From contig CACMHW010000003.1 in assembly GCA_902613545.1 (NCBI GenBank), positions 45,071 to 109,070 of the forward strand: 64,000 bases of DNA, in the 5' to 3' direction. The notes beneath the pieces are model-generated. The model did not search any database and had not been told where the DNA came from. It was given only the letters and a program-made list of their open reading frames with translations. Positions 1 through 64,000 of the stretch are shown one piece after another. A program made the translations under genes and the position numbers. Position 1 is the first letter of the stretch. Each line of letters starts with the position of its first letter. This DNA comes from an uncultured Pelagibacteraceae bacterium (GTDB lineage Bacteria; Pseudomonadota; Alphaproteobacteria; Pelagibacterales; Pelagibacteraceae).

Positions 1-1051
1 TTATAACAGAATTTTCGTTAATTTTACAAATAGGGTTTAAAGTTAAAAAATAGTCTTTAGATGTATCTAAGTTTTGTAGTTTATTTAGCCAATAGGTAAT
101 GCATGTCTTTTCGCCGTCTGAAACAGAATTCCAACTAGACCAGGCCCTTTTTTTGCGAGGCATTAATCTCTTATCAGTATGTAAATAAGCCTCATTTTTT
201 ACGTAATTAAATTTTTCCAATATATTTTTTTCTTTTTCCGTTGGTTTTTCTATCATTCTTAAACTTTGGTCTGCATGGGAAGCTAGTATTACTTGATCAT
301 AGTCAACATATTCATTGCCAATAATTACCCTGATATTGTCATCGCTTCTAATTAACTTATCCACTTTATAATTTTTAAAAATTTCTCCACTAATTTTATC
401 TGTTACTTTTTTTACATAAGCTCTACTTCTATTTGTAACTGTGTACCATTGCGGTCTATTTTTAAATTTAAATAAACCGTGATTAGTAAAAAAATTTAAA
501 AAAAATTTTAATGGCATTTCCTTTGCTTTATTAAATGGCATTGACCAGATAGCAGCAACCATAGGAATTAAGTGATACTCGATGAAGTATTTTGATAACT
601 TTTTTTTATAAAGAAAATTTCCTAGAGTTTCCTCTTTAATTTCACTTTCAAGTAATTTTGGAGCAGTTTTATAAAATAAAATTATCTCTCTAATCATATA
701 TAAAAATTTAAAATTAAAAAAATTTAATTTATTAGCAAAAATACCTCCTAAACCACTTCCGCTATATTCAACATTACTATTCTTAATTGATACGGAAAAT
801 GACATGTCGCTTTTTTCATAAGGAACTTTTAATTCATTAAAAAAATTTACTAAATTTGGATAAGTAACTTCATTGAAAACAATAAAGCCTAGATCTACTG
901 GAATAATCTTATCATCTTCTTTAATCTCATAGGTGAAAGAATGGCCTCCAAAGTGATCATCTTTTTCGTATAGATCAACTTTATATTTTTTTGAGAGAAA
1001 ATATGCGGAAGATAATCCTGAGATACCTGAGCCGATAACAGCAATTTTCAT
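1..1051 (-). CDS. FAD/NAD(P)-binding amine-oxidase-like protein (COG2907 type), 3' end off window
   Basis: Minus-strand reading from ATG at 1051 gives MKIAVIGSGISGLSSAYFLSKKYKVDLYEKDDHFGGHS (Rossmann GxGxxG); open to the window edge. Confidence 0.75.
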   Translation of the reverse strand, partial: MKIAVIGSGISGLSSAYFLSKKYKVDLYEKDDHFGGHSFTYEIKEDDKIIPVDLGFIVFNEVTYPNLVNFFNELKVPYEKSDMSFSVSIKNSNVEYSGSGLGGIFANKLNFFNFKFLYMIREIILFYKTAPKLLESEIKEETLGNFLYKKKLSKYFIEYHLIPMVAAIWSMPFNKAKEMPLKFFLNFFTNHGLFKFKNRPQWYTVTNRSRAYVKKVTDKISGEIFKNYKVDKLIRSDDNIRVIIGNEYVDYDQVILASHADQSLRMIEKPTEKEKNILEKFNYVKNEAYLHTDKRLMPRKKRAWSSWNSVSDGEKTCITYWLNKLQNLDTSKDYFLTLNPICKINENSVI

Positions 1052-1060
1052 TAAAAAAGG

Positions 1061-3928
1061 TTAAGCAGCTTCATCTTTATATTCATCCATTGAAGGACAT
1101 GAACATACTAAATTTCTATCTCCGAAAACGTTATCTACTCTAGCAACTGGTGCCCAATATTTATTATTTTTTACATACTCAGTTGGAAAAGCTGCTTCCT
1201 CTCTTGAGTAAGCATGCTTCCACTCACTGGAAGCTAATTCGACATAAGTATGAGGTGCATTTTTCAGCGGGTTATCTATTTTGTCAAACTTTGATAACTC
1301 CACTAAATTAATTTCTTTTTTAATTTTTATAAGTGCATTACAAAATTTATCAATTTCCTCCAAATTTTCACTTTCAGTTGGCTCAATCATGATTGTACCA
1401 GCAACAGGCCATGACATTGTTGGAGCATGGTAGCCAAAGTCAATTAGCCTTTTTGCTAAATCTTCCTCAGAGATTCCTGAACTTGCTTTTATTGGCCGGA
1501 TATCAATTATACATTCATGTGCAACATTTCCATTTTTACCAGTATAAAGAACTTTATAATCTTTAGATAATTTTTTTGAAATGTAATTTGCATTTAAAAT
1601 TGAAGCTTGTGAAGCTTTTTTCAATCCTTCAGCACCCATCATCTTTATATACATCCAAGATATTGGAAGTATACTTGAGCTACCCCAAGGAGCAGCTGAT
1701 ACAGCTCCCATTCCATTCTTAGGGCCAACTTCTTTAATAATTTCGTGTGTTGGTAAAAAATCTGCTAAGTGCTTAGCACAAGCAATTGGACCCATCCCTG
1801 GTCCGCCTCCTCCGTGAGGTATACAAAATGTTTTATGCAAATTAATATGACAAACATCCGGTCCAAATTTCCCTGGTTTTGCAACACCTACAAGCGCATT
1901 TAGATTCGCTCCATCCATATAAACTTGTCCACCGTGCTTATGAATAACTTCACAAATATCCATGATTTTTTCCTCGAATACTCCATGAGTAGAAGGATAA
2001 GTTACCATTAAAGCAGCTAAATCTTTTGAGTGTTTTTCAGCTTTGTTTTTAAGATCGTTTATATCCACGTTTCCATCGTCGTCACAATTGACTACAACCA
2101 CTTTCATACCACACATTTGGGCGCTTGCTGGATTAGTTCCATGAGCTGAGTCCGGAATTAGACAGACGTTACGATTTTCTTGTTTATTATTTTTATGGAA
2201 TTTTCTTATAGTCATCAGACCTGCATACTCTCCTTGAGCTCCAGAGTTAGGCTGTAAAGAAACTGCGTCATATCCAGTAATTTCTTTCAGATCGTTTATT
2301 AGATCATTAAAAAGAATCTTATAACCCTCCATTTGATTTGTAGGAACAAATGGATGTGGAAGTGAAAACTCTTTCCAAGTAATAGGAATTAATTCTGCTG
2401 TTGCATTGAGTTTCATTGTACAAGATCCTAAAGCAATCATTGATCTATTAAGTGCAATATCACAATCTTCTAGTTTTTTTAGATATCTTAGCATCTCAGT
2501 TTCAGAATGGTATTTGTTAAAAACTGGATGAGTTAAGTATTTTGAAGTTCTTAAAAGATTTTTTGGAAGATTATCTAGTTCAACCTTAACGTCTTGTTTT
2601 ATAATTTTAGAAACTCCAAATAACTTTAATAGAAAATTAACGTCATCAAGCTTTTTTGCTTCATCAAAAGCAACTGATAAATGATCTTTATCAACTTTTC
2701 TGAGGTTTATATTCTCTTTTAATGCAGCTTCATAAATAGGATTTGTTTTTTCGTTAGTCTTAATTGTAACGGTATCAAAGAAATGATCTGAAAAAATCTT
2801 GTAACCACCTGTTTTAATGTTATCAGCAAAAATTTTAGCTAATTTAGAAGTTCTATTCGCTATTTTAAGTATTCCTTCAGGTCCATGATAAATTGCAAAG
2901 GCAGCAGAAATGATAGCTAGTAATGCTTGAGCAGTGCAAATATTGCTTGTTGCTTTATCTCTTCTAATGTGTTGCTCCCTAGTTTGTAAAGAAAGCCTGT
3001 AAGCTTTTTTTCCATGTCTATCTTTTGAAACGCCTATTATTCTTCCTGGCATTGATCTTTTAAATTCCTCTTTTGTAGCAAAAAATGCTGCATGAGGCCC
3101 ACCGTACCCCATAGGGATACCAAATCTTTGAGCACTACCTACAGCAATATCAGCCCCAAGTTCTGCAGGAGTTTTTAATCTAGCTAAAGCCAATAAGTCG
3201 CAAACTAAAATAGCTTTTCCATTTTTTTTATGTATTTGACTAATACTTTCACTAGGATCGTTTATCTCACCTAAAGTTCCAGGATATGATAAAACTCCAC
3301 AAATAATATCTTCATTAATTTTTGTAAGTTCTTTTTTTTCGTCACCAATGATCAATTCTAAACCAAAAGGATTTGTTCTTGTCTTTATGAGATCTATTGT
3401 CTGAGGGTTACAATTACTTGAAATAAATATTTTTTTTGAATTAGTCTTATCTAATCTCTGGCTCAAACCTACTGCTTCTGCTGTTGCCGTCGCTTCATCT
3501 AACAAAGAAGCATTAGCTATATCCATACCTGTTAAGTCAATTATTGATTGTTGAAAATTTAAAAGCATTTCAAGACGACCTTGCGCCACTTCTGGTTGGT
3601 AAGGTGTATAAGATGTATACCATCCTGGATTTTCTAAAATATTTCTAAGAATTACATTAGGTGTAATAGAATTATAGTATCCCATTCCAATAAAATTTTT
3701 AAAGATTTTATTTTTTTTAGATATAGATTTTAATTTTTTTAAAGCATCGTTTTCTGACATCGGCTGATCGATCTTAAGATCATCTTTTAATAAGATTTTT
3801 TCTGGCACAGTATTGCTCATTAGATCTTCTAATGATTTGTACCCAACGTATTGCAACATTTTGGACTGATCCTCTTCAGAAGGACCAATATGTCTTTTAA
3901 TAAATTCCTTTGAATTATCGTCTATCAT
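1061..3928 (-). CDS. gcvP: Glycine dehydrogenase (decarboxylating), P-protein
   Basis: 955 aa; starts with the FIKRHIGPSEED motif and has the PLP region NLHKTFCIPHGGGGPGMGP. Confidence 0.97.
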   Translation of the reverse strand: MIDDNSKEFIKRHIGPSEEDQSKMLQYVGYKSLEDLMSNTVPEKILLKDDLKIDQPMSENDALKKLKSISKKNKIFKNFIGMGYYNSITPNVILRNILENPGWYTSYTPYQPEVAQGRLEMLLNFQQSIIDLTGMDIANASLLDEATATAEAVGLSQRLDKTNSKKIFISSNCNPQTIDLIKTRTNPFGLELIIGDEKKELTKINEDIICGVLSYPGTLGEINDPSESISQIHKKNGKAILVCDLLALARLKTPAELGADIAVGSAQRFGIPMGYGGPHAAFFATKEEFKRSMPGRIIGVSKDRHGKKAYRLSLQTREQHIRRDKATSNICTAQALLAIISAAFAIYHGPEGILKIANRTSKLAKIFADNIKTGGYKIFSDHFFDTVTIKTNEKTNPIYEAALKENINLRKVDKDHLSVAFDEAKKLDDVNFLLKLFGVSKIIKQDVKVELDNLPKNLLRTSKYLTHPVFNKYHSETEMLRYLKKLEDCDIALNRSMIALGSCTMKLNATAELIPITWKEFSLPHPFVPTNQMEGYKILFNDLINDLKEITGYDAVSLQPNSGAQGEYAGLMTIRKFHKNNKQENRNVCLIPDSAHGTNPASAQMCGMKVVVVNCDDDGNVDINDLKNKAEKHSKDLAALMVTYPSTHGVFEEKIMDICEVIHKHGGQVYMDGANLNALVGVAKPGKFGPDVCHINLHKTFCIPHGGGGPGMGPIACAKHLADFLPTHEIIKEVGPKNGMGAVSAAPWGSSSILPISWMYIKMMGAEGLKKASQASILNANYISKKLSKDYKVLYTGKNGNVAHECIIDIRPIKASSGISEEDLAKRLIDFGYHAPTMSWPVAGTIMIEPTESENLEEIDKFCNALIKIKKEINLVELSKFDKIDNPLKNAPHTYVELASSEWKHAYSREEAAFPTEYVKNNKYWAPVARVDNVFGDRNLVCSCPSMDEYKDEAA

Positions 3929-4309
3929 TTAACTTGGGTTCTCCTTACAAAATTTATCATATTCGTCTTTTGACATCAGGGAGTCATACTCACCTTTATC
4001 TTTTATCTTTAACTTAAAAAACCAGCTCGCACCTTCAGGGTCAGTATTGACGCTCCCAGGGTCATCTGCAACGGCTTTATTTCCCTCAGTAATTTCTCCA
4101 GAAATAGGAGAATAAACATCACTCGCAGCTTTAGTAGACTCTACAACAGCTGCTTGACCTTCTTTTTCTACTGCTTTTCCTGCATCAGGAACCTCCACAA
4201 AAACAATATCACCGAGCATTTCTGTTGCATGCTTAGTTATTCCAACTGTGGCAACGTCACCATCCAATGAGACCCATTCGTGTTTTTTAGAAAATTTTTT
4301 TTCGCTCAT
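3929..4309 (-). CDS. gcvH: Glycine cleavage system H protein
   Basis: 126 aa; lipoyl motif [18 protein letters not shown]. Confidence 0.97.
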
Positions 4310-4321
4310 ATTTGTTTCCCC

Positions 4322-5416
4322 TTATTTAATATAACTTTTTTTATAAAATGGAAGTTCAGAAATTTTACCCCCATATTTTTTCCCTCTTACTTCAAGCTGA
4401 ATAGATGTACCTATTTCAGAAAATTCAGATTTAACATATCCCATTGCAACTGGAGCGTTCACGCTCGGTCCAAAAGTACCACTTGTAACGAATCCTATTT
4501 CATTATTATCAGGTGAAAAGATTTTCGTATTTTCTCTAGCTATAACTTTTCCATCTGGTTTTATACCAACTCTAATTTTTTCACTTCCGTTTGCTAATAA
4601 GTTTTTTATTTTTTCCCATCCATTAAAGCCGCCAACTTCTTTCCTTTTTTTTGCTATAGCCCATTTTAAATTAGCTTCTACTGGATTAATTTTCTCATTT
4701 AAATCATGACCATACAAACAAAGACCTGCCTCTAATCTTAATGTGTCTCTAGCTCCTAAACCTATCGGTTTAACTTCATTTGAAATTAAGTAATCAATGA
4801 GCTTTTCAACTTTTGTATTTGAAATTGAGATTTCAAAACCATCTTCACCTGTGTATCCAGATCTTGTTACATAAAGATTTTCACCTTCATACTCAAAATT
4901 ACTTCCCGTCATAAATTTTAAATTAGCAACACCGGGAATTAATTTTTCTAAAATCTCTACGGATTTGGGACCTTGTAACGCTATTAAAGATAAATCGTTG
5001 TTTAAAAGATGTTTATGATTTTTTTTTAAAAATTGTGAAATTTGTTTAATATCGTTTTCCTTGCAAGCTGCGTTTAAGATTATACAAAAACCTTTTTCTG
5101 TTTTTGTAATAATTAAATCATCAATTATTCCACCTTCGTTATTTAGTAAAAAAGAATATTTTGAATGGTTAACTTTCAAATTTTTTAAATCTGCTGGAAT
5201 AATTTTTTCTAGAGACTCTATTAATGTTTCATCCCCTTCTAAAAAAAATTGTCCCATATGTGACACATCAAAAAATCCAGCGTGTGTTCTTGTAGAAATA
5301 TGTTCCTTTACAATACCATCTTTATATTGGATAGGCATTTCATACCCAGCAAATGGAACAAACTTTGCTCCTAAGTTCTTATGATAATTATATAAAGCTG
5401 TTTTTTGTACTTCCAT
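4322..5416 (-). CDS. gcvT: Aminomethyltransferase (T-protein)
   Basis: 364 aa; FVPFAGYEMPIQY, GFFDVSHMGQ, RSGYTGEDGFEI, gcvT-gcvH-gcvP order. Confidence 0.97.
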   Translation of the reverse strand: MEVQKTALYNYHKNLGAKFVPFAGYEMPIQYKDGIVKEHISTRTHAGFFDVSHMGQFFLEGDETLIESLEKIIPADLKNLKVNHSKYSFLLNNEGGIIDDLIITKTEKGFCIILNAACKENDIKQISQFLKKNHKHLLNNDLSLIALQGPKSVEILEKLIPGVANLKFMTGSNFEYEGENLYVTRSGYTGEDGFEISISNTKVEKLIDYLISNEVKPIGLGARDTLRLEAGLCLYGHDLNEKINPVEANLKWAIAKKRKEVGGFNGWEKIKNLLANGSEKIRVGIKPDGKVIARENTKIFSPDNNEIGFVTSGTFGPSVNAPVAMGYVKSEFSEIGTSIQLEVRGKKYGGKISELPFYKKSYIK

Positions 5417-5432
5417 AATAACTCTTATTTAA

Positions 5433-5592
5433 CCCCATCTGTCTATGTACCTGAGAGATTTAATCCTTCGGTGAGGCTTACGCCTGCTTTCCAGAGTTAT
5501 TACGGTAACGGTCCTTTTGCCTGAGAGTTTCCGGGGTGGTTGCTCCTTCGGCGCCTAAATGGTCTCTCCCGTTACACAAGAGACTCTCCTCT
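5433..5592 (-). promoter_or_regulatory. Tandem glycine riboswitch upstream of gcvT
   Basis: Minus strand contains GGCGCCGAAGGAGCAACCACCCCGGAAACTCTCAGGCAAAAGGACCGTTACCG, then GGATTAAATCTCTCAGGTACATAGACAG: two aptamer-like halves directly upstream of gcvT. Confidence 0.93.
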
Positions 5593-5622
5593 AAATACAT
5601 TAAAAAGTCAAATGCAAATTAT

Positions 5623-6486
5623 TCAAGTCTTGCTATGTTTTTTATCAAAACTCTTCAATATTATTGCCGAAATAATGACTGCGCCACCTATAAATACACT
5701 AATTGGAGGAATTTCATTTAAAAATAACCATACCCAAAGAGGCGCACATAAAGTTTCCATCAACATCAAAATTCCAACTGTTGCAGACTCAACCGTTCTT
5801 GATCCGATTGTTATACAAATAAAGCTAACTGCTAATTGCGGAACTCCAAGAAGAAAACCCATCCATAGATCGTGTTTAGTGAATTCAAAGGACTCTGCTA
5901 AGAAAAAACCGTAAATCAAACTAAATATTCCAGAATAAAAAATTGCAGGAACCATATCAACTTTTGTATTTTTTCTAATTATCATTACTAAAATCGCAAA
6001 ATTTATTGGGATTGCTAACGCCACTATGTTTCCAAATAATGATCCGCCTGAAATAGAGTCTCCAACCATTATAATAATACCACTCATAGCAAGAAGAATT
6101 GAAATTAAGCCGATTAAAGAAACTTTTTCTTTTAGATAAAAATATCCAAATATTGCAAGAAACATAGTTTGTGTACTTATAATAAAAACGACATTTGCTA
6201 CTGTTGTATTGCTCATTGCAACTACAAAAGCAACAAAGCTAAATGATAAAACAAAACCTCCTAGTAAACCTAGAAGGCCAGACTCTTTAATAATATTAAA
6301 GGTATTTTTTTTATAAGTTACAAAAAGAAAAGCTATAAGAGCTAAAAGGAAAAAAAAAGATCTTAAAAATAATATTTGCCAGATACTTGCCTCTTCAAAA
6401 GATCTAATAATAAATCCTCCCCAGCTTAAACAAAAACCGCCAAATAAGAGAAGAATATAACCCGGTATTTTATACAAAAATTGCAT
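5623..6486 (-). CDS. EamA/DMT-family transporter
   Basis: 287 aa, ~10 TM hydrophobic pattern, DMT repeat architecture. Confidence 0.85.
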   Translation of the reverse strand: MQFLYKIPGYILLLFGGFCLSWGGFIIRSFEEASIWQILFLRSFFFLLALIAFLFVTYKKNTFNIIKESGLLGLLGGFVLSFSFVAFVVAMSNTTVANVVFIISTQTMFLAIFGYFYLKEKVSLIGLISILLAMSGIIIMVGDSISGGSLFGNIVALAIPINFAILVMIIRKNTKVDMVPAIFYSGIFSLIYGFFLAESFEFTKHDLWMGFLLGVPQLAVSFICITIGSRTVESATVGILMLMETLCAPLWVWLFLNEIPPISVFIGGAVIISAIILKSFDKKHSKT

Positions 6487-7812
6487 TTAGAATTTTTTCA
6501 AAATATTTTTAAAATAATATTGTAAAGTAAAAGACCTAAATATCATAAATAATAAAAGAGATAACCAAATACCGTGATTGTCTAGATATTTTGTTAAGAA
6601 GATCGATGCTCCAATATAACTCATAACTGATACTATCATTGCATTTCTAATTTCTTTTGTTTGTGATGCTCCGATAAATATTCCATCTAATTGATAACAA
6701 AAACATGCAATTGGTGGAATTATAATTACCCATAAGATATGTTGAAAAGAAATAAATCTTAAAATCTCAATATCAGTAATGATATAAATTATTTCTTTGA
6801 AAAAAATTAAATATATTATTGAGATAATGATAGCAGTGACAAAACTGACCTGAATAGAATTTCTTACAACTTCTAAAAAAGATTTTCGGTTTCTTCTTCC
6901 TACCGCGAAACCTATAATCCCTTCAGTCGAAAAGGCATAAGCATCTAAGAAGAATGATGATAAAATTATAAATTGCATTAATATTGTATTAACTGCTAAA
7001 TAGTCTTCTCCAATTTTTGAACCAAGATAAGTTACCCATAGAAAAGCAAATGTGAGAAATAAAGTTCTTATAAAAATATCTAAATTTATATTTAAAAGTT
7101 TTATTAATTTAGACCTTACTAATAAATTTTCAAATTTAGGAATTACTTTGAATTTTTGAATAATATAATTATAGGTAAATAATGTGAAAATAATTAAGGT
7201 TATATAACTCGAAATTAAAGTTCCAAGAGCTACACCAAAAACTTTTAAATCATATGTTAAAACTAGTAGAGAACTAAAAATGATATTCAAACTTGATAGA
7301 ACAATTATTAAAAAACTTGAAATCTTTGTTTTTTGTATACCTAGATAAAAACCCACTAAAACATAAATAATTAATTCTGCAGGAATTGAAAAAATTCTTA
7401 CATTTAAATAAGTTTTTATTAATACCTCTGTTTCATCAGAGGGAGAAAAAAAATAACTTATTGTAATTTTTAAAGCCGGGAAGAAAATAATTATTATAAA
7501 TGCTGCAATTAAAGCAAGGGCTATATTTCTTAAAATCGTTTTTACTATCTCTCTATAATCACTTCTGCCATAAGCCTGTGCAACTATTCCAACAGTCCCC
7601 ATTCTTAAAAAACCAAAACTCCAAACAATCATTGTCATAACTGATGTAGCTATACTGGTTGCTGCTAAATATTTGGTCTCACCTAAATTACCCATCAAAC
7701 CTGTATCAACCATTCCAACTAATGGAATGGCCATGTTTGAAAAAAAAACCGGTATGGACAACAAAATTATTTGTTTTTTTGAAAATTTTGATGAGCTTTT
7801 GAACAGTTCCAT
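6487..7812 (-). CDS. MATE-family efflux transporter
   Basis: 441 aa; N-terminal IPVFFSNMAIPLVGMVDTGLMGNLG typical of MATE/DinF. Confidence 0.88.
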   Translation of the reverse strand: MELFKSSSKFSKKQIILLSIPVFFSNMAIPLVGMVDTGLMGNLGETKYLAATSIATSVMTMIVWSFGFLRMGTVGIVAQAYGRSDYREIVKTILRNIALALIAAFIIIIFFPALKITISYFFSPSDETEVLIKTYLNVRIFSIPAELIIYVLVGFYLGIQKTKISSFLIIVLSSLNIIFSSLLVLTYDLKVFGVALGTLISSYITLIIFTLFTYNYIIQKFKVIPKFENLLVRSKLIKLLNINLDIFIRTLFLTFAFLWVTYLGSKIGEDYLAVNTILMQFIILSSFFLDAYAFSTEGIIGFAVGRRNRKSFLEVVRNSIQVSFVTAIIISIIYLIFFKEIIYIITDIEILRFISFQHILWVIIIPPIACFCYQLDGIFIGASQTKEIRNAMIVSVMSYIGASIFLTKYLDNHGIWLSLLLFMIFRSFTLQYYFKNILKKF

Positions 7813-7859
7813 TTTATTCTTTAATATATCTTAATAACCTTATATACATTGATTCTCGA

Positions 7860-8477
7860 ATGTTAGAGCAAGTAATTATCTCAGTTCAAATAATCCTTAT
7901 TGATATAGTTATGGCTGCGGATAACGCGATCATAATAGGTTTAATCGCTGCAGGATTTGCTACAGATAATAGAAGAAAAATTATTGCATGGGGTGTTGCA
8001 GCAGCATTCCTATTTAGAATTATTTTTGCCTCTGGAGCTAATTATTTATTTGAATTTGCATGGATTAAAATCCTAGGCGGCGTTTTACTTTTATGGGTTA
8101 TAAATAATCTGAGACAAGACTTTTTTGGTAAAAACAAAATTAAAACACCACAACTAAAATCTGCTGAGACAAAAAGCTTTAGTGTTGGGGTTTATCAAGT
8201 TTTAATTGCTGACCTTACTTTAAGTTTTGATAATACTATCGCGGTAGTAGCTGCCTCGAAAGGTAATTTTCATTTAATGGTTATAGGATTGCTGCTATCA
8301 GTATTTTTAATCGCAACTCTAGCAAGTTATTTTGCTGATTATATCAAAAAACATATGTGGCTTGGATATTTAGGATTATTTGTAATTTTAGTAATTTCTA
8401 TACAATTAATAATTGGTGGGCTTGTAAGTTATGAAGTTCTCTCAATAAACGAAAAATATAAATTTTTATTCTTATAA
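7860..8477 (+). CDS. TerC-family membrane protein
   Basis: 205 aa; IDIVMAADNAIIIGL and LTLSFDNTIAVVAAS motifs. Confidence 0.9.
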   Translation: MLEQVIISVQIILIDIVMAADNAIIIGLIAAGFATDNRRKIIAWGVAAAFLFRIIFASGANYLFEFAWIKILGGVLLLWVINNLRQDFFGKNKIKTPQLKSAETKSFSVGVYQVLIADLTLSFDNTIAVVAASKGNFHLMVIGLLLSVFLIATLASYFADYIKKHMWLGYLGLFVILVISIQLIIGGLVSYEVLSINEKYKFLFL

Positions 8478-9439
8478 TGTTAGACTTTTGTATTATAGGG
8501 TCAGGTGTATCTGGCTCTACAATAGCATATCTTCTTTCAAAAAGATATTCTGTACATATTCTTGATAAAGCAAGAGGTCCGGGTGGACGTGCATCAAATA
8601 AAAGATTTAAACAAAATTTAAGTTTTGATCATGGGGTTCAATATATTTCTCCAAAATCAAAAGAGTTTTTAAAGTTTATAAAAAATCTATGTAAAAAAAA
8701 AGAAGCAAAAATTTGGACTGGAAGTCATTTAGATTTTACATTTAAAAAAAAAGAAATTTCAGAAAAATTTATTGGTATGAAAGGTAACAATTTTATTTCT
8801 AAGTTTTATACCAAAAAAATAAAAAAAAGTTTTCAATCTTCAGTAAAATCAATCTTTTTTAATAAATACTTCTGGGAAATAAAACTAGATAATGGTGAAT
8901 ATATTCAAGCTAAGTCGATAATATTAACTTGTCCCTTCCCCCAATCAAAAAAGATTGCAGGTAAATATTTAGAAAAAAGAATATCAAATTTAAAAATAAA
9001 TATGGAGCCAAATATTACAACAATGTTAGCTTTTAAAAACCAAAAAACTGTTCCTGTGAGTAGTATAAAATTTAATGATGAAGTTTTAACATGGGCAGCA
9101 TTTGAAAATAGTAAAAATAGATTTAATTCTTCAAATTCACTTTGGACATTACAATCTTCAATCGGGTGGGCTAGAAAGAATATAAATCATTATAAAAAAA
9201 GTAAAAAAGCAGAAAATACTTTAATATCAAAATTTCTTAACTTTACAGGATATAAAAAAGATAAAATTATTTTTAAAAAAACACACGGATGGAAATATTC
9301 TTATAATTTAAATGGCTCACCTTTAAAAAGTTATTGGAATAAAAAATTAAGGTTAGGGTTATGTGCTGATTGGTTTATCGGTCCTAAAGTTGAAAATGCT
9401 TGGTTAAGTGCTAATGACTTGGCGAAAAAAATCAAATAG
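8477..9439 (+). CDS. FAD-dependent NAD(P)-binding oxidoreductase (renalase-like)
   Basis: 320 aa; DFCIIGSGVSGSTIAYLLSKRYSVHILDKARGPGGRAS; start overlaps the terC stop. Confidence 0.8.
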   Translation: MLDFCIIGSGVSGSTIAYLLSKRYSVHILDKARGPGGRASNKRFKQNLSFDHGVQYISPKSKEFLKFIKNLCKKKEAKIWTGSHLDFTFKKKEISEKFIGMKGNNFISKFYTKKIKKSFQSSVKSIFFNKYFWEIKLDNGEYIQAKSIILTCPFPQSKKIAGKYLEKRISNLKINMEPNITTMLAFKNQKTVPVSSIKFNDEVLTWAAFENSKNRFNSSNSLWTLQSSIGWARKNINHYKKSKKAENTLISKFLNFTGYKKDKIIFKKTHGWKYSYNLNGSPLKSYWNKKLRLGLCADWFIGPKVENAWLSANDLAKKIK

Positions 9440-10945
9440 TTAAAAAATACTTTTACCGTATTTAATTCTTTTTCTCATTTTAGGTAAAATTTCAACATTA
9501 AGTCCTTTAAGATCTTTAGGTTTTAATTTTCTCAAATTTTGAACGCATTTTAAAAATCTTTGTGACTCTTTTTTTGAAATAATATTATCTGTTAGAACTT
9601 TAAATTTGTTAATATATTCTTTTCTTCCGAATGGTCGTTTTCCAGCTGGATGAGCATCTGCAACATTGATCTCTTCTGATATTGTGGAACCATTTTTCAT
9701 TTTGACAATAACTTTTCCACCAAAACATTTCTTTTTAGGATCTCTATTATGATATTTTTTTGTCCATTTCTTATTCTCTTTAGTTACTATTTTTCGCCAA
9801 AGTTGAACTGTGCTTTTTCTTCTAGCTCTTTGTGGTGTGTAAGATTTTACGTGATGCCAAGCTCCATCCTCTAAAGCTACAGCAAAAATATACATTATAG
9901 AGTGATCTAAAGTTTCTCTACTTGCATAAGGATCCATTTTTTGAGGATCGTTAGCACCAGTTCCAATGACATAATGTGTATGATGACTTGTTTCGATTGT
10001 AATTTTTTTTATATTATTTAAATTTTTAATTTTCTTATTTAAACTTCTTGCTAAATCAATTAATGCCTGCGATTGATACTCAGCAGAATGTTCTTTAGTG
10101 TAAGTTTCTAATATTGCTTTTTTTGGCTCATTAACCTTTGGTAAAGGAACAATATATTTTTTTCCAGGGCCTGATAGAACATAAGCTATAACACTATCTT
10201 CACCCTCATATATTGGACTAGGAGCGCCCTCACCTCTCATACATCTATCAACTGCTTCGACTGCTAACTTACCGGCATGTGCAGGAGCGAAAGCTTTCCA
10301 ACTAGAAATTTCTCCTTTTCTTGATTGTCTAGTTGAAATAGTTGTATGCAAAGCTTGCTGAACTGACTGATAGATTGTTTCTGTATTTAATTTTAATAAA
10401 CTTCCTAAACCTGCTGCAACACTAGGGCCTAAATGTGCTATATGATCTATTTTATGTTCATGTAAACAAATCCCTTTGACTAAATTAACTTGAACCTCAT
10501 AACCAGTTAAAATTCCTCTAATAAGATCTAATCCATTACATCCTTTTTGTTGAGCAACTGCTAAAATTGCAGGTATATTATCTCCAGGATGGCTGTAATC
10601 TGCAGCTAAAAAAGTATCATGGTAATCAAGTTCTCTCACTGCAGTACCATTTGCCCAAGCTGCCCATTCACAATCCACTTTAATTTTAGGATTTAATCCA
10701 AAAACGTTTGCTCCATTCTTTCTGGTGTGTGCTAAAGCCATTTGTCTTGCAGAAACAACGGGCTTTCTATTGTAAGACGCGATTGCAACCGATGCATTAT
10801 CAATAATTCTATTAATAACCATCTCAATAGCATCTTTATTTAATTTCGCTTTGTCAGATGAAATTTCTGCAATTTTCCATGCTAGTTGGTCTTTCTTTTT
10901 TAAATTCGCTTTAGATGGATGAACTTTTACTGTGATATTTCTCAT
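9440..10945 (-). CDS. MmgE/PrpD family protein (2-methylcitrate dehydratase-like)
   Basis: 501 aa; [28 protein letters not shown], typical PrpD region. Confidence 0.85.
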
Positions 10946-13617
10946 TAATTGAGCATGTTACGTAAAACATACTGAAGAATTCCTCCGTTTTTATAATATT
11001 CTATTTCATTTTCAGTATCTATTCTACTCAAGGCTTGTATCTTTTTAATTGTACCATCTTTATATTTAATTTCACAAGCTACCTCAGCTCTTGGTTTAAT
11101 TCCCTTTTCAATATCAATTATTGTAATGAGTTCAACTCCTGTTATTTTTAATTTTTTTCTATCAAAACCTTCTTTAAATTGAAGTGGCAAAACACCCATA
11201 CCTACTAAATTTGATCTATGAATTCTTTCAAAACTTTCAGCTAACACTGCTTTTATGCCTAATAGCTTTGTTCCTTTAGCTGCCCAGTCTCTTGAAGATC
11301 CTGTTCCGTATTCTTTACCAGCAATGACAACTAAATGATTATTTCTTTTTTTATATTCCATGGCAGCTTCATAAACGCTCATAACCTTGCCATCAGGCTG
11401 TAAAGTAGTAAAACCACCCTCTGTTCCAGGCGCCATTTCATTTCTAATTTTGATATTTCCAAAAGTTCCTCTCATCATTACTTCATGATTTCCTCTTCTA
11501 GCTCCATAAGAGTTGAAATCTTTTTGTTGGATTTGATGTTCCATAAAATAATCCCCCGTTGGACTATCTTTCTTGATGCTTCCAGCTGGTGAGATATGAT
11601 CTGTAGTTACTGTGTCCCCTAATAACAAAAGTATTCTAGCATCATTAATTGCTTTAAAACCCTCAGGTTTATCTGGAAGATTATCAAAAAAAGGTGGTCT
11701 TTTTACATATGTTGAGTTTTGTTCCCAGTTATAAATGTCGCTATCAACTGTATTAATTTCTCTCCATTCTTTTGGTCCCTCTGAAACATTAGAATATCTT
11801 TTCTTAAACATATCAGCATTTAAAGAGGTAAGCATAATATCTTCAATTTCTTTGTTGCTCGGCCAAATATCTTTTAAGAAGACATCTTTACCAGCTTTAT
11901 CTTTCCCTAGAGAAGATTTATATAAATCAAAATTCATATTTCCTGCTAAAGCATAAGCAACAACTAAAGGAGGCGAAGCTAGATAATTCGCTTTTACATC
12001 AGGATTTATTCTACCTTCAAAGTTTCTGTTTCCAGATAAAACTGAAACCGCATATAAATCTTTTTCGTTGATTGCGTCTGATATATTTTTATTTAATGGT
12101 CCTGAATTTCCGATACATGTAGTGCATCCGTATCCTACAAGATTAAAACCTAATTCATCTAAATATTTATTTAAGCCAGCTTTTTCTAAGTAGTCAGTAA
12201 CAACTTGTGATCCTGGCGCTAAAGAAGTTTTGACCCACGGTTTTACTTTTAATCCTTTCTCATAAGCTTTTTTAGCAAGAAGTCCGGCTCCGATTAAAAC
12301 GCTTGGATTTGATGTATTGGTACATGAGGTAATTGCTGCAATAACAATATCCCCATCTTTTAATTTAAAATCTGCTCCTGCAACATCAGACTCTACAACT
12401 TTAGATCTTTTAGCGTTTTCTTTATAAACTTTTGCGAACGAACTTGCTGCCTCGGTTAGTAAAACCTTATCTTGAGGTCTTTTAGGTCCAGAGATACTTG
12501 TTACAACTGTGCTTACATCTAGAGATACTTTATCAGTGAACTCCACATCATCACTTGCCCATAGCCCTTGTTCTTTAGAATATTTTTCTACCAAAGCAAT
12601 TGTAGCACTATCTCGTCCAGATAATTTTAAATATTTAAGTGACTCATCATCAACAGGGAAGAAACCACACGTCGCTCCATATTCAGGAGCCATGTTTGCA
12701 ATAGTTGCTCTATCAGCTAAAGTTAAGTTTTTAAGTCCTTCTCCATAAAATTCTACAAATTTTCCAACAACACCTTTTTTTCTTAACATTTCCACTATAG
12801 TTAAGACTAAATCAGTTGCTGTTGTGCCCTCTTTGAGTTTACCTTTTATTTCAACCCCAACCACTTCAGGAATTAACATTGAGATTGGCTGTCCTAACAT
12901 AGCAGCTTCGGCTTCAATGCCACCAACTCCCCAGCCTAATACGGATAAACCGTTAACCATTGTAGTATGGCTGTCTGTTCCAACTAAAGTATCTGGGTAA
13001 GCATATAAATCATTCCCGCTTTTAGAAGACCAAACAACTTTAGATAAATATTCCAAGTTTACTTGGTGGCAAATACCTGTTCCTGGTGGCACTACTCTAA
13101 AATTATCAAAAGCTTTTTGTCCCCATTTTAAGAAAGAATAACGCTCTCCGTTTCTAGAAAATTCTCTTTCTACATTCTTATCAAAGGATTTTCCTGAAGC
13201 ATATTCATCAACCATTACTGAATGATCGATTACTAAGTCTACAGTTGATAAGGGGTTTATTTTTTCTGGATCTTTATTTTTATCTTTTACCGCATCTCTC
13301 ATAGCAGCTAAATCCGCCACCGCTGGGATTCCTGTATAGTCCTGCATTAAAACTCTAGCTGGTCTATAAGCTATTTCAGTATTTGATCTTTTATTTTTTA
13401 ACCATTCTTTGATTGCTAAAATCTGTTTTTTATCTACAGTTATATCATCTTCGTATCTAAGCAAATTTTCTAATAAAACTTTAAGAGATTTTGGTAGTTT
13501 TGAAATTCCGTCTAAACCATTTTTTTCAGCTATTTTTAAATTGAAAATTTTATATTCTTTGCCTGATGATGAAATATTATCTAATGATTTAAAGGAATTT
13601 TTACTATTAAATTTCAT
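10945..13617 (-). CDS. acnA: Aconitate hydratase A
   Basis: 890 aa; [61 protein letters not shown]. Confidence 0.97.
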
Positions 13618-13620
13618 GCG

Positions 13621-14208
13621 CTATACATAGAACAAAATCACACAAACGATAAGTAAAAAAGACATTATGTAATTAAAATTCTTAATAAATTTATCACTTG
13701 TGGCGAATTTTCTCATGTATTTACCCATTAAACACCAGGCTGTTTGGCTTCCAACAGCCATTAAAAACCATACAAATGTTAAAACAACCGAGTCTCTTAA
13801 ATAGTTATTTTGTGTGTCAATAAATAAGGAAATTGAAGTAAGTCCAACTATAATGCTTTTTGGATTTACGAATTGAAACCAAAAAGTATTTAAAAAAGTC
13901 ACTGGTTTTGGATCAATTTTTTTATCTTTTGTATGTCCTGCAAAAGACAATTTGTATGCCATATATAATAAGTAAATAGATCCTAATATTTTAATTGTAG
14001 TTTGAATAAATGCATATTTTTGAAAAACAGCACCAGAAGTTAATTGCAAAAGAATAATTAAAAGTGTCCAACCAATAATTACTCCAAGCATTGTAGGAAT
14101 AGCTTTTCTAAATCCAAAATTGAAAGCTGTATAAGATGTCATGATATTATTTGGACCAGGAGAAAACGCGGTCGCAATACTAAATAAAATTAATGGTAAA
14201 AGTTGCAT
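13621..14208 (-). CDS. LysE-family translocator
   Basis: 195 aa; AFSPGPNNIM motif and TM pattern. Confidence 0.88.
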   Translation of the reverse strand: MQLLPLILFSIATAFSPGPNNIMTSYTAFNFGFRKAIPTMLGVIIGWTLLIILLQLTSGAVFQKYAFIQTTIKILGSIYLLYMAYKLSFAGHTKDKKIDPKPVTFLNTFWFQFVNPKSIIVGLTSISLFIDTQNNYLRDSVVLTFVWFLMAVGSQTAWCLMGKYMRKFATSDKFIKNFNYIMSFLLIVCVILFYV

Positions 14209-14214
14209 TAAAAT

Positions 14215-14664
14215 TTAATGAGGCGCTCTAAACTTACTATGGCAAGCCGAACAATTATTCCACATTAGTTGTTTCTGGACTGCTCTAAGATCTTCTGCAG
14301 TTTCAATTGCTTTAGCAAGTTTAATCATATCATCTGAGGCTTTTTGCATTAAAGCATTGAATTCATCTTTATTTTCCCAAATGCTTGGTAGTGCCCCTGT
14401 TTTAAAACCCTCTTTTGTATTTTCAGGAAAATAATCTAATAATTTTTTGTAATTATCTGAAATTTTTTTCATTAAAGGTTTTGCCTCCTCAATTCTTTTA
14501 GATTTCAATAATATAGATATTTTTTTAGCGTTTTGATAGTTTTCGCTAAACATTGCTTTTCTGCCTTTAATAATTTCTTCCACAGTTTGAGCATTAGCAG
14601 AAAAAGAAAAGCTTAAAGAAAAAATAATAATAAATGTTTTTATTATTTTTATCTTCTGTATCAT
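14215..14664 (-). CDS. Cytochrome c' (class II-like) periplasmic protein
   Basis: 149 aa; signal peptide; C-terminal CSACH heme motif; four-helix-like composition. Confidence 0.85.
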   Translation of the reverse strand: MIQKIKIIKTFIIIFSLSFSFSANAQTVEEIIKGRKAMFSENYQNAKKISILLKSKRIEEAKPLMKKISDNYKKLLDYFPENTKEGFKTGALPSIWENKDEFNALMQKASDDMIKLAKAIETAEDLRAVQKQLMWNNCSACHSKFRAPH

Positions 14665-14668
14665 AAAA

Positions 14669-15151
14669 TTATATTGTCATGAATACTGAAGATTTCCCAT
14701 CTTTAAGTTGATAAATAACATAAGGCTCATCTTTATCACCTGGCATTCCAGGTGTTCCAATTGGCATTCCTGGCAAAGCTATACCATCAATATCTGGTTG
14801 CTCTTTTAATAATTTATTTACTGCTTCGAACGGGACATGTCCTTCAATAAAGTATTTGCCCATAATAGTAGTATGACAAGACTGCATTTCTACTGGGATA
14901 TTATATTTTTGTTTTATTGTATGAAGGCTTCTCATATCTGTTTGTTTTACTTTGAATTTTTCTTCTTCTAAAAATAAAACGTACCCATAACAACATCCAC
15001 ATGAGGGTGTCTTAAAAACTTCAACGATTTGTTTATTGTTAATATTGGCTAAAGCGTCTTTATTATCTGTGACAAAATTAAAGATATAAAAAATAGAGAA
15101 TGATACTACTGTAAAAACAATGAATTTAGATATGGTGCTTTTAAATAACAT
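14669..15151 (-). CDS. DUF411 family (putative metal-binding) protein
   Basis: 160 aa; VFKTPSCGCCYGY and CHTTIMGKYFIEGHVP..AVNKLLKEQPDIDGIALPGMPIGTPGMPG. Confidence 0.9.
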   Translation of the reverse strand: MLFKSTISKFIVFTVVSFSIFYIFNFVTDNKDALANINNKQIVEVFKTPSCGCCYGYVLFLEEEKFKVKQTDMRSLHTIKQKYNIPVEMQSCHTTIMGKYFIEGHVPFEAVNKLLKEQPDIDGIALPGMPIGTPGMPGDKDEPYVIYQLKDGKSSVFMTI

Positions 15152-15169
15152 GACTAATTATAATTAATT

Positions 15170-15700
15170 ATGAAAATTTTTAACAGTATAAATGAATATG
15201 GCCTATTGGCCAAATTGTTCCACTGGGTTACATTTATTGTCTTAATAGCTCAAGTTCCTTTTGGATTTTATTTAGTAGGGCTTGAATTTTCTGATGAAAG
15301 AATTGAACTTGAAAATATACATATCCTAGTTGGAATAACCGTTTTCTATCTTACTTTGTTTAGATTAATTTGGAAATTTTTAAACCCAAGACCAAAAGAA
15401 TGGAAAAGTCATTTTAAAGGTCAGGCTTTAATTGCTTCAGCAAATCATTTTTTACTTTATTTGACTATTTTTGCCATTACTGTTTCAGGTATACTTAAAA
15501 AACTTTACATGGGAGAAACGCTTAATTTTATTTTTTTTAAATACGGATTTGAAAAAGATAATTTTGTTTTAGCAGATACTTATTATCAAATTCATATTTA
15601 TGCTAATTACTTGTTATTGGCTTTAGTAACCTTACATATACTTGCTGTGATTGTTCATCATTTTATTTTTAAAGAAAAAATCTTAAGAAAAATTACTTAG
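15170..15700 (+). CDS. Cytochrome b561 family protein
   Basis: 176 aa; 4 TM helices with His residues (KLFHWVTF, IHILVG, ASANHFLLY, LHILAVIVHHF). Confidence 0.88.
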   Translation: MKIFNSINEYGLLAKLFHWVTFIVLIAQVPFGFYLVGLEFSDERIELENIHILVGITVFYLTLFRLIWKFLNPRPKEWKSHFKGQALIASANHFLLYLTIFAITVSGILKKLYMGETLNFIFFKYGFEKDNFVLADTYYQIHIYANYLLLALVTLHILAVIVHHFIFKEKILRKIT

Positions 15701-16134
15701 TGGCAAGCTTCATTGAATTTCTTTAGTCTCCAATAATTATATGGCCAAGGTGTAACAAATCCTACGGCTAACATTATTGGAACAACCCACCAAGTTAAAA
15801 TAGCTCCACCTGTAAGAAAATAATCAGTAGCATTCATGGCAATTTCCATACTCACCATTGAAATTAAGCTCATACCAACAGCCGTTTTAAAAGCTAATTT
15901 AAAAGAAAAATTTTGTCTTAATAAGATAATGGTTTCTAGAATTATACTTGTAATAATCCCGTTGATTATCGCTAGAACCATAATTGCTAAAACAGGAAAG
16001 GGAATTTTAGTTAATTGAAAAAATAAAATAGTTCCAAAATCACCAATAGAACATCCAAGTAAACACCAAAATGTATTTTTTGCACTTCTAGACCAAGTGT
16101 GTTTACAGCTCCAATTAAATGTTTCAGAACTCAT
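15697..16134 (-). CDS. DUF4396-like membrane protein
   Basis: 145 aa; SAKNTFWCLLGCSIGDFGTILFFQ, Met-rich TM helix SMVSMEIAMNATDYFLTGG. Confidence 0.65.
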   Translation of the reverse strand: MSSETFNWSCKHTWSRSAKNTFWCLLGCSIGDFGTILFFQLTKIPFPVLAIMVLAIINGIITSIILETIILLRQNFSFKLAFKTAVGMSLISMVSMEIAMNATDYFLTGGAILTWWVVPIMLAVGFVTPWPYNYWRLKKFNEACH

Positions 16135-16469
16135 TATGCAATATCTAAACCATTATCAGTTTTCTGAGATGGGTGCACTAGGACAACTTTTCCGTCTTTT
16201 TCAATAGCTCCAAGCACTAAAACTTCTGATACAACACCAGCTATATTTTTTGTTGGGAAATTACAAACTCCAATAACTTGTTTACCAACTAAATTTTCAG
16301 GATTGTAATAGTGAGTAATTTGTGCTGAAGATTGCTTAATGCCTATCTCTTTACCAAAATCTACCTTAACTACTAATGAAGGTTTTCTTGCTTTTTCATT
16401 TACTTTTACTTCTAAAACAGTACCAACTTTAATTTGTACCTTTTTAAAATCATCATAAGTTATTTCCAT
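16134..16469 (-). CDS. tRNA-binding-domain protein, CsaA-like
   Basis: 111 aa; FKKVQIKVGTVLEVKVNEKARKPSLVVKVDFG and QVIGVCNFPTKNIAGVVSEVLVLG. Confidence 0.88.
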   Translation of the reverse strand: MEITYDDFKKVQIKVGTVLEVKVNEKARKPSLVVKVDFGKEIGIKQSSAQITHYYNPENLVGKQVIGVCNFPTKNIAGVVSEVLVLGAIEKDGKVVLVHPSQKTDNGLDIA

Positions 16470-16483
16470 AAATTCCTTTCTAC

Positions 16484-16510
16484 AAATAAAAAAGGGGGCC
16501 TAAGCCCCCT
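16484..16510 (-). terminator. Rho-independent terminator downstream of the livJ-like gene
   Basis: AGGGGGC-CTAA-GCCCCCT hairpin; minus strand runs into TTTTTT. Confidence 0.88.
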
Positions 16511-16533
16511 CTTAAATTAGTTAAACAATTGAA

Positions 16534-17637
16534 TTACAGTTCTTTGTAATTACCTTTGCTCCACTCATAAAATACGTAACCTGGTAAGCTCACGTCACCT
16601 TTTTTATCAAAGCCTAGTGAACCAATTACAGTATCAAACTTACCTTTTCTCATTACTTTAAGAACCTTAGCAGGGTCATTTGATCCAGCTTGGTTAGCAG
16701 CTTGTTCAAATACTTGTAACGCAGCGTATGAATAAAGAACATAACCTTCTGGTTCAATACCAGCAGCTTTAAATTCTTTTACAACATCTGCAGCCGCAGG
16801 GTTATTTCTTGGATCTGGGGAGAAAGTCATTAACGTACCTTCACCTGCATCACCAGTAATATCCCAATACTCAGCTGTAACTAAAGCGTCACCACTGATT
16901 AATTTAGTTTTCATACCTTGGTCTCTCATTTGTCTTACGATCAAACCACCTTCTGTGTGGTAACCACCAAGATAAACTGCATCGATGTTATTAGATTTTA
17001 GTTTTGAAACTAAAGCAGAGTAATCTTTTTCACCTGCTGTATAAGCTTCGTACATAGCTTCTTTGAGGCCAGCTTTCTTCATATTTTTTCTCGTCGCATC
17101 TGCTAAACCTTTTCCGTAAGCAGTTTTATCATGAAGTATAGCTACTTTTTTACCTTTGTAGTTATCAGCTAAGAATTTACCAGCAACTTCACCTTGCTGA
17201 TCATCTCGACCACAAACTCTAAAAGTATATTTACCACCTTTATCCGTTAACGCTGGATTTGTTGAAGCTGGTGAAACTTGAATGATTCCCTCTTCATTAT
17301 AAACAGCAGAAGCTGGAATTGAAGAACCAGAGCAGAAGTGACCTGCAACATAAGCTACACCTTGACCAGCAAATTTGTTGGCTACAGCAACAGCTTGTTT
17401 AGGATCACAAGCATCATCCCCGATTTCTAATTTAACTTTCTCACCATTAATTCCACCTTTTTTATTTACGTGTTTTAACCACATTTCAGCACCAGCTTTT
17501 AACTGAGCACCAAATGAAGCGTACTGACCAGACATAGGTCCAGCAGAAGCAACAACAACGTCAGCTTTAGCTGATACTGTTGCAAGCATTAATGTTCCGG
17601 CAATTAATGAAAGAAGTTTATTGAACGTTCTTAACAT
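16534..17637 (-). CDS. Branched-chain amino acid-type ABC substrate-binding protein
   Basis: 367 aa; signal peptide, ADVVVASAGPMSGQYASFGAQLKAGAEMW (LivJ/K fold). Confidence 0.93.
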   Translation of the reverse strand: MLRTFNKLLSLIAGTLMLATVSAKADVVVASAGPMSGQYASFGAQLKAGAEMWLKHVNKKGGINGEKVKLEIGDDACDPKQAVAVANKFAGQGVAYVAGHFCSGSSIPASAVYNEEGIIQVSPASTNPALTDKGGKYTFRVCGRDDQQGEVAGKFLADNYKGKKVAILHDKTAYGKGLADATRKNMKKAGLKEAMYEAYTAGEKDYSALVSKLKSNNIDAVYLGGYHTEGGLIVRQMRDQGMKTKLISGDALVTAEYWDITGDAGEGTLMTFSPDPRNNPAAADVVKEFKAAGIEPEGYVLYSYAALQVFEQAANQAGSNDPAKVLKVMRKGKFDTVIGSLGFDKKGDVSLPGYVFYEWSKGNYKEL

Positions 17638-17670
17638 ATTATTTCCCTTTGTTGTTAATTAATTAATTAT
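17638..17670 (-). promoter_or_regulatory. Conserved solute-binding-protein leader (copy 1)
   Basis: Plus-strand ATTATTTCCCTTTGTTGTTAATTAATTAATTAT; near-identical to the leader at 37152. Confidence 0.6.
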
Positions 17671-17715
17671 TGATATTGAACACCTTAATTACAATCTTGT
17701 AAATATGAAAAAAAG

Positions 17716-18435
17716 TTAATTTTTTGACCCACCTTCGAGATAAGCGACTTGTATGTCTTTATTTTTGAGCAACTCTTGACCAAGACCCTTTATGGTCACC
17801 TTCCCGTTTACAAGAACATATGCTCTGTCTGCAAGCTCTAAAGCTTTTTTGGCATTTTGCTCAACTAAAAAAATAGTAACATTTTTTTCTTTATTAATAT
17901 TTTTTATTGAAACAAAAATTTGATTAACTAATTTAGGAGCAATTCCAAGCGAAGGTTCATCCAATAAAAGAACTTTGGGTTTACTCATTAATGCTCTTCC
18001 AATGGCTAACATTTGTTGTTCACCTCCAGATAGTGTTCCGCCTCTTTGAGTTTTTCTATCGCTTAATACAGGAAATAAATCATAAACTTCCTTTATATCA
18101 TTTTCAAAATACTTCCCTTTTTCGTTGGCATGAGCTCCTAATCTTAAATTTTCTTCTACTGTTAGTCTTGAAAAAATTCTTCTTCCTTCTGGAACTTGGC
18201 AAATACCCATATCAACAATTTTGTGAGGTGCTTGGTTTTCAATATTTTTGCCATTGAAAACTATATTTCCTCTTTTGGCTTTATTCACTCCACTAATCGT
18301 CATAAGTAAAGTTGATTTACCCGCTCCATTAGAGCCTATTAGAGAAACAATTTCACCATCATTCACATCAAGATCAACGCCTCTTAAAGCTTGGATCTTA
18401 CCGTAAAATGTTTCAACATTAGTAATTTTAAGCAT
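17716..18435 (-). CDS. livF: Branched-chain amino acid-type ABC ATPase LivF
   Basis: 239 aa; Walker A GSNGAGKST, LSGGEQQMLAIGRALM. Confidence 0.92.
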   Translation of the reverse strand: MLKITNVETFYGKIQALRGVDLDVNDGEIVSLIGSNGAGKSTLLMTISGVNKAKRGNIVFNGKNIENQAPHKIVDMGICQVPEGRRIFSRLTVEENLRLGAHANEKGKYFENDIKEVYDLFPVLSDRKTQRGGTLSGGEQQMLAIGRALMSKPKVLLLDEPSLGIAPKLVNQIFVSIKNINKEKNVTIFLVEQNAKKALELADRAYVLVNGKVTIKGLGQELLKNKDIQVAYLEGGSKN

Positions 18436-19226
18436 TATTCATCTACTCCTAGATAGGCTTCGATAACTTCTTTACTGTTTTTAGTTTGATCAGCTGTTCC
18501 TTCAAATATCTTTTTACCATAATTCAAAACTACAACATGATCAGAGATCCCCATTACTACACTCATATCATGTTCAATTAATAAAATTCCTGTTTGTTTT
18601 TCTGTTTTGATAAATTTTAATAATTTGTTTAATTCAGCTGACTCTTTTGGATTTAATCCAGCGGCTGGTTCGTCTAGACACAATAACCTTGGCTCAATAC
18701 ACATAGCCCTAACAATTTCTAATTTTCTTTGATCTCCATATGGTAAATCACCAGCATTATCGTCTGCTCGGTGAGTTAAGCCGATTATATCTAGCCAATA
18801 TTTTGCTTTATCGACAGCCAACTGTTCTTTGTCTTTGTAAGATTTTAGATTCAGTAGGCCAAACAAAGAATAGCCAGAGGCAACCATTAATTCATTATGT
18901 TGGGCAACTAATAAATTCTCTAATACTGACATTGCGGGGAATAACCTTATATTTTGGAAAGTTCTGGCTACTTTAGCAACATAGGCAATTTTAAAATCAG
19001 TATATTTTCTTAGAGAAATTTTGCTGTCCTCTTTATGTAAAAACATTTGACCATTGGTAGGTTTATAGAATCCTGTAAGACAATTAAAAACAGTTGTTTT
19101 GCCTGCACCGTTAGGTCCAATAATGGAGGTTATTTGATTATTTTTAGCATCAAAACTTAAATCATCGATTGCAGTTAAACCACCGAACTTCATTGTTAAA
19201 TTTTCTACAGATAATAGATTGCTCAT
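18435..19226 (-). CDS. livG: Branched-chain amino acid-type ABC ATPase LivG
   Basis: 263 aa; GPNGAGKTTVFNCLTGFYKPT; LPYGDQRKLEIVRAM. Confidence 0.92.
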   Translation of the reverse strand: MSNLLSVENLTMKFGGLTAIDDLSFDAKNNQITSIIGPNGAGKTTVFNCLTGFYKPTNGQMFLHKEDSKISLRKYTDFKIAYVAKVARTFQNIRLFPAMSVLENLLVAQHNELMVASGYSLFGLLNLKSYKDKEQLAVDKAKYWLDIIGLTHRADDNAGDLPYGDQRKLEIVRAMCIEPRLLCLDEPAAGLNPKESAELNKLLKFIKTEKQTGILLIEHDMSVVMGISDHVVVLNYGKKIFEGTADQTKNSKEVIEAYLGVDE

Positions 19227-20491
19227 TTTTTATCTCCGTGCATAAGAATAGTTGGTTTTCTATTCGCTAAGATTCCTTTTGGCTTAAACACCATAATTAA
19301 TACCATTGCTCCACCAAAGGCTATCATTCTGTATTGTTCTAAATCTCTAAACATTTCTGTTATTCCAATTAAGAAAATTGATGCAAGAACTACTCCAGTT
19401 TGTGAACCCATCCCACCTAAAACGACTATAGCGACAATGATTGCTGACTCAATAAAAGTAAAACTTTCTGGACTAATAAAAGCTTGTCGTGTTGCAAAGA
19501 ATGAACCAGCAAAACCACCAAACATAGCACCGATTGCAAAAGCAGTTAATTTTGTATTTGTAGGATTAACTCCTAAGGATTTACAAGCAATTTCATCTTC
19601 TCTTAAAGCCTCCCAGGCTCTACCAACAGGAAGTTTTCTTATCTTCAGTGTAAAATAATTTGTAATTAAGGCTAAGACTAGAATTAAATAGTATAAAAAT
19701 ATTATTCGGTGCATTGTTGAATATTCAAGATTGAAAAACAAATGAAAACTTATTTCCCCTTCATCTGGAGATCTTTTAAAAGGTAATCCAAAAAATGATG
19801 GTCGTGGTATTCCAGTGATCCCGTCAGGTCCATTGGTTACTTCATACCAATTAATTAAAATAATTCTTATAATTTCTCCAAATCCCAAAGTAACAATCGC
19901 AAGATAATCTCCTCTTAATCTTAAAACAGGAAAGCCAAGTAAGATTCCAAAAAAAGCTGCAAATAATCCTGCTAAAGGTAAACAAATCCAAAAAGACCAA
20001 CCAAAAGTAGTTGCGATTAATGCATATGAATATGCACCAACTGCATAGAAGGCTACATAACCTAAATCGAGAAGACCTGCTAAACCAACTACGATATTTA
20101 AACCCCAACCAAGCATGATGTAGGTTAAAATCATTATCGCTACATCCATAAAATATCTGTCGGTAAAAGGTAAAAATGGGAACACGACAGCAAATAAAAT
20201 TGCAGTAATTGCAAAGTGTTTTGCTTTATCCTCAGTTACCGCTGAAAACTTAGATGTGAACTTTGAAAAAAAAGTAATTTCAGTTTTTCTAGCGGAATTT
20301 AAATTAATTAAAAATCGTCCTAAAATACAAAGTCCAACTAATAAAAAAACTACTCCCCATTGAGGAGTAATAAATAAACCTTCTCCCTTAGATGCAGTTC
20401 TAAGGCCAACTATCGGGCCGAATAGTGCTAAGGCAATTAAGCCTGTAAATAAACTATCTTTAAATGACTGAATGATATCTTTCTTTTCCAT
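19223..20491 (-). CDS. livM: Branched-chain amino acid-type ABC permease LivM
   Basis: 422 aa; GWGLNIVVGLAGLLDLGYVAFYAVGAYSYA. Confidence 0.92.
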   Translation of the reverse strand: MEKKDIIQSFKDSLFTGLIALALFGPIVGLRTASKGEGLFITPQWGVVFLLVGLCILGRFLINLNSARKTEITFFSKFTSKFSAVTEDKAKHFAITAILFAVVFPFLPFTDRYFMDVAIMILTYIMLGWGLNIVVGLAGLLDLGYVAFYAVGAYSYALIATTFGWSFWICLPLAGLFAAFFGILLGFPVLRLRGDYLAIVTLGFGEIIRIILINWYEVTNGPDGITGIPRPSFFGLPFKRSPDEGEISFHLFFNLEYSTMHRIIFLYYLILVLALITNYFTLKIRKLPVGRAWEALREDEIACKSLGVNPTNTKLTAFAIGAMFGGFAGSFFATRQAFISPESFTFIESAIIVAIVVLGGMGSQTGVVLASIFLIGITEMFRDLEQYRMIAFGGAMVLIMVFKPKGILANRKPTILMHGDKK

Positions 20492-21402
20492 TAAACTTTC
20501 TCGATGTCAGGTTTTCCAAGAAATCCAGTTGGAAAGAAAATTAAAACTACGATTAATACACTAAAAGCTGCAACATCTTTATATTCAAGTGAAACATATC
20601 CAGCCCAGAAGGTTTCTATAAGTCCGATTAACAAGCCACCTAACATTGCTCCAGGTAAAGAGCCAATTCCGCCAAGCACTGCAGCTGTAAAAGCTTTAAT
20701 GCCTGCTAAGAACCCAATGTAAAAATCAATTACACCGTAATAAAGAACAAACATCATTCCAGCCACTGATGCTAATGAAGAGCCAATTATAAATGTAATT
20801 GAAATTGTTCTATCTACATTAATTCCTAATAATGCGGTCATTGTTCTATCTTGTTCACAAGCTCTCTGAGCTCTACCTAAATCTGTTTTTGTAATAAGAT
20901 AAGTAAAAATACCCATTAAAATTATTGTTAAGATTACAATGAAAATTTGAAGATAACTTACTGTAACTATAAATTCAGAGTTCTTAAAAAATTCTAAACC
21001 ACCGCTAATCAAAGGTTGCATGGGCTTTACTCTGGCTCCTTGAGCAACTTGGACATAGTTTTGTAGCACAATTGACATACCTAAAGCAGAAATAAGCGGA
21101 GCTAATCTGAAAGATCCTCTTAGCGGTTTGTAAGCTAATTTTTCAACTGTCCATCCATAACAAGCTGTGAAAAGCATAGCTATCAATAAAACTAAAAGTA
21201 AAATAATTGGTAACGCTACTCCAGTTAAACCAAAAATTATAAATGAAATTAAAGCAACAAAAGCTCCGATCATAAAAATGTCTCCATGGGCAAAATTAAT
21301 CATTCCAATAATTCCATAGACCATGGTGTAACCAATCGCGATGAGTCCATAAATCGAACCTAAAGTAATCCCGTTAACTAATTGTTGTATAAAATATTCC
21401 AT
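20491..21402 (-). CDS. livH: Branched-chain amino acid-type ABC permease LivH
   Basis: 303 aa; QQLVNGITLGSIYGLIAIGYTMVYGIIGMINFAHGDIFMIG. Confidence 0.93.
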   Translation of the reverse strand: MEYFIQQLVNGITLGSIYGLIAIGYTMVYGIIGMINFAHGDIFMIGAFVALISFIIFGLTGVALPIILLLVLLIAMLFTACYGWTVEKLAYKPLRGSFRLAPLISALGMSIVLQNYVQVAQGARVKPMQPLISGGLEFFKNSEFIVTVSYLQIFIVILTIILMGIFTYLITKTDLGRAQRACEQDRTMTALLGINVDRTISITFIIGSSLASVAGMMFVLYYGVIDFYIGFLAGIKAFTAAVLGGIGSLPGAMLGGLLIGLIETFWAGYVSLEYKDVAAFSVLIVVLIFFPTGFLGKPDIEKV

Positions 21403-21405
21403 GAT

Positions 21406-22170
21406 TTACTTACTTACTCTCTTATTTACGTTATCAAGAGCTTTGGTGAATTTAGTAAAGAATTTTCCTTTTTTCAATTCATTAAGAACCTGCATATTAA
21501 GGCCCTTTGGTGTCTGTGAGTCCGCTACGAGTTTTTTAAATCCTTGAGATGATTTATTTAATGCATCATGGCTTAAAGCTAAAAATAATTCAGCTGTATA
21601 CGTATCAGATAGTTTTTTGTTAATGCCTTTTTTAATTAACCATTTAGAACTCGTATTAAGCATCTCATAGTATGTTGCCATTAAAGAAGCGGTAGACCAA
21701 AACTTATAGCTTAGTTTTTCATTTCTTAGCTCTAGAACTTGCCCTAAATGTTTAAAAATGTTCTTAGCAAATTTACTTGGCGGACAAATAATAACTGGCC
21801 CCTTTTTAATTTCAATTGGAGGCAAAGGTATAGCTCTTGTGATATTCTTATTCTTTGTAATCTTTTTAAGTTTGTCTAAATTGATTGTCGAAATAAGACT
21901 AATTATTTTTTTGTTTTTTAAAAATTTCAATTTAGGTAATATTTTATTACCAACATTAGGTGTAACGCCTAAAAATACTACTGAGGATTTATCTATTATT
22001 TCTTGATTATTATTACATACTTTTATTTTTCTATAACTTTTAGATAGTTTTTTAGCTATGTTTCTATTTCTTGAAGATATATAAATTCTCTTAATTTTAA
22101 GCTTTGATTTAAAAATACCAAAAATAATTGATGATGAAATTTTACCAGTTCCTATAAATCCTAAAATCAT
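21406..22170 (-). CDS. Pyrroline-5-carboxylate reductase-family NADP oxidoreductase
   Basis: 254 aa; MILGFIGTGKISSSIIFGI; AIPLPPIEIKKGPVIICPP. Confidence 0.75.
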   Translation of the reverse strand: MILGFIGTGKISSSIIFGIFKSKLKIKRIYISSRNRNIAKKLSKSYRKIKVCNNNQEIIDKSSVVFLGVTPNVGNKILPKLKFLKNKKIISLISTINLDKLKKITKNKNITRAIPLPPIEIKKGPVIICPPSKFAKNIFKHLGQVLELRNEKLSYKFWSTASLMATYYEMLNTSSKWLIKKGINKKLSDTYTAELFLALSHDALNKSSQGFKKLVADSQTPKGLNMQVLNELKKGKFFTKFTKALDNVNKRVSK

Positions 22171-22172
22171 GA

Positions 22173-23249
22173 ATGATGCAGAATAACCAAGCTATACCTT
22201 TTAATAAAGAAAATTTTAAACAGATATTTTCAATACCGTTTATATCTGTCATCATAATATCAATACCAAGTGCTATTATAGCTGAATATTTTAATATTCC
22301 TTTAGCCTGGTTCTTAGGGCCAATGCTAATAACTTCTTTAGCTTCATTAATGGGTCTTAAAACTAAAATGCCGAGGTTGGTATTATCCTCGATATTAATA
22401 TTTCTTGGTCTTTATATTGGTAACTACATAGACAAAGATTTATTTAGTCAAATGCAAGATTGGCTCTGGACATCTTTTATTATGTTAATTTACATAATTT
22501 TGAGTGTTTTAATCGTTTCAAAATATTTAGAAAAATTTTCAAAATATGAGAAAAAAACTTCTATTTTTTCAGCTGCACCAGGTGCGTTAGGCCCGCTAAT
22601 GATATTAGCCGAAGATGCAAAAACTGACCTGAGCCAAGTAGCTACGTCTCATCTAATAAGATTAATTATTATAATTACAGTTTTTCCATTTATCGTGAAT
22701 AGTTTCTACGATGTAGATAACGTCAATATTTCTGAAAAAGTAATTATAAATCAAAATTTATATCATTTAATGATTTTAATTATTTTTTCTGTAATTTTCA
22801 TTTTGATCTTTGAAAAGATAAAAGTTCCAGCTGCATTATTAACAGGAACTTTAGTAGCAAGTGGTTTACTGCAAATCACCGAGGTTGCAAGTTATCAAAT
22901 ATCTCCTGACATTATCGATTATTGTTTATTAATTCTAGGTTCCTCTGTAGGGTGCAGATTTGCTGATAAAACATTCAATGAAATAGGAAGAAATGCTTTA
23001 CATAGTTTTGTAGCGACTTTCTTATTAGTGATATTGGGCTTCCTAGCAGCGGTTGTTGCAGGATTAGTAATTGATAAAAACTTCTTTACTTTATTGTTAT
23101 CGTATTGCCCTGGAGGAATTTATGAAGTTGCAGTAATAGCAATTTTTTTTGATCTAGATCCTGAGTTTGTCTCTTTTCACCATATCATCCGCTTATTAAT
23201 GATATTGTTCATTGTGCCTATATTATTGAAGTTTTTAAAAAAAACCTGA
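22173..23249 (+). CDS. AbrB-family (AidB regulator/ammonia monooxygenase-annotated) membrane protein
   Basis: 358 aa; multi-TM, FSAAPGALGPLMILAEDAKTD and SYCPGGIYEVAVIA repeats. Confidence 0.75.
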   Translation: MMQNNQAIPFNKENFKQIFSIPFISVIIISIPSAIIAEYFNIPLAWFLGPMLITSLASLMGLKTKMPRLVLSSILIFLGLYIGNYIDKDLFSQMQDWLWTSFIMLIYIILSVLIVSKYLEKFSKYEKKTSIFSAAPGALGPLMILAEDAKTDLSQVATSHLIRLIIIITVFPFIVNSFYDVDNVNISEKVIINQNLYHLMILIIFSVIFILIFEKIKVPAALLTGTLVASGLLQITEVASYQISPDIIDYCLLILGSSVGCRFADKTFNEIGRNALHSFVATFLLVILGFLAAVVAGLVIDKNFFTLLLSYCPGGIYEVAVIAIFFDLDPEFVSFHHIIRLLMILFIVPILLKFLKKT

Positions 23250-23300
23250 ATTAAACTATCTCTTTTTGACATTAGTGTTTAATCAATCTACTTTTTTGCA

Positions 23301-23687
23301 ATGGCAAATGTTATAGATCTAATTGGAAGAATTTTTATTTCGGCTTTGTTTTTAATCTCTGCCTTCAATAAAATTTTTAATTTAGAAGGATCCATGAGCT
23401 GGATGGAGGGTTTTGGACTACCTGGTTTTTTAATTTATCCAGCTATTGTAATCGAAATAGTTTTGCCAGTACTTGTGATCGTGGGATATCAGGCAAGAAT
23501 CGCAGCAGGTATTCTTTCGATCTTCTGCTTGATGACTGCATTTATTTTTCATTTTGATTTTTCAAACCAGATGCAACTTGTTTCATTTCTTAAAAATATT
23601 GGTTTAGCTGGAGGGTTTTTGTTTATAGTTGCTAACGGGACAAAAGACTGGGCAGTAGACAAAGAAAAAAAATACGTAAGACTTTAA
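23301..23687 (+). CDS. DoxX-family membrane protein
   Basis: 128 aa; GRIFISALFLISAFNKIFN; 4 TM. Confidence 0.85.
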   Translation: MANVIDLIGRIFISALFLISAFNKIFNLEGSMSWMEGFGLPGFLIYPAIVIEIVLPVLVIVGYQARIAAGILSIFCLMTAFIFHFDFSNQMQLVSFLKNIGLAGGFLFIVANGTKDWAVDKEKKYVRL

Positions 23688-23690
23688 ATA

Positions 23691-23722
23691 AAAAAACCCG
23701 CAAATTGCTTTGCGGGTTTTTT
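23691..23722. terminator. Bidirectional Rho-independent terminator between convergent genes
   Basis: AAAAAACCCGCAAA-TTGC-TTTGCGGGTTTTTT, A-tract and T-tract flank the stem. Confidence 0.93.
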
Positions 23723-23744
23723 CAATCTAAAATTTTAATAATTA

Positions 23745-24389
23745 TTAAAATTTATATCCTATAGAAAATTTTACAGCTACGTCTTCTAAATCAGCTACAA
23801 CTTTATTTCCATTTCCATCAGCAGCACTTGCCGAGTAGTCTTCGAAATCAGTGTAAGTTAGATCAGCTTTGTAAAAAGTATTTGCGTAAGGCAAGTCACC
23901 TTTAGCACCTATACCTAAAGTGTAACCAAATACATCTTGGTTAGGATAAGTTGATCCTGAGTTTAGTGACTCCAAAGTCACAATAGTAGCATGTTGTAAT
24001 CCACCTTTAAGGTAAATCTCAGCTCCAGCATACTCTGTTACTGAATAATCTACATATAGTTGGACAACATTATCAAGTTCTGCTTCCGCTTTATAGGTTC
24101 CGGCTGATTGGTCGCCAGTGTCAGTTCTAGACTTGGATCCCATCTCTCTAGTTGGAATATAAGAAAGACCAAACATGATCCCGTCACCTCCTGTCTCAAC
24201 GAAAAATTCTGGAACCACTACTTCTTCAGAATGACTCCCATTGTTCGTTTCGCCACTTGATCTAGTAGTTTCTGTACCTGAAACATCAAACATGTGCATT
24301 GCACCTGTTATACCTATTGCCGTATCAGCTTTAACCGATTGGCAAGCTAAGAATATAAATGATAAAAATATTGCAATATTTTTTTTCAT
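23745..24389 (-). CDS. Small outer-membrane beta-barrel-like protein
   Basis: 214 aa; signal peptide, alternating strands, C-terminal ...KFSIGYKF. Confidence 0.6.
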   Translation of the reverse strand: MKKNIAIFLSFIFLACQSVKADTAIGITGAMHMFDVSGTETTRSSGETNNGSHSEEVVVPEFFVETGGDGIMFGLSYIPTREMGSKSRTDTGDQSAGTYKAEAELDNVVQLYVDYSVTEYAGAEIYLKGGLQHATIVTLESLNSGSTYPNQDVFGYTLGIGAKGDLPYANTFYKADLTYTDFEDYSASAADGNGNKVVADLEDVAVKFSIGYKF

Positions 24390-24424
24390 ACTTCTTCCTT
24401 AATTAATATTAATATTAATGAATC

Positions 24425-24453
24425 TATTTAACTTATTAGATTTTTATCGTCAA
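24425..24453 (-). promoter_or_regulatory. Sigma70-like promoter for the 23745-24389 gene
   Basis: Minus strand TTGACG - 17 nt - TAAATA. Confidence 0.5.
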
Positions 24454-24526
24454 ATTCAATTCTAAGGTTAATTGTCAAAAACTAAGTAAATTGGCCATTT
24501 TTAGTGTTGTAAATTAACAACAATGT

Positions 24527-26026
24527 CTATTTTTTACTTAATATACCTCTATAAATTTGCCATCCCACAATGACAATTATTAGCAACATAATTATTAACG
24601 TCAAAGGCCTATCCCATAAAAATGACCAGGAACCGTCACTTATAAGGAGAGATCTACGTAAATTTTCCTCCATTAAACCTCCTAATACGAAAGCTAGAAT
24701 TAAAGGCGGCATTGGGAAATCATATAATCGTAGAATGGTTGCCACCACTGCAATACCAATCATTAAAAATATATCAAAATTGTTAAATGACATTAAATAA
24801 ATACCAGTCACTGAAAAAAACAAAATTAAAGGTATCAAAAATGTCCTTGGTGTCGCCAATACTCTGGCAATATATGGAATTAAAGGTAAATTTAGAATTA
24901 ATAAAATTACCATTCCAATATACATCGACATTATTACTGACCAGAAAATTTCAGGATTTGTTTGGTATAATCTTGGACCTGGTTGAATGCCAAAACCTAA
25001 AAGCGCTCCTAACATAACTGCTGTAGTTCCGCTACCAGGTATTCCTAAAGTAAGTAATGGTACGAAAGACCCTGAACAAGCCGCATTATTAGCAGTTTCA
25101 GGTGCGGCTAATCCATTAATACTTCCTTTTCCAAATTTTTGTTTTTCTTCATCATTAACAAAGTTTCTCTCCATTCCATAAGCTAAAAAAGACGCTATTG
25201 TTGACCCTGCTCCAGGTAGGACTCCAATAATAAAACCTAATACAGATGATCTTGGAATAGTTTTAACCATTTTTTTTGTCTCATCTTTGTCTAGTTTAAT
25301 TGAACCAAGCTGTGACAAAGAAATTTGTTTTGCAACCCTCGTTGGATCATTTGCTTTAAATATTATAGTTAAAGCCTCACTCATTGCGAAAGTTGCCATT
25401 ACTACTAGGACAAAGCTTATACCATCAGATAAATTCATATTTTGAAATGTAAATCTTGGAATATCTGAAAGAGTATCTTGACCAACGCTTGCCAACATTA
25501 AACCTAGTACAACCATCATCATCGCTTTAAGAAAATGTCCTTTAGCTGAAAAAGCTGATACTGCAGTTAAGCCTAAAATCATCAAACCAAAATAATCTGG
25601 GGATCTAAAAGCTAAACTCACTTTTGATAAACTTGGTGCTGCGATCAAAAGAAATACTGCAGCGATCGTACCGCCTGCAAAAGAACTATACGCTGCAATT
25701 GCTAATGCCTTGCCAGCTTTTCCTTGTTGTGCCATAGGATAGCCATCAAATGAGGTAGCAACAGTGCCAGGTATTCCAGGAGCATTAATTAAAATTGAAG
25801 ATGTAGATCCCCCAAAAACTGCACCATAATAAACACCAGCCATTAGGATTAGTCCAGTGGATGGTTCAAAACCGTATGTTATCGGTATCATTAATGCGAT
25901 GGCGGTCATCGGTCCTAAGCCGGGCAACATTCCAATGATTGTTCCAGCAAAACAGCCAATCATGACCATCATTAAATTTTTAATTGAAAAAGCTGTTTCT
26001 AATCCAATGAGTATACCTTCGATCAT
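24527..26026 (-). CDS. tctA: Tripartite tricarboxylate transporter large permease TctA
   Basis: 499 aa; GMLPGLGPMTAIALMIPITYG, YYGAVFGGSTSSILINAPGIPGTVATSFDGYPMA. Confidence 0.95.
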   Translation of the reverse strand: MIEGILIGLETAFSIKNLMMVMIGCFAGTIIGMLPGLGPMTAIALMIPITYGFEPSTGLILMAGVYYGAVFGGSTSSILINAPGIPGTVATSFDGYPMAQQGKAGKALAIAAYSSFAGGTIAAVFLLIAAPSLSKVSLAFRSPDYFGLMILGLTAVSAFSAKGHFLKAMMMVVLGLMLASVGQDTLSDIPRFTFQNMNLSDGISFVLVVMATFAMSEALTIIFKANDPTRVAKQISLSQLGSIKLDKDETKKMVKTIPRSSVLGFIIGVLPGAGSTIASFLAYGMERNFVNDEEKQKFGKGSINGLAAPETANNAACSGSFVPLLTLGIPGSGTTAVMLGALLGFGIQPGPRLYQTNPEIFWSVIMSMYIGMVILLILNLPLIPYIARVLATPRTFLIPLILFFSVTGIYLMSFNNFDIFLMIGIAVVATILRLYDFPMPPLILAFVLGGLMEENLRRSLLISDGSWSFLWDRPLTLIIMLLIIVIVGWQIYRGILSKK

Positions 26027-26493
26027 CCCATAACTCCTATATATTGTAAAAATGGATCACGAAGATAAATATTTAATAGACCATGAAGGAGATACATAAA
26101 TATTGCTACAAAAGGAAATGATAAAAGAAAAATCCATAACCACTTTCTCTCACCTAAAACAATGTAAGATAAAACTAAAAAAATAGAAGTTGATAAGAAA
26201 TATCCAGCTCTTAAAATTGTTAGTCCGTATAAAATCATTAATACAACCAACATAATTGTTTTTTTATAATCCAGAATTGATAAGTCTACATTAGAGGGCT
26301 TGGTCTCTGGTAAAATAATGTAGAGAGCAGAAAACATTAGTCCTGCATAACCTAAATATATTGGAAATGTTTTTGCATTAAACGCTGCATTTTCATCAAA
26401 AGTAAAAACTTGAATTTGATGAGCTGTATATAAATAAAAACCTGAAAAAATAAAAAAGAGCAGTGAAATAATCTTTGAAGGACTGATTTTCAC
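26023..26493 (-). CDS. tctB: Tripartite tricarboxylate transporter small permease TctB
   Basis: 156 aa; 4 TM; position between tctC and tctA. Confidence 0.85.
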   Translation of the reverse strand: MKISPSKIISLLFFIFSGFYLYTAHQIQVFTFDENAAFNAKTFPIYLGYAGLMFSALYIILPETKPSNVDLSILDYKKTIMLVVLMILYGLTILRAGYFLSTSIFLVLSYIVLGERKWLWIFLLSFPFVAIFMYLLHGLLNIYLRDPFLQYIGVMG

Positions 26494-26511
26494 TGCTCTT
26501 TCCTTAACTAT

Positions 26512-27504
26512 TTATTTAATTACGCCTAAATTTTTTAACAATCCAGTCATTTCAACTGTTTGTTTTTCCAAAAATTTAACGAATTTTTTGTCTGGGTTAT
26601 AAATATTTACCCAAGCATTTCTTTTTCTGACTGCTTCCCATTCAGGTGTTTTTTGAACATCGCCTAACATTTTAGCAATTTTTTTTCTCTCACCATCACT
26701 CATACCTGGAGGGCCAAAGAAACCTCTCCAATTTACGAAGATTGCGTTAGTTCCTTGTTCTTTTAATGTAGGAACATCTGGCGCATCAGCAACTCTTTTA
26801 GGAGCTGTGATACCAAGAATTTTTACTTGGTCTCGAGCACCCATTACTTCTCCTAAACCAGTTGAAAGAATTTGAGTTTCACCTGATAAAAGTCCAGCTA
26901 ACGCTTTTCCACCTGCATCGTAAGGAATGTAAACAACATCATTTGGATTAGCACCAGCTTCTTTAAATGCTAATGCACCAATTAAATGGTCCATACTTCC
27001 TCTAACAGATCCACCAGCCATTTTTACTGACTTAGGATTTGCTTTGTAAGCAGCAACTACATCTTTCCAAGAGTTATAAGGTGAGTTCTTTGCTGCAACG
27101 ATTGCACCATAATCACCAATTACACCAGCTATCGGTACAACATCTTTATAAGATGTAACCTTGGCTGCGTTCTTTTTATCTACATAACCAGAGTGTCTAG
27201 TTATTGACCTAAGAACCAATGGAGTAGATTGAACTAAAATCGTATCTGAAGGTTTAGTATTTATCATGTATGATAAAGCTTTTCCTCCACCACCACCTGA
27301 CATATTTTCAAATGATGCACTATTTAAAAAACCAGCTTTAGTTAAAGCTTCACCAGTTCCTCTAGCAGTTCCATCCCAACCACCACCAGCACCACCACCA
27401 ATTACAAAGTGTAATTTGTCAGCAGCGAAAGATGTATTTGAAACTGAAGTTAAAAGAACAGTCGCGAAAACTAGGCTGATAAGTTTTTTGAACTTATTGA
27501 ACAT
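26512..27504 (-). CDS. tctC: Tripartite tricarboxylate transporter substrate-binding protein TctC
   Basis: 330 aa; signal peptide; FVIGGGAGGGWDGTARGTGEAL; SYKDVVPIAGVIGDYGAIV. Confidence 0.93.
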   Translation of the reverse strand: MFNKFKKLISLVFATVLLTSVSNTSFAADKLHFVIGGGAGGGWDGTARGTGEALTKAGFLNSASFENMSGGGGGKALSYMINTKPSDTILVQSTPLVLRSITRHSGYVDKKNAAKVTSYKDVVPIAGVIGDYGAIVAAKNSPYNSWKDVVAAYKANPKSVKMAGGSVRGSMDHLIGALAFKEAGANPNDVVYIPYDAGGKALAGLLSGETQILSTGLGEVMGARDQVKILGITAPKRVADAPDVPTLKEQGTNAIFVNWRGFFGPPGMSDGERKKIAKMLGDVQKTPEWEAVRKRNAWVNIYNPDKKFVKFLEKQTVEMTGLLKNLGVIK

Positions 27505-27534
27505 TATTTCCCCCTGTGTTTATTAATTATTCAT

Positions 27535-27563
27535 ATTAAAATAAATAACTAATCTAGAGTCAA
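27535..27563 (-). promoter_or_regulatory. Sigma70-like promoter for tctC
   Basis: Minus strand TTGACT - 17 nt - TTTAAT between csiD-like and tctC genes. Confidence 0.6.
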
Positions 27564-27570
27564 CTGGGTA

Positions 27571-28467
27571 TTAATGAAAAAAAGTTCCTCTAATTCTAAG
27601 TAATTCTCTTGATAACCCAGAATGCTCTTTAAAAGCTTTTCTTCCATGCAACCAAAAATAGTTATTTGAGAAAATTGTCGACCCCACAGGTAGTGGAAAA
27701 CTTATTTTATTTTTACTTTGCTCTAAAGCATCTGATAATTTTTGCAAAAATAAACCTTGTTTCATATTTTTTGGTTCAGGAAATTGATCAATATAGGAAA
27801 TAACTGGCTTACCATTTTTATCTTTTGAAAATACTGGATGTTCAACTTTATAATCAACATTCTTGCTTTTTGGAGATCCCCATACGAAATCTTCTTGACC
27901 CACAGGATCATTACTTAAATCTTCCAAGTGTTCCCAATCATCTAGATGTAAAATTACACTTTCTCCTCCACCTACATTCTGTTCTTCCATTTTGGTCATT
28001 ATAATCCAATCAGTTTTCTCTTTTACATATGTTCCATCCGTATGAAGATCTAAATTTGTATATGCCTTTCTCAAATATGAATCGCTACTGTCTTGGTGTT
28101 TTACATGAAATCTTGCATAGTATTTACCTGTCATTGAATCAAAGTTAGGATTGCCAATTAGATAAGCAAGACCTGTTGAAAGCTTGACTAAAAAATCTTT
28201 ATCAAACTTCTTATTTTTTATATCAGGCTGAACGATAGCAGTTCCGGTTTTTCGATCATTAAGAATTTCACTTAAAGTTTTACTTAAATTATTTTCAAAT
28301 ACTTCATCTAAACTTTTAGCAAGGCTAAATCTCGAAAATGGTTTGTATTCTAAAGATAAAATTGAATGTTTTTTAAAAGGAAAAATTAACCTATCAAGAT
28401 CACTTTCGTTTAACTTAATTACTCGAACTCTCTTCGAATTATTATGATGTGATAATGAAAAGCTCAT
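27571..28467 (-). CDS. glaH: CsiD/GlaH-like glutarate 2-hydroxylase (Fe(II)/2OG dioxygenase)
   Basis: 298 aa; NFDSMTGKYYARFHVKHQDSSDSYLRKAYTNLDLHTDGTYVKEKTD, GGGESVILHLDDWEHLEDL, PVISYIDQFPEPK: CsiD hallmarks. Confidence 0.9.
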   Translation of the reverse strand: MSFSLSHHNNSKRVRVIKLNESDLDRLIFPFKKHSILSLEYKPFSRFSLAKSLDEVFENNLSKTLSEILNDRKTGTAIVQPDIKNKKFDKDFLVKLSTGLAYLIGNPNFDSMTGKYYARFHVKHQDSSDSYLRKAYTNLDLHTDGTYVKEKTDWIIMTKMEEQNVGGGESVILHLDDWEHLEDLSNDPVGQEDFVWGSPKSKNVDYKVEHPVFSKDKNGKPVISYIDQFPEPKNMKQGLFLQKLSDALEQSKNKISFPLPVGSTIFSNNYFWLHGRKAFKEHSGLSRELLRIRGTFFH

Positions 28468-28524
28468 TTACTCAATAGTGCCCATAATCCACAAAACAAT
28501 AAAAATTGCTAATATTGGTTCCAT
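28468..28524 (-). CDS. 18-aa hydrophobic micro-ORF directly abutting the csiD-like gene
   Basis: Minus strand ATG GAA CCA ATA TTA GCA ATT TTT ATT GTT TTG TGG ATT ATG GGC ACT ATT GAG TAA = MEPILAIFIVLWIMGTIE; TAA is followed immediately by the csiD-like ATG. Confidence 0.5.
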   Translation of the reverse strand: MEPILAIFIVLWIMGTIE

Positions 28525-28559
28525 AAATTAGTTTTATCATAAATTTACTTAGGATTAAA

Positions 28560-29327
28560 TTAATTGATAGTTATATTTACAATAGGCTCTTGAGCATCAA
28601 AATTACAAAGATCTGTCGTACCTATCTCTGTAGCTTTAACAGCGTTATTTGTGCCAAATGATATATCTATTGTTGGGGCTATCATTGCAACTGTATAAGG
28701 TGAAGTTAAAGTATAGACTAAAACATGACTGGTATCTGTAGATCCATTTGCATGTTGAGTTTGATGTGTTGATGAGCCTGATCCTTGACTATATGTTATT
28801 GTTTGTGCGGCAGATGTTGAGGCGCAGTTAGCGGCTGTGCAAATTACAGCTTGGTCATTAAGCAAATATACATTCATATCTGCTAATGTCTGATTTGGAC
28901 TCATCGCAGGCCTATGTGTATGAATTTCATTTCCAGCAGCAGCATGACCTCCAGGATATCCTGAGGTCTCAGCATAGGTTCTGCACGGTGTGGCTATACC
29001 TGATACATCTATATCTGCTTGAATTGTAAATTTTCTACTTATTGTAACCCTCATATGAGTATAAGTTTCACCTAAAGGTAATAAAGCAACATCTCCATAT
29101 GAGGCAGCAGCTGCTCCAGCGTCAACTGAAGCAATATCAATAGTTTGATCTGTTTCAGCTAAAATTACAGCTCCTTCACAACTATCTACCCCTGAACTAC
29201 TTGTACAAAGCTCAACTTTTTCCATTGTTACTTTATATACAGTTGCTTGTCCTAATTCTGCATACAAATAATTGCTGGAACAAAAGAAAAAAATTATAGC
29301 AATTAATATTTTATAAATATTTGTCAT
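28560..29327 (-). CDS. Secreted hypothetical protein
   Basis: 255 aa; signal peptide (IAIIFFFCSSNYLYA); Cys pairs; Ala/Ser/Thr-rich. Confidence 0.7.
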   Translation of the reverse strand: MTNIYKILIAIIFFFCSSNYLYAELGQATVYKVTMEKVELCTSSSGVDSCEGAVILAETDQTIDIASVDAGAAAASYGDVALLPLGETYTHMRVTISRKFTIQADIDVSGIATPCRTYAETSGYPGGHAAAGNEIHTHRPAMSPNQTLADMNVYLLNDQAVICTAANCASTSAAQTITYSQGSGSSTHQTQHANGSTDTSHVLVYTLTSPYTVAMIAPTIDISFGTNNAVKATEIGTTDLCNFDAQEPIVNITIN

Positions 29328-30197
29328 TTAATCTGTCCTTGAAACTGTTGATGATCCTCTGAATTCTATCATTATTTTGTTTTGTCTTTTAACTTTTGTT
29401 AACATTTGACCAGACATGTCTTTTTCTTCCTTCCACATACTGGAGCTTTTACCATCTAATGCAGTTGGGCCTTCTCTTCCTGGATGGATAAATTTCAATT
29501 TAGCGTACCACTGATCCTCTAACCCTTTTAACTCTTTATCGTCATATGCGGCTTCTAAAATTAAATTTGGACTTAATGTCATTTCTGATCCGTATTTCAG
29601 TCCCTCAATATCAGTTCTGTCTTCGCCTTCCCATTTATAAGAATTTAAAAAAACTTTTGCCCAATGGTAGTAGGGAACCTGTGATGAGAATTGAGTGTCC
29701 CATCCGTCTAAAACTTTTTCTCCATCTAAACCGTGACCTAATGCTAAATATCTGTTCAGATGAAAATCAAGAACTGCTGACCTTGCCTCTATTCCAAAAC
29801 TTGTTCTGCTATGACCCTCGCTAATATCTTGATCATAAAAATTATTAAGACCAAACAGCCAAGTTTTATCATTAGATAATTTTCTCATACCAAAACCCAG
29901 ATTTCCTGTAATTCTCTCATCTCCATTCTTCTCGTTATTAAAAAGTGAAAATTGAGTAAATAACTTACCGTCATCCATAGGCATTATTTCTCTAACAGCT
30001 AAAATACTATAGTCTGGAGAGGCATTTTCTCTAAAATCTATACTGAATTCAGTATCTCCCTCTCCAGGAATAAAATTTGATATAAAGGTAGATGTCCTCT
30101 CTGATATTTCTTGAAGAGCTAAATCTTTCATGTCGGCAGATGATGAATTAGAGAAAAAAAATAAAATAAAAAGTATTTTAGCAAGATTTCTAATCAT
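29328..30197 (-). CDS. Inverse autotransporter (intimin/invasin)-like beta-barrel protein lacking a passenger
   Basis: 289 aa; FTQFSLFNNEKNGDERITGNLGFGMRKLSNDKTWLFGLNNFYDQDISEGHSRTSFGIEARSAVLDFHLNRYLALG resembles the intimin/YeeJ barrel signature. Confidence 0.62.
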   Translation of the reverse strand: MIRNLAKILFILFFFSNSSSADMKDLALQEISERTSTFISNFIPGEGDTEFSIDFRENASPDYSILAVREIMPMDDGKLFTQFSLFNNEKNGDERITGNLGFGMRKLSNDKTWLFGLNNFYDQDISEGHSRTSFGIEARSAVLDFHLNRYLALGHGLDGEKVLDGWDTQFSSQVPYYHWAKVFLNSYKWEGEDRTDIEGLKYGSEMTLSPNLILEAAYDDKELKGLEDQWYAKLKFIHPGREGPTALDGKSSSMWKEEKDMSGQMLTKVKRQNKIMIEFRGSSTVSRTD

Positions 30198-30232
30198 TTT
30201 TTTTTATACTAAAAATTTAGAAAAATGAAAAG

Positions 30233-30583
30233 TTAAATTTGTATTAAAAAATTTAACATTATCGCTGACAAGATAGTTGGAATCACTAAGTTTTTTTTAG
30301 ATATTATAAATATAGCAATGCATGTAAAGAATACTATTAGTCTCATTATAAGTTCTGAGTCTGCTAAAACTCCTGCAGGAAATATTATCATTCTTCCAAG
30401 TAGTGCAGCCAACGTTGAATAAGCAACGCAATTAAACCATTTAAAAATTTTTGACTTTACACTAACTTTTTCTGAAGTTAATGCTCCCATAAATCTAGAT
30501 ATATATGTAGCGATTGAAGTTGCTATAATTGCAAAAATTATTATTTGACTACTTGCCATCTTTTTCTCCAAATAAATAGGCAA
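30233..30583 (-). CDS. azlD: AzlD-family branched-chain amino acid transport protein
   Basis: 116 aa; small 4-TM protein directly after azlC; ATYISRFMGAL. Confidence 0.82.
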   Translation of the reverse strand: MPIYLEKKMASSQIIIFAIIATSIATYISRFMGALTSEKVSVKSKIFKWFNCVAYSTLAALLGRMIIFPAGVLADSELIMRLIVFFTCIAIFIISKKNLVIPTILSAIMLNFLIQI

Positions 30584-31253
30584 CAGTTCCTGCTATCAAT
30601 CCAGCAAATAGTAATGACCACTCAGTAGAGAATAAATAAATTACTGGTCCTAAAGTTGTTCCTAAAATTACCGAAATAGATATGGCTATATTTTTCATAG
30701 CATCTATCATCATACAAAAAAAATAAATTGGATTTACAATTGCTAATCCAATTAACATTTCTTTATTCAAAAGATCTGCTGCTAGGTATCCAATAACTGT
30801 CATAAGTACAGCTGTTAACCAAGTTCCTGTACCAATACCTATCCAAAAATCTATTCGATATTTTGCATTAATCTTTTTATATGCGTCTTTGGCGATTAAC
30901 CAAGATGAAACTGCAAGAAAATGACAAGATAAATAATATTTCCACTTAGGTTGGGATTTATGCTCAAGTAAAGGGAATAAAGACACTGTCATTGGATAAA
31001 GTCTAAAGTTCACTAACCAAACTGCTAAAAAAATATTTACGATAGATGCGCCTAGTAATAATGACTCTGCCATTACTAATTGTCCAGGTAATGCGTATGT
31101 AAAAAAACTTGATGCTGCGCTCTGTTGAATGTTAAATCCGGCATCTTTAAGTAAAGCTCCTAAAGCAACAAAACACGCCGCCAAAGGCAAAGCTGGACTT
31201 CTCGCACCTTTTAAAGATTTTAAACCTGTAAAGAAAGCTTGTGAGTTAATCAT
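30549..31253 (-). CDS. azlC: AzlC-family branched-chain amino acid permease
   Basis: 234 aa; FTYALPGQLVMAESLLLGASIVNIFLAVWLVNFRLYPM. Confidence 0.85.
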   Translation of the reverse strand: MINSQAFFTGLKSLKGARSPALPLAACFVALGALLKDAGFNIQQSAASSFFTYALPGQLVMAESLLLGASIVNIFLAVWLVNFRLYPMTVSLFPLLEHKSQPKWKYYLSCHFLAVSSWLIAKDAYKKINAKYRIDFWIGIGTGTWLTAVLMTVIGYLAADLLNKEMLIGLAIVNPIYFFCMMIDAMKNIAISISVILGTTLGPVIYLFSTEWSLLFAGLIAGTVAYLFGEKDGK

Positions 31254-32035
31254 CCACCAAGGAATAATCTTCCTACGTCTGGATTTTTTAAAAGATCATC
31301 CCCTTTGCCTGCAATAGCTGTTTGACCAGATACTAAAACGTACCCTATATCTGCGAACTCTAAACCTTTTTTTGCATTTTGCTCTACAAGTATTATTGTT
31401 TTCTTCTCTGCTTTTTGAAGATCTTCTAAAATTTCAAAAACCATATTTATATATTTTGGTTCCAAACCAATTGATGGTTCATCTACTAATAAAACTGATG
31501 GCTTCATAACTAATGCTCTTGAAATTTCTAATAATCTTCTCTCACCGCCTGATAAAACTTTTGCAGGTTGATTTCTTCTATTTCTTAATCTCTCATATTT
31601 TTGAAAAATTCTTTCAGCTTCTTCATAAGCCTCGTCCTGTTTATCTTTAATGTATCCGCCCATTAAAAGATTTTCCTCAACTGTCATATCAGGAAACACT
31701 GAATTATCTTGTAAGATATAAGCTATACCCACTTTACTAAGTTTCTGCGCAGGAGTTAATGTCGTAATTTCATTTCCCTCTAATTCAATTTTTCCCTCAA
31801 ATATATTTGTAAATCCATATATAGAGTGAAGTATTGTAGATTTTCCTGCCCCGTTAGGACCTATTAGACATAAAGATTGAGCCTTACTGACTGTTAAATC
31901 AAAATTATGTAGTATCTCCATTTTTCCATAGCCAGCATTTAAACCTCTTATGGTTAGATGAACATCGTTAGGAGACAATTTGTTCAAATCTTCTAATTGA
32001 GGTGCTTTACCTAGAACATCGTATTGATTTACCAT
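31250..32035 (-). CDS. Branched-chain amino acid-type ABC ATPase (LivF-like)
   Basis: 261 aa; GPNGAGKSTILHSIYG; LSGGERRLLEISRALVM. Confidence 0.92.
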   Translation of the reverse strand: MVNQYDVLGKAPQLEDLNKLSPNDVHLTIRGLNAGYGKMEILHNFDLTVSKAQSLCLIGPNGAGKSTILHSIYGFTNIFEGKIELEGNEITTLTPAQKLSKVGIAYILQDNSVFPDMTVEENLLMGGYIKDKQDEAYEEAERIFQKYERLRNRRNQPAKVLSGGERRLLEISRALVMKPSVLLVDEPSIGLEPKYINMVFEILEDLQKAEKKTIILVEQNAKKGLEFADIGYVLVSGQTAIAGKGDDLLKNPDVGRLFLGG

Positions 32036-32769
32036 TATTGAGCTCCTAAATAAGCGTCAACAACCCGCTTATCATTTTTAATTTGATCTGGTGAACCCTC
32101 TGCTAGCATTTTACCGTGCGCTAAACAGAAAATTTTTTGTGCTAAACTCATAATTACTTTCATATTATGCTCTATGACTAATAAAGTAATTCCATAATCT
32201 TTATTTATTTTAATTAATCTATCTATAATTCCATTAATTAAAGTTGGATTAATTCCAGCTGTAGGCTCGTCTAATAAAAGCATTTTAGGCTCATTCATCA
32301 AAGCCATTGCTAATTCTAGTAATTTTTGTTGTCCAAATGATAAATCACCTGCTCTCAAATTTCTTTTTTGATAAAGACCAACAAAGTTTAAAATACTTTC
32401 TGCTTTCTCAGTAAGTTCAACAGGTACTTTTGCAAAAATAAATCCTGAATCACTAGCTTTGTGACTTATTAGCATATTCTCTACGCAATTAAGTTTTGAA
32501 TAAATTCTTGTTTGTTGAAAGGTTCTTAACAAACCAAGTTTAGCGACTGCTGGCACAGGCATTTCGGAAACTTCTGTATTATCAAAAACAATTGATCCTT
32601 TGTCAATCGGATGAGTTCCAACAATAGAATTAAATAAAGTGGTTTTACCTGAACCATTAGGGCCTATTAAACCAACTATAGATCCCTGTTCTACCGAAAC
32701 AGAAATATCTACGTTAGCTTGAACACCACCAAAAGATTTACTTACATTTTTAACTTGTAAAATACTCAT
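32035..32769 (-). CDS. Branched-chain amino acid-type ABC ATPase (LivG-like)
   Basis: 244 aa; GPNGSGKTTLFNSIVGTHPIDKG; LSFGQQKLLELAMALM. Confidence 0.92.
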   Translation of the reverse strand: MSILQVKNVSKSFGGVQANVDISVSVEQGSIVGLIGPNGSGKTTLFNSIVGTHPIDKGSIVFDNTEVSEMPVPAVAKLGLLRTFQQTRIYSKLNCVENMLISHKASDSGFIFAKVPVELTEKAESILNFVGLYQKRNLRAGDLSFGQQKLLELAMALMNEPKMLLLDEPTAGINPTLINGIIDRLIKINKDYGITLLVIEHNMKVIMSLAQKIFCLAHGKMLAEGSPDQIKNDKRVVDAYLGAQ

Positions 32770-33824
32770 TTTAATTCCACCTGTGCTTTCCGATCTTTAT
32801 CATCTATCACTTCACCAAATCTTTCAGGGTATTTTTCTCGCAACCAACCCATTAATCCTTCTGGGAAATAAACTACGATTACAACAATTAAAACTCCCAA
32901 CGCAACATATTGCCAGCCTAAAATTAATGTCCAAAGACCTTCTTTAAAGAAGTGGAATAAAGTTGCGCCAATCACTGGGCCCCACAAAGTTCCTTTACCG
33001 CCAAGTATTGCCATAAGAACCATGAATACTCCCATCTCTCTTCCGTCAAAAGCAACATCAGTTGAGTCTATATACCCAATTAGTCCGCCCATAATTCCAC
33101 CAGCAAGACCACAGAAGAATGCAGAACACATCCAACCTACAATTTTATATTTCATAGTTTGAATACCCATTGCTTCTGCTTTATCTTCATTGTCTCTTAT
33201 CGCATTTAAAATTAATCTAAATCTGGAACCGTAAATGTATTTAACAAAAATAAATGTTCCAACTAGTAATGCGAAACTTAAAAAGTAGAAAAATTTCCCT
33301 CTAGCTTCAGTATCAACTATTTCAGCAGGAAAAGGTGGTGTAGTGAAACCTTGACCAGCTCCAATAATTTCTATTCCGCCAGCAATTTCACCTGCCGCGA
33401 TACCTAAACCTAAAGTGCAAATTGCAAAGTAATGACCTCTCAGACCTAAAATAGCATAACCTATAGCGCCGGCAATAACAGCGGGAACAATTGCTGAAAC
33501 TAATAATCCGACACCTATTCCTTGAAAATATTGCGCTGTAGTATGTACGAATGTTTTTTCTCCTCCACTCTCTGTCCACTCTGCTAGCGGAAAAAACATG
33601 CCAACCTGAACCGAGGCAGTTAAATACATTCCAAGACCGTAGAAAAGTATATTTCCAAATGTGTTGTATCCCATTTCTCCACCTTGTAAATTCCATGTCA
33701 TTGCTAGAACAATCAAGACACAAAGATATGTAAGTTGAACTTTAAAAGCTGAGAATAAATAAGGTGCAGCTAAACCTAAGATAATTAGGCCAGAATATAA
33801 TATTAAATCTTTTTGTTTCATCAT
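32766..33824 (-). CDS. Branched-chain amino acid-type ABC permease (LivM-like)
   Basis: 352 aa; VLAMTWNLQGGEMGYNTFGNILFYGLGMY; GLRGHYFAICTLGLG. Confidence 0.9.
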   Translation of the reverse strand: MMKQKDLILYSGLIILGLAAPYLFSAFKVQLTYLCVLIVLAMTWNLQGGEMGYNTFGNILFYGLGMYLTASVQVGMFFPLAEWTESGGEKTFVHTTAQYFQGIGVGLLVSAIVPAVIAGAIGYAILGLRGHYFAICTLGLGIAAGEIAGGIEIIGAGQGFTTPPFPAEIVDTEARGKFFYFLSFALLVGTFIFVKYIYGSRFRLILNAIRDNEDKAEAMGIQTMKYKIVGWMCSAFFCGLAGGIMGGLIGYIDSTDVAFDGREMGVFMVLMAILGGKGTLWGPVIGATLFHFFKEGLWTLILGWQYVALGVLIVVIVVYFPEGLMGWLREKYPERFGEVIDDKDRKAQVELK

Positions 33825-34951
33825 AATAAATTTTCCTTAAAGAAATTTATAAATTGAGGCATATAAGCATTCGCGTTATCTCCACCTATAGTTACTCCTT
33901 TAGAAATACATTTTTCTTTTTTCATAACTTTAAAACCAGTTTTCCAAGCTTTTCTGGGATCTTTTTGTGCAGCGTCATAAAATTCTTCTACTGAAGCATA
34001 TTGTTTGTGTTTATTTACCATCCACTCAATCCATATAGGATTTGTAAATCGACCCTCATTATCAACAAAAAAATCTGGACAATCATGAAGTGTCATCGCC
34101 ATTTTTTCTCTCCATGGTTTTTTACCTGCGTGCCATACATGGTACCAACCTTCTTTAATATCAACTTTTACTTTTCCTGGAGGAGCTTTAATTCTGTCGG
34201 CATGTTCTTTACAAAACTTAGCCAAAGTATAATCGTCTGCACCGCCGTGCACTACAAGCATTGTGGTATTAGAAGTTAATTCTGGTTCTGCAAAAAAGCC
34301 AGCCATCCTACATTCTGCTGCTTCAGGTAAAATCGCATCAAAACCTTTTGTGCCACCAAGAAACTTCGATGTGAGTTTAACATCCGATAAAAAAAATGAA
34401 TTAGTTCCACCTCTCGAGTGGCCAGTTGTTCCAAATTTCCCATTAGATCTAGGATGAGATTGTAAAACTTTTAAAGCCATAAGTGCATCAATAGCTCCAT
34501 TAATTAAAGGAACTTTAGACTGGTCTCGCCACGTAGACCTAGCACCTCTTGCACAAAAATTATCAATGTACATTACACCAATGCCCTCTTTCAGAAGATT
34601 TTGTGCAGCATGATATACGAAGTCATCCCAAACATAATCTCCTGGTCCTCCGCTGCTATGCGTATAAATTACTATAGGAACTTTACCTGTTCCCTCTGGC
34701 AATCGAAGATATCCTGTAATTTCAACAGGGTTATTTAAATGACCGTCTATTAAGACTGTTCTCTGATCAAATCCAGTATAGGAACTAAATTTGATTATTT
34801 CACCTCCATCATAACCCTTTAATTTGGAGATACCTTTAAGCATCGATAATTTCTTTCTGCAATTGTCTTTGGAATTAAAATTTGGTGGTTCATGAGCTAG
34901 TAAGCTAGTCGAGAATAAAATTGCAAATAAGAAAAGAAAATTTTTCCTCAT
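33821..34951 (-). CDS. Exported alpha/beta hydrolase (dienelactone hydrolase-like)
   Basis: 376 aa; signal peptide; nucleophile elbow GTTGHSRGG; VVHGGADDYT; YHVWHAG catalytic His region. Confidence 0.82.
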   Translation of the reverse strand: MRKNFLFLFAILFSTSLLAHEPPNFNSKDNCRKKLSMLKGISKLKGYDGGEIIKFSSYTGFDQRTVLIDGHLNNPVEITGYLRLPEGTGKVPIVIYTHSSGGPGDYVWDDFVYHAAQNLLKEGIGVMYIDNFCARGARSTWRDQSKVPLINGAIDALMALKVLQSHPRSNGKFGTTGHSRGGTNSFFLSDVKLTSKFLGGTKGFDAILPEAAECRMAGFFAEPELTSNTTMLVVHGGADDYTLAKFCKEHADRIKAPPGKVKVDIKEGWYHVWHAGKKPWREKMAMTLHDCPDFFVDNEGRFTNPIWIEWMVNKHKQYASVEEFYDAAQKDPRKAWKTGFKVMKKEKCISKGVTIGGDNANAYMPQFINFFKENLL

Positions 34952-35841
34952 TTTAAATATTCCCTTTTTTTTGATAGTTTAAATCTTCTGTAAACTAATA
35001 TTAAGACTAGTAGTAAAAATACTGCCCCTATTCTAAACTCTGTTCCCAAAATATAATCAGCAAATTCTTCAAAAAGACCTAAGCCCATCCCTGAAACCGC
35101 AACTGCAGGTAAGTTTCCAAGACCAGCAACAATAACTATCATGAAAGATCTAACTGTATAAGGAAGTCCTACATAAGGGTGAAGTGTTAGAGTTATTGAA
35201 ATTAAAGCTCCTGCAATTCCACATAGCGCAGCGTTAATTCCAAAAGTTGCCGCATAAACTTTTTCTGTATCTACACCTAAAATTTTTGCTGCTCTAGCAT
35301 TTTGTGCTGTAGCTCTTATAGCTCTTCCAAGTCTGGATTTTTTCATATAAATAACTAAAGCTACTGCATATAAAACACTTATAAAAGCTGAAAATATTTT
35401 TGAATTTGGTAATGTTACTGAATTATCAAATAACATTGTTGTTCCATATTCAGACTGTGCCACAACTACGTCTGCGCCAAAAATAAAATTCATTAGTTGT
35501 TGGAATACGATAGCAATACCAAAAGTTGCTAATATTGAAATAAATAAATCTCGGTCTACAACTTTATTAATCACAAGTTTATAAAGTCCCCATCCCACAA
35601 AAAACATAATAATTGGAGAAATAATAACTCCCCAAGCAGGATGAATTCCCCAAAGATAAATAGTGTACGCAATGTAACCTCCAAGAATAACTAAGTCGCC
35701 TTGCGCAATGTTTATTATATTCATTACACCCCATTGAAGTGCCATGCCGTATGCTATTAATGCAAATAATATACCTAAAAGAATACCATCCAGTGATGCC
35801 TGGACCATTAACATTGGAGCTTTAAAAATAAGAAAGTCCAT
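34948..35841 (-). CDS. Branched-chain amino acid-type ABC permease (LivH-like)
   Basis: 297 aa; ASLDGILLGILFALIAYGMALQWGVMNIINIAQGDLVILGGY. Confidence 0.92.
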   Translation of the reverse strand: MDFLIFKAPMLMVQASLDGILLGILFALIAYGMALQWGVMNIINIAQGDLVILGGYIAYTIYLWGIHPAWGVIISPIIMFFVGWGLYKLVINKVVDRDLFISILATFGIAIVFQQLMNFIFGADVVVAQSEYGTTMLFDNSVTLPNSKIFSAFISVLYAVALVIYMKKSRLGRAIRATAQNARAAKILGVDTEKVYAATFGINAALCGIAGALISITLTLHPYVGLPYTVRSFMIVIVAGLGNLPAVAVSGMGLGLFEEFADYILGTEFRIGAVFLLLVLILVYRRFKLSKKREYLK

Positions 35842-35862
35842 AAAATTTCAAAACTTATAAAA

Positions 35863-35892
35863 GAAAAGCCCCTAGAAAACTAGGGGCTTTTC
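35863..35892 (-). terminator. Terminator between the substrate-binding-protein gene and its permease genes
   Basis: GAAAAGCCCCTAG-AAAA-CTAGGGGCTTTTC, perfect 13-bp stem. Confidence 0.85.
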
Positions 35893-35909
35893 AAATTATT
35901 CAGAAGTTA

Positions 35910-37151
35910 TTAGCTTCTTTCAGACCATTTCGGGATTGGATGATAGAATTTATCAGAAGCCCATTTTGTAGGAGCTACTACTCTATTCTCACAATCATCG
36001 CCTTTACATCTTACTTGAAACAAGATCATTGGCTTAGCAACGTTTTGGCCACCAGGTCCAAATTTAATGTTTCCATAGAAAGTTTGCATTTCTGTATCAA
36101 CGAGCGCATCTCTAACTGCATCTCTATCAAAAGAATTTGCTCTTTCGAACGCATCTTTAAACACTAACAATGCTGCAGAAGACTCTGCTGATTGATATGG
36201 CGGGTCATATCCAAATTCTTTTTGGAAGTCTTTAGCGTATTTCTTACCAGAGCCAAAGAATTTATCTTTGTAAGATAAATTTTTGTGCCACTGAGAAGCG
36301 CACAATGCGAATTCTGATTTCTTTCCATGTTGTTTAGAAAGTTTAGCAGCATCACAGTGTGTCATCGCTAACATAGGAACATCAACTTTCATTTCAGAAA
36401 TTTGTCTGATTGCAGTTAATGCACCTTTTGTGTGACCTGATACAACTAGCACATCTGGCTTAACAGCTTTTACTTTAGCCAATGTAGCTGCCATATCGTT
36501 AAGTTCTTTTGGTAGTTTGTCATCGATGATGATCTCAGATCCAGTTCTTTTCGCTGCATCTAAAATACCAAGTCTCACGTCTTGCGAGAAAGCATCTTGT
36601 TCAAATGCTTGAGCAATTTTTACTCCTTTACCACCGTTTTTTTCTACCGCTAAATCGATAGCTACTTCAAGGTATTGGTTAGCTGGTGATAACACCGCGA
36701 ACAAATATTTGTATCCTTTAGTAAATAAAGATCTAGATGCACCATTCGCTTCAACCATAGGAATTTTATACTTCTCGGTTACTGGTGCAATGGCTTTCGT
36801 TAAACCTGAACTGTATGGTCCAAGCATGTAATGAACGCCATCTTGTTTAATTAGTCTTTCAGCTAACTGAGCGGCTCTTTTTGGGTTTGACTCATCATCA
36901 TAGTAAATGATCTCAAACTTATATTTCTTACCTTGTACTTCTACTCCACCCATTTTGTTAATTCTCTCAACGGCCATGTTGTAACCATTTTGAGTATGAA
37001 CTCCATTTGAAGAGTATTTACCTGTAAGAGATATTGCAGAACCTAACACAATGTACTCACCTTCTACTTTTGCAAAAGAAGAAGTGAAAGAAACAAGTGC
37101 TAAAGTTATTGCTGAAATAAATGTAACAAATAGTTTAGCTATTTTATTCAT
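35910..37151 (-). CDS. Branched-chain amino acid/amide-type ABC substrate-binding protein
   Basis: 413 aa; signal peptide; IVLGSAISLTGKYSSNGVHTQNGYNMAVERINKMGGV. Confidence 0.93.
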   Translation of the reverse strand: MNKIAKLFVTFISAITLALVSFTSSFAKVEGEYIVLGSAISLTGKYSSNGVHTQNGYNMAVERINKMGGVEVQGKKYKFEIIYYDDESNPKRAAQLAERLIKQDGVHYMLGPYSSGLTKAIAPVTEKYKIPMVEANGASRSLFTKGYKYLFAVLSPANQYLEVAIDLAVEKNGGKGVKIAQAFEQDAFSQDVRLGILDAAKRTGSEIIIDDKLPKELNDMAATLAKVKAVKPDVLVVSGHTKGALTAIRQISEMKVDVPMLAMTHCDAAKLSKQHGKKSEFALCASQWHKNLSYKDKFFGSGKKYAKDFQKEFGYDPPYQSAESSAALLVFKDAFERANSFDRDAVRDALVDTEMQTFYGNIKFGPGGQNVAKPMILFQVRCKGDDCENRVVAPTKWASDKFYHPIPKWSERS

Positions 37152-37187
37152 TATTTCCCTTCTTGTTAATTAATTAATTAATAATTA
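37152..37187 (-). promoter_or_regulatory. Conserved solute-binding-protein leader (copy 2)
   Basis: Plus-strand TATTTCCCTTCTTGTTAATTAATTAATTAATAATTA; matches the leader at 17638 except for one indel/mismatch over ~29 nt. Confidence 0.6.
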
Positions 37188-37216
37188 ATTAAAACAAGAA
37201 ATAGAGATTTTGACAA
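37188..37216 (-). promoter_or_regulatory. Sigma70-like promoter for the 35910-37151 gene
   Basis: Minus strand TTGTCA - 17 nt - TTTAAT. Confidence 0.6.
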
Positions 37217-37229
37217 CAGTAAGAAGTGC

Positions 37230-37856
37230 TTAAAAATTCTGTGTCGCAGCAATGTAAACTGCTAAAATTAGAAGAACACACGCAGAAATTGTATTTAATA
37301 GCTTTGGTTTACTTCTTAACCATACTGAAATTTTTTCAGCTGCTAATCCATAAATCATTAACGTTAAAAAATCTAAAACTACATATGTGATTAATAATAT
37401 TAAAAACTGCGAAATAATATTGGATCCAAAATTAATAAAGGTAGGAAAAATTGTTCCAAAGAATAAAAGTGCTTTTGGGCTTAAACCTGCAACTAATAAT
37501 CCATCTTTATAAAATGACAGTGGTGATTTTAAATTTTGATCTTTAGAATTAAAATTTCTAATTTTAGAAGTAAAAGTATCATAGGCTAAATAAACTATAT
37601 AAAATATCCCTGCCCATTTTAAATAGTAAAGGACTTGAGGGTTGTCACTTAAAAAAGAGCCAATTAAAAAAACTACTAAAATAGCTTGGATAGTATTTGC
37701 AGATATATCTCCTAAAGCAGTCCAAACAGATCTATTCAATCCATAGTTTAACGTGTGTGATACAATTACAACTCTGGGCGGACCTGGAGAAATAAATAAA
37801 AATAAAATGATTTGTAAAAATATTATATAGTCTGTTGGAAACATTTGATTAGTCAC
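37230..37856 (-). CDS. LysE-family translocator
   Basis: 208 aa; LFISPGPPRVVIVSHTLNYGL; a likely start is the internal ATG at about 37844. Confidence 0.82.
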   Translation of the reverse strand: MTNQMFPTDYIIFLQIILFLFISPGPPRVVIVSHTLNYGLNRSVWTALGDISANTIQAILVVFLIGSFLSDNPQVLYYLKWAGIFYIVYLAYDTFTSKIRNFNSKDQNLKSPLSFYKDGLLVAGLSPKALLFFGTIFPTFINFGSNIISQFLILLITYVVLDFLTLMIYGLAAEKISVWLRSKPKLLNTISACVLLILAVYIAATQNF

Positions 37857-37869
37857 TATATATAAATTT

Positions 37870-38166
37870 ATGAAGAAAAAAAGTTTTATCCCTCAAACAA
37901 GAGTTAAAAACCCTGAGCCTAAAGAAAAGGATGATAATTGGATTATTTGGGCGGCATGGGCAGATAGAATTACTTTTGAAGAGATAAAAGAAAAAACTGG
38001 AAAGAATGAGTCACAAGTAATTAAAATAATGCGGAAAAATTTAAAACCAGGCTCCTTTCGTTTATGGAGGAAAAGAGCACACAATACTAGCATTAAACAC
38101 AGGAAAAAGTTTCAGCTAGCTAGAAAAAAACTTAGAGAAAAAATTAAATTAACTGATATATATTAA
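37870..38166 (+). CDS. DUF2805/TIGR03643-like protein
   Basis: 98 aa; DNWIIWAAWADRITFEEIKEKTGKNESQVIKIMRKNLKPGSFRLWRKR. Confidence 0.8.
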   Translation: MKKKSFIPQTRVKNPEPKEKDDNWIIWAAWADRITFEEIKEKTGKNESQVIKIMRKNLKPGSFRLWRKRAHNTSIKHRKKFQLARKKLREKIKLTDIY

Positions 38167-38168
38167 TT

Positions 38169-38429
38169 ATGAAAAAAGTTACAATGTATACTGGCAATCC
38201 TTGCTCATTTTGTGCAGCAGCTAAAGCATTATTAAAAACAAAAAATGTTGAGATAGAGGAAATAGATATTTGGGCAGATCCAGCTAACGCAAAAGAAATG
38301 TTACAAAGAACCAATGGCGTAAGAACTATTCCTCAAATTTTTGTTGGTGATCATTACATTGGTGGTAATGATAAACTTCAGGAAGCGAACAGAAACGGTG
38401 AATTAGATAAAATTTTAAAAGGAGAATGA
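38169..38429 (+). CDS. Glutaredoxin 3-like protein with CSFC active site
   Basis: 86 aa; MYTGNPCSFCAAAKALL; GVRTIPQIFVGDHYIGG. Confidence 0.9.
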   Translation: MKKVTMYTGNPCSFCAAAKALLKTKNVEIEEIDIWADPANAKEMLQRTNGVRTIPQIFVGDHYIGGNDKLQEANRNGELDKILKGE

Positions 38430-38878
38430 GGAGAAATTTTTTAAAATATTTAAGCTTATCAATTTTTTCTTCTTTTATTCTTCCTTTAAACTCACTATTT
38501 GCTAATACAAATAAAATTATCAATAAAAATCTTACAAAAAAACAAAAAGAAATAATGTTCAATGAGGGAACAGAAAGACCTTTTTCTAGTGATTTACTAA
38601 GAGAAAATAGAAAGGGTTTTTATCACTGTGCTAATTGTGGAAATAAACTTTTTGCTTCTACCAGTAAATTCGACAGTGGTACAGGTTGGCCATCATTTTC
38701 TGAAGCTTTGCCTGGAGCTTTCAAAACAAAAATCGATTACAAATTTGGTATGGTAAGAACTGAATATCATTGTGCTAAGTGTGGAGCTCATCATGGGCAT
38801 GTATTTAATGACGGTCCAGGTGCAAATGGAAAAAGATTTTGTAGCAATGGTCTATGTCTAATATTTAAACCAGAGTAG
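38426..38878 (+). CDS. msrB: Peptide-methionine (R)-S-oxide reductase MsrB, exported/anchored form
   Basis: 150 aa; N-terminal signal MRRNFLKYLSLSIFSSFILPLNSLFA; FDSGTGWPSF, EYHCAKCGAHHGHVFNDGP, RFCSNGLCL. Confidence 0.92.
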   Translation: MRRNFLKYLSLSIFSSFILPLNSLFANTNKIINKNLTKKQKEIMFNEGTERPFSSDLLRENRKGFYHCANCGNKLFASTSKFDSGTGWPSFSEALPGAFKTKIDYKFGMVRTEYHCAKCGAHHGHVFNDGPGANGKRFCSNGLCLIFKPE

Positions 38879-38885
38879 TAGTGAA

Positions 38886-40001
38886 ATGTTATTAGTCAAA
38901 AAAATTACTAATACAATTAAATTGTTTATAATTGTAATCTTTATAACTTTTTCCCTTTCCCTCTTAATAGATTTTTTTTTGGGGAAACTAATTTTAAAAA
39001 GTCTAGATCCATATTTATCAAAAACTAATTTTTATGAGAGATTAATAAGAATTGACCATAAATTTTATCATCACACATTGAGAGAAAATATAAGATATGA
39101 CAAAACCCCTAGTTTTGATAATTTTTATACTCTTTGCACAGATAATCACGGTTTTAAATATAAGTGTGGTTTCAAAAGAGATAAAAATTTTGAAATTGCT
39201 TTTTTAGGAGACTCTTTTGTTGAAGGTGTATCGCTGAATTATGAAAACACTTTTGTGGGAATATTTGAAGATAAAAAAAATATATCTGTAGCTAATCTAG
39301 GAGTCACTTCGTATGCTCCAAATATATATTTATCAAAAGTAAAATATTTATTAGATAATGATTATAAGTTTAAACATATTATAGTTTTTATAGACATAAG
39401 TGATGTGTTTGATGACAATACATTTTATAAATTAAATGATGATTTTTCAATTTCAGAAAGAAAAGCAAAAGAAAAAAATTTAAAAAGAAGAAAATTTTTA
39501 AGGTATAATTTTCCTTTAACAAACTATTACATGTTTGTAATCAAAATGAACAGTAGGTTGAATAAAGAAGTGCCGCCTTCAAATAGCGAAAAGCCAATAT
39601 TTAATGAAAGAGCAAGCAAAAAAGCTATGTGGACTTATAAATCTGATGGAGAGTTAGATGGTTATCAAGGCTCCATTACTAAAACTCAAGATGAAATGAT
39701 ATTTGCTATGAACAAGCTTTATGAGTTATTAAAAAAAAATAATATTAAATTGAGTTTAGCGGTCTATCCTTGGCCACAACAATTGGAATTTAACGATGAA
39801 AATTCTAAACATGTAAATATATGGAGAAGTTTCTGTGAAAAAAAATGTACTAAATTTATAAACTTTTTTCCCTATTTTTTTGAAGAAAAAAAGAGAACCT
39901 CTTACCTAGAGGTTTATAAAAAGTATTATTTTTGGAATGATGTTCATTTTAACGCTGAAGGTAACAGAGTAATAGCAGAAAAACTTTTAAAAGAATTTTA
40001 A
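38886..40001 (+). CDS. SGNH/GDSL hydrolase-like membrane-anchored protein
   Basis: 371 aa; N-terminal TM; IAFLGDSFVEGVSL, C-terminal WNDVHFNAEGNRVIAEKL. Confidence 0.8.
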   Translation: MLLVKKITNTIKLFIIVIFITFSLSLLIDFFLGKLILKSLDPYLSKTNFYERLIRIDHKFYHHTLRENIRYDKTPSFDNFYTLCTDNHGFKYKCGFKRDKNFEIAFLGDSFVEGVSLNYENTFVGIFEDKKNISVANLGVTSYAPNIYLSKVKYLLDNDYKFKHIIVFIDISDVFDDNTFYKLNDDFSISERKAKEKNLKRRKFLRYNFPLTNYYMFVIKMNSRLNKEVPPSNSEKPIFNERASKKAMWTYKSDGELDGYQGSITKTQDEMIFAMNKLYELLKKNNIKLSLAVYPWPQQLEFNDENSKHVNIWRSFCEKKCTKFINFFPYFFEEKKRTSYLEVYKKYYFWNDVHFNAEGNRVIAEKLLKEF

Positions 40002-40036
40002 TTTGTTAGCTAAATATCTTTAATAAAACACATTTT

Positions 40037-40828
40037 TTAATTTATATAACTTTTAATAATCTTAGACAAATCAACTAAAGAGCTAGAAGAATGTTCCCCT
40101 TCAATTATATGAAGTTCACTCTTAAAACCCTTGCTGATTAATATTTCATGATATTTTTTTGATAAAATAGGAAATGTATTTATGTCATTCTTTCCAACAA
40201 TAATAATTGTATGTGAATCTTTTGAAATTCCACTAATATTTTTATAAGGTGAAGTTTTCATTTTATAAACACTTTCCCCCCTCATTTTTCTCCACTTCTC
40301 AAAGTCACAAGGGCAAGAAATTAATATTGATTTATCAATCAGTTTTGGGACTCGGCTATTTATTGTTGCTGAAGTTAATGCACCACCAGAATGACCAATC
40401 ATTATTAAATTGTCAGCATTATAGTATTCTTTCAAATTCTGAGCTGCTTTAGCAACCAATTCTAGTTTTTCCCATTTGTAATTAGTTTTTGCCTTTCTTG
40501 TTTCTTTGTAACTTCCATAAGATTTTCGCCCTGAGTCAAGTGTATATCCAGGTCTTGCGAGAAAGAAAAAATTTACATTTTTCGACAACAATTCGTTTCC
40601 TAATTTCCAATATCCCTTTTTTCCAGGAGGTTTTGTACCAGAGGATAAATCTCCATGTAAAAATATTATAAGGTTTTTTTTATTTTTATTAATTTCACCA
40701 ATAGTTTGAAGTGCTATACATCTATTTTTTTCGGCAGATACATATTTTAAAAAATCCTCTTTATCACAAGCCAAAGAAAAATTTGGTAGAATTAAAAAAA
40801 TGAAAAATAAGATTATATTCTTTATCAT
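40037..40828 (-). CDS. Exported alpha/beta hydrolase
   Basis: 263 aa; signal peptide, LIIFLHGDLSSG, MIGHSGGA. Confidence 0.8.
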   Translation of the reverse strand: MIKNIILFFIFLILPNFSLACDKEDFLKYVSAEKNRCIALQTIGEINKNKKNLIIFLHGDLSSGTKPPGKKGYWKLGNELLSKNVNFFFLARPGYTLDSGRKSYGSYKETRKAKTNYKWEKLELVAKAAQNLKEYYNADNLIMIGHSGGALTSATINSRVPKLIDKSILISCPCDFEKWRKMRGESVYKMKTSPYKNISGISKDSHTIIIVGKNDINTFPILSKKYHEILISKGFKSELHIIEGEHSSSSLVDLSKIIKSYIN

Positions 40829-41727
40829 TTAAGATCTTCAATGAAGGGCATTGCATCTCCTGCACCAAGCTTTGTTGTAGAAATTCCAGCAACTTTATTT
40901 GCTAATTCTAAGCATTCTTTAATAGGTTTCCTTGTAGATAATCCAAAGGCCAAACCTCCGTTAAAAGCATCGCCTGCTCCAGTGGTATCTAAGGCTTTAA
41001 CCGTGTTAGCTTTTAAATATATGTCCTCATTTCCATCAGAATAAAAAAGACCTTTTTCGCCAAGTGTTATTATTATTTTTTTCATTCCTAGTTGAAGCAA
41101 TTTTTGTGAGGCCACTTTTGCATCTTCTTCATTAGCAATTTTAACACCTGTATAGAATTCTGCCTCGGTTTCATTGGGTGTGAAAAAATCAATATACTTG
41201 AAAAATTCATTTGATAGCTCAGATGCTGGAGCAGGATTTAAAATAGTTAAGACTTTGTTTTCTTTTGCTACTTTAAGGCAATGTAATGTTACATCTAATG
41301 GCACTTCTAGTTGGGTGAGAAATATTTTTGATTTTTTTATCAGATTAATTTGATCTTTAAGATCTTCTATTGTCAGTGTAGATGGTGCGCCTGTAATTAC
41401 ATTTATAGCATTTTTACCGGAATTTTTGTCAACTAAAATACCTGCAACACCTGTTTGAAGATTTTCGTTTTGAATTATGTGTTTTGTATCAATATTATTT
41501 TTTTTGAAAGTCTCTAAAGCTAATTTACCGTAAGTGTCTTTACCAATTTTAGAAAAAAAATTTACTTTTCCTCCTAATCTAGCAATACATATTGCTTGGT
41601 TGCTTCCTTTGCCTCCTGGTCCTACATTATATTTCGCTCCCAATATTGTTTCACCGATTGATGGAATTTTAGAACCAGAAAAACTTATGTCTGCAACAAA
41701 TATACCTAGAACACAAATTTCACTCAT
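40825..41727 (-). CDS. rbsK: Ribokinase (PfkB family)
   Basis: 300 aa; NVGPGGKGSNQAICIARLGG; DTTGAGDAFNGGLAFGL. Confidence 0.92.
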   Translation of the reverse strand: MSEICVLGIFVADISFSGSKIPSIGETILGAKYNVGPGGKGSNQAICIARLGGKVNFFSKIGKDTYGKLALETFKKNNIDTKHIIQNENLQTGVAGILVDKNSGKNAINVITGAPSTLTIEDLKDQINLIKKSKIFLTQLEVPLDVTLHCLKVAKENKVLTILNPAPASELSNEFFKYIDFFTPNETEAEFYTGVKIANEEDAKVASQKLLQLGMKKIIITLGEKGLFYSDGNEDIYLKANTVKALDTTGAGDAFNGGLAFGLSTRKPIKECLELANKVAGISTTKLGAGDAMPFIEDLK

Positions 41728-42467
41728 TAGCCAAGCTTAGCGAGAATAGGAAAGTTCGTCAAAATATAATAGCTAATTACTTGTATATAGTTTGTTGTAA
41801 TTAAAATACCTGTAGCTAAAAGAATAGCTCCACCAGTTTTTGTGATTGTACCGTAGTATTTACCAAAACCTTTCTTCGTGTTTAAAAATCTACTCATATA
41901 ATAACCAGACAATATAAATGGGATAGCTAGTCCAAGAGAGTAAAATGACAATAACAAAATTCCTTTACTGATTGTTGCTTCGGTTGCTGATAAAGCAATG
42001 ATTGAACCTAATACTGGACCAATACAGGGTGTCCAACCAAATGCAAATGCTGCTCCAACTAAAAAAGGGAAAGCATAATTATCTTTATAATTTGAAGTTG
42101 TTTCAAATCTTTTTTCAGCATTTAAAAAGGAGAAATTTAAAAATCCTAACATTTGTAAAGAAAAAATAATTATTATTAAACCAGCAACAATCCGAAGTTC
42201 ATTCGAAAAAAAAAGCAATACATTACCGATTGCGGAAGCTGCTGCACCGAGAGTTATAAAGACAAAAGAAAACCCTAATGAGAAAAGAATAGTTTTTGTT
42301 AAAACTATTGATTTGTTTTTATCTATTTCTCCTAAATCTTTTCCAGTTATATAAGAAATGTATCCAGGAATTATCGGAAGTACGCATGGAGTAAGAAAAC
42401 TTATGAATCCAGCTCCAAAAGCAAACGCAAGTTTAATGATCATGGTTACTTTATATTTGCCTTTCAA
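41727..42467 (-). CDS. ccdA: Cytochrome c biogenesis protein CcdA
   Basis: 246 aa; FGAGFISFLTPCVLPIIPGYISYITG; FAFGWTPCIGPVLGSI. Confidence 0.92.
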   Translation of the reverse strand: MKGKYKVTMIIKLAFAFGAGFISFLTPCVLPIIPGYISYITGKDLGEIDKNKSIVLTKTILFSLGFSFVFITLGAAASAIGNVLLFFSNELRIVAGLIIIIFSLQMLGFLNFSFLNAEKRFETTSNYKDNYAFPFLVGAAFAFGWTPCIGPVLGSIIALSATEATISKGILLLSFYSLGLAIPFILSGYYMSRFLNTKKGFGKYYGTITKTGGAILLATGILITTNYIQVISYYILTNFPILAKLG

Positions 42468-42493
42468 CTTTACCGCAAATACAATATTGGCTC

Positions 42494-42838
42494 ATGATAT
42501 TTAAATACATAGGTTTTTTATTCACTCTATTGTGGTCGTACACCTTTATAAAGTCTCAAAGTATTTTTAAAAAAGGATCAGGAATTTTAATTACTTTATT
42601 CGTAACAAACATTTCTTGGTTTACTTTTATTGCAGCTTGTTTTTATGGACTAAAAAATTTCAGTTTTTACCACGCAATTTTAGGAATAATCCTTAGTGTC
42701 ATTTTGGTGCAGTTAGCTTTTGCAAGAATAAAACTTTTTATAAATTCAAAAATTAGTGACAAAAGTAGGTTAATCAGGATTAAGACTTCATTAGAATATT
42801 TGATTTTATTTACAATCGTATATTTAATTTTTTTCTAA
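42494..42838 (+). CDS. Small hypothetical membrane protein
   Basis: 114 aa; hydrophobic TM pattern; intact ORF between assigned genes. Confidence 0.55.
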   Translation: MIFKYIGFLFTLLWSYTFIKSQSIFKKGSGILITLFVTNISWFTFIAACFYGLKNFSFYHAILGIILSVILVQLAFARIKLFINSKISDKSRLIRIKTSLEYLILFTIVYLIFF

Positions 42839-43389
42839 AAAGTATTGATTGTAGATAAAACATTAAAGTTTTTATCAGTGATAATTAATTCTCCAGAACG
42901 AGGTGCTTCTCCAGTCATAGCTAAGATGACAACATAATGAGTCACCAAAACTAAATTTTTACCTTGCCCATCCCAATTTTTTATAAAACTTTTCAATTCT
43001 TTAATTTGTTTTTTTTCATTTTTATCAAAAGGTGGGCTAAAGGTAGAGTTTAACGCAGAAAATTCTTTAAATTTACCAAATGCATATTTAGCAGTGTCCT
43101 TGCACCTACACCACTGACTTGATAAAACTTGATCAATCTTAATTTTTTTTTCCTCAAAAAGTTTGCCTATTTTTTTGGATTGATTGATGCCTATTTCGTT
43201 TAAATTTCTTTGTGTTCTACAATCTTTAATATTAAATCCTTTAGGATCTCCTCCTCCAGGGGCTAAAGCATGTCTAATTAATATAATCTTGTCCCCATCT
43301 TTTGCAGGTTTCCAAAAATGTTCTGAAGAATAAGTATGAGACGAAGAAAATGAAAGTAGTATCAGTAGGGAAATAATTTGCTTCTTCAT
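42835..43389 (-). CDS. Histidine phosphatase-family protein, exported
   Basis: 184 aa; signal peptide; IILIRHALAPGGGDP; WCRCKDTA; VLVTHYV. Confidence 0.85.
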   Translation of the reverse strand: MKKQIISLLILLSFSSSHTYSSEHFWKPAKDGDKIILIRHALAPGGGDPKGFNIKDCRTQRNLNEIGINQSKKIGKLFEEKKIKIDQVLSSQWCRCKDTAKYAFGKFKEFSALNSTFSPPFDKNEKKQIKELKSFIKNWDGQGKNLVLVTHYVVILAMTGEAPRSGELIITDKNFNVLSTINTF

Positions 43390-43520
43390 GGTGGATGAAA
43401 TGATAATCTAACAAACTTATGTTGCCTTGGTCTAGAGGACATGGCAAGAATCACAGTATTTTACTTTAAGGTTGTATTCAAAAACCTTTTAATTGTGTGG
43501 ATAATTTCTTGAATATAATG

Positions 43521-44255
43521 CTAATTTTTTAATTTAGATTTTTTTTGAAATATATAATTTATAGATACTCTTTTTTTAAGAAAATAATTATTTTTTTTAA
43601 AAAAGTTTAAAAGTTGTTTTTTTTTCCTTTTATCGTAATCGAGCACTTCAACACAGATTACATTGACTTTTGTTTTTCTGAAATTTATCGATTTTAAAAC
43701 CTCAATTTCATGACCTTCAATGTCTATATTCATAAAATCTATTTCTTTAAAATTATGTTTATCAAGTATTTTTTCTAGTCTTAGCGTCTTTACATATCTT
43801 ATTTTAATATCTTTGTTAGAAATATTAAAAGTAGTTTTAAGCCAACTTTTATGTTTTAAATCTAAAGTATTTTTTGGATCTAAGTCGCCTAAATAATACA
43901 ATTTTTTTTTAATCTCTTTATTTGAAATTGCTGCACAAATATTAATATCTCCTGGACGAGCGTAATTAAACATATCTATTGTTAATTGATTTAAATCTAT
44001 ATTCATGCCCCTCCAGCCTTTTCTATAAAGAGATAAAGTATTGTTCACCCTTGTAGGGTGATAACATCCAATATCTAAGTAAACTCCTTTGTGTGATTTA
44101 TCAAATAATTCTAAAATTTTTTTATCTTCATTAAATTGTGAGCTTTTGAATAAAAACTTATAGTTTCGAATATAAATATTATAAAAAAAATAAATTTTTC
44201 TTAAAAAAGGAAAGCTTTTTGTTAAATTTAAAAATTTTGAATTATGGGTTGACAT
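43521..44255 (-). CDS. FkbM-family methyltransferase
   Basis: 244 aa; GVYLDIGCYHPTRVNNT; IDFMNIDIEGHEIEVLKSI. Confidence 0.85.
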   Translation of the reverse strand: MSTHNSKFLNLTKSFPFLRKIYFFYNIYIRNYKFLFKSSQFNEDKKILELFDKSHKGVYLDIGCYHPTRVNNTLSLYRKGWRGMNIDLNQLTIDMFNYARPGDINICAAISNKEIKKKLYYLGDLDPKNTLDLKHKSWLKTTFNISNKDIKIRYVKTLRLEKILDKHNFKEIDFMNIDIEGHEIEVLKSINFRKTKVNVICVEVLDYDKRKKKQLLNFFKKNNYFLKKRVSINYIFQKKSKLKN

Positions 44256-44258
44256 TAT

Positions 44259-44633
44259 TTATTTAGGTTTAAAAACTAGACAAATTCCATTATTACAATA
44301 ACGTTTTCCAGTCGGATTTGGACCATCATCGAATATATGGCCGTGATGTCCTCCACATTTTTTACAATGATATTCTGTTCTAGGGTATCCTATGTGCATA
44401 TCGGTTTTTTCTTCAAACACGCCAGGGACAGACTCATAAAATGACGGCCAACCTGAACCACTTTCATATTTTGTGGTGGACTCGAATAATTTTGTTCCAC
44501 ACCCAACGCAATGGTAAGAGCCAATTCGTTTTTCATTATTTAATGGACTGCTTCCGGGAGGTTCGGTTCCTTCTTGTTTTAAAATATAATTTTGCTCTGG
44601 AGTTAAATTAGGATCCCAATTTTTTTTACTCAT
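44259..44633 (-). CDS. msrB: Peptide-methionine (R)-S-oxide reductase MsrB, cytoplasmic form
   Basis: 124 aa; [40 protein letters not shown]. Confidence 0.95.
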
Positions 44634-45201
44634 CTTTTACTTTATCGTCAACACCATAAGGCCTAAAGCTTCCTTTATTTTCCAACTTCACTGCTTTTGC
44701 AGGAATACCTACCATGGTTGCGTTATCTGGAACATCTTTAACTACTACTGCGTTTGAGGCTATTCTTGATTTATTACCAACTTTAATTGGACCAATTATT
44801 TGAGCACCAGATCCAATTACAACATCGTCTCCAATAGTTGGGTGTCTTTTTTCATGACGCTGCCTTTCACTGTCTATGCTAGGTGAACTACCTCCCAAAG
44901 TAACTGCGTGATAAATAGTAACATTATTTCCAATTTCGGAAGTTTCGCCAATTACAACACCCATTCCGTGATCTATAAATAAATTTTTACCAATCTTTGC
45001 TCCTGGATGAATTTCAATACCTGTAAAAAACCTTACCGTTTGGGAAATAATTCTTGCAACGAGGTCAAAGCCAGCTTTATAAAAAAAATTAGATATTTGA
45101 TGAAAGAAAACTGCCTTAACGCCAGGATATGTGAGAATGACACTCAGTAAAGATTTTGCCGCAGGATCCCTTTTTTTTATAGATTCTAAATAATCGATCA
45201 T
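44626..45201 (-). CDS. cysE: Serine O-acetyltransferase
   Basis: Hexapeptide fold, [44 protein letters not shown]; start set at [17 protein letters not shown] (45201) rather than the ORF-track start at 45258. Confidence 0.92.
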
Positions 45202-45250
45202 AATACGTATATAATGACTACTTGATAAATTTAAAGAAGAATATATATAA

Positions 45251-45649
45251 ATGCGCATGAGTAATTCATTTCATTTAGCAATTCCTGCAGGAGACTTAAA
45301 AAAAGCAGAGGCTTTTTATACAGAGATTTTGGGATGTAAAACTGGAAACCGTGAAGACGGAAAATGGGTAGATATCGATTTTTGGGGTAACGAGTTAACC
45401 TTACACCAAACGTCCATGAAACTCCCTAGAGAGAGACATGATGTTGACATGGGTCAGGTTCCAGTTCCACACTTCGGTGTTCATTTAAAAAAAGATATTT
45501 TCAATAAAATTAAGGCTAATATAGAGTCTAATAAACTAAATTATATTGATAAACCTTACACAAGGTTTGAAGGAACTGAATTTGAGCAAAATACATTTTT
45601 CATAGAAGATCCAAATGGAAATGTATTAGAGTTAAAAACGTTTGATTAA
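45251..45649 (+). CDS. VOC/glyoxalase-family protein
   Basis: 132 aa; [42 protein letters not shown]. Confidence 0.88.
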
Positions 45650-46982
45650 TAAATCTCAACTCATCAAAAACAAAAGTCATTTAATTCAATATTTCAACGA
45701 TGGAATAAAAAATGAAAGCCAACTTAAAATTGGTGTAGAACATGAAAAATTTCTTTTTAATAAAAATGATTTAAAGAGAATTGATTACAACCAAATAAAA
45801 ACAGTATTTGAAATCTTAAGTAATAAAGGTTGGGAATTACAACATGAAAAGGACAAAGTAATAGGTTTAAAGAGAAAAAATCAGAAAATTACAACAGAGC
45901 CAGGATTTCAATATGAGTTATCAGGCGAACCTTTTAAAAATATTCATTCAGTTTGTTCAGAAAATAATACTCATTTTAATGAGTTAAAAGAAGTTTTTAA
46001 TTCAGTCTCTATAACTACTTCTTCGATAGCTTACGATCCGTTTAATAAGTTAAGCGATATCCCAAATAGTCCAAAAGAGCGTTATAAAATCATGACGGCT
46101 GAAATGCCAAAAGGTGGAAGGCTAAGTTTGGATATGATGTATAAAACAGCAGGTATTCAAATTAACTATGATTATATTTCTGAAGATGATTTTGAAAAAA
46201 AATTTAAAATTGGGAATTATTTAGCTCCTCTAACAATAGCTCTATTTGCAAATTCTCCTTTTACTGAAAATAAACTTTCAGGTTTTTTATCTTATAGGAG
46301 TAAAGTTTGGCAAGAAACTAATAGAGGCGGAATAATGCCAATTACTTTTGAGTCGGTTAATTTCGAAAAATATGTTGATAATGTAATTAATTACCCAATA
46401 CTTTTTCTTAAAAAGAATAAAAGATATTATTCACCTAATGGTCAAACATTTAATGATTACTTAAATGGTAATTTAAATTTTTTAAAAGGACAAAAACCAA
46501 CTTTCGAAGATTTTGAAAATCATCTTGGTACTATTTTCACAGAAGTAAGATTAAAACAAGTTATAGAATTTAGATCACTAGATACTTGTAATTTTGGATG
46601 TATTTGTAATGGGCCCTCTTTTTTTACAGGACTAATTTATGGCTCAATAGATGAAACTTATGAGATAATAAAAAACTGGAGAAAAGAAGAAGTAATGCAA
46701 GCCTATTTGAATGCTCCTAAACTAGGATTAAATGCGACATTGGAAGGTAAAAAGCTAATTGATTGGGCAAGGATATTCTTTGATCTTTCTAAAAAAGGTT
46801 TAGAAAAAAGAAATGAGGTTAATAAAAGTGGAAAGAATGAAACGATTTATTTAAAACATATAGAAGAAATAATTGAGAGTAAAAAAACTAGAGCAGAAAT
46901 GTTGATTGAACAATTTAATAAAACAAAAAACTTGAACTTCCTAGTAAATCATGACGAAAATTTTAGCTATACAGGGTTCTGA
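45642..46982 (+). CDS. gshA: Glutamate-cysteine ligase (plant/proteobacterial GCS2 type)
   Basis: 446 aa; LKIGVEHEKFLF; EPGFQYELSGEPFKNIHSVCSE; RGGIMPITFE. Confidence 0.9.
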   Translation: MINKSQLIKNKSHLIQYFNDGIKNESQLKIGVEHEKFLFNKNDLKRIDYNQIKTVFEILSNKGWELQHEKDKVIGLKRKNQKITTEPGFQYELSGEPFKNIHSVCSENNTHFNELKEVFNSVSITTSSIAYDPFNKLSDIPNSPKERYKIMTAEMPKGGRLSLDMMYKTAGIQINYDYISEDDFEKKFKIGNYLAPLTIALFANSPFTENKLSGFLSYRSKVWQETNRGGIMPITFESVNFEKYVDNVINYPILFLKKNKRYYSPNGQTFNDYLNGNLNFLKGQKPTFEDFENHLGTIFTEVRLKQVIEFRSLDTCNFGCICNGPSFFTGLIYGSIDETYEIIKNWRKEEVMQAYLNAPKLGLNATLEGKKLIDWARIFFDLSKKGLEKRNEVNKSGKNETIYLKHIEEIIESKKTRAEMLIEQFNKTKNLNFLVNHDENFSYTGF

Positions 46983-47868
46983 CCTAAAAAAAGTTAATAT
47001 CAAAACTGATACAACTATTCTCTTAGCAACTGAAGCACAAAAAAGAGGCTATAAAGTTTATTATTTTAGACCTGAAGATCTAAGTTTTTTAAATGGAAAA
47101 GTTGTAGCCTTTTGTAAACATATAAAAATTAACAATAATAAAAAGAATTTCTACTCAATTTTAAAGACTATTAATTTTAATTTAGAAAAATCTAATGTAA
47201 TTTTAATTAGAAACGATCCACCTTTTAATAGCCGTTATTTGTATACAACTTTCTTACTCAATCATATTTCTAGAAAAGTTAAGATAATTAATCATCCTTT
47301 TGCAGTAAGAAACGTATCAGAAAAGATGTTTTCAATTAATTTTATGAAGTATATGCCTCCTACTTTAATAAGTGAAAATCAAAAAGAAATAAAAAAATTT
47401 TTCAAAAAACAAAAATCAGTTGTGGTTAAACCTATTGATGGTTTTAGTGGAAACAACGTTATTTTATTGAAATCTTTCAATGCTAGTAAAATCAGAAAAT
47501 TACTTAAAAAAAATAATCATTTATTTTTTCAAAAGTTTCTTCCTGAAGTTTCTAGAGGAGATAAAAGAGTTTTTATTATTAAAGGTAAGATTGTAGGCGC
47601 TATATCTAGAGTCCCGAAAAAGGGGAGTATTTTATCGAATATGAGCAAAGGAGCTCACGCTAAATTAACTAAGCTTACAAATAAGGAAAGAAAAGCAAGT
47701 AGAGCTGTTGGGAAGTTGCTCGTCAAAAATAAAATTTATTTCGCCGGTATTGATTTTGTACAAGAGAAATTAATAGGTGATATTAATGTAACTAGCCCAA
47801 CCGGCCTTGCAGTTTATAGAGATTTATCAGGCATAAACCTTTCAAAAACGTTCTGGAATAACATTTAA
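46951..47868 (+). CDS. gshB: Glutathione synthase (ATP-grasp)
   Basis: 305 aa; VILIRNDPPFNSRYLYTTFLL; VVKPIDGFSGNNV; GIDFVQEKLIGDINVTSPTG. Confidence 0.92.
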   Translation: MTKILAIQGSDLKKVNIKTDTTILLATEAQKRGYKVYYFRPEDLSFLNGKVVAFCKHIKINNNKKNFYSILKTINFNLEKSNVILIRNDPPFNSRYLYTTFLLNHISRKVKIINHPFAVRNVSEKMFSINFMKYMPPTLISENQKEIKKFFKKQKSVVVKPIDGFSGNNVILLKSFNASKIRKLLKKNNHLFFQKFLPEVSRGDKRVFIIKGKIVGAISRVPKKGSILSNMSKGAHAKLTKLTNKERKASRAVGKLLVKNKIYFAGIDFVQEKLIGDINVTSPTGLAVYRDLSGINLSKTFWNNI

Positions 47869-47910
47869 TAAACATTTGACAAAATGATTATTTATTTGCT
47901 ATAAACTTTA

Positions 47911-47962
47911 TAGCGCCGAGTTAAGGCAACTTGCGGGCGCTTAAAAAATCCAGCTAAAGCGT
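47911..47962 (+). promoter_or_regulatory. SAM-II riboswitch aptamer
   Basis: GCGCCGAGTTAAGGCAACTTGCGGGCGCTTAAAAAATCCAGCTAAAG; P1 GCGCC/GGCGC, GAgTTAA core and AGCTAAA 3' segment as in SAM-II. Confidence 0.85.
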
Positions 47963-47975
47963 CAGAGTCTTTCGG

Positions 47976-48004
47976 ACCACCGCTTTAGTCGGTGGTTTTT
48001 TTTT
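47976..48004 (+). terminator. Intrinsic terminator/expression platform of the SAM-II riboswitch
   Basis: ACCACCG-CTTTAGT-CGGTGGT followed by a T run. Confidence 0.88.
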
Positions 48005-48023
48005 GGAACAATCTAAAATTAAA

Positions 48024-48080
48024 CCGGGTATTTGAACCATATTGTACACCTGGCATATGCCAAAGTACTAAAAAGGAGAA
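48024..48080 (+). promoter_or_regulatory. SAM-V-like riboswitch adjacent to a Shine-Dalgarno
   Basis: H-type pseudoknot: P1 GGTAT (48027-31)/ATGCC (48057-61), P2 GTAC (48044-47)/GTAC (48065-68), then TAAAAAGGAGAA. Confidence 0.7.
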
Positions 48081-48081
48081 G

Positions 48082-48159
48082 ATGAATAGAATTAAACTTC
48101 GTTCATTCTTCTCCAGAAAGACGGAGAAAAAATGTTCGAAACGACAAGAGAAACAGTAA
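48082..48159 (+). CDS. uORF1 in metY leader (25 aa, MNRIKLRSFFSRKTEKKCSKRQEKQ)
   Basis: AAGGAGAAG immediately 5' of ATG at 48082; TAA at 48157; same frame as metY. Confidence 0.55.
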   Translation: MNRIKLRSFFSRKTEKKCSKRQEKQ

Positions 48160-48179
48160 GGGGGAAAATCAATGACTGA
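48132..48179 (+). CDS. uORF2 in metY leader (15 aa, MFETTRETVRGKIND)
   Basis: CGGAGAAAAA 5' of ATG at 48132; TGA at 48177-48179 overlaps the metY start (ATGACTGA). Confidence 0.5.
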   Translation: MFETTRETVRGKIND

Positions 48180-49464
48180 TTTTAAACATCCGGAAACTAT
48201 TGGCTTACATGGTAGTGATTACAGAGCTGATCCTACTACAACAGCTGTAGCAGTTCCAATTTACCAAACAACTTCTTACCAATTTAAAAATGCGGAACAC
48301 GCAGCAAATTTATTTGGTCTAAAAGAATTTGGTAATATTTACACACGTATCATGAACCCGACTGTAGATGTGCTAGAAAAAAGAGTTGCAGCGCTTGAAG
48401 GCGGTGTAGCAGCATGTGCAGTAGGATCAGGCCAAGCAGCATCAGCTATGTGTATTCAAAACTTAGCACAAGCTGGAGATAATATTGTTGCTTCAACCGA
48501 CTTATACGGAGGTACAGTAAACTTATTTAAAAATACTTTAAGACAACAAGGTATTGAAGTTAGATTTGCAGATCCTGCAGATCCAAAAAACTTCGAAAAA
48601 GTGACTGATGATAAAACAAGAGCTTACTATGGTGAGACTCTTCCAAATCCTTATCTTCGTGTTTTTCCAATTAAAGAAGTTTCTGATATCGGTAGAAAAA
48701 AAGGTATTCCTTTAATTATCGATAACACAGCTTCGCCAGTAATATGTAAACCTTTAGCTCATGGAGCTGCAATTGTGATGCACTCATTGACAAAATATAT
48801 CGGCGGTCATGGTACTTCAATTGGAGGAATAATTGTAGATGGAGGAAATTTTGATTGGATTAAAGATAGAAAAAGACAACCTCTATTAAATGAACCAGAT
48901 CAAAGTTATCACGGTGCAGTTTGGGCAGATGCAGTTCCACAATTAACTGGAGCTAATATCCCGTTTGTCATCAGAGCAAGAGTGGTTTTATTGAGAGACT
49001 TAGGTGCTCCTTTAAGTCCGTTCAATGCTTTTCAAATCATTCAAGGTTTGGAAACTGTAGCTTTAAGAATGAAACAACACTGTAGTAATGCAGAGAAAGT
49101 TGTGAATTTCTTAGATGGTCACAAAAAAGTTAAAAAAGTAATCTATCCAACTAATTATCAAGGTGAAATTAGAGATAGAGCTAAAAAATATATGCAAGGT
49201 GGTTATGGATCTTTAATAGGTATGGATCTAGGAACAAAAGAAGCAGGAGCTAAGTTTATTGATAACTTAAAAATGCTTTACCACGTAGCAAATATTGGTG
49301 ATGCCAGAAGTTTAGCAATTCATCCAGCTACAACAACTCACAGTCAATTAACTGAGAAAGAAATGTTAGCTGCAGGTGTTACACCAGGTTACGTAAGATT
49401 GTCGATTGGTATAGAACATCCAGACGATATTGTTGCGGATATCAAGCAAGCTTTAGCTGCTTAA
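48172..49464 (+). CDS. metY: O-acetylhomoserine (thiol)-lyase
   Basis: 430 aa; MTDFKHPETIGLHG, AVAVPIYQTTSYQFKN, HSLTKYIGGHGTSIGG, SLAIHPATTTHSQLTE. Confidence 0.96.
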   Translation: MTDFKHPETIGLHGSDYRADPTTTAVAVPIYQTTSYQFKNAEHAANLFGLKEFGNIYTRIMNPTVDVLEKRVAALEGGVAACAVGSGQAASAMCIQNLAQAGDNIVASTDLYGGTVNLFKNTLRQQGIEVRFADPADPKNFEKVTDDKTRAYYGETLPNPYLRVFPIKEVSDIGRKKGIPLIIDNTASPVICKPLAHGAAIVMHSLTKYIGGHGTSIGGIIVDGGNFDWIKDRKRQPLLNEPDQSYHGAVWADAVPQLTGANIPFVIRARVVLLRDLGAPLSPFNAFQIIQGLETVALRMKQHCSNAEKVVNFLDGHKKVKKVIYPTNYQGEIRDRAKKYMQGGYGSLIGMDLGTKEAGAKFIDNLKMLYHVANIGDARSLAIHPATTTHSQLTEKEMLAAGVTPGYVRLSIGIEHPDDIVADIKQALAA

Positions 49465-49475
49465 AATATTAATAA

Positions 49476-49503
49476 GGTGGTCCCAATTCTGTTGGGACCA
49501 TCA
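49476..49503. terminator. Hairpin between convergent metY and lipoprotein genes, likely terminator
   Basis: TGGTCCCAA-TTCTG-TTGGGACCA 9-bp stem; flanking T tract is weak. Confidence 0.55.
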
Positions 49504-49512
49504 TTAAAAAAA

Positions 49513-49920
49513 CTACCTTCTATTATAAATATTAGATTTTTTCGCTATCTCTTCAATCTTAGTAATAATTTTAATTTTTTTTATCGGGTATTCTTTCACA
49601 ATGTCTGCTGTATTATCTATCATTGCAGTACTTTTTAATTTAATTTGTTTTTTAACAATTGTGCAAAATTCAGACCTTGTTATTTCAAAAGAGGAAATGC
49701 AGGTTTCTTTTTTTCTCTCAGGATTTTTTTCCTCTGCATAAGCAATAGCGTGTTCCAAGGGAGTTTTTCCTGTTTGTTTTTTTACCCCATAACTTATCAC
49801 TGAATTTAAACTGGACTGAACAAGTCTTCCATTCGATGCGCCTGAACCGAGTAATGCTAACGACTCAGCACATCCGTTGAGCAAGAAAATAATTGGTGAT
49901 AATAGCAGTATCTTTTTCAT
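49513..49920 (-). CDS. Small lipoprotein, paralogue A
   Basis: 135 aa; lipobox LLNGC; GCAESLALLG, GVKKQTGKTPLEHAIAYAEE. Confidence 0.7.
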   Translation of the reverse strand: MKKILLLSPIIFLLNGCAESLALLGSGASNGRLVQSSLNSVISYGVKKQTGKTPLEHAIAYAEEKNPERKKETCISSFEITRSEFCTIVKKQIKLKSTAMIDNTADIVKEYPIKKIKIITKIEEIAKKSNIYNRR

Positions 49921-50058
49921 TATATAGATTTGTATTGATTGGTTTCATATATCTCCTTAATCGTTAAATAAAAGTTAATTGTGTGTGTGGTAATTTTTAT
50001 TAACACAACCCATGGTGGTTAAGATCTTAAGTTAAAGATAAGATTTGTTTAGAATTAA

Positions 50059-50460
50059 TTAATCTAAGAACTTAATTTTAGATTTTTTATTTATTTTGGG
50101 CTGAAGTGATGAAGTAAGGTCTTTTATAGATTTTTCCTTTGATCTCATCAGAATTTTAGATTTAGTTAATTTTAATTGCTTTTTTACTATTGCACAAAGT
50201 TCGGAATTAGTTTTTTCAGCAAAAGATAAACAAGGTTCCTTTTTTTTATCAGTATTTACTTCTTCTGCATATGCTACTGCATGTTCAATTGGACTTTTTC
50301 CAGTTTGTTTTTTTACTCCGAAATTCACTGCTGAAGAAAGGGCTGCCTGGGCAATATTTCCACCCGTTGCAGCTGAGGAAGTAGGTCCTAATAGAGCTAA
50401 AGATTCTGCGCAACCTGTTAGTAAAGTAAATCCTATCAATAAACCTAAAATTTTTTTCAT
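50059..50460 (-). CDS. Small lipoprotein, paralogue B
   Basis: 133 aa; lipobox LLTGC; GCAESLALLG, GVKKQTGKSPIEHAVAYAEE. Confidence 0.7.
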   Translation of the reverse strand: MKKILGLLIGFTLLTGCAESLALLGPTSSAATGGNIAQAALSSAVNFGVKKQTGKSPIEHAVAYAEEVNTDKKKEPCLSFAEKTNSELCAIVKKQLKLTKSKILMRSKEKSIKDLTSSLQPKINKKSKIKFLD

Positions 50461-50570
50461 ACTCCCTTTTTAAATTTATCCTTATTCAAACAGAGATTTG
50501 CTTGTCATTAAACAAACGAATCACTCAAATTGAGTTTATATCTATTACAACCTATAATGGAAGAGCTTAT

Positions 50571-51521
50571 CTATGTAATTAGCCTTAGAGGCTTATTTTT
50601 AAGGCAACTTTCAAGATTTTCAATCATTTGCGAATAAAATTTTGAATAATTTTCTGCTGTTACGTATCCAATATGAGGCAACAGCAAAGCATTAGGAAGA
50701 AATCTTAATTTATGGTCTTGTGGAAGAGGTTCTTTGTCGTAAACATCTAAACCAACTCCAGCTATCTTTTCGTCTTTTAAAGCTTCAACTAAATCATTTT
50801 CATTTATAATTGGTCCTCTCGAAGTATTTATTAGAAAAGTTGTTTTTTTCATCATTTCTATTTCTTTTTTTGTAATTAAGTTTTTATACCTTTCACCTAA
50901 AACTAAATGAATAGAGATTATATCTGAGTTCTTAAGTAAATCTTCTTTACTCATGGGCAAAACTCCTAATTCATTTGCATGAGATAGATTTAAATTTTCA
51001 CTCCAAGCACATACTTCCATTCCAAAAGCTTTAGCAACTTTTGCAACTTGGGTGCCAATTTTCCCAAGACCGATTAAACCTAACATTTTACCTTTTAATT
51101 CAAAACCAATGGTTGTTTGCCAATAGCCTTGAAACATATTGTCAATTTCCTGTTTCATGTTTCGGTAAAGTCCTAGAATTAAAGCCCAAGTAACTTCTGC
51201 TGCAGGATTAGAATTAATTTCTGTACCACATACAATAATATTTTTATTCTTTGTTGTTTCTAAATCAATAGCTTTATTTCTCATTCCAGAAGTCATGATG
51301 TATTTTAATTTAGGCAAGTTTTCTATCAAAGTCTTCGTAATAGGTGTTCTTTCTCTCATGATAAATAAGGCTTCAAAATCTTCTAGTTCAACAGCAGCTT
51401 CTTTTTCGTCTACAAAAGGTTCATTAAAAATTTTAAAATCAAATTTATTTTTATGTTTTTCAATATCAACGATCTGTTGAAAAGCATTTTGATAATCATC
51501 TATTACTGCAACTTTAATCAT
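50571..51521 (-). CDS. D-2-hydroxyacid dehydrogenase family protein
   Basis: 316 aa; LGLIGLGKIGTQVAKVAKAFGMEV; TSRGPIINENDLVEAL; LPHIGYVT. Confidence 0.88.
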   Translation of the reverse strand: MIKVAVIDDYQNAFQQIVDIEKHKNKFDFKIFNEPFVDEKEAAVELEDFEALFIMRERTPITKTLIENLPKLKYIMTSGMRNKAIDLETTKNKNIIVCGTEINSNPAAEVTWALILGLYRNMKQEIDNMFQGYWQTTIGFELKGKMLGLIGLGKIGTQVAKVAKAFGMEVCAWSENLNLSHANELGVLPMSKEDLLKNSDIISIHLVLGERYKNLITKKEIEMMKKTTFLINTSRGPIINENDLVEALKDEKIAGVGLDVYDKEPLPQDHKLRFLPNALLLPHIGYVTAENYSKFYSQMIENLESCLKNKPLRLIT

Positions 51522-52408
51522 TGGGTTTTTCTATTTGATAAATAAATACCAGAAATTATAAAAGTTGCTCCAATAAAATGATAGAATTGAAATTTTTCTT
51601 TAAAAATTATAATTGCCATCAATGCACTGAACAGTGGCATTAATTGAATAAACATAGATGATCTGTTCGGTCCTATGAGTTCAATAGCTTTTTGCCAACA
51701 ATAATATGCTGCGATTGCGGGAAAAATAACTACATACATCAAAATAAACATAAAAGCTTTGTTTATTTTTATGTCTAATCCAATTGATTGTTCGTATAGA
51801 AATTGTGGAAACAGAAATATTAATCCTATGGTGACCATTGTTTGAATTAAAGAAAATTGAGATAATTCAAGCTTGCTTTTTTTAAATAACGTTGAATATA
51901 AAGACCAGCTTAAAACACAAACTACCATCCATATATCACCTTTGTTAAAACTTAAAGAAATTATTTTTTGAATATCTGCATTTGAAATAATTGTTCCTAC
52001 TCCAAATATTGATAAGATTAACCCAGATATTTGAAAAATATTTGTTTTTTCAATATTCATAATTGATGAAAAAATAATTATCATCGGAGGGATTGCAGCT
52101 AACATTAAAACTGCATTAATTACTTGCGTAAAGTTTAAGGCAAAATAGACAACTGAATTAAAAGTACTAATTGTTAATATGCCCATAACACTTATTACCA
52201 AAAAGTTTTCTTTAATATAGTTTCTCTTAGCTACAATTTCTTTAATTGTAAAAGGTATCAATATAAACCATACCATGACCCATCTTAGAAAATTTAGAGT
52301 AAGTGGTGGGACTTCAAATAAAGTTGCAAATTTACCAATAATAAAATTTCCTGACCAAAATAAAGCTGCTAAAGTTAGAAAAGAATAAGCTATAAAATTT
52401 TTTGACAA
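51518..52408 (-). CDS. EamA/DMT-family transporter
   Basis: 296 aa; ALFWSGNFIIGK, ~10 TM. Confidence 0.87.
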   Translation of the reverse strand: MSKNFIAYSFLTLAALFWSGNFIIGKFATLFEVPPLTLNFLRWVMVWFILIPFTIKEIVAKRNYIKENFLVISVMGILTISTFNSVVYFALNFTQVINAVLMLAAIPPMIIIFSSIMNIEKTNIFQISGLILSIFGVGTIISNADIQKIISLSFNKGDIWMVVCVLSWSLYSTLFKKSKLELSQFSLIQTMVTIGLIFLFPQFLYEQSIGLDIKINKAFMFILMYVVIFPAIAAYYCWQKAIELIGPNRSSMFIQLMPLFSALMAIIIFKEKFQFYHFIGATFIISGIYLSNRKTQ

Positions 52409-52415
52409 ATAATTC

Positions 52416-53693
52416 CTAATTAAATCTTTTTGAGCTGTAAGGAGTTAAATCTAAATTTGTTTTTTCTCCTGCAACTATTCCAGAGATAATTTTGCCTGTA
52501 ATAGCACCTAATGTCCACCCTAAATGTTGATGGCCAAAGGCGTAAATTATATTTTTATTTTTTAACGACGGTCCTAAAATTGGTAAAAAATCTGGTAGTG
52601 TTGGTCTAAATCCTAACCATTCATCTTCATGTTTCCCAAGTTGAGGTAATAACTCTTTCGCACATTCAATGACGTATTCTATCCTTTTTTCTGACGGTGG
52701 ATTTTCTAAACCACCTAATTCAACTGTTCCAACCGCTCTTAAACCTTGATTCATTGGGGTCATACCAAATCCACGGTCTAAAAATATTACCGGTCTTGAT
52801 ATTAAATGATCCTTTCCTTTAAAATGAACGTGATATCCTCTTTCGGTATCAAGTGGAATATTCTCTCCCAATTGGTCAGTTAATTTTTTTGAAAAAGCTC
52901 CAGAAGCAATCACTGACTTTTCAAACTTAAATTCTTCATTTTCTGACTTGATTATTGTCTCATCAAAAGCTGATTGCTCAATAGATTTTATATTTGTTTG
53001 AATAAATTTACCGCCTTTATCTAAGTATAATTTAAATATTTTTTTTAAAATCCCGTGGGGATCTCTAGCATGCATAGCGCTTTCGTATATCACTCCTGCA
53101 TCAAAAACAGGATTTAAATTTGGTTCTAATTCTAAAATCTCTTTCTTAGTTAATAATTTTTGTTCAATCCCTAACTGGTCGCGAATTTTTATCTCTAAAT
53201 TTCTGCTTTTTAAATTTTTATTTGTCCATACATATATAATTCCTTTCTTTTCAACTAAGCCTGAAATATCAATTTCTTGAAAAATTTCTTCATAAGCATC
53301 ATTAGATAAACTTAAAATTTGGTGCATATACTTTGCAGTGTGAAACATAGACTCCTGATTACAATTTTTAAAGTAATGAAAAAACCAGTTGAACATTTTT
53401 GGGATGTAGTTCCACTTTAAAGCAAGTGGTCCGTAAGAACTTATTAACATTTTCGGAACATCGTATAAGATATCAGGCCGATTGAATTGTAAAACTGCAT
53501 AAGGTGAAAAGTGACCTGCGTTTCCATAAGAAGCCGGCTTATATTCACTAGATAAGGGATCCTGGCGATCAAATAAAGTTACTGGTATTCCTTTTTTAAT
53601 AAGTTGGAGGCCAGTACAAACGCCTTGGATGCCTGAACCTATTATACCAACTGATTTACATTTATAATTTTCCATTAGGAAATTATATTGCAA
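52416..53693 (-). CDS. FAD-dependent oxidoreductase (DadA-like D-amino acid dehydrogenase)
   Basis: 425 aa; VGIIGSGIQGVCTGLQLIKKGIPVTLFDR; YGNAGHFSPYAV; AFGHQHLGWTLG. Confidence 0.85.
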   Translation of the reverse strand: MQYNFLMENYKCKSVGIIGSGIQGVCTGLQLIKKGIPVTLFDRQDPLSSEYKPASYGNAGHFSPYAVLQFNRPDILYDVPKMLISSYGPLALKWNYIPKMFNWFFHYFKNCNQESMFHTAKYMHQILSLSNDAYEEIFQEIDISGLVEKKGIIYVWTNKNLKSRNLEIKIRDQLGIEQKLLTKKEILELEPNLNPVFDAGVIYESAMHARDPHGILKKIFKLYLDKGGKFIQTNIKSIEQSAFDETIIKSENEEFKFEKSVIASGAFSKKLTDQLGENIPLDTERGYHVHFKGKDHLISRPVIFLDRGFGMTPMNQGLRAVGTVELGGLENPPSEKRIEYVIECAKELLPQLGKHEDEWLGFRPTLPDFLPILGPSLKNKNIIYAFGHQHLGWTLGAITGKIISGIVAGEKTNLDLTPYSSKRFN

Positions 53694-53719
53694 ACTTTAG
53701 AAAATAAAAGTGCGGTAGA

Positions 53720-54184
53720 TTAGGCTAGAAGTTCTTTGTTTACAACTTCAGGTCTGTCCTCTGTCTCTGAAGATTCTTTTTTGTCTTTTTTCTTGAATAA
53801 AAAGTCACCAGTAAGTGTAGTTTTTGATTTATTTGTCTTTTTGATGTAACCGTCAATATCAGCACCGTTTTCAGTTTTAAGATTATTTCCAAACTCTATA
53901 TCACCTTTTACAGTTCCAGTTGCTCCAATTACAATGTCTTGACCAGACACTTTACCATCTAAGTGTCCGTGAATTTCAACGTGATCTCCCTCGATCGTTC
54001 CAGTAATAGAACCTGTTTCTCTTATGATTATCTCTTTTGAAAAAACTGGACCTTTAATTAAGCCTGCAACATCTATAGCACCTGAACTATTGATTGTTCC
54101 TTCTATACTAACGGTTTCGCTTATTAACGATCTTTCTGAGTCAGTAAGTTTTTTTTTCTTGTCACCAAACATAATATTTTTCAT
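53720..54184 (-). CDS. Bactofilin (polymer-forming cytoskeletal)
   Basis: 154 aa; SISETVSIEGTI..-type repeats: GAIDVAGLIKGPVFSKEIIIRETGSITGTIEGDHVEIHGHLDGKVSG. Confidence 0.9.
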   Translation of the reverse strand: MKNIMFGDKKKKLTDSERSLISETVSIEGTINSSGAIDVAGLIKGPVFSKEIIIRETGSITGTIEGDHVEIHGHLDGKVSGQDIVIGATGTVKGDIEFGNNLKTENGADIDGYIKKTNKSKTTLTGDFLFKKKDKKESSETEDRPEVVNKELLA

Positions 54185-54257
54185 AAATTAACCACCTATT
54201 AATATAATATACAAGTGCCTAATAAAATCAAATTTGACCATATTAGGTTTAAATTAG

Positions 54258-55382
54258 CTAGTTTACGGGTGTGTCTTTATAGACTTTACAGGACATAACT
54301 ATACCTAATCCCAACATTATTGCCATCATTGATGAACCTCCGTAAGACAAAATCGGTAAAGGAGACCCAACTATCGGTAAAAGCCCAAGAACCATCATCA
54401 TATTCACTACTACATATATAAAAAAAGCAGTTCCAAAACCATAACAGAAAAGTTTACCAAAATTACTTCTTGTAACATTTCCGATTTTTATGATCCTCCA
54501 AACAATAATTGCATATAAAAAAAGAATAAATAGTGAACCAAAAAAACCGAATTCCTCAGAAAATAAGGTAAATATGAAATCTGTATGTTTCTCAGGTAAA
54601 TAATCTAAATAACTTTGAGACCCTTGTAAAAAACCTTTTCCGAACAATCCACCTGAACCAATAGCTATTTTGGATTGAATGATTTGATATCCAGCACCTA
54701 AAGGATCTCTTTCGGGATTTAAAAAAGTTAAAATTCTTGATTTTTGATATGGTTTTAAAAAAGAAATAGCTATTGGTAATAATGCTAAAAATGCTAGACC
54801 TGAAATAGCAAAAAATTTTACTCTTACACCAGCTAGCCAAGCGACAGTAAGGCCACCAGCAGCAATTAGTAACGCAGTACCTAAATCTGGTTGAGTTGCA
54901 ACTAATATTATCGGAGCAATTAAAACAACAATAGGTAAAAATAAATATCTGATACGATTTAAATTTTCAATTGAAGTACGGTGATAATATTTTGCTAGAA
55001 ATAAAATAAGACCTACCTTCATTAATTCAGAAGGTTGTAAATTCATAAAGTAAAGGTCCAACCACCTTTTAGACCCAGAAGACGTTAATCCAAAGTATTT
55101 AACTCCTAACAATAATACAAAGAACAAAATATAGATTAAATAGCTTTGGCTATGCCAAAATCTTATTTGAATGAATGATAATGTTAAAAACATACCAAAA
55201 AAAATGAAGAAACGAAGTATATGACTTTTCGTATGATATTTAAATTCTCCGCCATCTGTAGAATACATAGCTAATATACTAGTAAGTCCAAGAATAAATA
55301 TCGAAATTACTAAAATATAATCTATTGAAATAATCTTATCTTTTATACTCAATGACGATTGTATGGATCTAGCTCTAAACAT
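54258..55382 (-). CDS. rodA: Rod shape-determining protein RodA
   Basis: 374 aa; SEDS family; STDGGEF, QPSELMK, QPDLGTALL, PEKHTDFIF, LPILSYGGSS. Confidence 0.95.
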   Translation of the reverse strand: MFRARSIQSSLSIKDKIISIDYILVISIFILGLTSILAMYSTDGGEFKYHTKSHILRFFIFFGMFLTLSFIQIRFWHSQSYLIYILFFVLLLGVKYFGLTSSGSKRWLDLYFMNLQPSELMKVGLILFLAKYYHRTSIENLNRIRYLFLPIVVLIAPIILVATQPDLGTALLIAAGGLTVAWLAGVRVKFFAISGLAFLALLPIAISFLKPYQKSRILTFLNPERDPLGAGYQIIQSKIAIGSGGLFGKGFLQGSQSYLDYLPEKHTDFIFTLFSEEFGFFGSLFILFLYAIIVWRIIKIGNVTRSNFGKLFCYGFGTAFFIYVVVNMMMVLGLLPIVGSPLPILSYGGSSMMAIMLGLGIVMSCKVYKDTPVN

Positions 55383-57316
55383 TATACTTGCTCTCCTAGT
55401 AAACTATCAATTCTCTCTCTTAACTCGTGTCGTTCTAGAACTTTTTTAATTACTTTTTTAGCAATTGGGGCAGCTGCTTTTCCACCTGAGCCTCCATGTT
55501 CTACTAAAACACTTATTGCATATTTAGGATCACTGTAAGGTGCATAAGCAACAAATAGTGCATGATCTCTATCTTTGTAAGGTAAACTCTCTTGCTTTAC
55601 TTCAGCCTCACGTTGAGCTTCAGTAAATCTTTTTATTTGTGATGATCCTGTTTTTCCAGCAAAAGTAAATTTTTTATTTTCCCATCGATGCCTATAAGAT
55701 GTCCCGCCTGGTTCATTAGAAGAAGAAAACATTGCATCTTTAATTAAATTAATATGTTCTTGATTTTTAAAAAGAGGTTTAAGTTCAAAATTCGATACTA
55801 ATAAATCTGTCGGAAGAGGGTCATTAGGATTTTCATTTTTATATTTGATGTACTCTCTTAAATTGTTATTCTTTTTATCAAAGATTATTCTTGGTTTTAT
55901 TTCAAATCCACCATTTGCAATTTGCGCAGTCATTAAACAGAGTTGTAAAGGAGTGCTTTGAAAATATCCTTGGCCGATACCGGAGTGCAAAGTTTCACCT
56001 AAATACCAATTTTGACCTATAAATTTTTTCTTCCATTTAGTGTTAGGTACGACACCTGCCCTCTCCTCAATAAAACCATCAAGAACTTTTTTTCCAAGAC
56101 CAAATTTTTTAGCTGTTTCAGATAATCTATCTACTCCTAATTTTCTTGCAACTTCATAAAAGTATACGTCGCAAGATCTTTGAATTCCTTTCCTTAAATT
56201 TACTATACCGTGGCCATCTTTTTCCCAACAGTGAAATTTTTCTCCGTAAAGTTCAATTTTTCCCTCACATTTAAAAGTATCTAGTGGTTTTATAACTCCA
56301 TTCTCTAAAGCACTTAAAGCAACAAGAGTTTTTATAGTTGATCCAGGCGGATATAGACCAGCAATAGCTTTATTTGTAAGTGGTTTCATTTCATTTTTTA
56401 TTAAACTGTTCCAATAATTTTTATCCAAGCCGTGAACGAACTCGTTAGGTTGAAAAGTTGGAGAAGAAACAAGAGACACAATATCTCCATTATATACATC
56501 CATAACACAAACAGCGGCAGCTTTGTCTTTTATAAGCTCACTTGTGAATTTTTGAACTTCAAAATCTAGAGTTGTTTTGAAACTTTTTCCTGCCTGGCCT
56601 TCATTAATCAAAATTTGTTTAATTCTTTTTCCATAGGCATTTACCTCATATCTTTGAAATCCAATTTTACCTATAATTTCCTCATCTAATTTTCTCTCAA
56701 GACCAGTTTTACCAATACTCATTCCTGGAACATGTAATTCTTTTAAATATTTCTTTGTTTGAAGATCTTTAGCGCTTACCTGAGAAACATAACCTAAAAT
56801 ATGAGCAGATGAATTATCAGGGTACATTCTGGCGACCGATACAATAGGTTTTACTCCCTCAAGTTCGTGTAAGAATAAATTTAATCTGGAAAATTCTGAC
56901 CATGTTATATTATCTGAAACTATAATAGGTTCCCAAGGTTTTTGCTTAGCAATGACTCTTCTAAGATAAAATAATTTTTTTTCAGTAATATTTAGAATTG
57001 TTTTTAGTCTAACAAATAGTTTTTCAATATCTTTAGAGTTCTCTGGTATTAAATGAACTTGATAAACTTGTTGATTTGATGCTATTTCTTTATCAAAAAA
57101 ATCTCTAATTACACCTCTTTCAGGTGCTAATTTCCATTCTCTAAATCTATTTTTGTCGGATAAAGTCTTATATTTGGTTCTCTCATTAATTTGTAAAGAT
57201 ACTAATCTACCTATAATTCCAAACGTTACAATTGCTTTTGCAGCAGTAAGTAAAAACATTCTTCTACCAATTAGTTTTGACTTAATAACAGTATTTCCAG
57301 AACTTGGGCTAAGCAT
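55382..57316 (-). CDS. mrdA: Penicillin-binding protein 2
   Basis: 644 aa; LYPPGSTIKTLVAL, SCDVYFYEVA, FAGKTGSSQ. Confidence 0.95.
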   Translation of the reverse strand: MLSPSSGNTVIKSKLIGRRMFLLTAAKAIVTFGIIGRLVSLQINERTKYKTLSDKNRFREWKLAPERGVIRDFFDKEIASNQQVYQVHLIPENSKDIEKLFVRLKTILNITEKKLFYLRRVIAKQKPWEPIIVSDNITWSEFSRLNLFLHELEGVKPIVSVARMYPDNSSAHILGYVSQVSAKDLQTKKYLKELHVPGMSIGKTGLERKLDEEIIGKIGFQRYEVNAYGKRIKQILINEGQAGKSFKTTLDFEVQKFTSELIKDKAAAVCVMDVYNGDIVSLVSSPTFQPNEFVHGLDKNYWNSLIKNEMKPLTNKAIAGLYPPGSTIKTLVALSALENGVIKPLDTFKCEGKIELYGEKFHCWEKDGHGIVNLRKGIQRSCDVYFYEVARKLGVDRLSETAKKFGLGKKVLDGFIEERAGVVPNTKWKKKFIGQNWYLGETLHSGIGQGYFQSTPLQLCLMTAQIANGGFEIKPRIIFDKKNNNLREYIKYKNENPNDPLPTDLLVSNFELKPLFKNQEHINLIKDAMFSSSNEPGGTSYRHRWENKKFTFAGKTGSSQIKRFTEAQREAEVKQESLPYKDRDHALFVAYAPYSDPKYAISVLVEHGGSGGKAAAPIAKKVIKKVLERHELRERIDSLLGEQV

Positions 57317-57821
57317 CTCGATTACCTATAAATGTCAATTGATAAATATTAAACAACAACCAAAATATAGGAAACATAAAGAGAGTAAAAAACATGTTGT
57401 ATCCTATTTTGGAGTAAGTGAAAGAAAGATCAGAAAAATTGTTTAATAATGAAAAGAAAAGTATGTTCGAAAAAATCATAGCCATAAAAAATGTGAACCA
57501 ATCTGAGGCTATTGTAGTATTAACGCTTTTATTTCTTACATATGTTCCAACAAAAATTATAATTAAATATGACAATGAGCTTATACCTAAAGGAAATCCC
57601 ATTACGACATCATTAATTAATCCTGCTAAAAATACATGTCCGTTAGCCATAATATCTGGTCTTTTAAGTACCCAAAAATAAATTAGGATAATCTGAAAGT
57701 TTAGCGTAAAGATTTCAAATATTTTTTCAAGATTTGTGTCAACTTCGCTTATGCATAAATAATATAAAAGAATTAATGGGCCAGCATTGAATATTTTATT
57801 TATAAAAGAACTCTTAGGCAT
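57309..57821 (-). CDS. mreD: Rod shape-determining protein MreD
   Basis: 170 aa; hydrophobic; synteny mreC-mreD-mrdA; GLINDVVMGFPLGISSLSYL. Confidence 0.85.
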   Translation of the reverse strand: MPKSSFINKIFNAGPLILLYYLCISEVDTNLEKIFEIFTLNFQIILIYFWVLKRPDIMANGHVFLAGLINDVVMGFPLGISSLSYLIIIFVGTYVRNKSVNTTIASDWFTFFMAMIFSNILFFSLLNNFSDLSFTYSKIGYNMFFTLFMFPIFWLLFNIYQLTFIGNRDA

Positions 57822-58666
57822 TATAATTTTTCTTTATTTTGAACATTTAAATTAACCGTTACGAAAGAGAGCTGATTTGGATCAATGAAAAGATCTACTG
57901 TGCCTTCAGTGTTTGTAATTCCAATAGGTGTACCAGATGTAAATATCCCATCTTTTCCCGATGCAAAAACATTTATATCTTCAATTGTTTCGTAATCCTC
58001 CGGTAAATATTCTAAAATCGGCTTATTTGTCCCGCTACCAGATAATATAGCTTGCGCGCCCTGATTTAAAGTTACTGGAATTCTGCTATTCAGATCATTT
58101 AAAAGTAAAACTCTTGAAGACAAATAGTTTGTTTCAACTACTCTTCCGACTAAATAATTATCTTTAGTTACTGGCATTCCTTTCAAAATACCCGCACGCG
58201 TCCCCTTATTTATGATAATAGATTTTAAAAAAGGACTATTCTTATCGACTAAGACTTTTGCTAGTATAATATTACTTAAATTTTTATTAAAATATTCAGT
58301 TTCTAAAATTTTTTGTAAGTTTTTGTTCTCATCTGTTAAAAATTCAACATTTAATTCAAGTGACTTATATTTTTCTAATTCTAACTTTAATCTTTCATTT
58401 TCCTCTTTTACATTGAAAAAACTTGAAATGTCTTTACCAGCTTGAGGTAAAAATCTTGTTGGAGTAGAGGCTAAAAAAGTTACACGATAAACAACGTCAT
58501 TTAAAAAACTTCTGACTGGTTTAGTAAATTTAACTCCATATACATCTAAAAAAAATATGATTAGAGCTAAAAAAATTAAAGAGAGAACTGAAAATTTTTG
58601 AGCTCCTCCTCTTTGAAGAAGAGCAGAACGAAAAGCTATACTAAAATCATCTCTACTAACTGACAT
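57821..58666 (-). CDS. mreC: Rod shape-determining protein MreC
   Basis: 281 aa; N-terminal TM, coiled coil, VVETNYLSSRVLLLNDLNSRIPV. Confidence 0.92.
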   Translation of the reverse strand: MSVSRDDFSIAFRSALLQRGGAQKFSVLSLIFLALIIFFLDVYGVKFTKPVRSFLNDVVYRVTFLASTPTRFLPQAGKDISSFFNVKEENERLKLELEKYKSLELNVEFLTDENKNLQKILETEYFNKNLSNIILAKVLVDKNSPFLKSIIINKGTRAGILKGMPVTKDNYLVGRVVETNYLSSRVLLLNDLNSRIPVTLNQGAQAILSGSGTNKPILEYLPEDYETIEDINVFASGKDGIFTSGTPIGITNTEGTVDLFIDPNQLSFVTVNLNVQNKEKL

Positions 58667-58683
58667 TTATTCATTTAAATAAA

Positions 58684-61291
<2,608 letters not shown>

Positions 61292-61323
61292 AACTAAATA
61301 ATTGTAAAAATTAAAAGCTTCTC

Positions 61324-61351
61324 ATATTACAATCAAAGCTAGAATTTGCAA
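61324..61351 (-). promoter_or_regulatory. Sigma70-like promoter for leuA-mreB operon segment
   Basis: Minus strand TTGCAA - 16 nt - TAATAT within the ilvC-leuA gap. Confidence 0.45.
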
Positions 61352-61393
61352 ATAATTATGTGGTTCAAGATAGTGTTTTGGACTCAGATCGGG

Positions 61394-62963
<1,570 letters not shown>

Positions 62964-62964
<1 letters not shown>

Positions 62965-64000
62965 TAAACTAAAATTTTCCCTTCATCAGATATTTCTTCA
63001 TCTTCCTCTGGGCCTAAGATCATTTGGTTATGTGGCTTACCCGAAGGTATCATTGGAAAACAATTTTCTGCTTTATCGACAACACAATCAAATATTACTG
63101 GTTTATCAACATTAATCATCTCTTTAATTTTGTCGTCCAATTCTTCAGGTGTTTTTGCTCTTATTCCTACACAACCATAAGACTCAGCTAGTTTAACGAA
63201 GTCTGGAAGAGCAGCAGTGTAACTTTCAGAATAATTTTTTTCATGTAAAAGTTCTTGCCACTGCCTTACCATTCCCATGTATTCGTTATTTAAAATAAAT
63301 ATTTTTATTGGTAACCTGTATTGAACAGCTGTAGACATTTCTTGCATAGTCATTAAGACTGATGCCTCTCCTGCGATATCAACAACAAGTTTTCCAGGAT
63401 TTGCAATTTGAACACCAATTGCTGCTGGAAGTCCGTACCCCATTGTCCCAAGTCCGCCAGATGTCATCCATCTGTTAGGTTTATTGAATTTATAATGCTG
63501 TGCTGCCCACATTTGGTGTTGACCAACCTCTGTCGTAATAAAAGTGTCTTGGTTTTTTGTTAGTTCATACAGCCTTTGTACTGCATGTTGAGGTTTTATA
63601 ACCTTATTGCTATTTATAAAATTTAAAGACTTTTTTTCTCTCCATTTTCCTATTTGCTCCCACCATTTTGATGTTTTCTGTTTGTTAGAACTTACAAAGT
63701 TTTTATTTTTCTCTTTGAATCTTTTATTTAAAGACTTCAAAAGCTCTGTAACATCGCTAACTATAGCAAGGTCAACTTTTATGTTTTTTCCAATTGAAGA
63801 AGGATCAATATCGACATGAATTTTTTTTGAACCAGGTGAAAACTCATCAACCTTTCCGGTAATTCTATCATCAAATCTTGCTCCAATGTTTATCATTAAG
63901 TCACAGTCATGCATCGCGTTATTTGCTTCATAAGTTCCGTGCATACCAAGCATACCCAAAAATTGTGGATCATCGCCAGGATATGCCCCAAGTCCTTGTA
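62964..64000 (-). CDS. ilvI: Acetolactate synthase large subunit, 5' end off window
   Basis: ThDP enzyme; MNIGARFDDRITGKVDEF, GGLGTMGYGLPAAIGVQIANP; frame continues to the window edge. Confidence 0.95.

Follow-up and report, generated by a model that had tools for sequence, protein, structure and literature searches.

Published accounts of the SAM-V riboswitch, in the portions of those papers considered here, describe an aptamer that acts directly on the ribosome-binding site (PMC2704228, PMC9481103, PMC6061858) and typically sits within ten nucleotides of the start codon (PMC2704228). On SAM binding, a 2-bp helix (P2a) between nucleotides 14-15 and the beginning of the Shine-Dalgarno (SD) sequence has been proposed from the crystal structure (PMC6061858). 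A SAM-II and a SAM-V in series are known from the bhmT leader of Pelagibacter ubique HTCC1062 (PMC5069961, PMC9481103, PMC11508383), in which the SAM-II unit is reported to be a working one (PMC5069961); setting the published intergenic coordinates (PMC2704228) against our own SAM-V match places bhmT about 67 nt past that aptamer. The metY leader studied here, which lies in a 64,000-nt stretch of DNA (the window), resembles this tandem in the order of its aptamers, in the terminator that follows SAM-II and in its regulon, and differs from it in that the regulated gene is metY rather than bhmT and that a short upstream open reading frame (uORF) intervenes. We argue that it is probably a two-level SAM OFF switch, in which a SAM-II transcription gate is followed by a SAM-V strand-exchange gate on a second SD and by coupling of a mini-ORF (uORF2) to metY, and that this layout probably arose through loss of bhmT.

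Organisation of the gshB-metY interval

Between gshB and metY the window holds a SAM-II-like aptamer, a T-tailed terminator, a SAM-V and then two short ORFs (Table 1); the Rfam matches and folds thus confirm the tandem that a first-pass annotation of this DNA had reported, as they do a SAM-V ending at AAAAAGGAGAAG, for which the RF01826 score lies far above the gathering value. Judged from its sequence the downstream aptamer is a SAM-V with an atypical expression platform: instead of an SD within about 10 nt of the regulated gene's start, only the short uORF1 begins close behind it, and metY follows some 90 nt on, so that, as had been proposed, metY makes no direct use of the SAM-V SD.

Table 1. 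Coordinates of genes and leader elements in the window
Feature	Position	Strand	Remarks
gshA	45642-46982		
gshB	46951-47868		
SAM-II (SAM_alpha) aptamer	47903-47977	+	RF00521, 24.8 bits (gathering 36)
Antiterminator helix	47953-47989	+	GCUAAAGCG (47953-47961) with CGCUUUAGU (47981-47989), 9 bp
Intrinsic terminator with T tail	47974-48004	+	-10.1 kcal/mol, z -4.9
SAM-V aptamer	48017-48081	+	RF01826, 74.4 bits, E 7.7e-12 (gathering 41)
CC, 5' strand of SAM-V P2a	48037-48038	+	Expected partner GG 48075-48076 when SAM is bound
SD1 (GGAG)	48075-48078	+	3' end of SAM-V; proposed anti-anti-SD strand (sequence, folds)
H1 hairpin	48075-48114	+	Predicted ON state; SD1 and uORF1 AUG paired with GUUCAUUCUUCUCC
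uORF1	48082-48159	+	25 codons long here; in the window's lineage probably incidental
Anti-SD (UUCUUCUCC)	48106-48114	+	Common to H1 and H2 (folds)
H2 hairpin	48109-48128	+	Predicted OFF state; anti-SD UUCUCC with SD2 GGAGAA
SD2 (GGAG)	48123-48126	+	5 nt ahead of uORF2 AUG (sequence)
uORF2	48132-48179	+	15 codons; its stop and the metY start overlap (ATGACTGA)
SD3 (AAGGGGG)	48158-48164	+	metY's own SD, within uORF2; strongly conserved in 60 leaders
metY	48172-49464	+	O-acetylhomoserine sulfhydrylase; TIGR01326, 574.8 bits (cut-off 495.1)

The upstream aptamer falls short of the RF00521 gathering score and is classed here as SAM-II-like. This low score is no counter-evidence, because the same model gives no listing for the HTCC1062 bhmT SAM-II even at E<=1; with a functional SAM-II scoring lower still, the Rfam score alone is uninformative as a test. 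A GCUAAAG motif is found upstream in 60/60 long metY leaders. A segment of the aptamer pairs in an antiterminator (-13.5 kcal/mol, z -4.2 against shuffles) that is mutually exclusive with the T-tailed terminator and, since both folds lie far beyond those of shuffled sequences, the tandem is real. Terminator-like structure recurs in 58 of the 60 leaders.

SAM-V is present in 191/297 genomes of the family, and we compared the downstream layout at 100 SAM-V loci, chosen by SAM-V match and genus irrespective of platform. Three layouts occur: a direct one, in which the gene (metY in many genomes, or mmuM) starts a few nucleotides after the SAM-V SD, long metY leaders of about 90 nt, that of the window included, and long bhmT leaders of about 60-75 nt. 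Further long leaders were collected from named SAR11 genomes, HIMB058 included, and by a pattern search in 83/169 genomes of the window's genus and 15/399 of the Pelagibacter genus; this search, the source of many of the long leaders, itself demanded GGAG...CTCC...GGAG, whilst 37 metY and 11 bhmT long leaders were picked on SAM-V score alone. The layout of the window's leader was found again in more than 100 relatives and the leader is conserved over 60 unique metY leaders, which share ancestry, so that counts given below do not represent independent events. Two loci (L021, L251) carry SAM-V and an H1-like hairpin with no recognised met gene downstream, and are possibly decaying remnants left after gene loss. 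Matches to sau-66, FuFi-1 and similar Rfam families fell below threshold and were set aside as noise.

Two predicted hairpins competing for one anti-SD

Downstream of the SAM-V core, a single anti-SD can enter either of two exclusive helices, an arrangement of anti-SD and anti-anti-SD that rests on structure prediction together with covariation. The last six bases of the H1 3' arm, UUCUCC, have an alternative partner in the GGAGAA at SD2. H1, in which the opening codons of uORF1 are paired along with SD1, has a folding energy of -17.0 kcal/mol (z -4.6; 0/200 shuffles as good), and H2, at -7.6 kcal/mol alone, becomes the best fold once GG 48075-48076 is blocked. Hairpins of 13-21 bp equivalent to H1 are present in 87/87 unique leader cores, with stem sequences that diverge widely between clades whilst pairing is retained: three comparisons gave 97% paired vs 52% after partner shuffling, 93% vs 65% and 86% vs 50%, a level reached by 0/1000 shuffles, and sliding the register by one left an excess at only 1/9 positions. 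Pairs were counted in fixed registers, without conditioning on the fold, because MAFFT, when all long leaders were aligned together, set the stem arms of bhmT leaders from sister genomes out of place.

Blocking the two guanines, in folds calculated without pseudoknots or SAM and hence as a stand-in for the SAM-bound state, lowers the predicted openness of SD2 in the window from 0.998 to 0.04. The same treatment brings the 40 unique metY leaders down from 0.99 to 0.07, with H2 the best fold in 39/40, and the HTCC1062 bhmT leader from 0.99 to 0.35. The bhmT leaders are more closely balanced than those of metY (0.49 to 0.02), and in 22/45 of them H2 wins even while SD1 is left unblocked, i.e. the ON state is not favoured everywhere. 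Shuffled controls retaining SD1, anti-SD and SD2 reach the ON state in only 18% of cases. These models suggest that SAM would shift the equilibrium between H1 and H2.

The same three-part design of SD1, anti-SD and SD2 stands ahead of bhmT and of a metE-like gene. In the HTCC1062 leader (L018) the second SD is GAGG, and 69 nt separate SD1 from the start of bhmT. The long platform ahead of a metE-like gene (B12-independent methionine synthase family) was seen at three loci, L180 (1235-1300 onward), L239 and L325, and in L180 metY is the next gene. A C-rich motif (CCCUC/CCCCU or similar) occupies the H1 loop in long bhmT leaders of Pelagibacter and sister genomes (L123, L127, L281 and L043 amongst them) and is absent from the main metY clade.

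A difference within the aptamer itself accompanies these platforms. By our own mapping of the published numbering (PMC6061858), nucleotides 14-15 correspond to CC 48037-48038 in the window and their partner to GG 48075-48076. At this position 111/112 SAM-Vs with a long leader have CC, and 76/76 with a short leader have CU; amongst 20 further loci drawn without regard to platform, the sole long leader has CC and 18/19 short leaders do not. Pooled, CC stands opposite the SD1 guanines in 112/113 long-leader and 1/95 direct-leader SAM-Vs, the exceptions being a direct-leader bhmT with CC (L331) and a long leader with CU (L295). Direct-leader bhmT genes in another family of the order (L323, L324) have CU, so that CC tracks the platform and not the gene, which weakens an explanation of the pattern as a mere difference between bhmT and metY paralogues. 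The whole CC/CU pattern could, as one possibility, descend from a single ancient split. In the pairing model, CC would give a stronger P2a, as competition with H1 for the strand would need. We lean, with some reserve, towards two forms of SAM-V in SAR11: a direct form, in which P2a has CU and the gene itself uses the SD, and a relayed form, in which P2a has CC and the SD serves as an exchange strand within a second gate, one that opens or closes a later SD. The HTCC1062 bhmT tandem would then belong to the relayed form, and loss of bhmT would have put the gate on the metY mini-ORF. The difference between CU and CC, a single base in one strand of the aptamer, goes hand in hand with a change of expression platform.

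The metY mini-ORF and the bhmT-metY junction

Both short ORFs exist exactly as the first-pass annotation gave them, and its description of uORF2, with an SD of its own and a stop overlapping the metY start, holds in 60/60 unique long metY leaders. The frame is open in every one, with the stop always at +8 of metY; an in-frame 3-nt deletion amongst these leaders leaves it open, and in L154 and L218 the start has moved by 3 nt with the frame retained. The overlap reads AUGNNUGA in 60/60; L163 and L180, where the UGA is absent, retain an overlap in the form UAAUG. In metY codon 2 the third base, which completes the UGA, is T in all 60 leaders across GCT, ACT, TCT, GGT and AGT codons; direct-leader metY genes with a four-fold codon at this position have T18/A16/C3. 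Synonymous bias in uORF2 is weak, with 11/26 distinct variants synonymous vs 24% expected, so that a strong coding signal was discarded as an argument and frame, stop and four-fold site are the better evidence. Taken from sequence, these features suggest that translation of uORF2 is coupled to that of metY. SD3 is about half open in local folds, so that some initiation on metY may bypass uORF2. A structure hiding SD3 together with the metY AUG was considered and rejected, the only candidate being a weak AAAAUCA/UGAUUUU hairpin with the AUG in its loop and SD3 half open.

The origin of this mini-ORF is indicated by sister genomes, in which the same locus reads gshA, gshB, SAM-II/SAM-V leader, bhmT and metY. 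There the gap between bhmT and metY, GGAGGCTATAATAATATGAAAAAAGAAACGACAAGAGAAACAATAAGGGGGAAAATCAATGGCTGA, contains uORF2, preceded by an SD of its own and overlapping metY as in the window, and no SAM-V lies beside uORF2 in this gap; its presence between the two genes indicates that uORF2 belongs to metY. SD2 serves bhmT in these genomes, mostly at a spacing of 5-7 nt. Comparison of the sequences suggests that the window's lineage probably lost bhmT, joining the SD2 of that gene to uORF2, a direction of change that we infer from the platform also preceding bhmT in Pelagibacter, which makes loss the simplest history. Two other arrangements occur: a bhmT-metY pair without uORF2 (L316), and a bhmT that precedes a second SAM-V-like aptamer, which stands immediately before a metE-like gene (L280).

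Proposed mechanism, alternatives and known systems

The elements, their conservation, the covariation and the bhmT-metY junction are present in the compared sequences, and from them we infer a SAM-dependent exchange and a coupling that would operate as follows. At high SAM, by homology and folding, SAM-II would use its exclusive antiterminator and terminator to end transcription. On messages that are nevertheless completed, metY would not be under direct SAM-V control: without SAM, SD1 would pair with the anti-SD in H1 and leave SD2 free, whilst in the SAM-bound aptamer the P2a CC:GG pairs would capture two guanines of SD1, H1 would lose its base and the anti-SD would fold onto SD2 in H2, shutting it. 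SD2 is proposed to start uORF2, and ribosomes finishing uORF2 to re-initiate on metY, aided by SD3. Historically, removal of bhmT from a gshA-gshB-[SAM-II/SAM-V]-bhmT-uORF2-metY locus would have left the switchable SD2 to start the metY mini-ORF. If true, the loss of a gene has here connected a riboswitch to a new output, a coupled mini-ORF, in cells that are amongst the most abundant in the ocean.

The first-pass annotation had instead placed uORF1 under SAM-V and drawn a chain from uORF1 through uORF2 to metY. In such a relay, without SAM, SD1 would load uORF1, and its ribosomes would melt H1/H2, finish at or close to the uORF2 start and couple to uORF2 and then metY. The second link of this chain agrees with the overlap in 60/60 leaders. 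For the first, 39/60 metY leaders have a uORF1 whose end forms AUGA with the uORF2 start; in the remaining 21 it is broken or displaced by an early stop, a 1-nt indel frameshift, fusion to uORF2 or the window's own extended form, in which the frame, shared with metY, runs on until its UAA touches the gene's own SD (UAAGGGGG). That form of the uORF1 end (ATGTTC) is unusual, most relatives stopping earlier. Moreover, the uORF1 AUG lies only 3 nt past GGAG and within the 13-21 bp H1, so that gating of uORF1 by SAM-V is not borne out. Of the two ORFs only uORF1 shows starts and stops that vary beside conserved aptamers, which the same annotation had named as grounds for abandoning its proposal. 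In the bhmT leaders of sister genomes (L043 and others) SD1 is followed at ideal spacing by a uORF of about 20 codons (...RFHLSPV...), which is open, with its stop overlapping the bhmT start, in 18/19, and here a role for uORF1 is possible; four leaders of the HTCC1062 type (L018, L215, L265, L295) retain a 23-24-codon ORF ending at +14 of bhmT, beginning 11 nt after SD1 in L018; however, 23/31 other Pelagibacter long bhmT leaders lack any start codon 3-14 nt after SD1. We accordingly reject, for the metY clade, a conserved relay role of uORF1, and loading through it seems unlikely as the working mechanism; judged from sequence, uORF1 is probably incidental in the window's lineage.

Less probable still is regulation by SAM-II transcription control alone, with SAM-V and H1 as relics and metY freely translated from SD3. 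The strong conservation and partial openness of SD3 would suit this reading, as would the retention of SAM-II with a terminator in 58/60 leaders, but the SAM-V core and the P2a CC persist, H1 keeps its covariation and the uORF2 stop is retained at a four-fold degenerate site, and a streamlined genome would be expected to lose relics. We give very little weight to a 30S subunit loaded on SD1 reaching the downstream start directly, with no strand exchange. Whilst the S. meliloti metA SAM-II sets a precedent over 74 nt (PMC9373788), against the 90 nt here, such loading would leave unexplained a good, conserved SD2 at 5-nt spacing and an anti-SD complementary to both SDs, and H1 would hide the very SD1 that it requires. 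Strand exchange on SD2 followed by coupling through uORF2 accommodates these features and is the reading that we prefer.

Set against described systems, the direct-leader metY SAM-V (PMC6061858, PDB 6FZ0) belongs to the same aptamer class, with SAM hiding the adjoining SD through P2a; there the SD serves metY and P2a has CU, whereas in the window P2a has CC and the SD, as the proposed exchange strand, lies 90 nt from metY. A second SD, an anti-SD platform or a uORF associated with SAM-V is not described in the portions compared of PMC2704228, PMC9481103 and PMC6061858. In S. meliloti metA (PMC9373788) the SD of the SAM-II aptamer is likewise needed for a start well downstream, but that leader has an in-frame second AUG with a terminator between the AUGs, and the part of the account considered here reports neither an exchange between anti-SD and a second SD nor an overlapping uORF. 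Closest in principle is the M. tuberculosis ppe2 B12 riboswitch, which acts through uPPE2 (PMC11260477): as proposed here, it is a translational OFF switch with anti- and anti-anti- elements where translation is initiated, and its uORF overlaps the gene stop to start, with termination-reinitiation leading to the gene, a layout like that of the window. It differs in riboswitch class, ligand and phylum, and was tested experimentally, whereas the present switch is predicted. Since the ppe2 switch is established as a uORF termination-reinitiation relay, the relay principle is already known; its combination with SAM-V and an exchange between SD1, anti-SD and SD2 is, to our knowledge, new.

Follow-up and report, generated by a model that had tools for sequence, protein, structure and literature searches.

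The SAM-V riboswitch has been described as acting through direct occlusion of the Shine-Dalgarno (SD) sequence of the gene that it controls, an SD usually found no more than ten nucleotides away from the start (PMC2704228, PMC6061858). In the published model, part of this SD is held in P2a together with nucleotides 14-15 of the aptamer (PMC6061858). Direct control of the ribosome-binding site by SAM-V is also what the passages of PMC9481103 and PMC11508383 considered here report for the bhmT tandem, and the published models of the bhmT SAM-V, in the parts drawn upon here, treat its GGAG as the SD. An exchange of an anti-SD strand was not found in those passages of PMC9481103 and PMC11508383, and an earlier description in the 2009 SAM-V paper is possible. 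Pairing between anti- and anti-anti-initiation regions is known from the B12 riboswitch of M. tuberculosis ppe2, where the stop of a uORF overlaps the start of the gene and carries the signal (PMC11260477).

Elements of the metY leader

The window, a stretch of 64,000 nucleotides from an uncultured Pelagibacteraceae bacterium, carries a metY gene (48172..49464, +) for O-acetylhomoserine aminocarboxypropyltransferase (TIGR01326, 574.8 bits), and a glutathione synthase gene lies upstream. The leader contains a SAM-V aptamer at 48017..48081 (+), a clear member of RF01826 with a score of 74.4 bits against a gathering score of 41. As for the described SAM-V upstream of metY, SAM would be expected to lower translation (PMC6061858). 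The 3' end of the aptamer carries a first SD, SD1 (GGAGAA, 48075..48080, +). SD1 is, however, not close to the gene as direct occlusion would have it: it begins at 48075, 97 nt before the metY start at 48172, and a second SD, SD2 (GGAGAA, 48123..48128, +), is found at 48123. In contrast to the described SAM-V output, SD1 would here act as an anti-anti-SD and the second SD would serve the gene.

Both SDs are accompanied by small reading frames. uORF1 (MNRIKLRSFFSRKTEKKCSKRQEKQ, 48082..48159, +) begins just after SD1, and its frame is not kept in relatives. SD2 is the ribosome site for uORF2 (MFETTRETVRGKIND, 48132..48179, +), the stop of which shares an 8-nt overlap with the metY start. Additionally, a purine-rich site that belongs to metY itself, GGGGG at 48160-48164, is outside the direct cover of the switch.

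The arrangement SD1, stem, anti-SD, SD2 and start is referred to below as the relay layout, and leaders with SD1 directly before the gene are referred to as direct leaders. Upstream of SAM-V, the covariance model RF00521 matched a sequence at 47903..47977 (+) with 24.8 bits (E = 0.0012 in 351 bases), which falls short of its gathering score, 36. It is followed by a terminator-like hairpin, CCACCG...CGGTGG and then nine T (47977..48004, +), giving the same order of SAM-II-like aptamer, terminator and SAM-V as in the published bhmT tandem. The upstream match is conserved in eight relay leaders of the window's genus (g1), and the hairpin is invariant across the aligned relay leaders. A T-run upstream of SAM-V was present in all 95 relay leaders, and in some direct leaders too. 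The upstream SAM-II (SAM_alpha) candidate thus fits the published tandem in position, terminator and conservation, yet its score is below the cut-off, and we therefore label it only SAM-II-like.

Elsewhere in the window, a glycine riboswitch was identified at 5499-5581 (-), with a score of 64.1 bits (cut-off 32). Two neighbouring small ORFs on the minus strand (49513-49920 and 50059-50460) are alike (MKKIL...GCAESLALLG) and look like a tandem lipoprotein pair.

Two pairings of a shared anti-SD strand

A first-pass annotation of this DNA had proposed that a single anti-SD is opposed by two identical SDs and can mask either of them, though not both at once. The segments concerned were confirmed in the sequence, with GGAGAAGATGAA at 48075-48086, TTCATTCTTCTCC at 48102-48114 and GGAGAA at 48123-48128, and the proposal was supported. 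The strand common to both pairings is the anti-SD TTCTCC (48109..48114, +). Folding of 48070-48180 gave hairpin 1 (48075..48114, +) as the minimum-energy structure, with 13 bp plus 3 and a single bulged U at 48106, at -21.5 kcal/mol (z = -2.33; 5 of 200 shuffles fold equally well). Its helices join 48075-48087 with 48101-48114 and 48089-48091 with 48098-48100 (+), and it was retained when the SAM-V sequence was included in the folding (48017-48180). Hairpin 1 was also considered as a terminator and rejected, as no T-run follows it.

Hairpin 2 (48109..48128, +) pairs 48109-48114 with 48123-48128, forming 6 bp with an 8-nt loop, and appears once the GG of SD1 (48075-48076) is blocked in folding. 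Of the two, hairpin 1 is the more stable in the window, by several kcal/mol. Hairpin 1 is the predicted SAM-free (ON) pairing and hairpin 2 the predicted SAM-bound (OFF) pairing, with SD1 able to engage either through its GG with aptamer C14-C15 (P2a, SAM-bound) or through GGAGAAG with the anti-SD. The hairpins had been proposed as a third switching layer downstream of SAM-V. SD1, however, lies inside the SAM-V match (48017-48081), and the published SD role is in P2a (PMC6061858), so that hairpins 1 and 2 are better regarded as the read-out of SAM-V: in the folding model they are its own output stage, with all structural states being predicted ones.

Distribution, conservation and link to the aptamer

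The search for SAM-V covered 197 genomes at the level of the order, 88 of them positive, and 169 at the level of the genus, 131 of them positive, with coordinates taken from the covariance-model search, as simple consensus patterns gave many false matches. Amongst the 212 non-identical SAM-V leaders from SAR11 that form the comparison set, 95 from several genera have the relay layout (93 by pattern match, with L018 and L087 added by eye), and the remainder are of the direct kind. They precede 64 metY genes (g1), 17 bhmT-like genes (g1), 11 bhmT genes (mainly g3) and 3 metE-like genes, names which, apart from the window metY, were given from N-terminal sequence without a family search. The order-level sample contains 18 relay leaders in 102, and metY within g1 occurs in both forms (69 relay versus 40 direct). 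TCTCC followed by GGAG at the relay position was found in none of the 119 leaders sorted as direct, versus 93 relay leaders by a similar pattern. Among the matches listed in a pattern scan of genome contigs, most of the non-SAR11 entries were chance occurrences without SAM-V, and a scan of viral contigs with the same filter gave no SAM-V relay leader.

Some individual leaders deserve mention. L022 has SAM-V and hairpin 1 without a second SD or gene start after them and is probably a relic of a lost bhmT, with the look of a decayed copy. Five bhmT-like or metE-like g1 leaders (L204, L210, L211, L224 and L260) have aptamer details in common with the metY relay leaders, a likeness which suggests that the tandem cassette moved between genes. 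SAM-V also occurs before a homocysteine-methyltransferase-like gene (L055, L065, L066, L083, L085, L089-L091 and L093-L095), where AAGTGAGG replaces AAAGGAG and the SD is consequently shifted relative to P2a.

Both the SD1:anti-SD and the SD2:anti-SD helices can form in nearly all leaders, as judged from 28 distinct triples listed (one row, that of L087, was wrongly anchored and is disregarded). The covariation among SAR11 homologues that such pairings would entail is present. The stem sequences are unlike between groups, yet each is complementary to its own partner: for the distal arms of hairpin 1 in nine groups, pairing with the own partner averaged -7.9 kcal/mol, versus -4.5 with the partners of others (permutation p = 0.002), the L109 and L018 groups individually showing no better fit to their own partner. 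At positions 6-8 of hairpin 2, beyond the core, the observed pairing was reached in 10 of 5000 permutations; positions 6-8 of hairpin 1 were marginal (311 of 5000). The GGAGA core is almost invariant and therefore yields no covariation. Most relatives have ATGAACGAA at the uORF2 site, which lengthens hairpin 2, versus ATGTTCGAA in the window. In most metY leaders hairpin 2 includes AUG2, because AUGAACGAA after SD2 matches the strand that is also matched by AUGAAC after SD1. The window thus departs a little in sequence from the rest of the relay group, and with ATGTTCGAA it would be more ON-biased.

The effect of SAM was imitated in ViennaRNA, which cannot treat the pseudoknot, by forbidding the two SD1 bases to pair. 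With this block, median predicted SD2 exposure, a value that varies with the length of 3' sequence included (0.04 or 0.48 for L072), fell from 0.45 to 0.000 in the metY group and from 0.68 to 0.007 in g3 bhmT leaders. It fell from 0.07 to 0.000 in g1 bhmT and from 0.08 to 0.001 in metE-like leaders, where it was low already without the block. The drop was above that of most shuffles, being reached in 4 of 200 for L069 and 0 of 200 for L334, as compared with 58 of 200 for L072 and 37 of 200 for L035; for the window the control was modest, with 9 of 200 reaching the drop.

The relay layout is also associated with the aptamer itself. C14-C15 stands opposite the GG of SD1 in the window and in the relay leaders, in agreement with the P2a pairing of the published model. 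Direct leaders (n = 116) have C14-U15 in at least 109 cases and CC in one (L099), with U15 facing A53 (84 leaders) or G53 (24). Of 28 leaders retrieved by C15, 27 were relay leaders and the other was the bhmT leader of HTCC1062, in which hairpin 1 is present; the 22 retrieved by U15 were all direct. These were mostly known loci, and the new ones (L377 and L379 with C15; L407-L409 and L412 with U15) all conformed to the rule. Common descent of the cassette accounts for some of this association, which is thus supportive and no independent proof.

Candidate mechanisms and their bearing on SAM-V

The reading that we consider probable is a strand exchange. Without SAM, GGAGAAG of SD1, at the 3' end of the aptamer, would pair with CTTCTCC of the anti-SD in hairpin 1, SD2 would be open, and uORF2 would be translated, as would metY via the overlapping stop and start. 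SAM binding would draw the GG of SD1 into P2a with C14-C15, and this withdrawal would free the two C of the anti-SD to serve as a toehold. Having the same GGAGAA, SD2 could then displace the remainder of SD1 with hardly any energetic penalty. The resulting hairpin 2 would mask SD2 and turn translation OFF. uORF2 is intact in all 64 metY relay leaders, with the 8-nt overlap with metY, and from this preservation of frame and overlap we infer translational coupling of the two. The uORF2 stop falls within codons of metY, a circumstance that may contribute to its preservation. By analogy, the ppe2 B12 switch is the nearest functional precedent for a relay through a uORF; it differs in ligand, aptamer and phylum, its overlap is 4 nt (AUGA) versus 8 nt here, and metY, in contrast, has the purine-rich site of its own.

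The first-pass annotation had added that a ribosome on uORF1 would melt both hairpins. In a relay driven in this way, ribosomes would start at SD1 in the SAM-free state, translate uORF1 and thereby expose SD2, and a block of SD1 by SAM would let hairpin 2 form and mask SD2. We regard this as rather unlikely, since hairpin 1 itself would conceal SD1 and AUG1. Furthermore, only 46 of the 64 metY relay leaders have the canonical uORF1 frame; the 18 departing from it include 5 with stops within five codons, 12 that are frameshifted or otherwise divergent and 1 without an ATG. In 9 of the 11 g3 bhmT leaders there is no uORF1 ATG near SD1, and the hairpins are there nonetheless. With its frame not maintained in these two groups, uORF1 is probably not a selected peptide, and melting by its ribosome is not supported as a general mechanism. 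The g1 bhmT leaders are the part for which the proposal may stand: in all 17 of them uORF1 is maintained and reads on past the anti-SD, 16 have an overlap of 4-8 nt between its stop and the bhmT start, and predicted SAM-free SD2 exposure is low.

SAM-V might also act on SD1 alone, as in the direct control already published, with hairpin 1 as a fixed stem and hairpin 2 forming rarely. Such an action would agree with the direct occlusion of published models and with the greater stability of hairpin 1 in the window, and it is distinctly unlikely in view of the distance of SD1 from metY (97 nt) and from HTCC1062 bhmT (73 nt), the lack of the anti-SD/SD2 arrangement in all 119 direct leaders, and the retention of hairpin-2 pairing. 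That no switch exists, and that the shared complementarity reflects base composition alone, with SDs rich in purines, an anti-SD rich in T and leaders rich in AT, we hold to be highly improbable. The invariant GGAGA core pairs are uninformative on this point and the shuffles of L072 and L035 often reach the exposure drop; against it stand the absence from direct leaders, the distal-arm covariation and the C15 link.

The relay layout bears on the published bhmT tandem RNA, in which a long distance separates the GGAG of SAM-V from the annotated start. In an HTCC1062-like genome (G011, by its matching coordinates presumably HTCC1062 itself), the bhmT SAM-V leader (L018, C1:1127359-1127423) has a clear hairpin 1 and a weak second SD (AGAGGAAA), and 73 nt separate its GGAG from the start that the published intergenic region (1127293-1127553) implies for bhmT. 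In many SAR11 leaders the SD of the gene is about 50 nt further on, so direct SD cover cannot be the whole output of SAM-V. We tentatively propose, as a possibility that falls somewhat short of an expectation, that SAR11 SAM-V has a second, separable output class, in which a toehold exchange between two copies of a ribosome site would control at least three genes, the signal to metY would pass through translated uORF2, and SAM would be read by termination (SAM-II-like), exchange and coupled translation. The relay layout would explain how a change of two base pairs at the edge of the aptamer could control a distant start, and the direct and relay metY leaders inside one genus provide natural pairs for testing it.
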